In this document: piece by piece, positions 1-64,000 of the stretch
Numbering within the stretch: the first letter of the stretch is position 1
Layout of the letters: each line of letters opens with the position of its first letter
Made by a program: the position numbers and the translations under genes
Assembly: GCA_922989275.2 (NCBI GenBank)
Contig: OV277862.1
Span: forward strand, 19,759,543-19,823,542
Length of the DNA stretch: 64,000 nucleotides
Source of the DNA: Gari tellinella
Taxonomy: Eukaryota; Mollusca; Bivalvia; Cardiida; Psammobiidae
Direction: 5' to 3'
Notes under the pieces: generated by a model
What the model was told of the DNA's origin: nothing
What the model saw: only the letters and a program-made list of their open reading frames with translations
The model's database searches: none

Positions 1-169
1 ATAACGCCTTGCCAGACAATTTCCTCGCAATAATCATGGATCTTATGGACATGTCGCTAGCAAAGAACCATTGAAGCTTCTCGTGTGATAGTTTGATTAG
101 AAATAATCATTGAATATCACTAGAGCATGAGAATAATCTGGACCTCACCAGGTATACTGAGGTTAAGCT

Positions 170-236
170 GCACGTGCTTTGACAGTTACATTGACACCTC
201 CAGAACAATGGGTTCCTCAATGGACTGAGGAAAAGT
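170..236. repeat. Inverted partner of 26528-26600
   Basis: Cacgtgctttgacagtta and the following bases to gactgaggaaaa reappear as the reverse complement near 26528-26600. It is a short, dispersed repeat of unknown type. Nothing else is recognised in 1-300. Confidence 0.6.
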
Positions 237-299
237 ATTTAAATATTCTAGTATTATCACATGCGGAAAACGTCTATGTCGCCGAAACGTGTTTCCGGT

Positions 300-480
300 G
301 ACCACAAGAAAACTTCCGCACATTCTGCTTTACTTTCGGCCTGCTTTAACCTAAAAATCTGCTAGGCTATATAAAATATGTGTAATGGTAATTGTTCATG
401 AGTGTATAAACTGGAACTATTTTCTTCAGCGGAGGAATAAATTAAGTACGCTAAAAGTCACTTCTATGGGGGGAAAGGGT
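300..480. mobile_element. Family C element, half copy
   Basis: It has the right half of the C hairpin (cattctgctttactttcggc) and the C tail (ggaggaataaattaa, then a gggaaaggg end). The left half is missing. I see nothing in 481-1113. Confidence 0.55.
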
Positions 481-1113
481 AAAGCGTGTGATTGGTCAGA
501 TTTTAGTATATGCGCTGGGCAAGGTATCAGAAACCATAATGGAAACGTTATTGAGATTTCACGCTATAAGATATATATCATTATATACAGTCAAATAAGT
601 GAAAAGTCGATATACATGTTCAAATATCAATTACTTTCTATAAACTCTAAGAAAATTCCATCCCCCAAACATAAAACAGAAAAAACTAACCAGACGCTTT
701 TTCAATTATTGGATATCTTAAGTGTTAAGGCATCGTGTCATCACTTAATCTATGTGTTTATTTCTTCTTTCTGTTATCTGTTTGGCCATAGGGACATTTC
801 TATCTTAGCAGCGCAGTGCTTAATTGTTTTTCCGGCTACTGAACCTGGTCCCACTCCCCGTGGTAAAGTGTATTTTCCTGCCTAACCCCCACCGAGACCG
901 CCTGAACACACACAAAGCCCTTTTCATTGCGCGGGTCGTTGCACGTGCAAATTGCTTATTCAGAATATTTTGTAATACGTTTTCTTTTTAAGAAGATAAA
1001 AAACAGATATCGTAACACAATTATAAGGACGTTTAGTCACGGTGAGGTTCCGCCGTTATGTTCCTGTATCTCACTCATCCCTGAAACCTCAAACGGACAA
1101 TTCCAACTTCTAA

Positions 1114-1450
1114 TACACTCCTCCCTGTCTACAACGGCCCTCTCAACAACGACTCCCTCCTTACAACGACACTTACTGCCAATTCCCTAATGGGACAATT
1201 ATGTCTAACGCTTTTACTGCTGCAATATTGTCTGCTTTAAATTGTCGTCTGCTGTTTTTTCTCAAAGTCAATTATAAGTGAAGATTTTGGTAGAATACAT
1301 ATAATGGCGAGTGATAAACAGCTTGAATCCAGATCTGACGCCGCGTTACGCGGCGCCTGATCTGGATTCAAGCTGTTTGCAAATGTGAGGCAAGTCTTAA
1401 TGTTCCCTCTCTATAACGACTCCCTCCGAACAACACATAATCTGTGTATC
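1114..1450. mobile_element. Family A MITE, reversed, right end lost
   Basis: It shows the repeated CGACTCCCTCC motifs near the end, the internal tgtcgtctgctgtttttt segment, and the P1 core palindrome at 1318-1381 (gccgcgttacgcggcgcc at the centre). It runs into a B fragment at 1440-1630. Confidence 0.75.
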
Positions 1451-1903
1451 AGTATTTATCTACTATTTATGGTTGATTTCAACAATTTATTGCAAAATTA
1501 CAAACAGTGCAGACCCTGATTTGAGTGCACTCTGATCAGGGTCTACACTGCTTGCATAAGTGAAGTGTGTTCTTTATAGATACATAGATGTTTTGTAAAT
1601 GTCCAGTTTACTCGCCGTTAGGGGTGAAACTGTTATATTCCAACATACCAAATACTCAATTCTTTCTGATTGTAGATCACTGCAAAACAATACTGACATC
1701 GAGGACTGAAATGAATTAAATTTGCAAACAGTTTTATCCATAATAAACCTTATCTGTCGGACACTCTCAAAGAGTTTTACTCAAAATAATTCAAGATGTT
1801 TGAAACCCACTGTAAACACGACAGATAGCCGTATTCTTGAATGCATTAACTCATTATGCCCTGAAACTTCCAATGGACAATTCTAGCCGTATTCTTGAAT
1901 ACA

Positions 1904-2157
1904 TTAACCCATTATCCCCTGAAACTTCCTACAATGGACAATTCCTGTTTGCAATAATGGCTGGTCAATTTTATACTATTTAGGGTTGATTTTTATAATG
2001 TATTTAAAAATGACAAACAGTGAAGGCCCTGGTCAGAGGGCTCCTGTAGGAGCCCTCTGACCAGGGACTTCACGGTTTGCATTAGACAAGTGTACTCTTT
2101 ACAGGTACATGTTTGGTAAAGGACGCATACATGCGTCATTAAGGCTCAATGAGTTAA
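1904..2157. mobile_element. Family B element, TTAA to TTAA
   Basis: TTAA at 1904 and 2154. The centre is caaacagtgaaggccctg/ggtcagagggctcctg and its inverse. The left boundary (gtattcttgaat, TTAA, and the start of the element) is itself duplicated just upstream, about 1827-1884. A partial B copy with its own hairpin lies at 1440-1630. Confidence 0.75.
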
Positions 2158-2214
2158 GCATGTAAAGTTGATGTACAGCAATCACTCAGACGAAGATGAG
2201 CTCACTATCTAATA

Positions 2215-2420
2215 CAGTAAAACCTCTCTATAACGACCACTAAATTGTGATAATTATTAGGTGCTTGCGACATGTGACTGCTTAAAGCATGGTGACACAG
2301 TAAAACAGAAAGCTCCTAAAGGAGCTTTCTGTTTTACTGTCACCTTGCTTTAAGCTGTCACCTGCCTTTTATACAATAAATTAGCATTCGTTATTGAGTG
2401 GTCGTAATAGAGAGGTACTG
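2215..2420. mobile_element. Family P MITE (pogo-like ends)
   Basis: Starts TA-CAGTAAAACCTCTCTATA and ends ggtcgtaatagagaggta. The centre is a perfect hairpin, gacagtaaaacagaaagctc/cctaaaggagctttctg. The right terminus is slightly eroded. Confidence 0.75.
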
Positions 2421-2502
2421 GACTAAAGTAATATACAAAAAAGACCTATGTACGAGTCTATTTATAGCCATGTATCAAGCACTATACATTTGTTTCATAT
2501 GT

Positions 2503-2642
2503 ACTGAGGGAAGAGTCAAATCATTGACCCGAGGTAGCAGGGTGGACATTGAGAACTGTTACCCGAGGCCAACGGCCGAGGGCAACAGTTCTCAAGGTCT
2601 TCCCTGCTTCCGAGGGACAATGGTTTGACTCTTCCCGAAGTA
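2503..2642. repeat. Long imperfect palindrome
   Basis: The arms (ctgagggaagagtcaaat ... gttacccgaggcc and its inverse) span about 140 bp with a three-base loop AAC at 2570. No target duplication is identified. It creates a spurious 76-codon open frame. Confidence 0.8.
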
Positions 2643-2750
2643 ACTATCGAACAAATGATTTATTACCTGACTCTCTATATATTTAAGAAAGGCTGACTGA
2701 ATGGCTAGATCTAGATCGATCTAGATATACAAGGTTTGAACAAAACGATT

Positions 2751-4070
2751 TTAGCTCACCTGAGCCTTAGGCTCAGGGTGAGCTATTGTGATCCCATTCC
2801 GTCCGGCGTCCGTCGTACGTCGTCCGTCGTCCGTTCACATTTTCAAACAACATCACTGACCCTATTTCAACCAAACCTTATCAGAACCTTCAGTGACAAA
2901 GGGGAACGAAATATTGTTCAAAGTTTTTGGCTAGAGTTATTCCCCTTGCTGTGGGACTAGATTTTCTGACATGACTGTATAGACAACTTTTAATGCATAA
3001 GAAAATCTTTAAACATCTTCTTCTCAGAAACCAAAAGGCCCAGACCTTTGATATTTGGTATGTATCATAACCTTATGATCTTCTATCAAGATGATTCAAA
3101 TTTTGACCCTGGGGCCAAAAATGGCCCCGCCCTCGGGCTTATCAGCTTTTCTTAGGAAAACCTTTGAAAGTCTTCTTCTCTGAAACTGTTTGGCTTAGAT
3201 CATTAATATTTGACATGTAGCTTTGCGTTATAGTCCTCTACAAAGATTGTTCAAATTATGACCCATGGGTCAAATTTGGCCCCGCCCCGGGGCTTATCAG
3301 TTTTACATAGACTTATATAGGAAAACCTTAACAAATCATCTTCTCTGAAACTGTAAGGCCCAGATCTTTAAAACTTTACATAAAGCTTTGCCTTATGGTT
3401 CTCTACCAAGATTGTCCAAATTATGACACCTGGGCCAAAAATGGCCCCGCCCTAGGGCTTATCAGTTTTTCATGGGAAAACCTTTAAAAATCTTCTTCTC
3501 TGAAACCGTAAGGTCCAGATCATTTATATTTGACATGTAGCTTTGCGTTATAGTCCTCTACCACGATTGTTCAAATTATGAACCTGGGTCAAAATTTGCC
3601 CTGCCATTGGGCTTATCAGTTTTACATAGACTTATATAGGAAAACCTTTAAAAATCTTCTTCTCTGAAACTGTAAGGCCCATATCTTTAATATTTGACAC
3701 ATAGCTTTTGCTTATGGTCCTCTACCAAGATTGGTAAAATTATGACCCCTGGGCAAAAAATGGCCCCGCCCCTGGGCTTATTAGTTTTTCATAGGAAAAC
3801 CTTTGAAAATCTTCTTCTCTGAAACTGTTTGGCCTAGATCATTAATATTTGACATGTAGCTTTGTGTTATGGTCCTCTACCAAGATTGTTTAAATTATGA
3901 ACCATGGGTCAAATTTGGCCCCGCCCCGGGGCTTATCGTTTTATATAGACTTATATAGGAAAACCTTAAAAAATCTTTTTATAGCTATATATATCACAAT
4001 ATAGTCTTGCCCAGTCAGCTTAGATACAATGTTCTCAGGTGAGCGACTTGTGGGCCATGGCCCTCTTTTT
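2751..4070 (+). mobile_element. Pearl-like element with about six internal repeats of ~160 bp
   Basis: It starts ttagctcacctgag with a small hairpin (cctgagccttaggctcagg), followed by gtccgtcgtccgtcgtccg. It ends ggtgagcgacttgtgggcc with ccctctt. Inside, the landmark tctgaaac recurs at about 3026, 3179, 3344, 3500, 3661 and 3817, a period of 153-165 bp. The layout matches bivalve pearl/Helentron-associated elements; the class is inferred, not proven. Confidence 0.7.
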
Positions 4071-4079
4071 TGATTCTAC

Positions 4080-4320
4080 AGTTGATTATATATTTAATCT
4101 TTATTAAATGCAATACAACAACTAAATGTGAACATCGTTGTTTTGTAAAAAGATTTCTCTACTGTATTCATATTTTCAATTACAATTGAAATTATTATTG
4201 TTTCTTATTGACTGAAATTGATTGACACTTTGTTTGGTTTTCCAAATTACGTCATTATGATATGACGTCATTATTTTTGTAACGTCATAATTTGTTAAAA
4301 AAAAAAAATTATTTGAATAT
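4080..4320. repeat. Segment repeated in the same orientation at 8940-9175
   Basis: Shared text includes caacaactgaa/ctaaatg, aaaaagatttctct, attgattgacactttgttt and cgtcataatttgtt. It is an AT-rich repeat that lies beside the foldback segments described at 4693 and 8345. Confidence 0.65.
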
Positions 4321-4369
4321 TTTCTTTTCTTTTTGCAAATATAGATCTACCATTTGGTTTTCAGTCTAT

Positions 4370-4622
4370 TTAACCCATTGCCTATACATACCCCTTTTTA
4401 TACCTTTAAATTATTCCTCCACTAAAGAAAACAGTTTCAATTTATGCTGATAAAAACTATTTTCCATATCCTAGCAGATGCATGGTTGCTTAAAACCGTC
4501 TGAAAGTAGAATTGGCCTTACGGCACTCTCTGCTTAATACGCATTCTACTTAACATTCAACCTGCTGTAAGTGGTCACCTGTCTTCAAAACTAAAAAAAC
4601 AGTTCATGGTGTAAAGGGTAAT
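4370..4622. mobile_element. Family C element
   Basis: TTAACCCATTGCC on the left and ggtgtaaagggtaa on the right, with ctgctaaag-type hairpin arms (gaaagtagaattggcctt/aatacgcattctactt) at the centre. About 250 bp, the size of intact copies elsewhere. Confidence 0.7.
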
Positions 4623-4692
4623 AGAAAATTTAATGACGTCTGCTTAAGAAAATTGGTAAACATGACATATAGAGGATAACAGTTACTGACTG

Positions 4693-5215
4693 TTTTTTTT
4701 AGTATAAGATAGAAATTTAATCCGTTGAGTGAACATCAGACGTTATATTTTCACGAATGGAGAACATACGGGTGGAAATATAACAGTCTGGTGTTCACGA
4801 AATGGATTGAATTCGATCTTATACTGAAAAAATGCAGTTATTGTATTTTTTATGCTTTTAAGCCACTTTTTTAAACGGATTTGTTCGACAATTGAAAGCG
4901 AAAGTACATTATTTACCCCGTGTCGAGCCCCAAGTTTATATCGAATCGTACAATGACGTCACTTATTTATTGATTTAACGTCATCGGAATTACGTCGTTA
5001 CTTCCATCTTGGATTCGTGTTCTTCCGTTTAGTGGTTCGCGACAAATCGGGCTGTCGGAATGAAACGATAGGACACGATTGGCCACGATTATTGGGGAGC
5101 ACTACGGGGACAATTCATAAAAGAAGCACACGCGACGATAATCCCACTGCTTTGAACAGTGAAATTATCAAGTGATAATCCACTGCTTTTTCCTAGTAAT
5201 CCACCAAAAAGCATA
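4693..5215. repeat. Foldback hairpin (4693-4842) plus a segment inverted at 8345-8740
   Basis: The hairpin arms are agtataagatagaaattt ... gttatattttcac and their inverse. From 4843 to about 5215 the sequence (aagccacttttttaaacgg; gtgtcgagccccaag; ttgtgttcttccgtttagtgg-like text) reappears reverse-complemented at 8345-8740. Nothing else is recognised in 5216-5905, apart from a P1 core fragment near 5250-5290. Confidence 0.75.
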
Positions 5216-5913
5216 AATAAAGAATCGTAATTCAAGTTTCAAACAGATTGGATCCTGACCAGACGCCGTGTTAATCTGATCAGAAACCATCTACTCGGAT
5301 GCAGCAGTGAAATAGTTAATCTGCTACAGTAAATTAATCTGCCACTGTTAGCCATTGGAATCATTTATTCTATTTTTCAACTTTAGAAATAACTTTTGAC
5401 AAAAATCGAACTTAAGAGGATGTAGGGTTTGCTTTGAATCATGGTTTTACAGGTCATTTGATCCGAATATTCCCGAAATTTTTGGATTTTTATCCTCGCA
5501 AAAATCCGTTGGATAGATACATAGACAAAGAATAGAATATCCGGTATCTCCTCTCATTAATGCGTCTTTGTGACGATGTATTCTAGAGAGCGCTTTTAAT
5601 GTACTCTTCCACTGAATGAAATACATGTGAGTCATTGGATGTATCTATTAAATCTATATCCTTGCGTTTAAAAGTGCATGGTCACTATATTTAACTCTTC
5701 CATTATCAAATTTTTCGAGAGATTTTTACCCCTTCATCGCGTTATTGTCGTCTGCTTCGTTTTTATTGTCTGCGAGGCACGTTTAAAAGTTAGATTTAAG
5801 GTTTATGACTTAATTCATATCGACAAGAATGTCAAACAGTTTCGGTCCTAATCGGTTCGCTGCATGATAGGAATTTAAATATAAAACAAAAAGAAAATTT
5901 AGACTAGGCAACC

Positions 5914-6047
5914 CACAGGTTCTTGACACATACTTTATTATCTATTAACCGCCCCCCCCCCCTTTTTTTCTATAATAGAAGTAGAGTAAAAAAAAAAAAA
6001 AGGGGGGGGCGGTTAATAGATAATAAAGTATGTGTCAAGTACCTGTG
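5914..6047. mobile_element. Family F hairpin element with 8-bp target duplication
   Basis: The arms begin cacaggttcttgacacat and end with its near-inverse gtgtcaagtacctgtg. The flanks are aggcaacc at 5906-5913 and again at 6048-6055, a perfect 8-bp duplication as made by hAT transposases. The loop holds poly-C, poly-T and poly-A. Confidence 0.85.
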
Positions 6048-6143
6048 AGGCAACCCTTACGTCAAAAATGGACTAACTAATGTGTACGTATGGATTAATC
6101 TACAACACTGTCACCCTCCCCGCCCCAACCCTCCCCCTACAAC

Positions 6144-6297
6144 CACAGGTTCTTGACACATACATCTAAATCTATTACCCAAAAAATATAAAAAGAAACA
6201 TTTTCTGGACTTCTATACAAAGATAGATAATATAATAGAAGTTTTCTTGTCTTCTTTTTGGGGTAATAGATCTAGATGTATGTGTCAAGTACCTGTG
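6144..6297. mobile_element. Second family F element, inside the family A copy
   Basis: Same ends as 5914-6047 but a different loop. Flanked by cctacaac at 6136-6143 and 6298-6305, a second perfect 8-bp duplication. The target is the CTACAACG motif of a family A end. Confidence 0.9.
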
Positions 6298-6490
6298 CCT
6301 ACAACGAGTCCCTCCTTACAATGACCCTTGTCGTTGTTCCCCAAACAAGACATTTATGCTCAACCCTTTAATGGCTGCAATACCGTCTGCTTAAATTTGT
6401 CGTCTGCTGTTTTTCTCAAAGTTTAGTTACATATAAGTGGACATTTTGGTAGAATAAATACGATGACGAGTGACAAACAGCTTAGATCAA

Positions 6491-6734
6491 GGGGCCCGTT
6501 TTACTAAACAACTTACGCAAAATGTTTGCGTAAGTCAAAATCGTTTAACTCTTATTTTTCGATCATAAACGTTTGCAAACAGCAAATAGCCAGACCAGAG
6601 GATGCGCTAAAAGCGCGTCCTCTGATCTGGCTATTTGCTGTTTGTAGCAAGTGATAATAAAAAAAATTAAATTAAAATTTAAAATTTTGACTTACGCAAA
6701 AAATTTGCGTAAGTACTTTAGTAAAACGGGCCCC
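6491..6734. mobile_element. Family K-type element with its own central palindrome
   Basis: Terminal repeats ggggcccgttttactaaa and the inverse, then inner arms cttacgcaaa-tgtttgcgtaag. The centre is a P1-like hairpin, gcaaatagccagaccagagg/cctctgatctggctatttgc. It sits within the P1 core of the host family A copy. Confidence 0.8.
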
Positions 6735-6781
6735 TGATACAGTCTCCCACTGGGTGTCGTTGTAGAAAAGGTAGCACTGTA

Positions 6782-7716
6782 CTTGGTATTTTAATGGGTA
6801 AAGTTACAAAGGTAACTTCTAAAATTTATACATAAATGGTTGTTTCTTCTATTCTAAATAAAGTCTGTGAAATCTGCTAACTTAAAATTTTTGGTTTATA
6901 TTTTAATTGTATATTTTAAATTAGCATATTTACAAATTTACAATTGTTTTCACCATTAATTAAAATCATTGATATTTAGATAACAACTGAGCTGATAAGT
7001 TTCACATCAGATCTATAGATGTAGATCTACTGAAATAGAGAATAAAATAGAGAATATGTTGTCTACTTTTCATATTTACCTCCCTTTGTTATTAAAAAAA
7101 TAATGTGACCGGTGTAATGAAATAAAGTGACCCCCGTAATAGAGTGAACCCAAATCAAAATATTTTGAAATATTTTGACTCCCTGTCTATGCTAGGGGAT
7201 CACTTCATTTCAGGTATGACATGAAATAAAGTGACCCTCATAATATTATGACCCCTTCGAAATATTACGAAAATGTGAATCCATTGTCGCAAATGTACGT
7301 CAATTTTCCTCCCTATAAAAACTCCCTCCGGACAACGTACTAGATGTTTTATCTCCAATGTAAACCCCTATAATGTGTTGGTGTATGTTATATCAAGATT
7401 TTGCATTGTCTGTAAAAGTATTGAATGTACATTTGCAATATAATACAGGTATAGATAGTCGGATATCATCAGAAATGGAGTGTTTGGTCATGTTGCGTCT
7501 GATTATAAAAATTGGCAGGGAGCTAGTACAAACAATGTTGAGATATCGATCTTTTAATTTACAAACTTGTAAATAATGGTATAAATCGATATTGAATCGG
7601 TGCGTATAATAGATTTAATATCTCGATAAAATATAAAAATCGTTAACATGTATGAATGAAAAATGTAGTTTCCAACAAATGTGTTTATAAAACTGTCGTA
7701 TAATATTGCAATACGA
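6782..7716. other. AT-rich stretch without recognisable gene
   Basis: Only a local repeat stands out: gaaataaagtgaccccc-like phrases at about 7106, 7132 and 7220. The short open frame at 7373-7576 has no recognisable domain. Confidence 0.5.
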
Positions 7717-7867
7717 AATTTCTAGCAAAACCCATCCCCCGGCTACCAAGAAGTGGCTTCGCTCGCTCTGCCTACATTGATACTATAGTAAGAACATACA
7801 TAATTGAACTATTGCAGAGCGAACGAAGCCACTTATTTCATGGTAGGGATGGATATTGCCAGAAATT
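7717..7867. repeat. Inverted repeat with ~50-bp arms
   Basis: The arms aatttctagcaaaacccat ... aagtggcttcgctcgctctg and the inverse ending gccagaaatt enclose a 45-base AT-rich loop. 7868-8340 holds nothing I recognise. Confidence 0.75.
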
Positions 7868-8344
7868 AATTTCTACATTAAATAATGCTGCATTTAGTGA
7901 CTGGCTGTATTCAAGGCTGTAACAAATGAATCACAAAAGACAGACGAGTTTATTAAAAATGTTAAATATTCAGCACGAATGTGAGATTCTATTTATCACA
8001 TAACAAGTTTAAGCACCTATAGAATTAATTGAAGCCGTAGTTTGTAGACCCTCCGCTATAAAGAATTTCCGCCAAAACTTTGTAAACGTTGTTTACGTTA
8101 ACGTTATAGTAAATGACGTCAGCAGGCGTCCCGCTACATGCAGCGCTTGTGGACGAGCAAGTTGGGCCGGAGCCCAAAAAACGGTATTCCACTAGTGGAT
8201 TGCGATATTTATACAATCGCTTTATGCAACTCCCAGACCGCAAATTATGTGATAAATCTAGTTCCTGAATTGTACAAGGCTGAATAAAAAGCTAGATCTA
8301 TATCTAGATGATTTGAACAACTGTTTAGATTCTAGAGATTATTT

Positions 8345-8912
8345 ATTTTTATTTATGCTTTTCGGTGGATTACCGGAAAATAGCAGTGGATTATCACTTG
8401 GTAATCCACTGCAGTGGATTATCACCAATCTACCGTTTTCCCCGTAGGGCTCCCCACAAATCGTAGTCAATCGTGTCTTAGCGTTAAATTCCGACAGTCC
8501 GATTTGTCGCGAACCACTCAACGGAAGAACACGAATCCAAAATCGGGAGCAACGACGTAATTCGGATGACGTCAAATCAATAAATAAGTGACGTCATCGT
8601 ACGGGAAACTGTTTCGTTAATGTGTTCGATGTAAACTTGGGGCTCAACACGGGGTAAATCATGTACTTTCGCTTTCACAATTGTCGAACAATTTCGTTTA
8701 AAAAGTGGCTTAAAAGCATAAATAAATAGAATAATTGTATTTTTTCAGTATAAGATCGAATTTAATCCATTTCGTGAACATCAGACTGTTATATTTTCAC
8801 TCGTGGCTTCGTGAACATCAGACTGTTATATTTTCACTCGTGGCTTCGCCACTCGTGAAAATATAACGTCTGATGTTCACTCAATGGATTAAATTTCTAT
8901 CTTATACTGAAA
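8345..8912. repeat. Inverted copy of 4843-5215 joined to a foldback hairpin (8748-8912)
   Basis: 8345-8740 is the reverse complement of the segment after the 4693 hairpin. The hairpin itself (agtataagat ... atcttatact) is present again, with one arm carrying a 37-bp tandem duplication (cgtgaacatcagactgtt...) at about 8774-8848. Confidence 0.75.
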
Positions 8913-8939
8913 AAAAAACAATTATCCTCTATAGTATAT

Positions 8940-9175
8940 ATCATTATGTATCTTTTTTTAATTCACTACAACAACTGAACGCACAACCACTGCATTTAGA
9001 AAAAAGATTTCTCTAAATTATTAATTTTTCAATTACAATTTGAAATGTAAACATTGTCTTATAATATTGACTAAAATTGATTGACACTTTGTTTTCTTTT
9101 TAATTACGACATGAATTCATGATAACATGGCGTCATTTATAATATAACGTCATAATTTGTTTTAAAAAAATTAAA
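8940..9175. repeat. Direct copy of 4080-4320
   Basis: See 4080. 9176-10040 then holds no recognisable gene. The open frame at 9654-10031 has no domain that I know, and it is open on both strands. Confidence 0.6.
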
Positions 9176-10039
9176 GATGCTAGATCTACAAGCGGTTTAG
9201 TTGGGTTAAACAATCTTATTCGGAGTCACTCTTAATACTAGATGATCTATATCCTTTCCACGCCCATAACGTATTAAAACGTTTTGACGTTTATGGCACA
9301 TTTTGGCTTCCGTAGAATGAAAAGTTATGATTCGCACATCGCGTTGGAAGAGTTTTCTGAAAGGCCAGGTTCGGCACTTCCTATTTCTAGAATATCAATG
9401 GTCTCCTGCAAAATGTGACACTTTCAGGCAGCATCGAAAATGGATCCAGACACAAATTTGCAAGATTGGAAAAATGCGAATGCCAGAGGGGCCGAAACGG
9501 TCCATCTTTCTACTTTCGGTTTAAAATGTACACGATCTTTTTGTCATGCTGGAATTCAGTAACACTGACATGCCAACACAAAGCTCACAAAGCTCAAACT
9601 GAGCTCAGACTAAGCTCAGGATCCTCTTTTTTCTTTTTTAACTAATTCGCGCATTGCGTGAACGCGAATTAAATATAGCACCCGTTTTGACACGTCAGAG
9701 TAGTTTTGAGATGTCACAGTGTAGTATTTATTCAGAAAATGGGCTCAAAACTAGTCCGGTAGTGTCTGTGTTATGTGTACAAAATCGGTCAGGCTTGCTA
9801 AGGATAGGTAGCCTTTTTAGGGGACTGTTCGAGTGTACGACGTCCCGATGTAGAAAACGTTCACGCACCATTTTCGCGCAGGCAACAGTGCCATGCAACA
9901 GTGAACTGTTGACCGTGCAACAGTCACCTAGCCCTAGCATAAGTCTTGGAATCTTTACGGAAAAACAGTCAAACATGCTTAATAAACACTTAAATAGAGA
10001 GTCAGGTAATAAAATAACATGTTGCATTTAGTGGAAGCT

Positions 10040-10235
10040 ATACACGCGTTTGCTTGTTTGCTTGTTTATCTTATGTTTGTTTATTTGTTTATTTGTTTAT
10101 TATGTTTTTGTTTTGAGTTTTTGTTTGTGTTTTATGGGGATTTTAGTTGTTTCTTTGACTGTTTTGGTTTTGTTTTAGTGTTTTTCAGTTATTTGTTTGG
10201 TTGGTTGTTTGTTTGTGTTTTCTTTGTACACTGTT
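10040..10235 (+). repeat. T/G-rich low-complexity tract
   Basis: Runs of tgtttg, tttatttg and ttttgtttt. The 96-codon open frame over it is Phe/Leu/Cys-rich, as expected from such composition, and is not a gene. 10236-10556 holds nothing recognised. Confidence 0.7.
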
Positions 10236-10556
10236 TATTCAGTAATTTTCTTTTCTATTTTCAGATTATCCAGTTAGTACAGAAACAAATAAAGGTAAAT
10301 AAAATTTAATGTTAACACAGCAATACGAAAATGCAGCTAAATACTGCATGTGCTACCACAGATGGACCCTAAAAAGAATACATGTATTAGTTTCTGGAGC
10401 ATAATGTAATGTCCGTTGAAAAGGCAACACGAACCCCAAAACAGATGGTTTTCTTTAGCATAGTTATGCTTGAAACTGCGTTTTAAACACCATATATGAT
10501 ACTGACATGGAGCCCATGACTAGTAACATAGATGTCTGTTCTATGGGGGAATTAGT

Positions 10557-10790
10557 AACCCTTTCACTGCCAATATGACGTAATAACCCGTCTAACACTG
10601 TCACTGCCACAGTATCGTCTGCTTGCACTTTTCATCTGTCTTTACTCATAGAATTTGAATTTTGTGCGTGTTGGACTTAAGAAGCATTGACATGAATGTC
10701 TAATAGTTTGTATCATGATAAGACACCGCGTTACGCGGTGGGTGATTCAAGATCAAAACTGTTTTAATGTCAGTGCTGTCCACCTCGGCA
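10557..10790. mobile_element. Family D element, degraded right end
   Basis: Starts taaccctttcactgcc; the P1 core variant at 10700-10766 is centred on gacaccgcgttacgcggtg. It abuts the next pearl-like element. Confidence 0.6.
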
Positions 10791-10794
10791 GTTA

Positions 10795-12030
10795 TTAGCT
10801 CACCTGAGTTAGCTCAGGGTGAGCTTTTGCAATCCTTGAATGTCCGTCGTCCGTCGTGCGTCGTCCGTCGTGCGGCGTCAACAATTTCAGTGTTTACACT
10901 CTAGAGGCCACAATATTTATCCAATCTTTCTCAAACTTTCTCAGATGGTATATTGCCATTAGAGTTCGGATGAGTTTGATTATGATTGAAATCGGACAAA
11001 TAGGTTATGAGTTATCTACCTTTGAATTGCTGAAAATGCCATATTTAACAGTGTTTACACTCTAGAGGCCACAATATTTATCCAATCTATCTAAAACTTG
11101 CCCAGATTATATATGACCATAAGAGTTTGGATGAGTTCGATTTTGGTTGAAATCGGACCAAAGATAAAGAGTTATCTACCTTTGAATTGCTGAAAATGCC
11201 ATATTTAACAGTGTTTACATTCTAGAGTTCACAATTTTTATTAAACCTATCTCAAACTTGCTCAGATTGTATATGACCATAAGAGTTCAGATGAGTTTGA
11301 TTATGGTTGAAATCAGACTAATAGGTGGAGAGTTATCTACCTTTGAATTGCTGAAAATGCCATATTTAAGGGTGTTTACACTCTGAGGCCACAAATTTTA
11401 TCCAATCTTTATCAAACTTACTCAGATTGTATATTACCATAAGACTTCGGATGAGTTCAATTATGGTTGTAATCGGATCAATAGGTCGAGAGTTATTCAC
11501 CTTTGAATTGCTGAAAATGATATACTAATTAACAGTGTTTACGCTCTAGAGGCCACAATATTTATCCAAGCTCTCTCAAACTTGCTCAGATTGTATATGA
11601 CTATAAGAGTTCGAAAAAGGGTGATTATGGTTGAAATAGGACAAATAGATCAAGAGTTATCTACCTTTGAATTGCTGAAAATGCCATATTTTACAGCGTT
11701 TACACTCGTACAACTACAGTTTTCAATGGATTTTGATTATACTTATATACAAAGTATATAGCTATACGTTCTCGAAGGAGTCCAACTATTGTTGAAATCA
11801 AATCATTGTGGCAATAGTTACCTGCCCTTGATATACTTTGAAATGCTAGAAAAAGGCTTCATTTCTGTATTGTTTAGGCTCTAGTTATCAGCCTTTGGTG
11901 TACTCTACTATACTAGAGTAGGTCGACAAATTTGAATGGATTTAGAATAAAACGGGTGAAATTCAAAGGTAAAGCTATCAGGCTTCATTACAAATGGTGA
12001 ACGATATCAGAGCCTTCAGGCCCTCTTGTT
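10795..12030 (+). mobile_element. Pearl-like element with a different ~160-bp internal repeat
   Basis: Same ends as 2751-4070 (ttagctcacctgag; ccctcttgtttt) and the same gtccgtcgtccgtcgtgc leader. The interior unit is unrelated: gtgtttacactctagagg recurs at about 10894, 11052, 11210, 11371, 11535 and 11697 (period 158-164 bp). 12031-12582 holds nothing recognised. Confidence 0.7.
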
Positions 12031-12582
12031 TTTAAAGGGCTAATTTCAATTGAAAGCAAAACTTTGGCAATAGAGCATATCCCACTGAAGCAAACATTGT
12101 TTTCGAATGATGATTAAGTGAACTATATGCATACATGTACATGTACTAGAAAACGAGACGGTTGGTACATTTGTATGAAAGCTGCTAATGCGCTTTTTGC
12201 CAGGATTGTAACAACTATTTGACGTCTCGTGACAACTTCCAAGAGTCGACACAAAAACGGTTTTGCAACATATCTTTGTGACATTCGTGTTAAAATGACG
12301 CCATGAATGTCACATGTCATGTTACATTCTGTTACAAAACAGATTACAGACAAACTATATTGATGCCTCAAACATGTACTGTTACTCAACAGTTAGTTCC
12401 AGGCCTATGTTGCATGTTTAGGTGTTAAACCTCTACTCCATAGCTGATTAAACACCTTTTTTTACACATAGTATATTCAATGGCGTTATAGAATGACTCA
12501 TGAATGAATGATATAAATAAAATTTAACAATCAATATAACCAAAGTACACATAGCAGTACTATCAATATATATGTTACAGGG

Positions 12583-13078
12583 ATTAAGTGGAATCAGGGA
12601 TACGTGAAATCCCTGAAAAATCAGGGATTTCACGAAAACCCTAATCTCTTTAGGACAAATACGTAATTTTGAAGCTTTTCGTTGATTTTTTTTTATAAAT
12701 ATTTGGCAGTTACTTTTGGTTAAAGTAATGAATCTTACCTCCTTTAGTTCATTAAGTTCAAAGGCAATTACCACGCTATAAAATATGTTGTTAACCTTAT
12801 TAACAAGACGGATGTTTTGGTTTTTGAATTGGCCTGACTTAAATGCACACTGTTCACTTATTTTTCTTCACTTGTGCGAACAAATCATTAGACCATGCTA
12901 TTTTAAGAAAGCATGATGTTTAAAAACAATAGAAATGTCATGATAGTACAAATCTATTAATTTGATGAAAAAGGGGACATTTCATCAATTCCCTAAAACG
13001 CCCAGTGAGTACGCGTAAAAAATCCTAAAAAGTTCAGGGATTACGCGTAATCACTTATTACACTTAATCCCTGTAACA
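12583..13078. mobile_element. Element with TGTTACAGGGATTAAGTG inverted ends
   Basis: An 18-bp perfect terminal inverted repeat at 12583-12600 and 13061-13078, flanked by TATA-rich sequence (possible TATA duplication). Inside each end, cagggat/ttcacg motifs recur. No coding potential. A related fragment (tcatttcacg motifs) is at 21408-21500. Its superfamily is unknown to me. Confidence 0.75.
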
Positions 13079-13183
13079 TATATAAAGAATACTGAAAAAT
13101 GTTCTTGTTCACACATTTACTTCACAGTGTATACCGTGATAGCTAATATAAGTCATTGGTTTTGACACTTTCTCTATTGACAG

Positions 13184-13329
13184 TATGTCGTATATACATG
13201 GACAATATGGCCAAAGACGGGGAGTTCAATTCTAAGGTGTTTCCGCTAGCTGATACGTCACAGCGAGATTATCCAATCGACAAGCCCGTGGATTGCACTT
13301 GGGAAATGTTTGCGGAGAGGGGCCATAGG
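13184..13329 (+). CDS. Gene 1, exon a: N-terminal half of a CUB domain (Neto-like receptor)
   Basis: This is the first exon of gene 1 that I can recognise. It follows a pyrimidine-rich acceptor (ctctattgacag) and ends AGG before gtaagt. It opens with two bases of a split codon, so at least one earlier exon exists. The peptide starts CRIYMDNMAKDGEF and ends DCTWEMFAERGHR. The two Cys and the C-x-W-x(2)-x-A-x(2)-G-x-R pattern are typical of the first half of a CUB domain. Joined in phase 0 to 14792 it reads GHR-ILLSDIRL, which is the normal CUB core. CUB domains are extracellular beta-sandwiches that bind proteins. With LDLa, one membrane helix and a long tail downstream, this would be the second CUB of a Neto protein, an auxiliary subunit of kainate-type glutamate receptors. 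No first CUB is visible in 1-13183. LRP12- or LEV-10-type CUB/LDLa receptors remain possible. Confidence 0.8.
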
Positions 13330-13344
13330 GTAAGTCTTACAACC

Positions 13345-13729
13345 ACACCATCCATGAGTTCAGCTAAGAAATCGATGGCCGTCGTTTGCCATCGTTTGCG
13401 AGTTGGCTACCGGTCTGAAATACAGTGGAGAAAACGTTATTCTTTCGTTCAAACGCACACGCATTAAAATGAAATGTAGAAAATAACAACATTTTGACTA
13501 TTCTGACTACCATGCAGTTTTAATCTGAGTGGCAAACAGTTTGGAGCCTGATCAGACGCCGGGTAACCCGGCGTCTGATCTGGCTCCAAAATGTTTGCAA
13601 TGAAAATAATAGTTCAAGCGTAAATGCGGCTATTTGAAAAGAAAACGTTTTCTTGGCTGTACTCTGGACGCTGCACACGGGACACAAACTGCTAACCTAA
13701 ACAGCAAACAGTGGTAACTGAACACGCTA
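13345..13729 (+). repeat. Compound repeat with nested G MITE, copy 1 (just after gene 1 exon a)
   Basis: Acaccatccatgagttcagc through ggtaactgaacacgcta, about 385 bp, is repeated at 41401-41790. Both copies contain the same family G MITE at the same site (13433-13659 here, TA on both sides), so the MITE inserted before the larger unit was copied. It starts 15 bp past the exon donor. Confidence 0.9.
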
Positions 13730-14263
13730 CATCGTCACATTATCCAATTTATTATGATCTGATGACTTTCTTTTTTATGCACAACAAAACATAGTTTTGG
13801 GCGATATAAATTGATTGCACTGTACATGAGCTCGTCCGTCCGTCTGTCCGTATGCCCATTCGTCTGTGTGAATGTGTTTTCGTTCAATATATTTTTTCCA
13901 TTGCAAACAGTTTGGAGCCAAATCAGAAGTCAGGGATCCAAATTGTTTGCCCTTCAGATTAAAATGAACATTCAGAATTGCCAACAAGTTGTCATTTTCT
14001 ACATTTTATTGCAACGCGTTTCCGTTTCGTTTGCGTTTAAACGGGAAAGAAAACGCCTTTTTCATTGTATAGTATCATCTTCAAAGATTGCATCAGCTAA
14101 TTAAAATACCTCTGGCGTAGTGAAATATATTCAGTAAAAACATTCCCAATATTAAGAACCGACACGAAAGAATAAAGGAACAATTGGGTAGTCGCAATAT
14201 ACAGGGCTACCATAAGTTCTTCATAAAAATTCTAATGTTTCCCAATTTTTTAGCGCGATTGTA

Positions 14264-14509
14264 CAGTGGAGAATCTGTTATTCTTTCCCGTTTAAACGCA
14301 AACGTACGTAAACGCAATGTACTAAAACGTAGAAAAGAACAACTTTTGGACAATTCTGATAAGTCTTGTTTATCTTGGTGGCAAACAGTTCGGAGCCTGA
14401 TCAGACGCCGGGTTACCCGGCGTCTGATCTGGCTCCAAACTGTTTGCACTGCAAATAATAGTTTTAGCGTAAACGCGTTTATTGGGAAAGAATAACACAT
14501 TCTCCACTG
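14264..14509. mobile_element. Family G MITE, intact
   Basis: TA-flanked; ends CAGTGGAGAATCTGTTATTC and the inverse, with gtttaaacgcaaacg/cgtaaacgcgttt inside and the P1 core at 14375-14448. 13730-14263 holds a P1 half-copy near 13900-13950 and nothing else recognised. Confidence 0.85.
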
Positions 14510-14562
14510 TAGGAATCATACCTTTAACCTTTTCGCTGCTAGGCTCTAGTATACACCACTAA

Positions 14563-14740
14563 TTATTCAAACAGTTTGGATCTAAATCAGACGCCGCGCA
14601 ACGTGGCGTCTGATCTGAATCTATACTGCATGACATCCAAATTTAATGTATCCTAAGTAAAAACGTAAGACTGCGGTAAGGGTTGTCGTAAGGAGATGGT
14701 CGTTGTTGGGAGGCTCGTTGTAGGGAGGGAGCACTTTAAC
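14563..14740. mobile_element. P1 core remnant and family A end fragment
   Basis: P1 core at 14563-14630 (tcagacgccgcgcaacgtgg at its middle), then the right end of a family A MITE (gtcgttgttgggagg, cgttgtagggagggagcac). It ends about 55 bp before gene 1 exon b. Confidence 0.65.
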
Positions 14741-14791
14741 TCTTGTAACTGACGAGGTGGATTTCAGTTATTTGTGTTTGTATATTTGCAG

Positions 14792-15038
14792 ATTCTGTTG
14801 AGTGATATCCGGCTCCATATGACGCGTGAGGAACAGTGCAGCCGGAACAGTATAGAAATATACGACCGCACCACGTATGAGGACGACCGGACTGGGGCGT
14901 TCTGTGGAGGGCAGGTAGAAAACTACAAGTCCTACACGAACCGGGTGTTTCTGAGAATTATAGGAAGCCGGTTGTCAGATAAACCAGTGATCAGTGGTCG
15001 GTACACGGTGTACAAGGAGGCTAGGACCGATAGCGAAG
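14792..15038 (+). CDS. Gene 1, exon b: C-terminal half of the CUB domain
   Basis: The exon follows the acceptor tatatttgcag and ends GAAG before gtactt (phase 1). It encodes ILLSDIRLHMTREEQC, then SIEIYDR, GAFCGG and NRVFLRIIG, ending ARTDSE. The third and fourth CUB cysteines are EQC and FCG. The IEIYD strand and the FCG motif are family hallmarks. The open frame runs on past the donor into a MITE of family A that begins 25 bp later, so the longer open frame is not all coding. The split codon G+AA joins exactly with the LDLa exon at 18294. The exon lies extracellularly in the mature protein. Confidence in CUB is high; confidence in Neto identity is moderate. Confidence 0.85.
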
Positions 15039-15065
15039 GTACTTGCACATCGGAATTTTTGTATA

Positions 15066-15408
15066 CAGCGCTCCCTCTCTACATCAAATGGGAGAACGGT
15101 GTGTGTGTTGTTCAGAGGGAGTCGTTATAGGGAGGGAAATTGACAAACATTTGCAAACAGATTGAATCCAGATCAGACGCCGCGTAGCGTAACGCGGCGT
15201 CTGATCTGGATTCGAGCTGTTTGTCACTCGTTTTTCAGTATTGTCAAAAATGTAACTTTGAGAAAAGTAGCAGAGAACTATTTAAAGCAGACGACATTGA
15301 AGCTATAAAAGTGTTAGACATAATTGTCTTGTTAAAGGGAACTGCGGCAAGGGTCGTTGTAAGGAGGGATTCGTTGTTGGGAGGGCCGTTGTAGGGAGGG
15401 AACGATGT
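15066..15408. mobile_element. Family A MITE in the gene 1 intron
   Basis: TA at 15064, end CAGCGCTCCCTCTCTAC; the P1 core is at 15158-15222; the right end ggccgttgtagggaggga is degraded at the last bases. It starts 25 bp after the exon b donor. Confidence 0.85.
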
Positions 15409-16430
15409 CCAATTATTGAAGTAAACAACTGTATATATAATATGATTCGCAGTCTAGAAAACATATAGATAGTCAAGAGTATTTGCATAATCATTGTGGA
15501 TTGACATTGTATTTTATCCTTAATAATTAGAAACCTTGAAATGAAGCTGATAATGATAGATAGGTCGACGCATATTTAAGTTTTCTACCTATTGATAACA
15601 ATCACAATATCATTTCTCGACAGAGTTTTTGTTAATTCGGGTAAATGAGAAAACTTATACTGATTGCAAAACGTATATAGTACGAACATGGCAACGCATT
15701 AAAATTCAAAATTGTGATAAAGGTAGAAGTATTAAGAATAAAACGATCGAATACTAGTGACCAAACATTAAAATTATAAATTTGCAAAAGTTTGATATTT
15801 ATTTAAGCATTTCAATGATTAAGTTAATCTTTTCAAACGTATTATGAGTTTGGATATAAAGTACATGCGCTCTAATACAAGCATTACTGTTTGGTAAAGA
15901 AAATATGTCTCTTTTGTGGGACAAATTAACCTTTCAGCTGGTGTTCTTTGAATGCGCTTCTAGCATTTGCCTTTTTCACAATGAAATTGGCTGTGCTCCT
16001 CTTTACCCCTTTATGTCTACCATTTGCAAGAATGGTGCAAGCAACAGAAGTTCGACATATGGTCGTCGAATTCTGAAAGTTTCTTTTACCATAACTAACA
16101 GTTTTGATCCTGATCGGTTGCCTCCCAACTTGGCTAGTGAACAGAATCCAATCTGTTAATAATATTCACGATGTAAATCAATACTTCATGAATTTAAAGT
16201 CCTCAGATTCCCATGATGGTATTTTGAGTATACTATGACCCCCGTCTTTCGTCTGCAACCTTATTACAATTTTTTTGTCGTTAAAAGTTTTTAACGAAGA
16301 ATTATTTATATAGATGCGGCGTCTTACGGTTTGCAATATCGACATATTCCGTATCGTGCTAATATTTGCCAACAACTTGGATCCATGTGCGTCTGATCTG
16401 GATCAAAGCTATTTGCCACGGTCATTACAA
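15409..16430 (+). repeat. Duplicated segment X, copy 1 (copy 2 at 28078-29125)
   Basis: About 1 kb, similar along most of its length, starting aagtaaacaactgtatata and ending in gatccatgtgcgtctgatc. Both copies hold an 84-codon open frame (15905-16159; 28581-28835) that begins MSLLWD and differs at about 15 residues. No domain is recognised, and I do not call it a gene. Confidence 0.85.
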
Positions 16431-16559
16431 AGTATGCTAGCCTTGATTTGGATTTGTTTTTAATATTATTTCAGTGCTATCGCGTCTCAAAAAGTATTTT
16501 GTAATTTACTTTAGGCCAAGCTAAAATGTAAATGTACGTATTAAGCTATGCACCAGAAA

Positions 16560-17081
16560 GCCTTTATTGTAAAATGCAGAAATGAACAAACTCAAGAAAA
16601 CAATGTGTTACTCACTGTCACTTAAAATATTAATGTCACGTTTTATCTTTGGAAGTGTTTATTCATGAAATTATTATAAAGTCTAAGATTCCCTCACTAG
16701 ATCACAAAGCCGACGACGTCTAGGCGGGACGTCCTCCTCAGCTGATGACAGAGCGGCTGCTGTAGCATCTCCACGATTGGCTTGTACATGTACTTGTCTG
16801 ACAGCGGCTTGTACAAGTCCTTGTCTGACAGCGGCTTGTACAGGTCCTTGTCTGACAGCAGCTTGTGTTGAGCATGTTTTGCCAATCTTAGGACAATCAG
16901 AGCATTAAACTGTCTTTGGAGACACCCCGACCTAATTTGCCAAATGTTGTAGATGTGTTTGTTGCTCTTGTATGCAGGTGCAAGCGCATTGGACTCATAT
17001 TTTAGATATAATTTAACTGTAAAGCGCAAATTGGCTATTAACAGTAAATAATTCATTTTGCATATTTTATTGAACACCCAC

Positions 17082-17112
<31 letters not shown>

Positions 17113-17130
17113 TGTGGGCGAGTGCACCGT
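16560..17130 (-). repeat. Duplicated segment Y, copy 1, with 27-bp minisatellite and (CA)n
   Basis: Repeated at 26690-27190. The minisatellite (ggcttgtacaggtccttg and so on, 27 bp, about 3.3 copies) is at 16779-16868, and a (CA)n run is at about 17081-17110. On the minus strand both copies keep an open frame of 85-87 codons, HIY-IWQIR ... AKHAQHKLLSDKDLYKP repeats ... VGFVI, with an in-frame length difference. Possibly the remnant of a coding mobile element; the family is unknown. Confidence 0.8.
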
Positions 17131-17404
17131 AATGCCCATAGTCAGTTACTTTAACTTAGCACAGGCCCTACTACCTACTACCTATTTGTCTTCAGCATAC
17201 AATCTGATCTTCACTTTTTGACTTGATCAAGTGCCAGGCTAAACAAAATGTATCTAGATCAGACACCGAGATACCGATTTTATTGACCCACCCCGATTAA
17301 TCTGAATTTAATGTATTGTATGTACTACCGCATTCAGAAAGGGAATGTTCGTGGGCTTGTTAGGTAAGATTAATGGCAGAAAGTTGAAAATACCCCCTCT
17401 AATT

Positions 17405-17475
17405 TACCCTGTACTACCAAAGTTTTACCTTTATTCCGATTCGGATTCCGTTTCCGATAAGTAAGAAATGTCTAC
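17405..17475. repeat. Short repeat also at 29580-29650 (inverted) and 30545-30620 (direct)
   Basis: Actaccaaagttttacctt with gattcggattccgtttccg. It marks the edges of the Y-type segment in this window. 17476-17722 holds nothing else recognised. Confidence 0.65.
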
Positions 17476-17724
17476 TACCCGTTTCAGATACAATAAAGAA
17501 TAAAGAACAGCTGTTATCAGAATCTTGCAAATAAATCACCATACACCAAAGAAATGCAGTTCAAAATGTTCTGGTAACACGTAAGAATGACGCTGTTATT
17601 AGTGTTTTCTTCTGACTTGTCCAAGTTATTTTTAGATTGGAACATTCTAAAACTTTAAAAGGGATGCGTTTTCTATACAGCCAGTTAGAGATATAGATAG
17701 CTGTAATTTTTTGTGCGTAATGTA

Positions 17725-17932
17725 CAGTAGAGGATACATTATTATTTTCCCGTTTAAACGCAAACGCAATGCAATAAACTGTGGAAATTTACTTTTAGAA
17801 ATTTTAACTTAATTTTTCATCTGAGTAGCAAACATTTTGGAGCCTGATCAGACGCCGGGTTACTCGGCGTCTGATCTGAATCCAACCTGTTTACAATGGA
17901 AATAATAGTTTTAGTATATAAATGCGTTTATT
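17725..17932. mobile_element. Family G MITE, right end lost at the splice-site array
   Basis: Starts CAGTAGAGGATACATTATT, has the P1 core at 17827-17892, and ends abruptly in atgcgtttatt. The exon-derived repeat begins at the next base. Confidence 0.8.
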
Positions 17933-18293
17933 AAGCGATGCCCTCGTGTGTAACGGCCATGTGAACTGTTAATGTTTTGTTACTTTTCAGAAGCTTGCAA
18001 TGAGGGCGAGTTTTACTGTGAGAGCATGTGTCTAAGCGATGCCCTCGTGTGTAACGGCCATGTGAACTGTTAATGTTTTGTTACTTTTCAGAAGCTTGCA
18101 ATGAGGGCGAGTTTTACTGTGAGAGCATGTGTCTAAGCGATGCCCTCGTGTGTAACGGCCATGTGAACTGTTAATGTTTTGTTACTTTTCAGAAGCTTGC
18201 AATGAAGGCGAGTTTTACTGTGAGAGCATGTGTCTAAGCGATGCCCTCGTGTGTAACGGCCATGTGAACTGTTAATGTTTTGTTACTTTTCAG
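17933..18293 (+). repeat. Tandem array of the LDLa exon's 3' splice site (101-bp units)
   Basis: There are three full units (17991-18091, 18092-18192, 18193-18293) and a 58-base partial unit at 17933-17990. Each full unit holds the first 78 bases of the LDLa exon, then ttaatgttttgttacttttcag. The units are identical except that the third reads AATGAAGG where the others read AATGAGGG, so the expansion is recent. In each extra copy the frame reads GHVNC and then TAA, right after Cys5. None of them has a convincing donor. The array starts exactly where a family G MITE (17725-17932) loses its right end. Confidence 0.95.
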
Positions 18294-18413
18294 AAGCTTG
18301 CAATGAGGGCGAGTTTTACTGTGAGAGCATGTGTCTAAGCGATGCCCTCGTGTGTAACGGCCATGTGAACTGCCCAAAAACAGAGTCGGACGAGGCTGGC
18401 TGTGCTGCTTCAA
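18294..18413 (+). CDS. Gene 1, exon c: LDL receptor class A domain
   Basis: A 120-bp exon that fits both neighbours in phase (two bases in, one base out, donor gtaagt). It encodes EACNEGEFYCESMC, then LVCNGHVNC and ESDEAGC: six cysteines and the acidic SDE calcium-binding end of an LDLa repeat, about 38 residues. A single LDLa right after a CUB and right before a membrane helix is the Neto order. The exon start is preceded by three complete upstream copies of its own acceptor and first 78 bases, in 101-bp units (17933-18293). Only this last copy runs through Cys6 to a donor, so it is the one that can make a full domain. Confidence 0.85.
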
Positions 18414-18532
18414 GTAAGTTACAAAATGCTACCTCCCTAAAACTGCCCTATGAACAAAGATTCCCTCCGTACAACAATGCTTGCCAAACAAGACACTTAT
18501 GTCCAACTTTTACATTGAATGTTTCATTTTTC

Positions 18533-19267
18533 TTAAACTCATTGAGCCCTAGTACCACATATATGCGTGTTTTACCAAATGTGCACCTGTGAAGAGTACA
18601 CTTGTCCTATGCATACAGTGAAGTCCCTGATCTGAGGGCTCCTGCAGGAGCCCTCTGATCAGGGACTTCACTGTTTAGCATTTTGCAATTTATTATAAAA
18701 AACAACCCTTAATAGTACAAAATGGACCAGCCTTTATTGTAAACTGGAATTGTCAACTGAGAGTTCCAGGGGATAACGAGTTAACCCATTTATGTCTGGA
18801 TAGTGCAATGAACTCTCCCTATGTGCTTGCTGGAAGATTTCATATAGATTTACAAGGGTGATCTAAGGATATTGCAATGTTTTCCCATACATCAGAACAT
18901 TTCGTATGCAATTGCAAACAGTGTAGACCCTGATGAGATGCCGCGTAACGCGGCATCTCATCAGGGTCAACACTGTTTGCCAATGTCCCCTTTAGCAGAT
19001 ATAGAATGGGTTAATAATAACTCATTCACCCCTGAAACATTTAATTAACAATTGCAATTTCAAAATAAGTCTAGTCCATGTTTGACTATTTAGGGTTGGT
19101 TTTAACAATATAATTCAGAACGACAAATAATGTAGGCCCTGATCAGAGGGCAACTTAAGGAGCCCTCTGATCAGGGTTTACACTGTTTGTATAGGACAAG
19201 TGTGATCCTGACAGGTACACTGTTTGTAAATGACGAGTATACGCGTCGCTAGGGTTGAATGTGTTAA
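18533..19267. mobile_element. Three TTAA elements head to tail (B, E, B) filling the last intron of gene 1
   Basis: B at 18533-18784, E at 18781-19014, B at 19011-19267. Neighbours share a single TTAA at 18781 and at 19011. Each has a central hairpin (18617-18672, 18910-18982, 19127-19190). A family A fragment (18430-18510) lies upstream. The last TTAA is 36 bases before the final exon. Confidence 0.85.
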
Positions 19268-19302
19268 AACTGTAATTGAATATGTTTTTGTTTTCTTTCC
19301 AG

Positions 19303-20126
19303 CGTCTTCATCGGAAGAGAGTGAACCCATTCCTCTAATGGCCATAGTTCTAGCGGGTGTTGGTGGCCTCATCTTTACTATTCTTGTGGTCGGTGTGTGT
19401 GTCACTTGTCGTCACCGTGGTAGTCGACGGAACAAACGGAACACGCTACAGAAACACGACAGTCAAAAACGAAACGCTCTAGAAATGGCCGTCAGTGATA
19501 GTAATAACACGGCCTACCATCTCGCTAAACAGAACAGCCCCGGCTATTACTCTTCCCTCCAACGTCCAGCAGGACACGCTACCATGATGCAACACCGAGG
19601 AAGTTTTTCCAGTAAAGTGCCGTCCGAGGGGGATTATGGTGACCATATGTCGGATACCAGCACATACAAAAAGTTTCTCCAGTTGGAACAAAACATGGAT
19701 GACGATTCCAGTCGATGTCCATCTCCGTACAGTCCGGGCTTCACAACAGTCATTGAACACCACCAAGCCCCAACTGGTATGCCGCCAGGAATGGTCCCTG
19801 GAATGACCCAGAGTGTGACTCCTGACCTTGGATGGAACTACCCGAGTCACCTTGACCCCCATACATCACCTTCACTGGCAGAAAACTTGTCCAGACTCAA
19901 GCAATATACGTCCACGCCTATAAAGGATCCTGCAGGAATGACCATGGAATTCAAGTATGACCCAACAATTCCAAATTATCCCGTATCAAAATTTCGTATT
20001 AAGGCGCCGGAAATGAATTACGGCTGGGCACCAGACCCGTCCAGGACAGACGGACATGCATTGACAATAAAGAATCAGGACGCAGATACAGCGCCTGATC
20101 TAACTCGTGAAATTGAGACCACATGA
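19303..20126 (+). CDS. Gene 1, last exon: juxtamembrane segment, one membrane helix, long cytoplasmic tail
   Basis: The exon follows ttttctttccag; the split codon A+CG links it to the LDLa exon. It encodes 273 residues to a TGA at 20124. After a short Ser/Glu/Pro stalk (SSSEESEPIP) comes a helix at about 19335-19403 (LMAIVLAGVGG to VVGVCV). It is followed by CRHRGSRRNKRN, a basic stop-transfer that gives type I topology. The tail of about 240 residues has no enzyme domain. It is rich in Ser, Pro and Tyr (SPYSPG, GYYSSL, NYPSH, QYTSTP) with a GMPPGMVPGM stretch, and would suit phosphorylation and adaptor binding. The 298-residue open frame that starts at 19230 includes intron and is not the true start. 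Base composition is clearly more GC-balanced than the flanking repeats. A Neto-like C-terminus is the best fit; the tail itself is not diagnostic. Confidence 0.85.
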
Positions 20127-20183
20127 ATATGTGTTTAATTTAGTGCAACAAAGACCATTCATTTGAGCCATTGTATAAATAAA
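20127..20183 (+). promoter_or_regulatory. Gene 1 3' UTR with AATAAA polyadenylation signal
   Basis: AATAAA lies at 20178-20183, 52 bases after the stop codon, in ATAAATAAATCTG. It is the only signal close to the stop. A family G MITE begins at 20355, so the transcript probably ends before it. Confidence 0.65.
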
Positions 20184-20354
20184 TCTGGCCAGTATTGGGA
20201 TCAAAACTATATCAGAACGAAGCGCCCCAAGTATTGACTGCGCATGCGCACTGGTTAGTGATTGAGCAGGGACATTTTAGTGCATTAAATTTTGTGCCAT
20301 ATAAGTGCTCAAGTAGATATTTAATCTGCATAATTAGGCATTTTGCTCTTCATA

Positions 20355-20600
20355 CAGTGGAGAATCTGTTATTCTTTCCCGTTTAAACGCAAACGTACGC
20401 AAACGCAAAACACTAAAACGAAGAAAAGTACAACTTTTTGACAATTCTGATAATTCATCTTTATCTTGGTGGCAAACAGTTTGGAGCCTGATCAGACGAC
20501 GGGTTACCCGGCGTCTGATCTGACTCCAAACTGTTTGCAGTGAAAATAATAGTTTTAGGGTAAACGCGTTTATTGGGAAAGAATAACGTTTTCTCCACTG
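20355..20600. mobile_element. Family G MITE downstream of gene 1
   Basis: Intact, TA on both sides, ends CAGTGGAGAATCTGTTATTC and its inverse, P1 core at 20471-20538. Confidence 0.85.
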
Positions 20601-20796
20601 TAGTTGAGCAGAAATCATAAAGAATCATAGCATTATGTTTCAAGATGTGCCATATTCACAATTTTAGACAGCAGTTCTTAAATTGCTGTCGCTGTTCATA
20701 TTATTAAAGTAAGTTTCGGGTTTTCGAGTTAGATCATTTTCAGGACTGGAAGTATGATCTCACAAGCATAAAACAAAGACTCAGTCGTGTACCTGT

Positions 20797-21180
20797 TTAA
20801 CCCGTTGTCCCATAGCCTGTTTCTTCCATTTGAATACAGGTAACCACTTAAAGCAGTTTGAAAGGCGCATTCTGCTTTACTTTCATTCTGCTTTAAGCTA
20901 TAGTCTGCGAGGATATAGAAAATATCTCTTATGGTACATATTCATAACTGTATAAAGAGGAACTCTTTTCCCGAGTGGTGGATTAAATTAACCGTTTCGG
21001 CACCGAAATCGCATAATGCAAACAGTTTGGATCCAGATAAGACGCCGTGTAATGTGGCGTATAATCAAGACCCAAACTGTTTGACACTCATATCGATATG
21101 TCTGATGTCATACTATCTTAAATCTAACTTTGAAACTTTCTTGCAGACAACACTATTGAAGCAGACAACTAAATAACGAT
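20797..21180. mobile_element. Family C element followed by a D-like remnant
   Basis: C from TTAACCCGTTGTCCC (20797) to TTAA at about 20988. It is followed by a P1 core copy (21018-21082) and the D-type tail gaagcagacaac. Confidence 0.65.
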
Positions 21181-21504
21181 GAAGGGTGGGTAAAAACCTC
21201 CCGACTGATTTGGCGCATAAAGTGTAAAAGGCGCAAAAGGCCTTTTTTATAGATACATGGAGTTAACACACTTGCCTGTCACCATTAGCTGCTCAGAATG
21301 TAAGCATGTTCGCAGTAAAAACAATAATCTGCAAAACAAACTTGAGAGAAACGGATCCGTAGTTTCAGCTATTTTATTTCATTATAGATGCATGTATATA
21401 CATGTTATGTTACAGTCAATATGTGTAATCAGTAATTTAACGAAATGACTAAAAATTTCAGTCATTACGTGAAATGACGGTTTCACTTAGTCATTTCACG
21501 AAAT

Positions 21505-22067
21505 ACCTGAAATTTCCAGTCTGGTCCATTTTAGACTATTTAGGGTTGTTTTTAATAATATACAGTGAAATCCCTCTAAACCGGAACTCTTAATACCGGA
21601 ATTCTCTCTAAACCGGACAGAAACTTTGGTCCCGTTTCCAATCCTTCTTTATTTTAACTCATTACACCATAACTATGCCTTTATACAGCTTTGATTTATT
21701 CTTTCACTGAAGAAAAAACATTCATGAAATGTATCATCAGAAATATTTCTATAATATAGCAGATGATAGCTTAAAGCAGGTTGAAAGTTAAGCAGAATGC
21801 GCATTAATGCGCATTCTGCTTTACTTTCAACCTGCTTTAAGTGATCAGCTATCGTCCATACTAGAAACAACCTATAGGTTAAAACCCCTGTAAACGAGAA
21901 ACCCCTCTAAACGGGACATTTAAATTGCCCCAACACATGTCCGGTTTAGAGGGGTTTCACTGTATTGCAGGGACATCACTGTTTGCATTAGACAAATGTA
22001 CTGTTTACTTGTACCCTTTTGGTGAAGGACGTATATATGCGTCACTAGGGCTCAATGCAATGAGGTA
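21505..22067. mobile_element. Three-level nest: C inside a pogo-like element inside B
   Basis: Outer B: ggtccattttagactattt ... ggacgtatatatgcgtcac. At its middle, between TA at 21561 and 21963, sits an element with ends CAGTGAAATCCCTCTAAACC and the inverse (21563-21962). Inside that is a complete family C element, TTAA to TTAA, 21654-21882. The order of insertion is therefore B, then pogo-like, then C. Confidence 0.9.
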
Positions 22068-22098
22068 AAAATCACGGCAGCAAGCGGTTGAGGCAAGT

Positions 22099-22339
22099 TT
22101 AACTCTTTGAACCCTAGTCACGCATATATGCCTTATTTGCAAACATTGTACCTGTGAGGAGTACACTTGTCCTATGCAAACAGTGTTGACCCTGATCAGA
22201 GGGCTTCTTAAGGAGCCCTCTGATCAGGGTCTACACTGTTTGTCATTTTGACATATACTTGTAAAAATCAACCCTAAAAAATAAAAAATTGAAAACTAGA
22301 ATTGTCCATTTTAGGTTTCAGGGAGGAAAGGGTTATTAA
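22099..22339. mobile_element. Family B element
   Basis: TTAACTCTTTGAACCCTAG at left, caggg..gggttattaa at right, hairpin cctgatcagagggcttct/taaggagccctctgatcagg at 22190-22230. Confidence 0.75.
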
Positions 22340-22379
22340 CTTATATTGCTATAGTATGACAAATTTTAAAAAAAATATT

Positions 22380-22600
22380 CTTGTCTGAAAACACTGGACC
22401 ATTTTGAAAAAATATTTTAGGTCAATAATATATGGACGACCCTTTAAAATATTTCTTAAACAATGTTCCCAGCTTATTAAAAAGTTAAAACTCTTCTTTC
22501 TGAAACCGCTTGGCAGATGTGAATGCCACCTTGTCCATACCTATGGTTTCCTTAATGAGCGATTCAAGTCCATCATGAGCCTCTTGTTTGATAGGATCTG
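22380..22600 (+). mobile_element. Pearl-like fragment and a (GAAT)n hairpin (22685-22775)
   Basis: Ttcttgtctgaaaacactgg and tgagcctcttgttt match the end portions of pearl-like copies. Then acccaccctactatgaatg ... cattcatttatagtagggtgg forms a hairpin with an ATGA/GAAT run in one arm. Confidence 0.55.
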
Positions 22601-22952
22601 TCTCACATAGGACTTCACTCTTTTCAGTGAAAATTGTCCTTATCTTGTTATTCAATGTAATAGTTAGATGACTGATATTCATAAAACCCACCCTACTATG
22701 AATGAATGAATGAATGAATGGATGGTGTCGATGGGCCGTAAAATACCATTCATTCATTTATAGTAGGGTGGATTTTATATATAAATACTCAGCAATAGAT
22801 GGGGTTAATAAGATTGCTACGTTTGGTTATTTTGTAAAATTGAATGAACAACCGTTTTAAACACTGTTGTTTGTTATATCTTATAGTTCTTTACAAAAAA
22901 ATGAGCATTCAGCAAACAAGTTTGTTTCATCAATTGATTTCCGTGTTGCATA

Positions 22953-23410
22953 TTAACCCTTATCCTGCGGTGATATCGTCTGCTTCGAAATTGTCGTCTG
23001 CAAAGTTTGTTAAATTTAGATTTATACATTTCGTAGGTAAAGAAACCTAAAGAAGAGTGTCAAACAGTTTGGATCCAGATCAGACGCCGCGTTACGCGGC
23101 GTCTGATCTGCATCTAAACTGTTTGAAAAAATCAATAAAGTCGCGACCAGCAGGCAAAGGGTTAACCCTTTCCCCCATAGAAAACGCCTTTTAGCGCATT
23201 TAATTCACCCTTTCGCTAAAGAAAATGTTTGTAATTCATACAGTCACAAATATTCACCATAATATTTATTTCCTATATCCGCCTAACAGACGGTAGCTTA
23301 AAGCAGGTTTAAAGTAAAGCAGAATGCGCCTTAAGGCGCATTCTACTTTACAGTCAACCCTCTTTAAGGGTGTATCAATGTCATGAGCCATTTTTTTCAA
23401 AGTATTTAAC
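22953..23410. mobile_element. Family D and family C elements sharing one TTAA
   Basis: D: TTAACCCTTATCCTGC at 22953 to TTAA 23162-23165, with P1 core at 23060-23125. C starts from the same TTAA (ttaaccctttcccccat). Its core, gcttaaagcaggtttaaag and the inverse, is clear, but its right end is worn. Confidence 0.75.
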
Positions 23411-23476
23411 TTTTTTTCTATCATTGTGTTTTTGGAAGAGCTATTTATGATGAATGAAAAAATGAAAATAAATATA

Positions 23477-23639
23477 TATGGTGTGTGTGTTGTTCGGATG
23501 GAGTCGTTATTGGATCTATCAAAATGTCAACTATATCTGACTTTGAGAAAACACAGCAGACGAAAAATCTAAGCAGACGGTATTGCAACGGGGAGTCGTT
23601 GTTGGGAGGGGCGTTGTAGGGAGGGAGCACTGTTCCACA
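23477..23639. mobile_element. Family A MITE lacking its P1 core
   Basis: Gtgttgttcggatggagtc joins directly to atcaaaatgtcaactat; the core that normally lies between is absent. The right end gcgttgtagggagggagcac is present. Confidence 0.7.
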
Positions 23640-23697
23640 TCACGACATGAAGCACATGCGGATGTATAAATAATGCAGACAAAGACCAGACGCCGCT

Positions 23698-23966
23698 TTA
23701 ACACATCCAATCCTAGCGATGAGTATACTCGTCATTTACGAACAATGAATATGTAAAGAGCACACTTGTCTTGTGCTAATAGTGTAGACACTTATCAGAG
23801 CGCTACTGAATGAGCTCTCTGATCATGGTATTCACTATTTGTCATTTGCTAAACATGTAAATCGTCAAAACCAAACCTTAAATAGTTAAAAAAAAATATT
23901 TTAAAAAAGGAAAAAGCGATATTGGCAATCGAAATTGTCCATTAAAGAAGTCAGGGATGATGAATT
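23698..23966. mobile_element. Family B element
   Basis: TTAACACATCCAATCCTAGC to gatgaattaa; the hairpin core at about 23770-23840 is diverged. Confidence 0.65.
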
Positions 23967-24029
23967 AAGAAATTACGTCTGATTGTGTCATATCATGTTT
24001 GTATCTCGGCTGAGTGAACCTTTACATTA

Positions 24030-24379
24030 CAGTGGTGCCCCTCTCTCAACACCTTATTGGAGACAAAAAGTGCGTGTGTTGTTTGGAGGAAGTTGTTAAA
24101 TGGAGGTGAAATTAAAACTTGACTTACATTTGCAAACAACTTGAATCCAGATCAGACGCCGCGTGACGCGGCGTCTGATCTGGATTCAAGCTGTTTGTAA
24201 CTCTTTGTAATATTTCTTTTGTCAAAATGTCCACTAATATGTCTCTTTGAGAAAAAACAGCAAACGCAAATTTTAAGCAAACGATATTGCAGCAGTAAAT
24301 GTGTAAGACATGCAGCGGCAAGCATTGTTGTAAAGAAGGGAATCGTTGTTCGGAAGGCCGTTATAGGGAGGGATTACTG
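24030..24379. mobile_element. Family A MITE, intact
   Basis: TA on both sides (24028, 24380), P1 core at 24133-24199 nearly perfect. 24392-24659 holds nothing recognised. Confidence 0.8.
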
Positions 24380-24659
24380 TACCAGTATTTATTTAATCGC
24401 GTTTTGGACAGTATCAGCCCTGGTTATACATATATATTACTATCCTGGCGTGCTGGTTTTTTCTATCAGCAGTATCCTAAGTGTTCTTTAATTGGTGGAT
24501 AGTCTCTTGGTAGTATTTTGTAACACTATAAATCATAATATAAAAGCTGTATGTTCGAGTATGAGCTTCTGTTTCTGTTCAAATATGGTACTGCATGTGT
24601 TTTCACTAGATAATGTGAGAAAATACATTGTTTGACATGTTTCTGAAACAAACAAGTCT

Positions 24660-24890
24660 TTAACCCATTTACGCCCAGTGGACTCTTCCATGTTTTATGT
24701 ATTGGATTAGTCCATTTTTTGTCAAAGGGATGCCTGGTCAATTTTTTCATTTTCATTTTGTTTTATATTGAAATTCCTATCAGCAAACAGTGTAAACTCT
24801 GATCAGACGCCGCATAATGCGGCGTCTGATCAGAGTCTACACTGTTTGCCTATGTCCCATATAATGGGATCGTGGGCACAAATGGGTTAA
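24660..24890. mobile_element. Family E element, intact
   Basis: TTAACCCATTTACGCCC on the left and gggcacaaatgggttaa on the right; P1-type hairpin at 24783-24850 (actctgatcagacgccgc and the inverse). Downstream are a (TC)n run (25189-25212) and poly-C (about 25217-25234). Confidence 0.85.
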
Positions 24891-25477
24891 GTTTATTTGC
24901 TTGGATTTAACATATAAATGTACATGTTTGTTCCGTTTTTCATGCTAGATAATATGTAAGCATAAGTGTTTGTGAGATGTTTTAAATAGTTTCTTTGTCA
25001 GCATATTTTTAATTATGGTATTTAACATTCATAATGTATATTTTGTAAATAAACATGATATAATTTTCAGTCTTTAGTCTAGTCCTCAATTATTACAAGC
25101 CTAGTACAACAAAGTAACTCCCTTTTCCAATTCTAGCGGGCGGTTATCACTCATGTCTGGGTCGGCTACATCGAGCTTTTTTGTAAATCTCTCTCTCTCT
25201 CTCTCTCTCTCTCCACACCCCCCCCCCCCCCCCCGGTTGGTGTACTTTTCTTGATCGAAATCTGCAGAAACCGTATATACGATACCATTTTCGAACAATA
25301 TGCCATCTTTTCTCGGTCGATGTGCCTATTTAAGGTAGGAATAATGTCCACAGATGCCACATCTATGTCATTTTCATGTCCAAATATAGCATCGTGAATC
25401 CCAACCCCCATATACTCTTACATATCTCACTTTAGCACAGCACTTTATATACAAGGTGGCCATAGGGCTATCTATTA

Positions 25478-25847
25478 CCGCGCTCCCTCTCTACAACGAC
25501 ACCCAAAGGGAGACAATACATATGTGCGTTGTTCGGAGGGAGTCGTTGTAGGGAGGGAAATTGGTTTACATTTGCAAACAGCTGAAATCCAGATCAGACG
25601 CCGCGTCATACGGCGTCTGATCTGGATTCTAGCTGTTTGCCACTCGTCATTACGTGTTTTCTTTCTGTCAAAATCTATCATAAGTAAATTTGAGAAAAAC
25701 AGCAGACGACAATTTTAAGTACACTATATTGCAGCCGACAATGCCGTGAAAAGGTTGGACATAATTACAATGTTTAGGAAACAATGGGAACAGTCGTTGT
25801 AAGGAGGGAACCGTTGTTCGGAGGGCCGTTGTAGAGAGGGAGTACTG
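25478..25847. mobile_element. Family A MITE, intact
   Basis: TA at 25476 and 25848; both ends match the consensus (cgctccctctctacaacg; gttgtagagagggag). P1 core at 25574-25640. Confidence 0.85.
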
Positions 25848-25987
25848 TATTACATTTAGATAAACTCTTCGCAAGAAAGAACCACACATTCGTCTATTCA
25901 TATAGCAATACCTTATGCACATCCTGGACCAAACTTCCACACAGGTACAAGGTTTGGCAGAGTCCGTGGGCGTGGATTTCTGGCTGC

Positions 25988-26224
25988 TGTTTCATAAAAC
26001 ATCGTACGACAAAAACGGTCGTAAGTAAACACTTTAATATACATTTAATTTCTAATTTCTCTATCTAATCCTGTCTTGTGACATCTTTTTGGAATCGTCT
26101 TGAAAAGACGATTCCAAAGAGATGCCACAAGACAGGATTAGATAGAGAAATCATAATTAATTGTATTGTAAAGTTTTGACTAAACGACCGTTTTTGTCGT
26201 ACAAAGTTTTATGAAATGGGCCCT
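25988..26224. mobile_element. Family K element
   Basis: Tgtttcataaaacatcgtac at left, gttttatgaaatgggccct at right. The inner hairpin is ctaatcctgtcttgtgac/atc and its inverse around ttttggaatcgtcttgaaaa. 26225-26640 has the inverted partner of 170-236 and nothing else recognised. Confidence 0.8.
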
Positions 26225-26689
26225 CGTAGATTTACTCGACATCTCTTTGGAATCGTCTTTTCAAGACAGGATATTATTCATTGTATATGTATTTTATCCA
26301 GTTGAATATGAAGGATTATTATGGATGATTCTTATAATTATCTCACTTTAATCTAGTTCGAAATGTTCCGCTCATATTGTTTTGTACTAAGCCTAATGTT
26401 TCCCAGACGTACCAAATCCAGTTGAGAAGAGTCCAACGTAAATGCGCTCCGCAAGCTAGAACGAAGCGAAAGCGAGACTGTCTATTGCTATGAGAAAGTT
26501 TGGTTCAACCGTTGTCATCTTAAAGACATTTCCTCAGTCCATTGAGGAACCACCAGCATATTGTTCTGGGGGTGTCAATGTAACTGTAAAGCACGAGCAA
26601 TACAATCTCCTAAATATCCGGATTTTTTCCCAGTTTATGGTAGCTTAAAGCAAGCTGAAAGTAAAGCAGAATGCGCCCTAAATGCAGAT

Positions 26690-27190
26690 GCAGAAATGAA
26701 CAAACTCAAGAATACAATGTGTTACTCACTGTCACTTAAAATATTAAGCTCACGTTTTATCTTTGGAAGTGTTTTTTCATGAAATTATTATACAGTTCAT
26801 GATTTCCCTCACTAGATCACAAAGCCGACGTCGTCGTCTAGGCAGGACGTCCTCCTTGTGTGATGACAGAGCGGCGGCTGCAGCATCTCGACGATTAGCT
26901 TGTGCAGGACCTTGTCTGACAGCGGCTTGTGCAGGTCCTTGTCTGACAGCGGCTTGTACAGGTCCTTGTCTGACAGCAGCTTGTGTTGAGCATGTTTTGC
27001 CAATCTTAGGACATTCAGAGCATTAAACTGTCTTGGGAGACACCCCAACCTAATTTGCCAGATGTGGTAGATGTGTGTGCTGCTCTTGCGCATTGGATTC
27101 ATTTTTTAAGATATAATTAAACTTTAAACCGCAAATTGGCTATTAAACAGTAAATAATTCATTTTTGCACATTTTATTGAACATCTCCCC
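26690..27190 (-). repeat. Duplicated segment Y, copy 2
   Basis: Matches 16560-17130. The 27-bp minisatellite is at 26897-26985. The minus-strand open frame (HIYHIWQIR to VGFVI) ends at the same stop as copy 1. 27191-27519 holds no gene. Confidence 0.8.
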
Positions 27191-27519
27191 CACCCCACAC
27201 AATTAATCTGAGTGTCATGTGTTGTATGTACTACATGTACCACATTTCGTGAGCTTGTTAGGTAAGATTGAAGGCAGAAAGTTCTCACAACGGTAGAAAC
27301 ATCCCTCCCCTTCTAATAGGTTAACATTATAGTCGTCTGGTTGTTTACAATACTGCTATGTACATTTTTAAATGACAATAAAGATGAACAATAGCAATGA
27401 AAAAGAAATGTATTGAAAAAAAATGAAACAATGTTATGATAGACTCGAGAAATAGGAAACTCAAAACAATATAGAATCATACTCGAACCCGAAAATCCAT
27501 AAATAAGACTTTTACGCAT

Positions 27520-27745
27520 CTCGTGTATTCCTCCACTGAAGAATGTAGATCCAATTTATACCGGGACTGAGTTAAGACTAATTTACCATAACAACGTTTT
27601 TTTAGAACTGCCTATGATGGCTTAAGGCAGGCTGGAAGTAAAACAAATTACGCATTCTGTTTAACTTTAAATCTGCTTTAAGCTGACATCTATCTTTAAC
27701 CCTGAAAATAGGCAAGGGTTAAACAGGCTATGGTGTAAAGGGATG
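27520..27745. mobile_element. Family C element, worn
   Basis: Cctccactgaagaatgtag and gaaaataggcaagggttaa plus hairpin arms ggcttaaggcaggctgg/aatctgctttaagc. 27746-28077 holds nothing recognised. Confidence 0.55.
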
Positions 27746-28077
27746 AACAGGTGTTCTTGTATCTCAAATATGGGGGCTAATCTATTCAATACGGTTTGTG
27801 TTGACAATGTGAACGGAAAAGCATATATGACAAATTATTCAGAAAATTGGAAGGGACAAAAGGGATTTTGAATGACTGACTTGATCCCGAGTGCCTGTTT
27901 TTGAAACAGCTTAAAATTCTTTTTCACTGTTCATTTTCTTTTCACTCCGTCCCATCCTACCCCTTCCCCTTCTTACTTACTTTAAAATAACGAAAACCAT
28001 AGTTTTTGCAACCATCACCGGGGAGGAGGGGGTACCCCGAAATCTTCGAAAGTAATATTATCCACTAGCTTCCGACA

Positions 28078-29125
28078 TGTCGTCCAATTATTTAAGTAAA
28101 CAACTGTATATATAATATGCTTCGCATTCTAGAAACATATAGATGGCCCAGAGTATTTGCATTATCATTGTGGATTGACATTGTATTTTATCCTTAATAA
28201 TTAGAAACATTGAAATGAAGCTGATAATGATTGATAGGTCGACGCATATTGAAGTTTTCTGCCTATTGATAACAATCACAATATCACTTCTCGACACAGT
28301 TTTTGTTAATCCGGGTAAATGAGAAAACTTATACTGATTGCAAAACGTATATAGTACGAACATGGCAACGCATTAAAATTCAATAAATTTGAAAAAAGTA
28401 AAAGGATAAAGAATAAAACGATCGAATACTAATAACCAAACATTAAAAATATACAGTTTGCAAAAGTTTGATATTGATTTAAGCGTTTCAATGATTAAGT
28501 AAATCTTTTCAAAATTATTATGAGTTTGGATATAAAGTGCATGCGATCTATTACAAGCATTACTGTTTAGTAAAGAAATTATGTCTCTTTTGTGGGACCA
28601 ATTAACCTTTCATCTGGTGTTGTTTGATTGCGCCTCTGGCATTTGCCTTTTTCACAATGAAATTGGCTGTGCTCCTCTTTACCCCTTTATGTCTACCATT
28701 TGCAAAAATGGTGCAAGCAACATAAGTTCGACATATGGTCGTCGAATTCTGAAAGTTTCTTTAACCATTAATGACATTTTTGATCCTGATCGGTTGCCTC
28801 TCAACTTTGCTATTGAACAGAATCCAAGCTGTTAACAATAATATTCACGATGTAAATCAATACTTCATGATTTCAAATCCTCAGAATCGGATTCCTATGA
28901 TGGTATTTAGAGTATACTATGACCCGCCCCTCTTCTTTCGTCTGCAATCTTATTACTTTTTTATCGTTGAAAGTTTTTATTGCATACTTATTTATGAGTG
29001 CGGCGTCTGACGGTTTGCAATATCGACTTATTCCTTATCGTGTTTCGCACAGCTTGGCTAATATTTGCAAACAATTTGGATCCATGTGCGTCTGATCTGG
29101 ATCAAAGCTATTTGCCAAAGTCATG
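28078..29125 (+). repeat. Duplicated segment X, copy 2
   Basis: Direct copy of 15409-16430 with scattered substitutions and small indels. X and Y occur here in the reverse order compared with copy 1. Confidence 0.85.
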
Positions 29126-29324
29126 CTAACATTTCCTCAAGTTTAAAAGGATAAACATTTATAATTGTTTTCATAGACGATATATTTGATGCAGACAACA
29201 ATTCAGCATTATAAGATTTAAGTCGCTTATGATAAGGGTTAAATATCATCTCTACTGATAGAAGCCCCTGTATTTGTAGCAGATGGTCATTTTACCTATT
29301 GCACAGAATGCTAGCGTTGATTTG

Positions 29325-29572
29325 GATTTGTTATGATTTTGCGTCGCTTTAATATTATTTCAGGGCTTTCGCAAAGTTCAGCTAATTACAGGTGGATGAA
29401 TCCCTCTGAAGCTCTGCTTCAGGCACAAATCGGCTCCGACATTCCACAAGCTAACTGGAAGTCTTTCCCACATAAGAAAACCCGAAGGGGATTCGAACCC
29501 ACACCGATGAGGAGCAAAGCGGTTGTAAGTCACAGTGACAATAACCATTAGGCCACGGAGACACCGGCCTAT
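29325..29572 (-). mobile_element. tRNA-derived SINE
   Basis: On the minus strand it begins gtctccgtggcctaatgg (A-box-like) and has GGTTCGAATCC (B box), followed by a body shared with 63535-63810 (gctaattacaggtgga, caggcacaaatcgg). It ends in a segment gcgtcgctttaatattat that also survives near 16440-16490. RNA polymerase III promoter boxes are visible. Confidence 0.8.
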
Positions 29573-29579
29573 TACCTAG

Positions 29580-30620
29580 AATCCGTCTTTGAAATATACA
29601 TTTCTTACTTAATCGGAAACGGAATCCGAATCGGAATAAGGGTAAAACTTTGGTGGTACTCGCTAAATTGGAGGGGCGTCACAAAAATGTTTTCAACTTT
29701 CTGTCATCAAGCTTACATAACAAGCTCACAATCATCTCCTTTCTATATGTGGTAGTACATACAACACATAAGACTTGGATTAATCGGTATGTCGGTGTCT
29801 GGTCTAGATACAGTTTGTTTAACCTGGCACTTGATCAAGTAAATACCGGTAAATAAAGATTAGATAGCATGCTGAAGACAAATACAGCGTTCCCTCTCTA
29901 CAACGACTCCCTCCGTATAACGACTCCCTCCCTACAACGACATTGGCCGCTGTTCCCAAGAAAATTTGTTTTGTGCTTGCACTGATGCATCACCATCTAC
30001 TACTGAGAATTGTTGTCTGCTGTTTTTCTTACAAAAATGACATTTTACAGAAAAAAACAACATGATGACAATGACAAACAGCTTGAATCCAGATCAGGCG
30101 CCGCGTAACGCGGCGTCTGATCTGGATTCAAGCTGTTTGCAAATGTTTAACAAGTTCCCTCCCTATAACGACTCCCTCCGAACAACGCATATATTTGTAG
30201 TCTCCCATTGGGTGTCGTTGTAGAGAGGGTGCGCTGTAAATAGTGTTAAAGCTGTAGGGCACGTGCTTAGTTAAAGTAACTGACCATGGGCGTCAGGGTG
30301 CACTCACCCACAAGGGGCTGTCTAAATAAAATATGCACAATGAATTATTTACTATTTCATAGGCAATTTGCGAGTTAAAGTTAAAATATATCTAAAAATG
30401 AGTACAATGCGCTAGCGCCTGGATAAAAGAATTTGTTCAAATCGGCATCTGCATTTCACAATAAAGGCTACTGGTGCATACCTTATTATATTTACTTCTT
30501 TTGCTTGGCCTAAACAAAAAATAAAATACTTTTGAGACGCCCCTGCCAATTTAGCCTGAACTACCAACGGTTTACCTTTTTTCAGATTCGGATTCCGTTT
30601 CCGATTAGAGCAAGAAATGT
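29580..30620 (-). repeat. Inverted Y-related segment interrupted by a family A MITE
   Basis: Aatcggaaacggaatccg (29607) and cacttgatcaagt (29830) are inverse to 17410 and 17220. 30270-30420 (caatgaattatttactattt) is inverse to the end of Y. A family A MITE with TA on both sides sits at 29885-30236. 30545-30620 repeats 17405-17475 in direct orientation. Confidence 0.7.
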
Positions 30621-30850
30621 CTAGTAGAAACTTGTACTTATGGCGAAATGGTGAATACAAATGGAGGCAACTGTGTGCAACCAGTCAAAAATGAATTGTC
30701 TGCACATGTCTGAAAATGGGTTGCATACATTGTCGCAGTAAATTTGACGAAAAACAACTATTCCGAATAGGTGAAACTCATCCCTCACAACAGCAGATGT
30801 TATTTGCTTGTGTTACGGCAGTAAATAGTCGCTTTACAACCAATAAAATA

Positions 30851-31136
30851 CAGTGCTCCCTCAACGACACCCAACGGAGACAAAAATTGTGTGCGTTGTT
30901 CAGAGGGAGTCGTTATGGGAGGGAAATTGGCTTTTATTTTCAAACAGCTTGAATCAAGATCAGACGCCGGCGTCTGATCTAGATGCAAGCTGTTTGTCAC
31001 TCGTCATTATATTTATCTATTAAATTGTTCACGTTTATGTAAAACAGCAGACTATAATTTTAAGAAGAAAATTATGTCAGCAGTAAAAGCGCTATAAATA
31101 AGTGTTCACTTAAGGGACCAGTGGCAAGGATTATGT
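30851..31136. mobile_element. Family A MITE, right end cut by a hairpin
   Basis: TA-CAGTGCTCCCTCAACGAC start; shortened P1 core (gatcagacgccggcgtctgatc) at 30943-30991. The sequence breaks off where the next palindrome begins. Confidence 0.75.
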
Positions 31137-31249
31137 TAGGGAGAATGGACGAGTATCTCTCCATTCCTGAAAAATAATGGAGACGAGGCCCCGAAGGGGC
31201 CGAGTCTTCATTATTTTTCAGGAATGGAGAGATACGAGTTAATTCTCCC
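31137..31249. repeat. Strong palindrome
   Basis: Arms gggagaatggacgagtatct ... gacgaggccc and the inverse, four-base loop. The phrase ccattcctgaaaaataatgg is shared with the hairpin at 33342-33471. 31250-31660 holds nothing recognised. Confidence 0.85.
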
Positions 31250-31659
31250 ACTTAAAATACACCTAACATGAATTTAGTATTGTTAAATAACAAATTAATT
31301 CCCGCTGGTTCCCTCAGCTAAATATTGTGTAATTGCACTGTTAGTGATACTCATGCTGATGAGCATGCTTTTTTCAAGAAATTCTAGCAATTACAAATAA
31401 CTCTCCATTCCTTAAAGAATGTCGTGTACAATGACTGTGTACAGTGTTTTAACTGGTCAACTCGTGTAAAATCAACGTAGACAATGGCTAACTAGAACCT
31501 CTCTGGCTATTCTCAGTCTGTGTTAATATGACACCGGGAAAATATTTGAAAACGTTGGATTTATTTCATAATCTGGAGTTTCTTTCTTTCGAATAGGATT
31601 TGTACTTGTGTATGTGTGTATATTTAGCAGTTTGAAAATATTTTCTAAGTAACATTAGT

Positions 31660-32014
31660 CAAACATCTTAGATCCGGATCCGTCGTCAACTTACTCGGCA
31701 TCTTATCTGGATCTAATGCGTTTGTTCATGTTATTATGGTCACAATTGTAAGTACGGGTTATAAAAAAAACAACCCATACCGGAACACCATTTAAGTAAT
31801 TTATACAGTAAACTCCTTCTATCACGACTACTAAACAAAATGCTTATTGTTTGTATAAAAGCCAGGTGGAACTTAAAGAAAGATGAAAGTAAAACAGAAA
31901 GCTCCAAACGGTGCTTTCTATTTTTATATCAACCTTACTTTCAGCAGCCACCTGCCTTAAACGCACAAAAATAAAATCGCCTAGTTTAGTGGTCGTAATA
32001 GAGAGGTGTAATTG
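31660..32014. mobile_element. P1 remnant and family P MITE
   Basis: Core-like palindrome at 31662-31728. Family P MITE at 31806-32014: CAGTAAACTCCTTCTATCAC to ggtcgtaatagagaggt, hairpin gtaaaacagaaagctccaaa and inverse. Confidence 0.7.
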
Positions 32015-32156
32015 TATACCAAAGCCAGTGGTGTCTGCTAAAGTTATCGTCTGCTTCACTTTCACTTCACTGCAGCGTGCAGAGGTTTACGGAAGTATGT
32101 CACTGCAATTATAACTTGTTACATACGATAAAATTACTCACAGAGAGTGATAGATA

Positions 32157-32465
32157 TATAGAGAGATATGTAGAGAGAGAGAGAGAGAGTGACAGAGAAG
32201 AGAGAGATAGTGACAGAGAGCAGTTCACTTACCCGTAATTTAATGACCGATTGATTAACCAATTGATTGAATGACAGCTCATTCCTCAACTCAATCGACT
32301 ATTTATTTAATCCACTTTCTATGTAGCCGTTTTCCGTTTTGTCTCATGTCATGTGTGTGTATATGTCTTGCTTATATGAAATGTTGATGTAATTAATTGC
32401 TAATGTATCCCGTTATACGGGACTTTGCGTTTGTTATCAATAAAACTTGGAAACTTGGAAACTTT
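32157..32465 (+). repeat. GA-rich microsatellite and a LINE-tail-like end
   Basis: (GA)n with interruptions at 32157-32222. At 32415-32465, ttatcaataaaacttgg followed by aaacttggaaactttg resembles the short-repeat 3' tail of non-LTR retrotransposons. No reverse transcriptase is present. Confidence 0.45.
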
Positions 32466-32659
32466 GAAAGCTAACCAATATCAGCTACATGTATACTTGA
32501 GGATATGGATCTATTAATCAAGTGTAAACCAGTATGGATCCACATGAGACATCGACGTATTTGGTGTCAGGGCTGGATCCAAGCTGTTTATTATAATCTG
32601 ATGTCAAATGGATTGGATTCTGTTAAGACACTGAGTTTGTCGGCGTCTTATTACATTCC

Positions 32660-33090
32660 AAGCTTTTTGTAAAGGTATTCGCTTTAAGTGTCTAGTCGTT
32701 TGTAGGTTGCTGAAGGCGAATAAAATACAAGTGACAGCTAAAGGAAGATGAAGTAAACCAGAAAGCTTCAAAATGAATTTTCTGTGTTACTTTCACTTTC
32801 CTTTAATGGATCTAGTCACCGGTCTTAGACACCAAATAGAAATCAAAGAATTAGTTGTAGTAATAGGGAAGTTTTACTGTATGTACAGTCAAACCTGTCT
32901 TAAGCTACCGCTAAAAATCGATATACATGTATTTGTAGTTTTCACTGCAGGTTGCGGCTTAATGCAGGGCAAAAGTAGTAGAGAATGTTCATATAGGAGC
33001 CTTATGTATTATTTTTGCCCTGCGTTTAGCGGCACCTCTCTTAAAAGATCACCCTGCATCTTCGGTCAGTGGTCGCTTAGCAGTCTCTTT
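32660..33090. mobile_element. Two pogo-like MITEs back to back
   Basis: The first ends aatagggaagttttactgta at 32881. The second starts CAGTCAAACCTGTCTTAAGC at 32887 and has a hairpin around ccttatgtattatttttgcc. The stretch 32466-32659 holds a worn P1 copy. Confidence 0.6.
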
Positions 33091-33093
33091 TTA

Positions 33094-33339
33094 CATGGAG
33101 AATACGTTATTCTTTTCCGTTTTAACGCACACGAATCGCAAACGCTTTAAAGTAAAATGGAGAAACTGACAACTTTTAGATTTTTCTGAGTATCCGTTTT
33201 AATCTGAGTGGCAAACAGTTTGGAGCCTGATCAGACGCCGGGTTACCCGGCGTCTGATCTGGCTTCAAACTAATTAAAATGGAAATACTAGTTTTAGCGT
33301 AAACGCGTTTATTGGGAAAGAATAACGCATTCTCCACTC
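33094..33339. mobile_element. Family G MITE
   Basis: TA-CATGGAGAATACGTTATTC to aataacgcattctccactc-TA; P1 core at 33211-33269. Confidence 0.85.
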
Positions 33340-33341
33340 TA

Positions 33342-33741
33342 TTCAGGAATGGAGCATTCGAAACAATAAGTCTCCATTACATTTTCCACCACAATTGTGT
33401 AACTATTAAACACGTGTGTAGGGAAAAGTAATGGAGACTTATTGTTCCGAACGCTCCATTCCTGAAAAATAATGGAGCGGTTTTGAATGGGATAACAGCA
33501 CAGGTGTATTTTAATGTAAGGAGGGAGTCGTTGTTGGGAGGTCAGTTGTAGAGAGGGAACGCTGTAGAGCTACTTGATTGTATGAAGGTCATGAGACAGC
33601 TTAAAGCAAGCTGAAAGTAAAGCAGAAACCTCCTTCAGGAGTTTCCTGTTCATTTTCACCTTGTCTTAAACAGCCGCTTGTCTTAAACACCAGTTAATTA
33701 ACGCAATTTATTGGTCGCAATATAGAGAGATTTCACAGTAC
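33342..33741. mobile_element. Hairpin, family A end and family P remnant in series
   Basis: Hairpin 33342-33471 (attcaggaatggagcattcg and inverse). Family A right end 33508-33563. Family P with lost left end 33564-33741 (hairpin cagcttaaagcaagctgaaa; end gagagatttcacagta). 33742-33985 holds nothing recognised. Confidence 0.65.
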
Positions 33742-33989
33742 ATAAAATACCTTCTCAAATCCCTCAAATATACCTTTCTCAAATATACTCTTCTGATTCT
33801 TGCCCCAAAGCAGCATAAATATTTTTCCTAGCACACAATTATTCATGTCATTTCATTTAAAGAAACTGAAAACCAAATGGTGTCCTGAAAAAAGTATGTC
33901 AAATGCTTATATGAATACGTAGATACATTGTATAACTTTAGAATAAGAAATTCTGTTAAACGGCATTTCAAATAAAAACTATTTAACTA

Positions 33990-34072
33990 AGTGGGGTTTT
34001 AACCCGGGTCGCGGGGACGAAAAACTAAACTTCAGATAGACTTTTTAACCATTGGGCTAACGAGTCATTCAT
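33990..34072 (-). tRNA. tRNA-like pseudogene or SINE head
   Basis: On the minus strand: gactcgttagcccaatggtt (A-box-like) and cgacccgggttaaaacccc (degenerate B box). The arms fold only partly, and I would not call it functional. Confidence 0.35.
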
Positions 34073-34100
34073 TTATCGACCGTCGAGAGTAAATCTACAA

Positions 34101-34343
34101 GGGCCCGTTTCATAAAACTTTGTACGACAAAAAAGGGTCGTAAGTCTAAACTTTACAATACATTTAATTATGATTTCTCTATCTAATCCTGTCTTGTGGC
34201 ATCTCTTTGGAATCGTCCTTTCAAGACGATTCCAAAAAGATGTCACAAGACAGGATAAGATTGAGAAATAAATAATAATTGAGACTTTTATAATCTGACT
34301 TACGACAAGATTTGTCGCACGAAGTTTTATGAAACGGGTCCCT
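34101..34343. mobile_element. Family K element
   Basis: Gggcccgtttcataaaactt to gttttatgaaacgggtccct, with inner arms as in 25988. Followed by a phrase shared with 40845-40930 (atgcacgataatgccacaaa-like) at 34533. The short open frame 34329-34547 starts inside the element and ends in this repeat. Confidence 0.85.
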
Positions 34344-34887
34344 GTTGTGTACAATGAGGGAGAAGAATATATAAAGTCCCTGTTTATGCAAGCAATTGCG
34401 CAAACGATTCCGGAAATAGATTTACTTAGTTTATCATATGGAGTAAAAAAACATTTTTTAAAGCAAACAATATATGTAGAACTAAAATTCGGTGACTTTT
34501 TAACTGCTTTTAGACTTAGCATATTTTTAATACCAGATGCACGATAATGCCACACATTTCCTTTTTTTCGGTATTATATTTTTATTTTTTCCAAATGCAC
34601 CATTTTGTTTTCAGCCTCTTTAAAATTTCCGGGCTTCCTTGCCTTTTTTTATTTTATCGAACCCAACTTGTATTAAATTTTCATCAACAATGCATGCGAT
34701 ACTTTCAAATCACAGGTAAACACGTGTAATGACCATTGTAAGAAGTTTTGCCAATACACTCCGCCCAAATGGTCTGATTGCTTATCATAAGGATACTTTT
34801 CTGGCAAGATGAGAATAAAGAATCTGTTTCGTAAAAGGCAAATTAAAATTGCATTTATATAGTGTCAATGACCTCGCTTTGGTTACG

Positions 34888-35222
34888 GTGCGTTAAGAAA
34901 TACAAAACATATGTGCGTTATTCGGAGGGAGTCGTTATTAGGAGGGAACTAGACTTACATTTGCAAACAACTTGAATCCAGATCAGACGCCGCGTAACGC
35001 GGCGTCTGACCTGGATTCAAGCTGTTTGTCAATCGTCTTTAAGTTTTTCTATCAAAATATATTATGTAACTTTGAGACTAACAGCAGAAGACAAGTTTTA
35101 AACTGACGACATTGCAGTCATTAATAGGTTGGACGTAATTGTCTTGTGTGGGGAAATAGCGGCAAGCGTTGTTATAAGGAGGGAGTCGTTGTTGTGAGTG
35201 TCGTTGTAGGGAGGTAGCATTG
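34888..35222. mobile_element. Family A MITE, left end worn
   Basis: P1 core at 34967-35029 (ccgcgtaacgcggcgtctga); right end gtgtcgttgtagggagg to cattg-TA. 35223-35711 holds only a half P1 copy near 35330. Confidence 0.75.
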
Positions 35223-35711
35223 TACTATCGCACAAAATTCTGGGCACCAAGCGAACGCGAAACGCCTTAAATTATAAACCATTAACCCTTACTGGAAGAT
35301 AAACCTAAACATAGATTGTTTGCAAACAGTAACGGTCCTGATCAAGGTCCCTTCAACACAAAATTATATTTGCACTGTTTAGTACAGTGTAAATTTATAT
35401 TGTCTGGAAACCATTTCTCAAGATTTTAACAATTTAATTTTTCTCCCAATGTGGAACAATTCGTATGAAAAGTCGACATGACAAACGTTTATATAAACAA
35501 TATTAACAATGCTGGGACGAGATTCAGAGTGTTATTGGGTATCCAATGTAGTAACTTAATCAATGATAGGTTGTCAATGCTAAGTACTTCTAACTCTACT
35601 TGCTTTGAAAACAATTTACCTCCAGATTTGACGAATCAATTCAGAGTCCTGTGACAATAAGAGCGGCTTGACAAACATATCGATGTTTCTTTTGTAAACT
35701 TACCAAAGTTC

Positions 35712-35963
35712 TTAAACACATTATCCCCTGAAACGTCCAATGGACAAATCAAGTTTACAACAAAGGCTGGTCCATTTTAGACTATTTAGGGTTATTTTTT
35801 ATAATATATTGCAACAAGACAAACAGTGAAGTCCCTGATTAGAGGGCTCCTTCAGGAGCCCTCTAATAAGGGACTTCACTATTTGCATTAGACAAATGTA
35901 CCCTTCACAGGTATACTTTTAGTAAAGAACGCATATATGCGTCACTAGGGCTCAATGAGTTAA
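35712..35963. mobile_element. Family B element
   Basis: TTAAACACATTATCCCCTG to gggctcaatgagttaa, hairpin agtccctgattagagggctc/ctt and inverse. Confidence 0.8.
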
Positions 35964-35980
35964 CATTGCGGACGATATGT

Positions 35981-36465
35981 GTAACCCTTTCACTGCCTTA
36001 CCCCAAGTACAGTGGTTTTTAGCAAACAGTTTGGTGCCTGATTAGACGCCGCGTCACGCGGCGTCTGATCAGTCTCCAAACTATTTGACATTAATCACGA
36101 TATTACTTTTGTCAATTGACCTAAAAATTCAGTTTAATAACACCGGACGACAATTGTTTAAAACAGATGACGTCATAGCGGTTCAAGAGTTAAAACCGAC
36201 AATATAATGGCATTAACCCTTTCACAGCCAATGACACCTAAAGGCGACTTCACAAACAGTTTCGATCCTGATCAGAGGCCGCGTCACGCGGCTTCTGATC
36301 AGGATCCAAACTGTTTGACACTCGTATCGACATTTCTTCAATCAAAAACAGCCCTAAAGCTGACTTTAAAAATATTGCAGACGACACTACCAATGCAGAC
36401 GATATTTATAGTTTGGCGGTAAGAGGATCAAAGCAGTCGATAAAACTGGGCAACGAAAGGGTTAA
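35981..36465. mobile_element. Two family D elements in tandem
   Basis: 35981-36193 (taaccctttcactgcc; core 36023-36088) and 36213-36465 (TTAACCCTTTCACAGCC to aacgaaagggttaa; core 36255-36318). The second ends 84 bases before the gene 2 start codon, so the gene 2 promoter region overlaps or abuts it. Confidence 0.8.
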
Positions 36466-36549
36466 AGAGTAAAAGGCCTGTCACTGATTGATTCCATTAT
36501 CTTGTCCGCTGGTGGCTGTGTCACTCTAGTCTCTTGACTTACAGTTACC

Positions 36550-36870
36550 ATGTATTGTCAGTTACGACTGGTGGCAATGTTTGCCATTGCGGTGTCTAAG
36601 TTCGGCAATGCAATGCCTAGTTTTCATTATTCTGAAAGTATCATGACAACTGGAGTAATGGATGATAGTGACGTAGTAGTGGTGGAACAGCAACACGGAA
36701 TAAGCGTGTACCAGTGTTTTGAAGATTGCATCGGAAAGAGTAATTGTGACTTCATAAACTACCACTTGATGGCACATCTGTGTCAACATATTCGAGTGAA
36801 TGGCCCTGTTGATCCGACAGTCGCAAATGCCAAAGGTTTCTTGTATGGGAGCAAAACAGAGTGGAAATTG
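36550..36870 (+). CDS. Gene 2, exon 1: signal peptide and PAN/apple-like domain
   Basis: The ATG at 36550 has a good context (taccATGt). The first 21 residues form a plausible signal peptide (MYCQLRLVAMFAIAVSKFGNA), with cleavage after GNA; the Lys at 17 is slightly unusual. Residues 25-105 look like a PAN/apple module: VYQCFEDCIGKSNC, then INYH and HLC (Cys 56, 60, 66, 78). It reaches GFLYGSKTEW and then a gtatta donor, which is weak but leaves phase 0 for the next exon. A tract cttgacttacag ends seven bases before the ATG, so a non-coding first exon further upstream is possible. A TTAA-bounded element (36213-36465) ends 84 bases before the ATG. The gene makes a secreted protein of 337 residues; PAN modules bind protein or carbohydrate. 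Homologues should be lectin-like proteins of molluscs. Confidence 0.75.
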
Positions 36871-37151
36871 GTATTACATTTTGATATAATATATGATGTT
36901 ATTTGGAAAATTTATATTTAATAACACACTATATTCATTGCATGTCCCTGCTGTTACCTAGATATTCAATTTCTTCCTCAACTATAGAAGAAACTAGTTA
37001 TTCCCCTATACCATATTAGCTAGCGACTACTGTTGTAAGAACTCGTTACCCGTCCCCTTCCAATTACGAACATCGAATAAGATATGTTTATACGTAATTT
37101 AAGTTTTAAGTTTTTAAAGTTTGTTGTTGCAAAAAAGTCTTACGCCCTTGT

Positions 37152-37291
37152 CCATTGGTCATAAAGAGTTTCAGTTGAGTCTAAGATAGTTTTCAAGCAT
37201 TTGATTGGTCAGATCTGAGCGAAAGCTCAAATCTGACAAATCAAATGCTTGAAAACTATCTCAGACTCAACTCAAACTCTTTATAACCATG
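37152..37291. repeat. Near-perfect palindrome in gene 2 intron 1
   Basis: Two 68-base arms (ccattggtcataaagagttt ... cagatctgagc) with a four-base loop. A relative lies at 58814-58962. Confidence 0.9.
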
Positions 37292-37450
37292 GAATCAGGC
37301 ACTTACCAATACGCCATCTTACGGCAACTCAGTAACGGACTGGTAAAGTTAGGACTTAAATATTAGAGATTACACTGTATAAACAAACGTTATGATTTCA
37401 CACTTTACTTAAGTCCATGGCTTAAAGACAAAAAATCCTCTAACTTTCAG

Positions 37451-37529
37451 GAAGGTTACCCAGGTTGTAACTCATGTTCCGACAACGAGGTGTGCAATAT
37501 GTCTAATGGTACTTCATGTGATAAATCTG
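37451..37529 (+). CDS. Gene 2, exon 2: small Cys-rich (EGF-like) module
   Basis: A 79-base exon between ctaactttcag and gtaagt, phase 0 in and phase 1 out. It encodes EGYPGCNSCSDNEVCNMSNG followed by TSCDKS: four Cys in a short spacing (C-x2-C-x5-C-x6-C) that resembles part of an EGF-like or lectin-hinge module. The exon's last 50 or so bases and its donor are repeated about fifteen times directly downstream (37530-38660). The first donor is the only one that keeps the frame open, because 23 bases past it the read-through frame meets TGA (after KLIMFRQ). Confidence 0.7.
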
Positions 37530-38660
37530 GTAAGTTAATCATGTTCCGACAATGAGATGTGCAATATGACTAATGGTACTTCATGTGATAAAAATGGTAA
37601 GTTACTCATGTTCTGACAATGAGATGTGCAATATGTCTAATGGTACTTCATGTGATAAATCTGGTAAGTTACTCATGTTCCTACAATGAGATGTACAATA
37701 TGACTAATGGTACTTCATGTGATAAAAATGGTAAGTTACTCATGTTCTGACAATGAGATGTGCAATATGTCTAATGGTACTTCATGTGATAAATCTGGTA
37801 AGTTACTCATGTTCCTACAATGAGATGTGCATTATGACTAATGGTACTTCATGTGATAAAAATGGTAAGTTACTCATGTTCTGACAATGAGATGTGCAAT
37901 ATGTCTAATGGTACTTCATGTGATAAATCTGGTAAGTTACTCATGTTCCTACAATGAGATGTACAATATGACTAATGGTACTTCATGTGATAAAAATGGT
38001 AAGTGATTCATGTTCTGACAATGAGATGTGCAATATGACTAATGGTACTTCATGGGATAAAAATGGTAAGTTATTCATGTTCTGACAATGAGATGTGCAA
38101 TATGTCTAATGGTACTCCATGTGATAAATCTAGTAAGTTACTCATGTTCCGACAATGAGATGTACAATATGACTAATGGTACTTCATGTGATAAAATGGT
38201 AAGTTACTCATGTGTCAACAATGAGATGTGCAATATGTCTAATGGTAAAACATGTGATAAATCTGGTAAGTTACTCATGTTCCGACAACGATGTGCGCAA
38301 TATGTTTAACCGGTAATACATGTGATAAAACTGGTTCCAATAATTATGTAAAAGTGGAAATGCATGTGGTAAAACTGGTGAGTTACTGACGTTCCGACAA
38401 CGATGTGTGCAATATGTCTAATGTAAATGCATGTTAAAAAAAATTGTAACTTACTCATGGTCCGACAACAATATTACCTTATGGTTAGACATGTGATAAC
38501 ATAGGTAAGTTACTCATGTTCCGACAATGAGATGTACAATTATTATGTCTTACCATAATGTATGTGATAAAACCGGTTGCAATAATTATGTCAATCGGGT
38601 AATGCATGCGGTAAAACTGGTAAGTTACTCATGTTCCGGCAACGATGTAGGCAATTTGTC
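37530..38660 (+). repeat. Tandem array of the exon 2 5' splice site (67-bp units)
   Basis: Donor GT positions after the first (37530) fall at 37597, 37664, 37731, 37798, 37865, 37932, 37999, 38066, 38133, 38199 and 38266: an almost constant 67 bp. Copies then decay, with usable gtgagt/gtaagt sites at 38378, 38505 and 38620. The units mostly alternate two variants (aaatctg and aaaaatg before gtaagt), which implies growth in 134-bp pairs. Each unit still reads as the end of the Cys-rich exon (CNM-NGTSCDK). The period is not a multiple of three, so use of later donors would shift the frame. Confidence 0.95.
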
Positions 38661-38814
38661 TGGTCAGGGTTATAATCTAAATACTTCAAACATGTACATC
38701 ATGGCATGAAAGCGTATTTACTGTTCTTCTGATCAAGCTAACTTGTCAGTTTTATCAAATAAGTTACCGTTTGACATATTTAACACATTGTTGTCGGAAC
38801 GTGTTCAATAAGTC

Positions 38815-39395
38815 AAACGGCGTCTGGTCTAAATTCAAGCTGTTTGTCACTCGGCATTATGTTATTTTCTGTCAAAATGTCCAATATGTGACTTTGAGGA
38901 AAACAACAGAAGAAAATTTACGATAGTGCAGCAGTGAAAAGTTTGGACAAATGCCTTGTTTAGGGAACAGCGTCAAGCAGTGTTGTAAGGAAACAGTGTA
39001 AACTCAGACCAGAGAGCTCATAAACAGCACTGTTTGTTATTTTGCAATACATTGTAAAACTCAACCCTAAACGGTTTAAAAATGAGAGATTTCATTAGCC
39101 AAACGAAAGTAGGGTTTTACTGAAGCTTTCAGCGATTTTGCTATTTGCTGAACCCTTTACTCCATAGACTGTTCTCGTATTGGATATTTATAAGTGACCG
39201 CTTATAGCAGGTTGAAAGTAAAGGAGAATGCACCTTAATGTGCATCCTGCTTTACTTTCAGCCTGATTCAAGTTACCATCTTCTAGAAAATATTTCTTAT
39301 GCTGTATATTCATGACTGTGTAAAGTTTAACTATTTTCTTCAATGGAGGAATAAATCAGATGCGTAAAAAGGGTATTTATGGGGCAATGGGTTAA
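38815..39395. mobile_element. Family A fragment and family C element in gene 2 intron 2
   Basis: 38815-38995 is the middle of family A. Near 39149-39395 is a C copy (hairpin gcaggttgaaagtaaagg/ag and inverse; end ggggcaatgggttaa). 39396-39699 holds nothing recognised. Confidence 0.6.
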
Positions 39396-39699
39396 ACAAT
39401 CATATGCTTGACACACCTTCAGTTTAGATGTTAGTACAGAGGAACATTACAATAGTATCATAACATTAGTTAAACAAAACAGTATTGGATTCCTGGGGCA
39501 TTAGAAAATTCTTCTCGCCTTGTTGATTTTACCAGCCGGGACCATCCATGGGTTGTTTTCATACTATTAAAGTATGCCCTTCCGGGAACATGTCATCAGC
39601 ATTTTGTTTTACTGTAGAAAAGTCAATACTTATGTCAAAAAGTGGGATTCCTGATCAAAACACCATTTTACTTCTACGGGGGACTATATTTACCCCTTC

Positions 39700-40570
39700 A
39701 CTGCAATGACCGAATCAATTTTAAACAATTGTCGTCTACTTCTAGTTCTCAAATTAAAATTTTAGGTATTTTGACATAAGAAATATTGGAATAAGTGACA
39801 AACATTTTGAATCCAGATCTGGCACCGCGTTACGCGTTGACCCACTAATCTGGGTCTATACTGTTTGCCTAGGACATGTGTACTCTCAACATGTTTAACT
39901 ATTTGTAAATGACGACTATACTCGTCGCTAGGTGCCAAAACATTAATGGCATTTCAAGTAACGGTAACTGATACCGAAAGACACAGTGTTAATGGTCATT
40001 GAAAAACAACCCCGCCGACATTGACAAAGTCGGCAATAATATTTGCACACAAATCAAAATGTTCTTATTGATTTCAATTTCTAGCTCAGAAAGTGAATTG
40101 CTTTTAAAAACTTGTTTGCTAACCTGAAAAACAATAATAGGCTATTGGTACGCTTATGTAGAGCTACATGTATTGGAATTTCGAAAATATTGAATTCAGA
40201 TAGCGCACAAAAGTTTGAGAAAAAAAACAACAACAACTTGACACACAGAGTCTGATAAGGATCTAAACTGTTAAGACACGTTTCTGTGTTAATTGGATTT
40301 AAAATTGAAAAAAGAACACCCGTAAAATGCAGCTTAAACGTGGAAAATATCACTTCTAGGGTTGATTAATTCCAGTTTCTAATAAAGTGTGGTCCATTTT
40401 TGACAAATAAGGAACTTTTCTGCAATATAAAGCAAATTGGCAAAAATGTGCAGATTTAAGGAGCCCTCTGAACAGGGTCTATACTTTTTGTAAATGGCAA
40501 GCGTACTCTTCTCATATACACTGTTTGTAAATGACGAGTAAATACAATGTACTCGTCGCTAGGGTTTAAT
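39700..40570. mobile_element. Worn D-like and B-like remnants
   Basis: Ttaccccttcactgcaatg at about 39692, half P1 core at 39803-39868, and B-type ends at 39900-39935 and 40500-40570 (gtactcgtcgctagggttt). 40571-40970 holds nothing recognised beyond the phrase shared with 34533. Confidence 0.5.
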
Positions 40571-40970
40571 GTATTCATATTGCATCTTTTTCGACTTTTT
40601 TTTTAAAATAGATACTTACATGTAGGAGTCGAGGACACAATGTACCGAAAATAAGATACGACATTGCACACTTGCAATCTCACATAATAGTTTCGGCGTC
40701 TTCACCAAAGTTGTAAAACAGAATTTTTTTTTTACCTCTTACGGCATTCCGTAATATGTCCGAGTAGTTAAAGCAATGGAAAATTCTAAAATATAAAGAT
40801 TCAGTGAAGTTTCTTTAGAATGTTTTGTAGCGACCATATTTGTTAAATGCCATATGCACGATAATGCCACAAATTCGCTCTTATTTGAGTAGTTTTTCTT
40901 TTGTTTTACAAATAGACCTTTTGTTTTTCAGTCTCTTAAAGCTACAGTTTTAATCTAGAATATATATATA

Positions 40971-41167
40971 CAGTAAAACCTCTTTATTACGGACACTAAA
41001 AGAAGGCTATTTGATGGTGTAAAATACAGGTGACAGCTTAAAGCAGTGTGACAGTAAAACAAAAAGGAGCTTTCTGTTTTACTGCCACCTTGCTTTAAGC
41101 AGTGTCACCTGTCATAAACACCTGTTTATTAACTTAATTTAGTGGTCCTAATAGAGAGGTTTTACTG
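40971..41167. mobile_element. Family P MITE, intact
   Basis: TA on both sides; CAGTAAAACCTCTTTATTAC to gtcctaatagagaggtttta. It ends 78 bases before gene 2 exon 3. Confidence 0.85.
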
Positions 41168-41245
41168 TATTTGATTATTTTTTATTTCATTTCTGAATTG
41201 ATTATTACTTATGTATATTTACTATACATGTATTCCTTCAAACAG

Positions 41246-41398
41246 GATGCGGGGTGCCACCATATGTACCATCCTCAGTGCTGTTTGGTAACACCTTTAC
41301 AATAAATAGTCACGTGGTGTATTCCCAGTCTGTCTCTGGTGTTACGATGACGTATGGCTGTTATCCTAACGGAACGTGGCTCATGGACTCCATGAAAG
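41246..41398 (+). CDS. Gene 2, exon 3: sushi/CCP-like module
   Basis: The exon follows ccttcaaacag; G+GA completes the split codon. It encodes CGVPPYVPSSVLFGNTF, then VYSQSVSGVTMTYGCYPNG and TWLMDS. CG-P-P at the start, a Y-G-C and a terminal NGTW are the landmarks of a CCP/sushi domain, although the last Cys is not seen, so the module is short or atypical. The donor is gtacac, and a repeat shared with gene 1 starts two bases into the intron. Exon length 153, phase 1 to phase 1, which is the usual symmetric class for exon-shuffled extracellular modules. Confidence 0.7.
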
Positions 41399-41400
41399 GT

Positions 41401-41790
41401 ACACCATCCATGCGTTCAGTAAGGAAATCGTTGGCCGTCGATAGCCATCGATTGCGAGTTGGCCACCGGTCTAAAATACAGTGGAGAAATCGTTATTCTT
41501 CCGTTCAAACGCAAACGCAAAAATTGCAATAAAATATAGAAAATGACAGCTTTTTAACAATTCTGACTACCAGTTTTAATCTGAGTGGCAAACAGTTTGG
41601 ATCCTGATCACACGCCGGGTTACCCGGCGTCTAATCTGGCTCCAAACTGTTTGCAATTCAAAAAAATAGTTAAAGCGTAAACGCGGTTATTTGGAAATAA
41701 AACGTTTTAAATATCTACTGTACTCTGCACGCTGCACACGGGGCACAAACTGCTAACCTAAACAGAAAACAGTGGTAACTGAACACGCTA
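41401..41790 (+). repeat. Compound repeat with nested G MITE, copy 2 (just after gene 2 exon 3)
   Basis: Direct copy of 13345-13729; the G MITE is at 41479-41720, TA on both sides. The repeat starts two bases inside the intron (exon end 41398, GT at 41399). Confidence 0.9.
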
Positions 41791-41889
41791 AAGAGCAAAG
41801 TAATGTATAGCCGAACTTCGGAATCTCGAACTCGCTTAACTCGAACTTACCCGTAGTTCTACAGTTCAATTTCATTATATCGGCCTCAT

Positions 41890-42436
41890 TTAACCCTTTA
41901 CCTCATAAATACGTATTTTTACCCCTCTACTGTATTCCTCCACTGAACAAAATAGATCCGGTTTATACAGTCATAATAAGTATTACAAGAAATATTTTCT
42001 TTATTCTAGCAGATGGGAGCTTAAAGCAGGCTGAAAGTAAAGCAGAATGCGCTTTAAGGCGCATTCTGCTTTAATTTCAACCTGCTTTAACACATTCAAC
42101 CCTAGCGAGGAGTATACTCGTCATTTACAAACAGTGTACCTGTAAATATTACACTTGCCCTATGCAAACAGTGCAGACTCTGATAAGAGGGCTCCTTAAT
42201 GAGCCCTCTGATCAGGGTCTACACTGTTTGTCATTTTGAAATATAGTGTTAAAATCAACACTAAATAGCCAAAAATGAACTAGACTTATTTTGAAATAGA
42301 GATTTTCCTTTAAAAGTTTCAGGGGAAAATTACCCCATAGCATTTTTCTAGTTTTGAAGATAGATGACTACATAACCCATTTTCCCCTGAAACTTTTAAA
42401 GGAAAATCTCTATTTCAAAATAAGTCTAGTTCATTT
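41890..42436. mobile_element. C element, B element and an inverted repeat
   Basis: C from TTAACCCTTTACCTC to its half-way point at 42087, where B begins from a TTAA (cacattcaaccctagcg). The B right end (aaagtttcaggggaaaat) is repeated inversely at 42373-42436. Confidence 0.65.
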
Positions 42437-42639
42437 CAAAGTTAAAACGTGACTTAAATGTCCTAAGTGTTTCAATCTCTATCTCGAGTGTTATTGTTTC
42501 TCAAAAACATTAATATTCACAACATTAACTTGGTATCAAACGTGTATTTCTACCATATGGGGATATCAATGTTCTTTGCCAAGAAAATCCGATTGAAATA
42601 TTTCAAGATTGAAAACATACATAGTCAAAATTACAGTCA

Positions 42640-44050
42640 AACCTGTATAAGACAGCCACCTTTGGGACCTAGTGAAACTGGCTGTTATATACAGGTGGCT
42701 GTCTTATGCAGGTCTCGTCAGAAACCACGAACCATTACATGCAAGTCTGTACAATAAGAGAGAAATACATGTAGAGTGTACAAAATAGCTTTAATCATAA
42801 CTTTACATTACATATATAATAAAAAAATAATACTATTGCCAAAAAACATTTAATAGTTAAACTTCTGGTGCTTCTGTGTCTCATGTGCCTTCACAGTCAC
42901 TAGCTAATCTGCTTCGTGTATATCTCATGTCTCTCCTCCAGCAGCTATGTGGCTGGTTTATCCCAGTTTTGTGCCTGCTCACATGTCTGTTTCTCTGTTG
43001 ATGTTCAGGAGATCTTTAAAAATTACACTAGAGCAGTTCCTTCGAAATGATTTGTAACACAGGGAGTATTAAATAATTTTCCGCTTCTTCATCACTGTTG
43101 AAATTGTCATTACTGTTCAGCTAGAGCAGTGTATGGTACAGTGACCACACATACTAAGTAAATGTGTTGATGTCTCAACAGTTGACTGCACGCCAAGATC
43201 GGCTTATTCAGTACCGTTAGATAGCGTCACTGCACTCATGGTTTCTGAAAAATAAAAAGTGGGAGGGGTAAGTTTTTCGTAATGAATTATGAAAAATTCT
43301 CGCTACTTTTTGTCTCATACATAACAACGGTACTATCGTTGTCGTTGTGGTTAATATCACCACTGGTTATACGCATTTTCAATCATTTGGAGCTATTAAA
43401 AACGTCAAAAAGTCGACAGATTTGATTTCTTGACACGAAACACCATAGAAACACCGTTGAATAGCGAGTGTTTTCGTTTCCATTCTGTGCCGATATTGTT
43501 CCACTTTTTCGACAGTTTTCTACCAGTCTGTCTCAATAATGTATCTGGCGCTTCTAAACTTGTAAAAATAATCAAATAAATCAAACAACTTACGCTTTTG
43601 CACCAGAAAACTCGGATTGTTTTGGCAGCCTTTTCGTCAAAAAGACAAATAAACGGGAATGTGCGAGATTTGGATTTCTTTTGACAGAAGAGGTTTTTAG
43701 CACGGGAGGTAATTCCTATGTCAACAATTTACCCCCAGGGAAAGAACGAAGATTATTTCGGTTCTAACATCACAGCTTATTATATATATTTTTTCATCGT
43801 GTGATTTATTGCAGATTACATGTACATGTGTGTTATAAAAGTGTTTAATTATTCATGTAAATAAAAGCATGCTCTTTATACGATTTTTTCCTGATATAGA
43901 AAGCATGCCGTGGATTTTTGACTTTATATTCAATTGAATATTTTTAATGTAACAAATTTGGTCAAACAAATTCAATTTCCTGAAGTATGGCCAGTTTCGA
44001 ATTTTATACAAAAAAATTGAGAAAAATACACAATTGAACTCTTTATTCCA
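42640..44050. other. Intron 3 interior, mostly unrecognised
   Basis: A pogo-like end (CAGTCAAACCTGTATAAGAC) with a short inverse, ggtggctgtcttatgcagg, lies at 42642-42712. The remaining 1.3 kb has no gene or repeat that I can name. Confidence 0.5.
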
Positions 44051-44514
44051 AAATATATGACTTTTTACGCATTTAATCCAGTCATTCACCGAAGGAAATA
44101 GCTGCATTTTACCGTATACAGTTATAAATACATGTATACACGATAAGCAAAAGTTTCCATATCCTAGCAAATGGTAGTCTAAAGCAGACGGAAAGTAAAT
44201 CAGAATGCGTTTTAAGGCACATTCTGCTTTACTTTCAGCCTGCTATCACTTGTCACATGTCTTCAAGATTAGAAACAGGCTATGAGATAAAGGGTTATAG
44301 GAACAATTTGAAAACAAATACACAGGCCTCCATATAAGGGGGAGTTAACTGAACAAATCCAAAATGTTCTCACTCATTTTAGCACCAAATCCTATTGTGT
44401 TACTACTACTCATTAGAATCGTCTCTTAGAGACGATTTCAATGAGTAGTGACACCATAGGGTTTTAAGCAGAACTAAAGATTTTAGTTTTTTAAATACCC
44501 CCTTATCTGGAGCT
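44050..44514. mobile_element. Family C element and H-type element upstream of exon 4
   Basis: C near 44060-44298 (hairpin gcagacggaaagtaaatc and inverse). H-type 44323-44514: cctccatataagggggagt to acccccttatctggagc, with a palindrome catt-agaatcgtctcttagagacg. It ends about 22 bases before exon 4. Confidence 0.65.
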
Positions 44515-44536
44515 TATTTGATTCTGCTTTCAACAG

Positions 44537-44691
44537 TGCCGCCGACGACAACAACAACTTCTACAACCACTACCACTACAATAGCCACGACATCGAGTGG
44601 TACATTCGTAACGACCGGCTGGGTTGAACGACCTGGAAGTGATTATACATATATGGTTGTAACAACTCCCACCGACTGGCACACTGCTAGG
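44537..44691 (+). CDS. Gene 2, exon 4: Thr-rich linker and start of the lectin domain
   Basis: The acceptor is tgctttcaacag and the donor gttagt. It encodes VPPTTTTTSTTTTTTIATTS, a mucin-like linker likely to be O-glycosylated, then TGWVERPGSDYTYMVVTTP and TDWHTAR, which begins the C-type lectin fold. The phase runs from 1 to 0 and joins DYC in the next exon. The exon is tightly bracketed: an H-type element ends about 22 bases upstream, and a family A MITE begins 21 bases downstream. Confidence 0.7.
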
Positions 44692-44712
44692 GTTAGTTCA
44701 CTTTCATTACTA

Positions 44713-45077
44713 CAGTGCTCCCTACAACGACACCCAATGGGAGACACAGCGTGTGCTTGTTGTTAGGAGGGAGTCGTTATAGGGAGGGAAAATTAAGAAT
44801 TGGTGTACATTTGCAAACAGCTTGAATCCAGATCAGACGCCGCGTAACGCGGCGTCTGATCTGGATTCAAGATGTTTGTCTTTCGTCACTTTATTAATTC
44901 TATCAAAATGTCAGCTTATTTGTAACTTTGAGAAAAAACAGCAGACGACAACTTTAAGCAGACGATATTGCATCAGTAAAACGTTAGACACAATTGTCCT
45001 GTTTCGGGAACCAGCGACAATGGTTGTTGTAAGGAGGGAATCGTTGTTGGGAGGGCCGCTGTAGAGAGGAAGCGCTG
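44713..45077. mobile_element. Family A MITE downstream of exon 4
   Basis: Intact, TA at 44711 and 45078, P1 core 44815-44878. It starts 21 bases after the exon end. Confidence 0.85.
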
Positions 45078-45645
45078 TAGTAACCTCAGAAACTTAATCC
45101 CTTAAACACAGAAGTCTCTGACAAATGAACCTCGGACAAAACATATTCTGGACTTGCTTCGAAAAATCAATGAAGACACAAAGAGCTCTTAAGATAGATA
45201 GTTTGTTCAAAGCCCATTTTTGCAATAGGAAACACGAATATAATGGTTGTTTTATCCCGTTTGAACTCCACAGTTCGTGAAATTTTCAGAAAAAAACACT
45301 TTTTTTCTCTGAAATCCGTTTTTAAAAATAATAAGAGATTAGATCCAGTATTGCAGAGAAAATCACGCACATCGCATATTCACCAGTCTACCATCTGACA
45401 TAGAAATAAGTAACATACTCGAAATAAGACAAAACAGTGGAATAGTGACAACTGTCATGATTAAGTATATGGGTTTATATACGGGCTATAAGAATAACTT
45501 TTTTTCTTTTTTTTTTCCAATAATTTTATTCACATATATTACATCCATACATAGTTTTACATTTCAACATCATGTAGTATAAGTAGAAAATACAAATACA
45601 ACGCAATTTTCATGAAGAATCAATGAACTATTGAAATATGTATCG

Positions 45646-45960
45646 TCAAAAACTAATAATATTTCTAACATACAATTTTTCTATTGAATGTAAATATGAA
45701 AACATAAGAATAACATTGATAAAATTTATAGTGAAATTGAAAGGACCATAAACAACAGCAAAGCGAATGTACGAGAGTAAGAGACCGGCCACGACAATTT
45801 GTTTCTCTTTGGGACCTTTGACGCCGGATTGTGACATTGACTTTACCCTTTCGGACAGACAAACGTATACTAAGACGGAAAGTGTGATTACTACATACCT
45901 CCCTTTTAGGACATCGAAAAATTGTTCCCCTTTTACCTTTATATAAAACACCCCCGCCAT
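45646..45960 (-). CDS. Uncertain open frame in gene 2 intron 4
   Basis: ATG at 45960, 104 codons, MAGVFYIKVKGEQFF ... ending in two hydrophobic stretches. An internal ggaggtatgt could be a donor after LKGR. No domain is recognised; it could be chance. Confidence 0.15.
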   Translation of the reverse strand: MAGVFYIKVKGEQFFDVLKGRYVVITLSVLVYVCLSERVKSMSQSGVKGPKEKQIVVAGLLLSYIRFAVVYGPFNFTINFINVILMFSYLHSIEKLYVRNIISF

Positions 45961-46050
45961 TTCCCTACTATGACATTGACCTTTCAGCTACACGCCTGCG
46001 TCTTACGCACGACACATCGTATCCTATAGAAGACTATTCATTTCTTTCAG

Positions 46051-46117
46051 GACTATTGCGATCAGTATGGATATCTTACAGTGGTTTACCACTCTACAGA
46101 AGAAGAATTTGTAAAAG
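46051..46117 (+). CDS. Gene 2, exon 5: C-type lectin domain, helix 1-2 region
   Basis: A 67-base exon between catttctttcag and gttagt. It encodes DYCDQYGYLTVVYHSTEEEF, then VK and a split Gly. This matches the segment of a C-type lectin domain where a Cys-containing helix is followed by G-x-L and an acidic/aromatic x-E-x-x-F. Phases 0 and 1 fit the neighbours exactly. It is too short to be seen in an open-frame scan and is supported by fit, not length. Confidence 0.75.
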
Positions 46118-46775
46118 GTTAGTTAACACGGACAACTCCTGGAGACGTTGTTCAGACTGTTTGTGGGTTTTCTCTGCTATACTAATTAGATCGCACGGTA
46201 GATGTCACGGTAACTTGCGTGCCTAGGAGAGAATCAATGTACTCGAGAGTACTAATGATGGTTTCAAACAGATATACAGAGGTACCATGGTACGGAATTT
46301 TAAGAAAACCGGGTGATTAATAGTGAAAATTCTGAAAACAAAGTTTCTTTTAAATGACTTTAATAGTAAGATTTGAAACTGTTTATATATATACAGAACT
46401 TAAATAATACTGTAAAAAGTCTGTAAAAAAAGATGTTGCCTAAACCCTATTTTGTAATTATTTCATCAAACACGTGAATATTATTCCATGCATATTGGAG
46501 TTTATTTATACATATTAGCCTTTAAATTTTATAAAACAAACATAAGAAAGCTTTTTCACCAGCCGCGGAATCAGCAGCATTCGGTGCCGCCGCATTTCAA
46601 AGCAGCGTGTCATTTTCCTGGTCCAAAAATCGTACCAAAAAAACAAAGTGAAAGTAGATTCTACAAATGTTTAAATCATCATAATTACTTCAGAATGTAA
46701 TGTTTGCTCACTACTTACACTGTTTTACCTAAAACAGTTCTCAAATTTAATTGATTTATCGTTTTTAAGGATCTA

Positions 46776-47016
46776 GGGCCCGTTTCATAAAACTTCGTAC
46801 GACAAATGTTGTTGTAAGTCAAAACTTTAAAATACGTTTAATTTCTGATTTCTCTATCTAGTCCTGTCTTGTGACATCTCTTTGGAATCGTATTTTCAAG
46901 ACGATTCCAAAAAGATGTCACAAGACAGGATTAGATGGAGAAACAAATAAATATTGAGACATTTATAAACTGACTTACGACAAGTACGTCGTACGAAATT
47001 TTATGAAACGGACCCC
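46776..47016. mobile_element. Family K element in gene 2 intron 5
   Basis: Gggcccgtttcataaaactt to ttttatgaaacggacccct; inner arms ctatctagtcctgtcttgtg and inverse. 46118-46775 holds nothing recognised. Confidence 0.85.
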
Positions 47017-47540
47017 TGATAATATCCTCGCTATATAGCTGAGTGTTTTCTTGAGTGAATGAGGACTGAGTAAAAGTTGAATCTGACAATACATGTAGAT
47101 GGTTTCAAAAATTTAAAAACCATTTCAATGAATAAATAATACCGGTATGTGGGCACATTGACTGCTATTTATAGCAGAATGCTAACCCTGTCCCGATACT
47201 ATCTTTAGTTTTGTCACTGACAAACTTACAGCGGAGAAGGCTTTAATCTATTCCGTCTGGTCTGGTTCCAAACGGTTTGCAATTGACATAAGGTTTATAG
47301 CATAAACGCGTCGATTGCCCCGGGAAAGAATCTTCCCCATTTCCGCTGTTACATGAAATTTGGACCTCTGTTAAAAATGACATTGGATGAATAGAAAATT
47401 TTAACGATAAATATGACCCGCGTCTTACGACAACCCACACTCGTGAAAATGTGTCTTGCGTGAAATATGACCCGTCGTTGAAAATTGACACTGGTGCTCA
47501 TATACGATCTGTAGTTCTGTTTAGTTAATCGTATAGTAAT

Positions 47541-47674
47541 ATAAAAAATATTAGATGGCAGTTTGCGTGACATTCAAATTGTCAACCCGAGAAACAGAAT
47601 GTCTGTGACATTCTTGTTTTCGAGGGTTGACAATTTGAATGTCATGCAAACTGCCATCTGATATTTATTTTATT
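47541..47674. repeat. Palindrome with ~63-bp arms, and a nearby tandem repeat
   Basis: Gatggcagtttgcgtgac through caacccgagaaacagaatgtc and its inverse. At 47800-47945 the phrase atatagagtgacgtcac recurs about four times. 47946-48797 holds nothing recognised. Confidence 0.8.
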
Positions 47675-48797
47675 ACACCGAGCTTATCAACTCTGGCTGT
47701 GGAATCGTCTCGTCCGTATTTTATAAAATATATTGTGAATACCAATTGAGAGCCGCCATGCACGTAACGCGCGAAACGACGTCACATTGTTTATATCAAC
47801 TCAACTCAAGAATAGAGAAAATAATATCATATAGAGTGACGTCACAAAAATAATATTATATAGAGTGACAGTATTTTTAAGAATAGAGAAAATAGTATCA
47901 TATTGAGTGACGTCACAAAAAGAATATCATATAGAGTGATAGTAGAATATTAGAATATTAGATATTAGAATAGAGCAGTTTTATTTTTAATACTATTTTA
48001 ATTCCCTATTTGGAATAAGGTTATGTTTATTAATGTTATCACTAACTGATCATACCTTTTCACTGCACTACAATTAAGAAAATTAAACATTTTACATTCT
48101 TCGTGTAATCGTTAACACTGTATCAGGACAAAATAACCTATTATTTACTGTGTATAGGTGTGTCGTATTTTGACGCTGAAAACTGACCCGGGGAGATATC
48201 CAGGCTCACCGTTGAAAATAGTAATCTGGCAAGTCTCAACGTTGGCAAAATATCATGAATCGATTCTAAACATTACAAAAAGACCCAGGATGGATTCCCA
48301 ACTTAGAGTCAAAATTTCCAGAAAAACCCAGAGTCGATTCACAAATCAGATCAAATTTAGCGTAACACCTTACATGAAATTTTGATCACATTGACAACAG
48401 ACCCTGCGTCCGCCGTAAACAAGAGGGCCATATTATCATGTGGGAATCTTTCGATCCCAGGGTTGGTCCACGCGTGCATTTGCTATGTTCATTTTCAATG
48501 TCTAATTACTTTTTTTACTAACCGTGAAAAAATCATGTTTTTGACCATTTTCATCAAAAATTGTGTTAAAACTGTGTTGTCCTTGGTCGATTCTCAACGT
48601 TTAGAAATTGGCCCAGTGTCATTTTTAACGGGGAAGAGGAGAGAGGGATGTTCAAAAGTACATGTATAACAATCGCCATTGTCTACCTAGCTGTCGACCC
48701 TGAATATATGTAAATATCGGTTATTAAAGATACCGGATTGATCAATACTGTAGATATACAATCCGGCTAACAAGACTAGACATACACTATTGTATGT

Positions 48798-49861
48798 TAT
48801 ACAATAATTTTCTACTCGCATATCCAAATATTTTTACTTACAATGACAGTTTCGGCACTCCATTGGAGTGCCTTCTTCAGACTGTGAACTATACCGTTGG
48901 TGACGTCATGAGTTTTGTTTACTACTGGTCATTTTTCCCGTAGTAAACAGCGGCCGGTAGATGGGGCTCATTAGATATCCCCCCCTCGTCCCTGTTCATG
49001 ACTTTGTCCTCCTGTACAATGCATAACGATTCTCTTAACCTCCTCAGGGATGTATTATTCTCTTTGTCTATCACTTTTACACCCTCCCAGTCTATAACAT
49101 GGTTGTGTCTGGCAATATGATTTGTCACTGCACTCGCATGTTCTGTAGACTGGGATGCCTTGTGCTCTGCCCTTGTGAACACTTGTGGACAATTATCCGA
49201 GTCTTTTGTATGTTCTTTTATCCTGGTCTCGAGCTTTCTACCTGTCTCACCGATGTATGCCGCATTACAGTTTTTGCACGGTATGCGATAAACACATCCA
49301 CATACTTCCTCGGTTTTTGTTTTGTCTTTTGGGTGCACCAGTGCTTTCCTAAGGGTGTTTATGGGCCTCATAGCCACACTTATATCATGTTTACGAAACA
49401 CCCTCGCCAACGCCTCTGATACATTTTTAACATATGGGATAACCACATTCCCTTTATAGACTATAATTGTCCACAAGTGTTCACAAGGGCAGAGCACAAG
49501 GCATCCCAGTCTACAGAACATGCGAGTGCAGTGACAAATCATATTGCCAGACACAACCATGTTATAGACTGGGAGGGTGTAAAAGTGATAGACAAAGAGA
49601 ATAATACATCCCTGAGGAGGTTAAGAGAATCGTTATGCATTGTACAGGAGGACAAAGTCATGAACAGGGACGAGGGGGGATATCTAATGAGCCCCATCTA
49701 CCGGCCGCTGTTTACTACGGGAAAAATGACCAGTAGTAAACAAAACTCATGACGTCACCAACGGTATAGTTCACAGTCTGAAGAAGGCACTCCAATGGAG
49801 TGCCGAAACTGTCATTGTAAGTAAAAATATTTGGATATGCGAGTAGAAAATTATTGTATAA
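48798..49861. mobile_element. Head-to-head pair of Penelope-like fragments
   Basis: Left copy on the minus strand (48798-49463). A 5'-shortened right copy on the plus strand (about 49464-49861) is the near-perfect inverse of 48798-49197. The 266-base segment between the arms is unique to the left copy and carries the nuclease core. A 13-base repeat, actattgtatgtt, flanks the pair at 48786 and 49897 and may be the target duplication, although 35 unexplained bases lie between the right arm and its copy. Confidence 0.85.
48922..49463 (-). pseudogene. GIY-YIG nuclease end of a Penelope-like retroelement
   Basis: The minus-strand peptide has VFRKHDISVAMRP, GCVYRIPCKNCNAAYIGETG, RKLETRIKEH and VTNHIARHNHVIDW. 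The Y-x-I-P-C-x2-C-x4-YIGET-GR-x3-R-x2-EH pattern is that of the C-terminal endonuclease of Penelope elements. No reverse transcriptase is present, so the copy is dead on its own. The open frame continues upstream to 49560 through antisense of the partner copy; that part is not real protein sequence. Confidence 0.8.
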
Positions 49862-49926
49862 GTTAACATAAGCTATCCTGATGAATTTCTTTCGTGACTA
49901 TTGTATGTTGTTGTTTCTGCTTCTAG

Positions 49927-50165
49927 GTTTGGTAGAGGGCGCTAATCTGGCTAGCTACTGGGCTGGAGCTACAGATGAGGTCAGCGAGGGTACGTGGAAG
50001 TGGGTTCTGACGTCGTTAGCCTGGGGCTACGACAATTTTGATGGGGGTGAACCGTACGGGTATTCAACAGACTGTCTTCTAATCACGCCAGGCGATCAAT
50101 TCACATGGACTGACCAAGCATGTTCTCAGTCTCATGGATTTGTGTGCGAACAATTAAATCTATAA
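49927..50165 (+). CDS. Gene 2, exon 6: C-terminal half of the C-type lectin domain
   Basis: The acceptor is gtttctgcttctag; G+GT completes a Gly. It encodes LVEGANLASYWAGATDEVSE, then GTWKWV, GGEPYGYSTDCLLI, FTWTDQAC and HGFVCEQLNL before TAA at 50163. WAGATD, EGTWKW, DC, W-x-D-x-x-C and FVCE are the lectin-fold hallmarks, with Cys 308, 324 and 332 of 337. The calcium/sugar motifs are off-consensus: EPY where EPN or QPD is usual, and WTD where WND is usual. Ordinary mannose or galactose binding is therefore doubtful. The exon starts 65 bases after the right arm of the Penelope insertion. The six exons sum to 1014 nt, exactly 338 codons, which supports the model. Confidence 0.85.
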
Positions 50166-50199
50166 CTAGATTCTGGTCTGAGAAATAACATTTTGATAA

Positions 50200-50863
50200 C
50201 ATAATTTGAAACGATTAATCCATTTATATAACTGAACCTCTTTATTATCCAGGCGCCCGCCGACAACACTTACATTTGCAAACAATTTGAATTCTGATCA
50301 GACCCGGCGTACGCATATGTTTTTAAAACAAAAACGCAAGCCCAAAATTGATTAACCTTGTTCCTAATAATCACCCGTAGACAAAAGCTAGGTAATATAT
50401 GAATATGAGTATGTCAGGTCAAAAAGTAGGTCAGTAGTCAAATCACAGAAAAGGCTTCTGAACCCTCTAATTTTATAGCTATATCAAAATAGTGTCTTGC
50501 CTATTCAGCTTAGGTACAATTAATGTTCTGTGGTGAGCAAATTGAGGTAGATACATGGTCCTCTTGTTATTTATTGCCATAGGCGACTAAAGCCAATGCG
50601 GAGTCTGATCAGGTGCCCCGTTTCATTCAATTTCTTACGACAAATGTTGTCGTAAGTCAGATTATAAAAGTCTCAATTATTAATTATTTTTCCAGTTTTC
50701 CATCTAATCCTGTATTGTGACGTCTCTTTGGAATCGTCTTTTCAAGACGATTCCAAAAAGATGTCAAAAGACAGGATTAGATAGAGAAAACGAATTTAAA
50801 TGAATTTTAAAAGTTTGACTTACGACTGTTTTTGTCGTAGGAAGTTTTATGAAACGGACCCCT
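50200..50863. mobile_element. P1 remnant, pearl-like end, and family K element inside a P1/D copy
   Basis: Pearl-like end at 50465-50575 (cagcttaggtacaat; ggtcctcttgtt). K element 50614-50863 (ccccgtttcattcaat to ttttatgaaacggacccct) splits a core: agtctgatcagg before it and cctgggtccaaaccg after it. Confidence 0.7.
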
Positions 50864-51050
50864 GGGTCCAAACCGTTTGACATTAGTATATATTCAGTAA
50901 ATGCGACATTTTTAAAGCAGGCGATAAATGACGGTTCAATATTGAGAAGTGGAATCGGCTGTCAGTTTATTAATATTATGCATGAAGTATTATAGATATT
51001 GTATTGTACATAATTATGCGTGATAAACTTTTACCGTGTGCATGTCAAGC

Positions 51051-51056
51051 AATAAA
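51051..51056 (+). promoter_or_regulatory. Possible polyadenylation signal for gene 2
   Basis: AATAAA in GCAATAAAGCAATTG, followed by a GT-rich stretch (tatgcgtgtggattt). It is 886 bases beyond the stop, with repeat pieces in between, so the link to gene 2 is uncertain. No AATAAA is seen nearer the stop. Confidence 0.35.
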
Positions 51057-51186
51057 GCAATTGTTTCATATATGCGTGTGGATTTGATTAAATTACTACA
51101 TGGTTATAGTTAAGCCAATGGTTATACATGTAGTTGAAGAGACATTCAAATTGGGTCAGTGTTTTCAATTTTCAAGAGATTTTTTA

Positions 51187-51700
51187 ACCCCTTCACTGCC
51201 TTATCCCGGGTACAATACAGCGCTCCCTCTCTACAACGACACCCAATGGGAGAGACAGATTGTGTGCGTTGTTCGGAGGGAGTCGTTATAGGGAGGGAAA
51301 CAGGTTTACATTTGCAAACAGCTTGAACTCGAGCTGTTTGTCACTCGTCATTAAGTTTTTTCTGTCAACATGTATATTATGTAACTTTGAGAAAAAACAG
51401 CAGACGACAGTTTTAAGCAGACGATATTGCAAAAGTGAAAGTGTTAGGCATACAATTGTCTTGTTTGAGGAACAGCGGCAAGGGTCGTTGTAAGGAGGGA
51501 GTCGTTGTTAGGAGGGCCGTTGTAGAGAGGGAGCGCTGTAGTTATCAAATTGGCAAACAGTTTTGATCCACTGAACGCGGCGTCTTATCAGGATCAAAAC
51601 TTTTTGACACATTTCAATATTTCCGAACTCAAATACCTAAAAAATAAAAAAAAGATAAAAGCAGACGACAATTTAAAGTAATGACGTCATAGCAGTGAAG
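51187..51700. mobile_element. Family A MITE (51218-51538) inserted in a family D element
   Basis: Host D starts ttaaccccttcactgcc and resumes after the insertion with ggcaaacagttttgatcc and atgacgtcatagcagtgaa. The inserted A is TA-flanked, and its P1 core is cut to gcttgaactcgagctg. Confidence 0.8.
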
Positions 51701-51719
51701 GTTTGTGTTTCACTAATGG

Positions 51720-52665
51720 TTCATGAATTAAAGGTTATAAACGCTCGTAAGCGCAATTCCCCCTACACTATTCATCCGATTATAACAAAACTTTACAAGT
51801 TGATCGAGTACCAGCTACAGATGTACATGTAGACATATTTTTCCATTCCATCATTTCTTAGTGGAGCTTAAGCGCTCTCCAACACCGTTAGTCGAATTTT
51901 AACAAAAATTCAGAGGTTGATAGACAGGGGCGTAGCTAGACCAATTAGGAAGTGTACGCACTCTTATACTAGGGCCCCCGGACCCATGCTCCCCCGGAAA
52001 AAATTCATTTCTAGATGGTCTCTGGTGCGTTCTGGGGGCATTTCCCGCCTTCAAAACAGGTGATAAAGTACATAAATATATGCAAAAAATTGAATAAAAA
52101 AATAAACAACATTGACGTCACGACAAAATCATGGATGTTAATTTCAAACCGACAATGAGTAAGATTCAGATCTGCAACAGAACCATTTACATTTACGTTC
52201 CGTTTTGATAAATGATAAAGCAGGTCTGTAGGAAGCAAACTGTGATTGAGGGGGTACACGTCGACGTCAGGCGCAAATCTAATTCATTTTTTGAACGCAC
52301 TCTTACTTGGAATGTGGCATGCTCCTCCAGGGAAAATAGAGTTATGGTCATTTCGTACCCACGCCTTTTCGTACCCTATTTTTTTGGTCATTTCGTACCC
52401 ATATTTTTGGTCATTTCGTACCCTTTCAAATTCACTAGTCATTTCGTACCCATATTTTTGGTCTTTTCGTACCCTCTAAAAAAAAATTTTTATTACATAT
52501 ATTTCATTATTTTTACGCAAAATTTAATAAGATATATGTTAGATCGGGTAATATGTTTGCTCAGAAATGAAAACAAATTCTTATTCTGCTGGTTTTATAA
52601 TTATTTGAACAGTTATCAAATCCAGTAGTAACTTCGAATCCATATGTTTGGTCATTTCGTACCCA
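51720..52665. repeat. Dispersed repeat with six to seven cattTCGTACCC phrases
   Basis: 51940-52050 (ctagatggtctctggtgcg, gttctgggggcat) recurs directly at 57810-57845 and 58020-58095. 52340-52665 has ggtcatttcgtaccc about six times and is inverse to 57440-57795. Both pairs lie roughly 5-6 kb apart. Confidence 0.75.
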
Positions 52666-53809
52666 CCCCATAAAAGCACGATTGAAGAACAACTTCTCCC
52701 AACTTTTACCAAATATGAAACGTATTTAATGAATGAAAAAAAGAATTAACAAAACAAGAATCTATAAATACATGATATTTAATAGACTTTTGAGAGCTAT
52801 AAAGACATGCACAATACAGAAAAAAACTCTCTTTTACGACCACAAAAATACGACGGCTAATTGGTTTTATTAAAGACAGGTAACAATTTATAGCTGTTTG
52901 ACAGTCATGTCCAAGAATGCAGGCCATATTAACAGGATTGACGTTATTGCTCACTTTAGTATATCAGACGTAAACCATTATCTCCCTTGGTCCACGAGAT
53001 CAATTATCGATTTGTTAGGCAGACTATCTGGAATCGCTTGATCATCTTAGCATTGATAAGAAATCACGAATGCTTCGTTATCATTCGGCTGCCTCCGGAA
53101 CACTGGTTCCGGACTCGTTCTTATTCTCAGCGGGACCTCTGAAAAGCCATTTGTGTTTATCTGCTGATTAAATTGTTACTAAACATTCGCGTTCTACATC
53201 AATTATACCCTGACCAGCATTATCGATCGAATCTTTCACTAGTATATTACTCGTACATCCACACTTAACAAACGATAGTATGAATTATGTTCAGACTAAG
53301 TAATTTGTCTAAACGTCAATTTGCAAACTGTTAACCAATCGGATCAAAACTAATTGATAGCTAAAATGGTAAAAAACAAAATTAAAATTAAATTAAAACA
53401 TACATTTTTCGAATTTCTTTTTAAGGAGTGATTTTCACATATAAGATTAATATGATGGAAATGCGTAAATATGTTTCGAATAAGATATATTTGTATGAAA
53501 AACACAGACAAATGATACATGTATTTTCTATTCTATTGCAAACAGTTTGGATCAAGATCAGACCCCCAACAATTATGTGTCGGAAATTACTCTGAAAACA
53601 ATTTTGATTTGAGTGTTTTGTGTGAAAAACTTTGAAACTGAATGCAATTCTATAGGAAACGATGTCGTATTCATTTAGACTATCTATGTCGGATCATGAT
53701 CCAAACTATTTGACACGGATTGATCTGGGTAACTCGTGTCAAAGTTCAAGTTTCTGCTCCGGGATATTAAAAAGGCCCCGGCAAAACTAAAGGCGCGAGT
53801 CACTGCTCC
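52666..53809. other. No gene seen
   Basis: AT-rich, with a half P1 copy near 53537-53565. Short open frames only. Confidence 0.5.
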
Positions 53810-54215
53810 TTAACCCTTAATTATCGTGCTAAGCGGGACTTGGCTTATATTTGCAAACAATCTGGATTCAGATCAGATAAGATGCCGCGTTACATAGCGT
53901 CTGATCTGGATCTAAGCTGTTTGTCACTCGAAAAGTACTTTTTCTTTAGATTTAAAAAGATCAAAATTAGTTATTATATTTCGCAGACATTATATTTGAA
54001 GCAGACGACAAATCAGCAGGATAAGGGTTAACTGACATGTTAATTTCCAATTAGGTCTAGTCCATTCTTTACTTTTTAGGGTTGTGTTAAAAATATTGCA
54101 AAATGGCAAACAGTGTATGCCCTGTTCAGATAACTAATGCTAGCATACGACAAGTGTACTTTTAGAAATTCAAATTCAAACATAAGTACGCTGTTTGTTA
54201 GTGACAATGGGTTAA
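53810..54215. mobile_element. Family D and family B elements sharing one TTAA
   Basis: D from TTAACCCTTAATTATC to ataagggttaa (54029-54032). B continues from that TTAA to aatgggttaa at 54215. D's core is at 53855-53920; B's right half is worn. Confidence 0.7.
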
Positions 54216-54562
54216 TATTTTGTTATTGTTTTCTGATTGCTGAGTGCCGGCTAAATTCTGATCAGATCAGTTACTTGCTGTTTGATCTGGACATACATTG
54301 TTTGCTTCTGTAATTCAAGTGGAAGAAAAAGTCTAAAAGAGATGAGGGCAAATGTCTTTTTGCATCTGCCAATTTCACTTATAGAATGTTGTGTGTTTCA
54401 CCTGCGTCTGCATTATTGGCTATGATACATGCATACAGTTGTCCCAAAAAGTGTTTCCGCTATTACAGAACTACCTACTGGCAATGTATCCCTTTAATAT
54501 GCAAATACAACAAAGTGTTCATAAAAATGTGTAGGTATGTATAGGTTCAACTTTAAGCATCT

Positions 54563-55222
54563 ATACCCCTTTACCCAATTACCTATTTCTAGTAATGAAA
54601 ATAAAGGACCACTTAAAGCAGGTTGAAAGTAATGCAGAAGGCGCCTTAAGGCGATTTCTGCTTTACTTTCAGCCTGGTTTAAGCTACCATCTGCTAATAT
54701 GTAGACATTATATCTTATGGAGCATGTTTAAAACTGTTTAAATAGGAACTATTTTGTTCAGCGGAGGAATAAATTAAATATGCTAAAAGTCGCTTCTATG
54801 TGGGAAAGGGATACTATGTGTTTCTATCTCATGTAATAAAGATATTTGAATGATATTTTAGCCTTAATTTTGTTTTAATCAACAACAAAGTACTTAACGA
54901 CCACTCATTGTTGACTGCAAGATATGAATTGTTTCCGATGGAAATAATAGCTTTAACGCGTTTATTTGGAAAGAATAACGCCTTCTCCTCATTCTTGTAT
55001 TTACTCCATCCTACAAAAGGGAAATAGGCAAACAGTGTAGACTCTGATCAGACGCCGCATTATAGGAATTTCAATATCAAGCAAAACGAAAATGAAAATT
55101 TAAACCAGGCACCCCTGTTTGCTACTCAGATTAAAACCATAGTTAACCTTTCTAAAAGTAATTTTCCCCAGTTTAGTGCATTGCGTTTAAACGGAAAAGA
55201 ATAATGTATCCTCTACTGTATA
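54563..55222. mobile_element. Family C element and two family G fragments
   Basis: C at 54563-54810 (hairpin gcaggttgaaagtaatgc and inverse). G ends at 54925-54990 and 55130-55222 (cgtttaaacggaaaagaat). An E-type core half lies at 55030. Confidence 0.6.
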
Positions 55223-55614
55223 TTGCCACGGTGTAATTAGAGCGAGCTCTAATTACTCCGTGACATTACGCACAAAAATTGCAGCTATCCGTATCTCTAA
55301 CTGGATGTAGAGAAAACTCATCCCTTTTAAAGTTTAAGAAAGTTCCAATCTAAAAATAACTCCGACAGGTCAGAAGAAAACACTAATACTATGCGTTTGT
55401 GTTACGTTTTCGTGAAAGGTGGTAGGGTGGAGGGGGGGGGGGGATAACACGCAACGGGCATCTGGATGTTATAGGCGAATTCGTGACAGGTTACACTCAA
55501 TTTCTGCGCCAACGGAAAGCATCTCGCCAGTTAATGTTTATTTGAAGTATAATATAGGTGTTCGGGATTCAAAGGTTCCACTGTAATCAGTCGAACACAA
55601 CTCTATTGCTATAA

Positions 55615-55788
55615 ATAGTAAAACCTCTCTATTACGACCACTAAAAGAAGGCTAATTGAGTGTTTAAAGACAGGTGACAGTTTAAGAAAGCTCCTCGTTT
55701 TACTGCCACCTTGCTTTAAGCAATCAAACTATTGTAAAACCGTAATAATTAACATAATTAAGTGGTCGTATTAGAGACGTTTTATTAT
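55615..55788. mobile_element. Family P MITE
   Basis: Agtaaaacctctctattac to ggtcgtattagagacgtttt; the hairpin is shortened. 55789-56000 holds nothing recognised; 56002-56110 has a 38-bp tandem repeat (gagtgacttacag) of nearly three copies. Confidence 0.65.
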
Positions 55789-56566
55789 TACTTAGAACAA
55801 ACATACATGTATTTCAAAACTAAAGCTTTAAAAGAAGTATGTATGTTTGATTTAAGCAAGCTTTGAGAATCGAACGCAGAAATAAAGCAGACCATTTTGG
55901 GAATGTACTAGTTGGAAGTGGAAGAATCCGACGACCATATGTCGGACTTCTATCCATTGATGCACTATCCCCTTAAAGGAATGGTGCAAAGGAAAAAAAC
56001 TGAGTGACTTACAGGTATAACCAAGCACTCAAAGAATCCGAGTGACTTACAGACATAGCCAAGCACTCAAAGAAGCCGAGTGACTTACAGACATAGTCAG
56101 GCACTCGATTGCTGCTCTTGTAAAAGAGCAGCAAACGCACAGTCTATTTCACCCCGTCGGTGCAAGACCCGTGCATACAAATACAAATGACACCAAAGGC
56201 GTCAGTGATTACCCTTACGGGAATCTATTCAAAGAACGCAAGTATTGCACTTTTCAATGAAATTGGCAGAAGGGAAATTTATGACATCTTAAATAAAACA
56301 TTTCTAACATTCAGCAAGTTAAAATAAATTCTGAAAGTAATACAAAAAGCTTTTAAATTCACATGGTTACGTGGAAATATATCATAATAATTAATTCTTC
56401 ATTCAATCTTATACTAGCTGTGCTATCTGAATTAATTTTAATGAAAATTATAAAACGTACATCAGTCGTTTTGTACTCCGTATCGCCACTGGTCCTAGAT
56501 TAGCATATGAATAAAAGGTGTTAGGATCCCAGCACCCAGCTCATACATGTACCACTATTCTACCTA

Positions 56567-56641
56567 AGTGCTGATAGCTCAGTCGGTAGTGTGGTTGACT
56601 AACAATCAAAAGGTCATAGGTTCGAGTCTCATTCGAATCAA
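56567..56641 (+). tRNA. tRNA-Val-like sequence, probably pseudogene
   Basis: Gatagctcagtcggtagtg (A box), loop with CTAACAA (anticodon AAC), GGTTCGAGTCT (B box) and a following T run. The T arm pairs with one mismatch and one wobble, but the acceptor stem pairs poorly. A decayed tRNA or SINE head is likely. Confidence 0.4.
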
Positions 56642-56809
56642 AAGTTTTTTTTCCTTTTTTCTTTATTTTTTTTTTTAAAGAAGTCCAATTGTATTGACTT
56701 GTGGATAAATAACGCAGATAAAGGACATGTTTAGTCTTTGTTGGTTAGAATCATTGTTCGCTATATAGCTTGTCGAATTACGTTTTGGTTCATGACTGAC
56801 ACACACCAT

Positions 56810-57439
56810 TGTCTGGATGCAATGTCGTCTGCTTAAAATTGTCGTCTGCTTAAAATTGTCATCTGCTGTTTTTCTCAAAGTTACGTAATGGACATTTTGA
56901 CATAAAAAACTTAATAATGAGTGACAAACAGCTTGATTCAAGATCAGACGCCGCGTTACAAAGTTCCCTCCGATAACGACTCCCTCCAAACAACGCCCAC
57001 AATTTGTGTCTCCTGTTGGGTGTATCCCCTAGTTCCTCTTGTCCGTAGAATTGTGCACCTTGAAGGGAAGAAGCATGTCCTAGACATGCACTGTAGATCG
57101 TAAGACCAAATCATGCATTGGTTATGTTCCGTACTGCAATCACGCTATTGCAGTCCTCAGTCATTGTGCACAAACTGGCACACTCTGCAACATTCCGTGC
57201 TGGTACCTCAAACCTTATGACACTACTATAACAGAGCTGGTTAACAAACGATTCGTCTAAGATGTTACCATTGTTCAATAATCCTAATAATCTTTCAAAT
57301 GTGTATAAGTCTTGATACCAAAGAACAGGAGCTTCGTATGGCTGTTTTAGAGATGGAGCACTGTATTTTAAACAGGATTGTTGTTGCTAACTACATCACT
57401 TAAGTTAACGTACGTGTCTTCACTATAGCTTGTATTAAA
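56810..57439. mobile_element. Family A fragment, then unrecognised sequence
   Basis: 56810-57030 has the inner part and left end of family A (tgtcgtctgcttaaaattg, repeated; cgactccctccaaacaacg) with half a P1 core. 57031-57439 holds nothing recognised. Confidence 0.6.
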
Positions 57440-58800
57440 TGTACATATGGATTCGAAGTTACTACTGGATTTGATAACTGTTCAAATAATTATGAAACCA
57501 GCAGAATAAGATTTTTTTTTTTCAATCATGAGCAGACAGATTACCCGATCTAACATAATTATATCTTATTAAATTTTGCGTAAAAATTATGAAATATATC
57601 ACGAATGAATTATAACGTTATAATTCATTCGTGAATATATGTAATAAAAAGATTTTTTTTCGAGGGTACGAAATAACCAAAAATATGGGTACGAAATGAC
57701 TAGTGAATTTGAAAGGGTACGAAATGACCCAAAATGTGGGTACGAAATGACCAAAAAAATAGGATAAGAAAAGGCGAGGGTACGAAATGACCAGTTCCCG
57801 GAAAATATTCCTAGATGGGCTTTGGTGGGTTTCTGGGGGCATTCTGAGCAATCAAAAACGTTTAAACGGAAAAATACAATCTGGCAACAGCATTTTAATC
57901 TCTATGTAAAATTCGACTCCAAATTACGTAAAATTGTATATATATATTTGCGTGTGTCCCGGCCATTTATCTTTAAGTCTTACCCCGTCTGATTGGTTTA
58001 AAACCCTTACTCTAGAGGGGTCCGGGGGCATGCTCCCCCGGGAAATTTTTAATCCTAGATGGTCTCTGGTACGTTCTGAGGGCGTTTCTTGCATTTAAAG
58101 ACAATGTAAAAATTTGACTCAAAATAACATAACGATTTTTTCTGACAGCTTTTCTTCCAGTCTTTGATCTCTACCCCCTACGATTTTTTTTTGCATTTTT
58201 GGACTTTTCGATTTTTCGATTTTTGAGGACAATGTGTACGCATTGCGTTTTTTGCGTACAGGTAGCTACGCGCCTGATAGAGTACCATCTACAGATGTGC
58301 ATGAATTTTTTTTTTACCATTCCACCATTTCAAAAGGGAGATAAATTATAGGTCAAAACGCTCGTAAGCCCAACTTCTCCTACACCGTTCATCGGATTTT
58401 AACAAAACTTCACAGGTTGATAGAGTACAATCTTCATATATGCATGAAGAAATATTTTTTCTATTCTGCCATTTCCAAGGGAAGAGAGCTTAGCTTTAAT
58501 GTTTGGTGCATAATAGTTCATAAGAGCTCATAAGTGAAACATCTCCTGCACCATTCATCAGATTTGGATAAAATTTCACAGGTTGATAGAGTACCATCTA
58601 CAGAGCGAAAATATTGGTCAAAACTCCAAAGAATAATTGTTTTTTACCCTCAAAACTGGTGTTGATACAATGCTGAAAGCTCATAGAATCCTGCATTAAG
58701 CAATCATCTGTCTTAACAGATCAAAAGTCTACCTTAGTTAGTGGTCAACTTTATTCAGGTTTGACTGTCAAACTGACCATATTTTGATGGATATATTAAA
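57440..58800. repeat. Inverted partner of 52340-52665 plus shared dispersed repeat
   Basis: Gggtacgaaatgacc phrases at 57665-57795. Then two copies of the tagatgg-x-ct-tggt phrase (57812 and 58056), and repeats of cacaggttgatagagtac at about 58408 and 58577. Confidence 0.7.
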
Positions 58801-58813
58801 CCTTTAGACTTCT

Positions 58814-58962
58814 GGGTCCATGGTTATAAAGCTTTTGAGTTGAGTCTGAAGTAGTTCTCAAGGTTTTGATTGGTCAGTTTTGAGCCTAGGCTCAAATCTG
58901 AACAATCAAATCCTTGAGAACGATAATAGACTCAACTCAGACGCTTTATAACTTTGGACCCT
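58814..58962. repeat. Palindrome related to 37152-37291
   Basis: Gggtccatggttataaagc ... gttttgagcc and inverse, with more mismatches than the gene 2 copy. Confidence 0.8.
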
Positions 58963-59214
58963 GGTCTTGACTTGACTGGTATTGGCAAACAGTTATTATC
59001 AAGAAATCGTTTGGACTGTTGACATACATACAGACAGGCGGACATAAGGGCATCAAAATAGCTCACCTTGAGGACTTTGTACTCCGGTGGGCTAATAACA
59101 ACTGAAAGTGAGTTAAAAGAAAAACAAACAAATCTCACAATTGTTACAATTTATTTTTGTTGAAAAATTATCTCCCATCCCTTATATTATTGGTGAGACT
59201 CAAGTGTTTATATA

Positions 59215-59383
59215 CAGTAAAACTCCTCTTTTATGACAACAAAAGTATGTTGATTATTTGTTTAAAGCAAGTGACTGCTTAAAGCAAGGTCAAGGTAAAA
59301 CAAAAAGCTCCTTCAAACTGTCATCTGTCTGTTATACAATCAATTACATTCCTTTTCGTGGTGGTAAAAGAGGAGTGTTACTG
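59215..59383. mobile_element. Family P MITE, internal deletion
   Basis: TA-CAGTAAAACTCCTCTTTTATG to ggtaaaagaggagtgttactg-TA; one hairpin arm is missing. Confidence 0.75.
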
Positions 59384-59599
59384 TACTTAACACAATTATG
59401 TCTCCAAATAGGAGATGTGAGTTATTCCACACAAAACATGTTGGTTATTGAAGGCATACATGTATTACAGGAGAATATAATTATGACATGATTTGTATGT
59501 ACACATTGGTCTCTATAACTGTTCACAATCACATATCAACTTAAATCTCATTAACACAGTTTTAACATACAGTTAATATCACAGGTAAATACTTGTGTG

Positions 59600-59978
59600 T
59601 TAACCTAAAACCCCATAAATACTCCTTTTTACGCCTTTTTATTATTCCCTCCATTGAAGAAAATATTTCAAATTTATACAGTCATGAGTATAAGACGTAA
59701 GAAATATTTTCTATATTCTAGTGGACTGTAGCTTAAAGAAGGCTGAAAGTAAAGCAGAATGTGCCTTAAGAAATGGCCAGATTAATGTTACAAGAAAACT
59801 GCCAGGTTGATATTTTTCAATTATGTATCTGGTTAGGGAAGCCCATTTTAGCCACGCAACTATCATTTTGTGAGCATGGAGGGACAGATGGCTAGACGCC
59901 AGAAAAGTGGTCCCTAAGTGTCATCTCTGCCTACAACAAGTGACACAAAAATGGCATATTTATGGGGTAAAGGGTTAA
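59600..59978. mobile_element. Family C element with an insertion
   Basis: TTAACCTAAAACCCC to gggtaaagggttaa. The right hairpin arm is replaced by about 160 bases of other sequence (59770-59930). Confidence 0.65.
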
Positions 59979-60247
59979 GCTGATAACTATCCCTATAATA
60001 GCTACAGCTGGGACTTCTTTCGATGGCCACTAAATACAAGTTTGACCATGGGTAACAATGTCAATATGTGTATAACATGAAACACATATACAACCTTCAG
60101 ACATGAACATTCTAATCATGTTTTGGAAGACGAAAAAGGTGCACAGTTTCACTGCATGTGTAATCAATATCCAATCAAACTGAGAAGAAATACAAACGTA
60201 AGAGTAAATGAGTAATCATGGAATCTAACTATGCAACAAATAATATA

Positions 60248-60748
60248 CAGTCAAACTTTGATGCCTCAAACTCGCTTAAAACAAACATGGCCATATTTCA
60301 AAGTTAAAATGTGGCTGAGCCACGTTTTAACTTTGAAATAAATATAGGATCTGTCATGAATGGATATTTGAGACAAGCCGATCTCAACCTTAGCAAGCTT
60401 AATAACTTTTCTATTCTAGACAAGGTTGAGATCAGCTTGTCTCAAAGATCGACAAGTGACAGATGCTTTTTCTCACATAACCAACGATTTTAAGCTATTT
60501 ATCAAAGCAATAGGGCCTGTTGCAATCCCAGTGACGTAATCACGCCTTTATAAATAGTGATTTTATGGTCATCGAATTGATCTCACACATTTGACAAAGG
60601 TATTTGCCATCACTGTTCGCTATTGAAAACAGGGGTAGTTATGTGAAGGATTATGTTTGACATAAACGAGGCCGAAATAATGAAATTCAACTGTAGAAAT
60701 TCAGAAAAATTCAAGTCAAAGCGAGATTGAGATATTGGAGAATGACTG
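60248..60748. mobile_element. Pogo-like MITE of ~500 bp
   Basis: TA on both sides; ends CAGTCAAACTTTGATGCC and attggagaatgactg. Inside are two hairpins (60297-60342; 60355-60450 arms gagacaagccgatctcaacc). Confidence 0.75.
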
Positions 60749-60823
60749 TAGAAGGATGAAACATTCTTGGATACCAAGGATGAGGTGCTATGACATTAGT
60801 AAACATGGGGGTTTGATAATGTA

Positions 60824-61074
60824 TTAACCCATTACCCCATAAATACACATTTTTACACTTTAATTTATTCCTTCACTGAAGAAAATAGTTTTTACTCATA
60901 CAGTCATGGATATGTATCACAAGAAATAATTTCTATATTCCAGAAGATGGTAGCTTAAAGCAGCTTGAAAGTAAAGCAGAATGCACCTTAAGGCACATTC
61001 TGCTTTACTTTCAACCTGCTTCAAGTGGCCACCTATCTTCAATACTAGAAATAGACTATGGGGTAATGGGTTAA
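60824..61074. mobile_element. Family C element, intact
   Basis: TTAACCCATTACCCCATAAA to tggggtaatgggttaa, hairpin gcagcttgaaagtaaagcag and inverse. The best C reference copy in the window. Confidence 0.85.
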
Positions 61075-61274
61075 AGTAGCATTCAGAACAAACATTGGTA
61101 TTCTTTAACAAAACATTAAAATTGTGCTAAGTAAGTAAATATATCCATAAACAATCCAAGTTATGAAAGTCCACTCAAAAATACAAAATGCAAATATGGA
61201 ATGTTATATTCAGTCATTTCACTGCTGTATGAGTATTGTAATGATCCTAAATATTGCGACAGACAGGCCTGAGC

Positions 61275-61560
61275 AAACAACAGTGTAGACCTTGATCAGA
61301 TTGCTCCCTTGGGAGCAGTCTGATCAAGGTCTACACTGTTTGCCATTCAGTTTGCATCATTTGGACAAATTACTGTGTGCTAAAAACAATTTGATCAAAT
61401 TTTATGATAATTACAGCAGGGCTCCAGATAAATGGAGTTTTTCAAAAACTGAAATCTTTATTTTTTCATTAAACTCTATGGTGTCACTACTCATTACAAT
61501 CGTCTCTTCGAGACGATTATAATGAGTAGTAACACCTTAGGATTTGGTGTTGAAATTGCA
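61275..61560. repeat. Solo B-type hairpin and an H-type fragment
   Basis: Hairpin 61279-61345 (gtagaccttgatcagattgc/tcc and inverse) without obvious B ends. H-type left end cagggctccagataaatgg at 61416 with palindrome actactcattacaatcgtct and inverse. Confidence 0.65.
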
Positions 61561-61785
61561 GCATTTACACAGGATGTCCCAATTTTTAGGATGTTTATGG
61601 TGTTGTTTGGAACTCATGTGGTTTGATCAGCTGCCTGGGAATTACTGATATTCTCTGAGGGTAAAATAGGCTGGGTGTCATTGGTGGTCTCGCTGTTCAA
61701 GTTATCTTGATGCTCGAGCTGCTGAAAAACACACAGAAAACAACACAGTTAAGTTATAGTAATTGATGATCACCAAAACCTCAGA

Positions 61786-62301
61786 CAGGGCTCCAGATAA
61801 GGGGAGTATCCCAAAAACTAAAATCCTTATTTCTGCAAACATAAGAATTATCTATAAAGACAAATTCTCAGGGCTGCCATAAGGTTGACATGAAAAATCC
61901 TAAGATTTCAAAATTAGTATTTTTCAAGTGCGATTTTACGAGCCTTTTTCTTGTTTTTTTGACATGCGACTACTTAAAGTAGGTTGTAAGTAAAGCAGAA
62001 TGCGCCTTTACTTTCAGCCTGCTTTAAGATACCATATAGTTGAGAAAAAAACCCGGAGATTTAGGAAAATTCCGGAGAAATGGCAGCCCTGAATTATTCT
62101 AATAAACTTGGTCATACCATAGGGTTTGGAGCAGAAATAAACAATAATGTGACTACTCATTTGATAAACCATATGGTGTGACTTTTCATTAGAAACGTTT
62201 CTTTGAGAAAATTCCAATGAGTAGTCATACCATGGAGTTTGGTGAAATCAAAGGAGAAAAATTTGAAAATTTGAGTTTATTCCCTCTTATCTGGAGCCCT
62301 G
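61786..62301. mobile_element. Family H element, hAT-like
   Basis: Cagggctccagataaggg to ccctcttatctggagccctg, with ctcaga directly on both sides (possible shortened 8-bp duplication). A family C core piece (61975-62032) lies inside, and there is an internal actactcatt hairpin. Confidence 0.75.
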
Positions 62302-62412
62302 CTCAGAACAAACTAACACCTACAGAATACAAACAATTCAATATAGAGAGGTTTCCAGAGTTTGTAGCCTTTTCAGCCATTTAAAACAGGCAGAATTGGC
62401 AGTGGAAGTGGT

Positions 62413-63190
62413 TTAACACATTCAACTAGTGACGAGTATACTCATCATTTACAAACAGTGTATCTGTGAGGATTGCATTTGTCCTATGCAAACAGTGAAT
62501 ACCCTGATCAGAGGGCTCCTTCTAGGTCACAGGAGCTAAAAATTGATTTTTTCAATGAAATCTTAAAAAATCTTCTTGTCTGAAACCACAGCACCCTGAG
62601 CATAGATATTTGGCACAAAGCATCGTCTTCAGGTCCTCTATCAAGATTGTTCAAATTATGTCCCTGGGGTAAAAATTGACCACGCCCTGGGTGTTGTAAT
62701 TTTACATTGAGTTATGTAGTGAAATCTTCATTGTTCAAACATCTTAACCTCTGAAACTAATATGGTCAGAGCTTTGATATTTGGCATGATGACACTTGTA
62801 GAAGCCCTTAACCAATATTGTAAATATGGTTCCGGTCCGTTGCATATCTAGGTCACAGGAGCTAAAAATAGATTTTTTCAATGAAAATTATGTCTCTGGG
62901 GTAAAAAGTGATCCCATACCAGGAGTTATGTGACCCTTGTGTTGGTTTTTCCAGGTGAGCGATATTTAGGCCCGCATGGGCCTCTTGTTAGCTCCTGTGA
63001 CCTAGATATGCAACGGACTGGAAATATTTGAACAACTTTGAAAGAGGTCTATATAAGGATCAATCCTGCCAAGTTTGGTTAAAATCCATCCAGTAGTTTA
63101 GGAGGAGATGTCGTTTAAAGAAATTGTTGACGCTGGACGAACGAACGACGGACACAGGATGATCAAAACTTTGTGCCAGGTGAGCTAAAA
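62413..63190. mobile_element. Family B left half joined to rearranged pearl-like pieces
   Basis: B stops in gagggctcct at 62520. Then pearl-like units (tcttgtctgaaacc) end with ggtgagcgatatttaggccc and gcctcttgtta at 62990. The sequence then turns round: gctcctgtgacctagatatg is the inverse of 62839-62862, ending in ccaggtgagcta at 63190, the inverse of a pearl-like start. Confidence 0.65.
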
Positions 63191-63349
63191 ATGGACTACA
63201 GGTAGACTTATTTTGAAATTGGAATTGTTCTTTTAAATTTTATGGGGTGACTGTGTTGAAGAATGCAGCCTAACACAGCAGAACAGTTGTGCAGAACATT
63301 AGGGCACACATCAAACTGAGGCTCAAATTCAGCTTGACACTTGCCAATA

Positions 63350-63535
63350 TTTAAACCCTAACCCTAAACTAACCCAATAAACGCTAGGTTACAACCTTAT
63401 AACACTCTCTTCCAACCCCACAATCACCAACTGGCCAGGTTAAGACCCCATAAGGGCTAGATTATAACCCAATGTAGGCCTGGGGGGTGGGGTTGTAAGG
63501 GCCGTAAGTCAGAGGGATGGAGGGTTCAATTTGAT
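63350..63535. repeat. Short telomere-like tract
   Basis: Aaaccctaaccctaaact at about 63352, two CCCTAA units only, followed by related aaccc/aacgctagg phrases. Too short to be a real interstitial telomere. Confidence 0.4.
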
Positions 63536-63810
63536 TTGATTTGTTATGGTTTACGTCGCTTTAAACAGTATTTCAGTCATAAAGCGATGTCCAGCTAATT
63601 ACAGGTGGAGGAAGACCCCAGAAGCCCTTTAAGCACTGTTTCAGGCACAAATCGGCAACTGGGTAGAACCACCGACCTTCCGCAAGCCAGCTGGAAGACT
63701 TTCCCACATGAAAAATATGAATGAACAGACCAGACCGGGATTCGAACCCTCAACTGTGAGGAGCTTAGTAATGTAAGTCACAGTGACTATAACCACTAGG
63801 GTTCGAGTGT
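63535..63810 (-). mobile_element. tRNA-derived SINE, second copy
   Basis: Same body as 29325-29572. On the minus strand it contains gggttcgaatcccgg (B box) and gtggttatagtcactgtgac. It ends about 60 bases from the donor of the edge exon. Confidence 0.8.
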
Positions 63811-63871
63811 TTCCCGCATAAATAGCTTCAGTATCCCAGTCAGAATAGCACGGTATGTCAATCATACTTAC

Positions 63872-64000
63872 ATGTTGCCTTCGTTTCACTTTCACATGGT
63901 ATAGGATTGTTCCTAACAAGACAATCACACCGATACATATAATCACTACCTCCGTTACGTGAATAGCAAGAACCGGTGTAAACAACAGATCCTTCAGCTT
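63872..64000 (-). CDS. Probable exon with one membrane helix, running off the window
   Basis: Read from the right edge, the frame encodes KLKDLLFTPVLAIHVTEVV, then IICIGVIVLLGTILYHVKV and KRRQH, and meets a gtaagt donor (GT at 63871-63870). About 22 hydrophobic residues followed by KVKRR is a classic membrane anchor with cytoplasmic stop-transfer. The open frame continues past the donor into a tRNA-derived SINE, so coding ends at the donor. The family cannot be told from this piece. Confidence 0.45.

Follow-up and report, generated by a model that had tools for sequence, protein, structure and literature searches.

Splice sites that are carried along in tandem repeats have been described in several settings, and the closest to the one reported here is the VNTR of intron 18 of human ABCA7, in which a tandem repeat at the end of an exon likewise includes the exon's own donor GT (PMC5954066; this and the other papers are drawn on in excerpt). 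Its unit is a 25-bp intronic sequence present in about 12 to 427 copies and polymorphic in length, and RNA data exist for it: the canonical donor is the exon-side one, and retention of one unit stands at 2 ± 1% and is unaffected by VNTR length (PMC5954066). Retention of one unit shifts the frame, and such transcripts go up when cycloheximide blocks NMD; longer arrays show lower expression and more skipping of exon 19 (PMC5954066). The polyubiquitin gene UBC also has tandem splice sites that delimit its repeat units, and there each site can serve in either role, donor or acceptor, while the count of ubiquitin monomers changes with splicing (PMC10809524). According to the excerpts, internal tandem repeats at the exon-intron boundaries of human duplicated genes, which are exon-border repeats as here, change splicing (PMC2812944), and intron gain in Drosophila by tandem duplication of exonic sequence involves the same kind of duplication (PMC2891723); both can yield new introns. 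The IR1 repeat of Epstein-Barr virus, with its W1 and W2 exons, is a natural repeat with splice sites in each unit, as here, but there whole exon pairs with both types of site are repeated and spliced together (PMC12451641).

The locus that we describe lies in the window, by which we mean the whole analysed stretch of 64,000 nucleotides from the bivalve Gari tellinella, and it resembles ABCA7 in that a repeat spans an exon-intron border, that of exon 2 and intron 2 of a gene here called gene 2, with the donor repeated in it. The unit is 67 bp long and holds about 58 bp of exon, and the array is known here from the sequence of one assembly. In contrast to UBC, the only splice sites of the regular units here are donors, and every extension runs into a stop: 67 bp is not a multiple of 3, there are stops in the copies, and the regular unit has no acceptor-like AG (polypyrimidine score, py, of at least 0.56). 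Constructs designed in the laboratory so that 5' splice sites compete in pairs, reportedly those of Hodson et al. 2012 and Eperon et al. 1993 and 2000, also place several U1-binding donors before one acceptor, whereas here about fifteen natural sites stand in one repeat. The first-pass annotation had called the array an unusual natural test of how U1 chooses a site; it is indeed an array of mostly near-equal donors, but as such a test it is not the first, the ABCA7 VNTR including its exon's donor and having RNA data. Given the ABCA7 and UBC precedents, the array is a variant and not a new category. What is new, within the open-licence literature, is that each unit brings exon sequence together with a mostly near-consensus donor and that the neighbouring gene carries a mirror array of acceptors. 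The features of gene 2 and its array are as follows, in window positions.

36550..36870, plus strand: exon 1, an ORF with a signal-peptide-like start (judged by eye) and a PAN domain.
37451..37529, plus strand: exon 2, Cys-rich and 79 nt long, encoding EGYPGCNSCSDNEVCNMSNGTSCDKS and ending in base 1 of a Gly codon.
37530..37538, plus strand: first 5' splice site, GTAAGTTAA, putatively the productive one.
37530, 37597, 37664, 37731, 37798, 37865, plus strand: donors 1 to 6 of the array.
37932, 37999, 38066, 38133, 38199, 38266, plus strand: donors 7 to 12 of the array.
38378 (GTGAGT), 38505, 38620, plus strand: donors 13 to 15 of the array.
37540..38275, plus strand: eleven further 67-bp copies (donors 37597 to 38266).
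38276..38661, plus strand: older, decayed copies with donors 38378, 38505 and 38620.
38739..38800, minus strand: inverted, diverged copy of the unit, its own donor lost.
41246..41398, plus strand: exon 3, start of a sushi-like module; its acceptor is that of the array-bearing intron.
44537..44691, plus strand: exon 4 (model), Thr-rich linker followed by the first part of a C-type lectin domain.
49927..50165, plus strand: last exon (model), completing the C-type lectin domain (Lectin_C, E=5.7e-8).

All modelled exons of gene 2 are open and the phases fit for exons 1 to 4; one short exon downstream of exon 4 is probably missing from the model. Exon 2 is bordered by an AG at 37449-37450 and the GT at 37530, its end forms copy 1 of the array, and the intron that bears the array is 3.7 kb long. 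The PAN_1 match of exon 1 (E=4e-4) falls just under the Pfam cut-off, and the donor of that exon, TTG/GTATTA, is weak (score -4.1). Searches of protein databases with exons 1-3 returned no match, with 0 of 7 candidates at E<=0.001 in one and 0 of 50 candidates at E<=10 in a second. On the minus strand at 48922-49620 there is an ORF with a GIY-YIG-like stretch (VYRIPCKNCNAAYIGETGRKLETRIKEH), which may be a retroelement remnant.

Fifteen donors of the form GTRAGT stand on the 67-bp unit between 37530 and 38620 on the plus strand, and each full unit joins about 58 bp of terminal exon 2 sequence to about 9 bp of intron start; TRF calls a 67-bp array at 37470-38335 with 12.9 copies. The spacing of the donors is 67 bp up to 38266 (one interval is 66) and irregular beyond, the first 12 copies being regular and the remaining ones decayed, some with internal deletions and with 112-127 bp from donor to donor. 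This bears out the first-pass annotation, which had described about fifteen tandem 5' splice sites after one small exon, with the exon end and its donor repeated every 67 bp to 38266 and as decayed copies to 38620. From copy 2 to copy 8 the units alternate in a 134-bp dimer structure; no difference separates copies 3, 5 and 7, and dimers 2-4 match at 130-132 of 134 positions, which implies recent homogenisation. This dimer structure, the inverted copy and the acceptor array of the neighbouring gene are additions to the first-pass annotation.

With up to three mismatches allowed, the donor motif matches 15 times in the window, 14 times in the array on the plus strand and once in the inverted copy on the minus strand, against a mean of 1.39 and a maximum of 4 in shuffled sequence. 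By a simple PWM, 14 of the 15 donors rank within the top 0.5% of the window's GTs, and the same 14 are predicted to pair with U1 at -9.1 to -10.5 kcal/mol, with the first donor (37530) at -9.1. The exception is the donor at 38133, which has an A at -1, falls below both cut-offs and is predicted to pair with U1 at -5.6 kcal/mol. Predicted U1 pairing is thus near-equal for 14 of 15 donors, and every regular donor comes with a copy of its exon context, so that what mainly distinguishes them is position.

A control sample of 200 kb, drawn from this genome as 20 stretches of 10 kb on contigs C1-C10, gave 21 TRF rows with a period of at least 30, none of which held GTRAGT three or more times. In the window itself a 38-bp repeat at 56002-56106 (2.8 copies) has three GTAAGT on its minus strand; it showed no sign of an exon and was rejected as a further tandem-donor case, so that donor-bearing repeats can also arise by chance. 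Rfam gives a weak match to tRNA (32.3 bits; gathering threshold 29) at 56568-56640 on the plus strand, where ARAGORN found no tRNA; this is perhaps a tRNA-derived repeat. Arrays of units of about 155-160 bp, also as dimers of about 320 bp, lie at 2997-3977 and 10888-11707, and one sampled locus (L009) holds a 319-bp array at 251-1311.

None of the 32 AGs between 37540 and 38670 passes a first crude cut-off for acceptor likeness; at the value of the real exon 2 acceptor (py 0.5625) a single one qualifies, at 38489 in the decayed part, and at py 0.5 there are four. The regular 67-bp unit has no acceptor-like AG at py >=0.56, and introns within the array, or intron gain of the kind found at human boundary repeats and in Drosophila, were rejected on this ground. 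The array is real and derived, and here an existing intron has been lengthened.

Beyond 37529 the frame gives GKLIMFRQ and then a TGA at 37553..37555 (+), which is met from any donor after the first. The first-pass annotation had placed a TGA after KLIMFRQ, as seen, and had held that only the first donor keeps the frame. The latter is right in effect, but not for reasons of phase: the exons ending at 37731, 37932, 38133, 38199 and 38505 have the same length modulo 3 as that of the first donor, and it is the in-frame TGA that excludes the later donors. A stop codon upstream of further splice junctions is expected to send a transcript to NMD. As several junctions of the gene model lie downstream of 37553, NMD would be the likelier fate of later-donor transcripts, rather than the secreted PAN-only protein that had been proposed.

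That the first donor gives the full protein is supported by the relatives of gene 2 in its own genome. A query with the protein model of the PAN domain, exon 2 and exon 3 gave 40 rows, 10 of them in the window and 30 elsewhere; among the outside rows 20 keep to one frame through both exon junctions, 18 of these without an internal stop (E from 4e-7 to 0.36, many of them weak). Eight of the 30 outside places were fetched. In seven the frame is open across the position of the exon 2/3 junction, six of these from the PAN domain on (L033 starts later), and the exon-2-like region runs directly into a sushi-like exon-3 region. A C-x4-C motif, found by either of two patterns, is present in all seven; in gene 2 it straddles the first-donor junction, with the first Cys in exon 2 and the second in exon 3. 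The strict pattern CxxC...C...C-x4-C occurs in five of the seven, the exceptions being L031, with an extra residue in the spacing, and L035, which lacks the first part. Judged from these paralogs, the join of 37529 to 41246 is the one that gives the family protein, in keeping with the earlier claim that only the first donor gives the full protein. The paralogs are intronless at this point and keep the protein of the first-donor junction, which implies that the exon is older and the array derived. Exon 3 of gene 2 is without one sushi Cys that all seven have. At the eighth place (L036) the PAN match ends at the exon-1 boundary, and no exon 2 was found within the fetched 5 kb; four adjacent matches to the PAN exon of gene 2 at G000 C17:7926776-7990449 all end at residue 107, which is the same boundary.

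The unit itself matches its own 1.6-Gb genome at least 14 times, the search skipping very common words so that counts are lower bounds, and all the matches lie at one locus. A dispersed satellite or transposon-borne repeat was rejected on the strength of this single matching locus, with the same lower bound on the counts, and a satellite as the source of the exon was rejected because of the single locus and because the exon motif is kept in the paralogs. Selection to keep the extra donors was looked for in the six older copies, where changes in the donor block number 4 of 60 against 42 of 303 in the rest (p=0.14, with the analyst's own guess at the older unit as reference); there is no clear sign of it, and it was set aside as not significant.

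We therefore regard the array as probably a passive intronic minisatellite, and to this reading in full, with exon definition keeping the first donor dominant, we assign a probability of roughly 0.7. The seed would have been a tandem duplication across the border, taking in ~58 nt at the end of exon 2 and ~9 nt at the start of intron 2; the resulting minisatellite, inside the intron, would have been amplified and homogenised by unequal exchange or slippage, most recently as 134-bp dimers, while older copies on the 3' side decayed. In the pre-mRNA U1 could pair at 14 near-equal sites and at a fifteenth, weaker one. The first site would be the source of productive mRNA, being the sole one to rebuild the family protein and also the one that makes the shortest exon (79 nt): the exon's own acceptor at 37451 would pair with the nearest donor, as exon definition predicts, and a small leak to later donors would end at the TGA and in NMD. 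We infer the expression of gene 2, its donor usage, NMD and the mechanism of duplication from the sequence.

Gene 1, which encodes a CUB-LDLa-TM protein, offers a mirror image of this arrangement:

17932..18372, plus strand: array of a 101-bp unit in 4.4 copies, 99% alike, called by TRF.

Each unit holds a polypyrimidine tract and an AG, followed by the beginning of the LDLa exon, making four tandem acceptors with exon starts at 17991, 18092, 18193 and 18294. Only the last leads to an open exon (120 nt, to the donor at 18414), the earlier three running into a TAA. The partial protein of gene 1 is 60% identical to a Dreissena polymorpha protein, the LDLa stretch of which aligns over its full length with the last copy only; the CUB and LDLa matches are under the Pfam cut-offs, and their order agrees with the Dreissena protein. 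In both arrays, the coding splice site is the one nearest the exon's other end. Two of nine tandem repeats span junctions (P about 0.012 under random placement), which a purely passive origin leaves unexplained; the test is post hoc, uses 16 hand-listed junctions (three off by one base, three that are alignment ends and two that are ORF limits) and is to be read lightly.

Several observations can be set against the preferred passive reading. SRSF1 can favour the intron-proximal of two donors (PMC5585400, in excerpt), a preference that here could pick a decoy and would count against our explanation. That preference, the finding that one pre-mRNA can hold two U1 (PMC8724738, in excerpt), the near-equal predicted U1 pairing of 14 of 15 donors with nearly the same upstream exon sequence in the regular copies, and the TGA met from every later donor all fit a competition in which U1 fills most sites, later donors often win and copy number sets the loss through TGA and NMD, the array lowering expression. 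The lower expression and increased exon 19 skipping that go with a longer VNTR in ABCA7 also speak for it, though they come by a route other than unit retention (PMC5954066, in excerpt). We think such a rheostat unlikely: one-unit retention in ABCA7 is constant at about 2% at whatever length, and the extra donors here are not significantly conserved above the rest of the unit. RNA opening as the cause of first-donor choice is not supported by predicted folding, in which the local opening of donor 1 is 0.008 and that of the others 0.0003-0.12. As RNA, the inverted copy has 79% complementarity to the stretch of exon 2 and the first donor, and its predicted duplex with exon 2 (-67.9 kcal/mol) is stronger than those for the other copies (-36.2 to -61.4) and for shuffled sequences (mean -22, lowest -41.4 kcal/mol). 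Donor 1 is predicted to be unpaired at 0.02 with the inverted-copy stretch and at 0.50 without it; the hairpin, if formed, would mask donor 1, against the passive reading. We consider it quite improbable that the array is a copy-number-dependent splicing switch, in which productive mRNA would make up a share set by how many near-equal donors there are, with the inverted copy able to cover the true donor; if that were true, the donor array and the acceptor array of gene 1 would be a natural matched pair for testing the nearest-site rule of exon definition.

It is distinctly unlikely that gene 2 is decaying or unexpressed, leaving the array unconstrained and the choice of donor irrelevant. The weak exon-1 donor, the missing sushi Cys, the PAN match just under its cut-off and the empty database searches point that way, against which stand the open modelled exons, the fitting phases of exons 1-4 and the conservation of the motif at the first-donor junction. 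U1 protects pre-mRNA against premature polyadenylation. The uncut extra donors might recruit U1, either to enhance recognition of exon 2 or as a shield against premature polyadenylation in the 3.7-kb intron, and since the exon-1 donor is weak such help could be useful; when a consensus 5' splice site was added at the 3' end of a pre-mRNA, both splicing and 3'-site recruitment went up (PMC8724738, in excerpt). The older copies, however, decay without significant sparing of their donors (p=0.14), and we hold this role to be very improbable. Least probable of all is an assembly artefact in the copy number or the existence of the array: near-identical dimers are easily miscounted, but the contig is of chromosome scale (85.9 Mb, C7) and among the copies some have private differences, some are decayed and one is inverted.

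The regular copies differ mainly in position, and junction counts would thus show, with few confounders, how position affects the choice of donor, while the four-acceptor array of gene 1 poses the mirror question for 3' sites. In ABCA7, array length goes with expression, by a different route (PMC5954066, in excerpt). If exon definition alone keeps both genes working, this would account for the tolerance of genomes towards repeats in which splice sites are duplicated; if it is not sufficient, copy number would offer a simple route to altered gene output.
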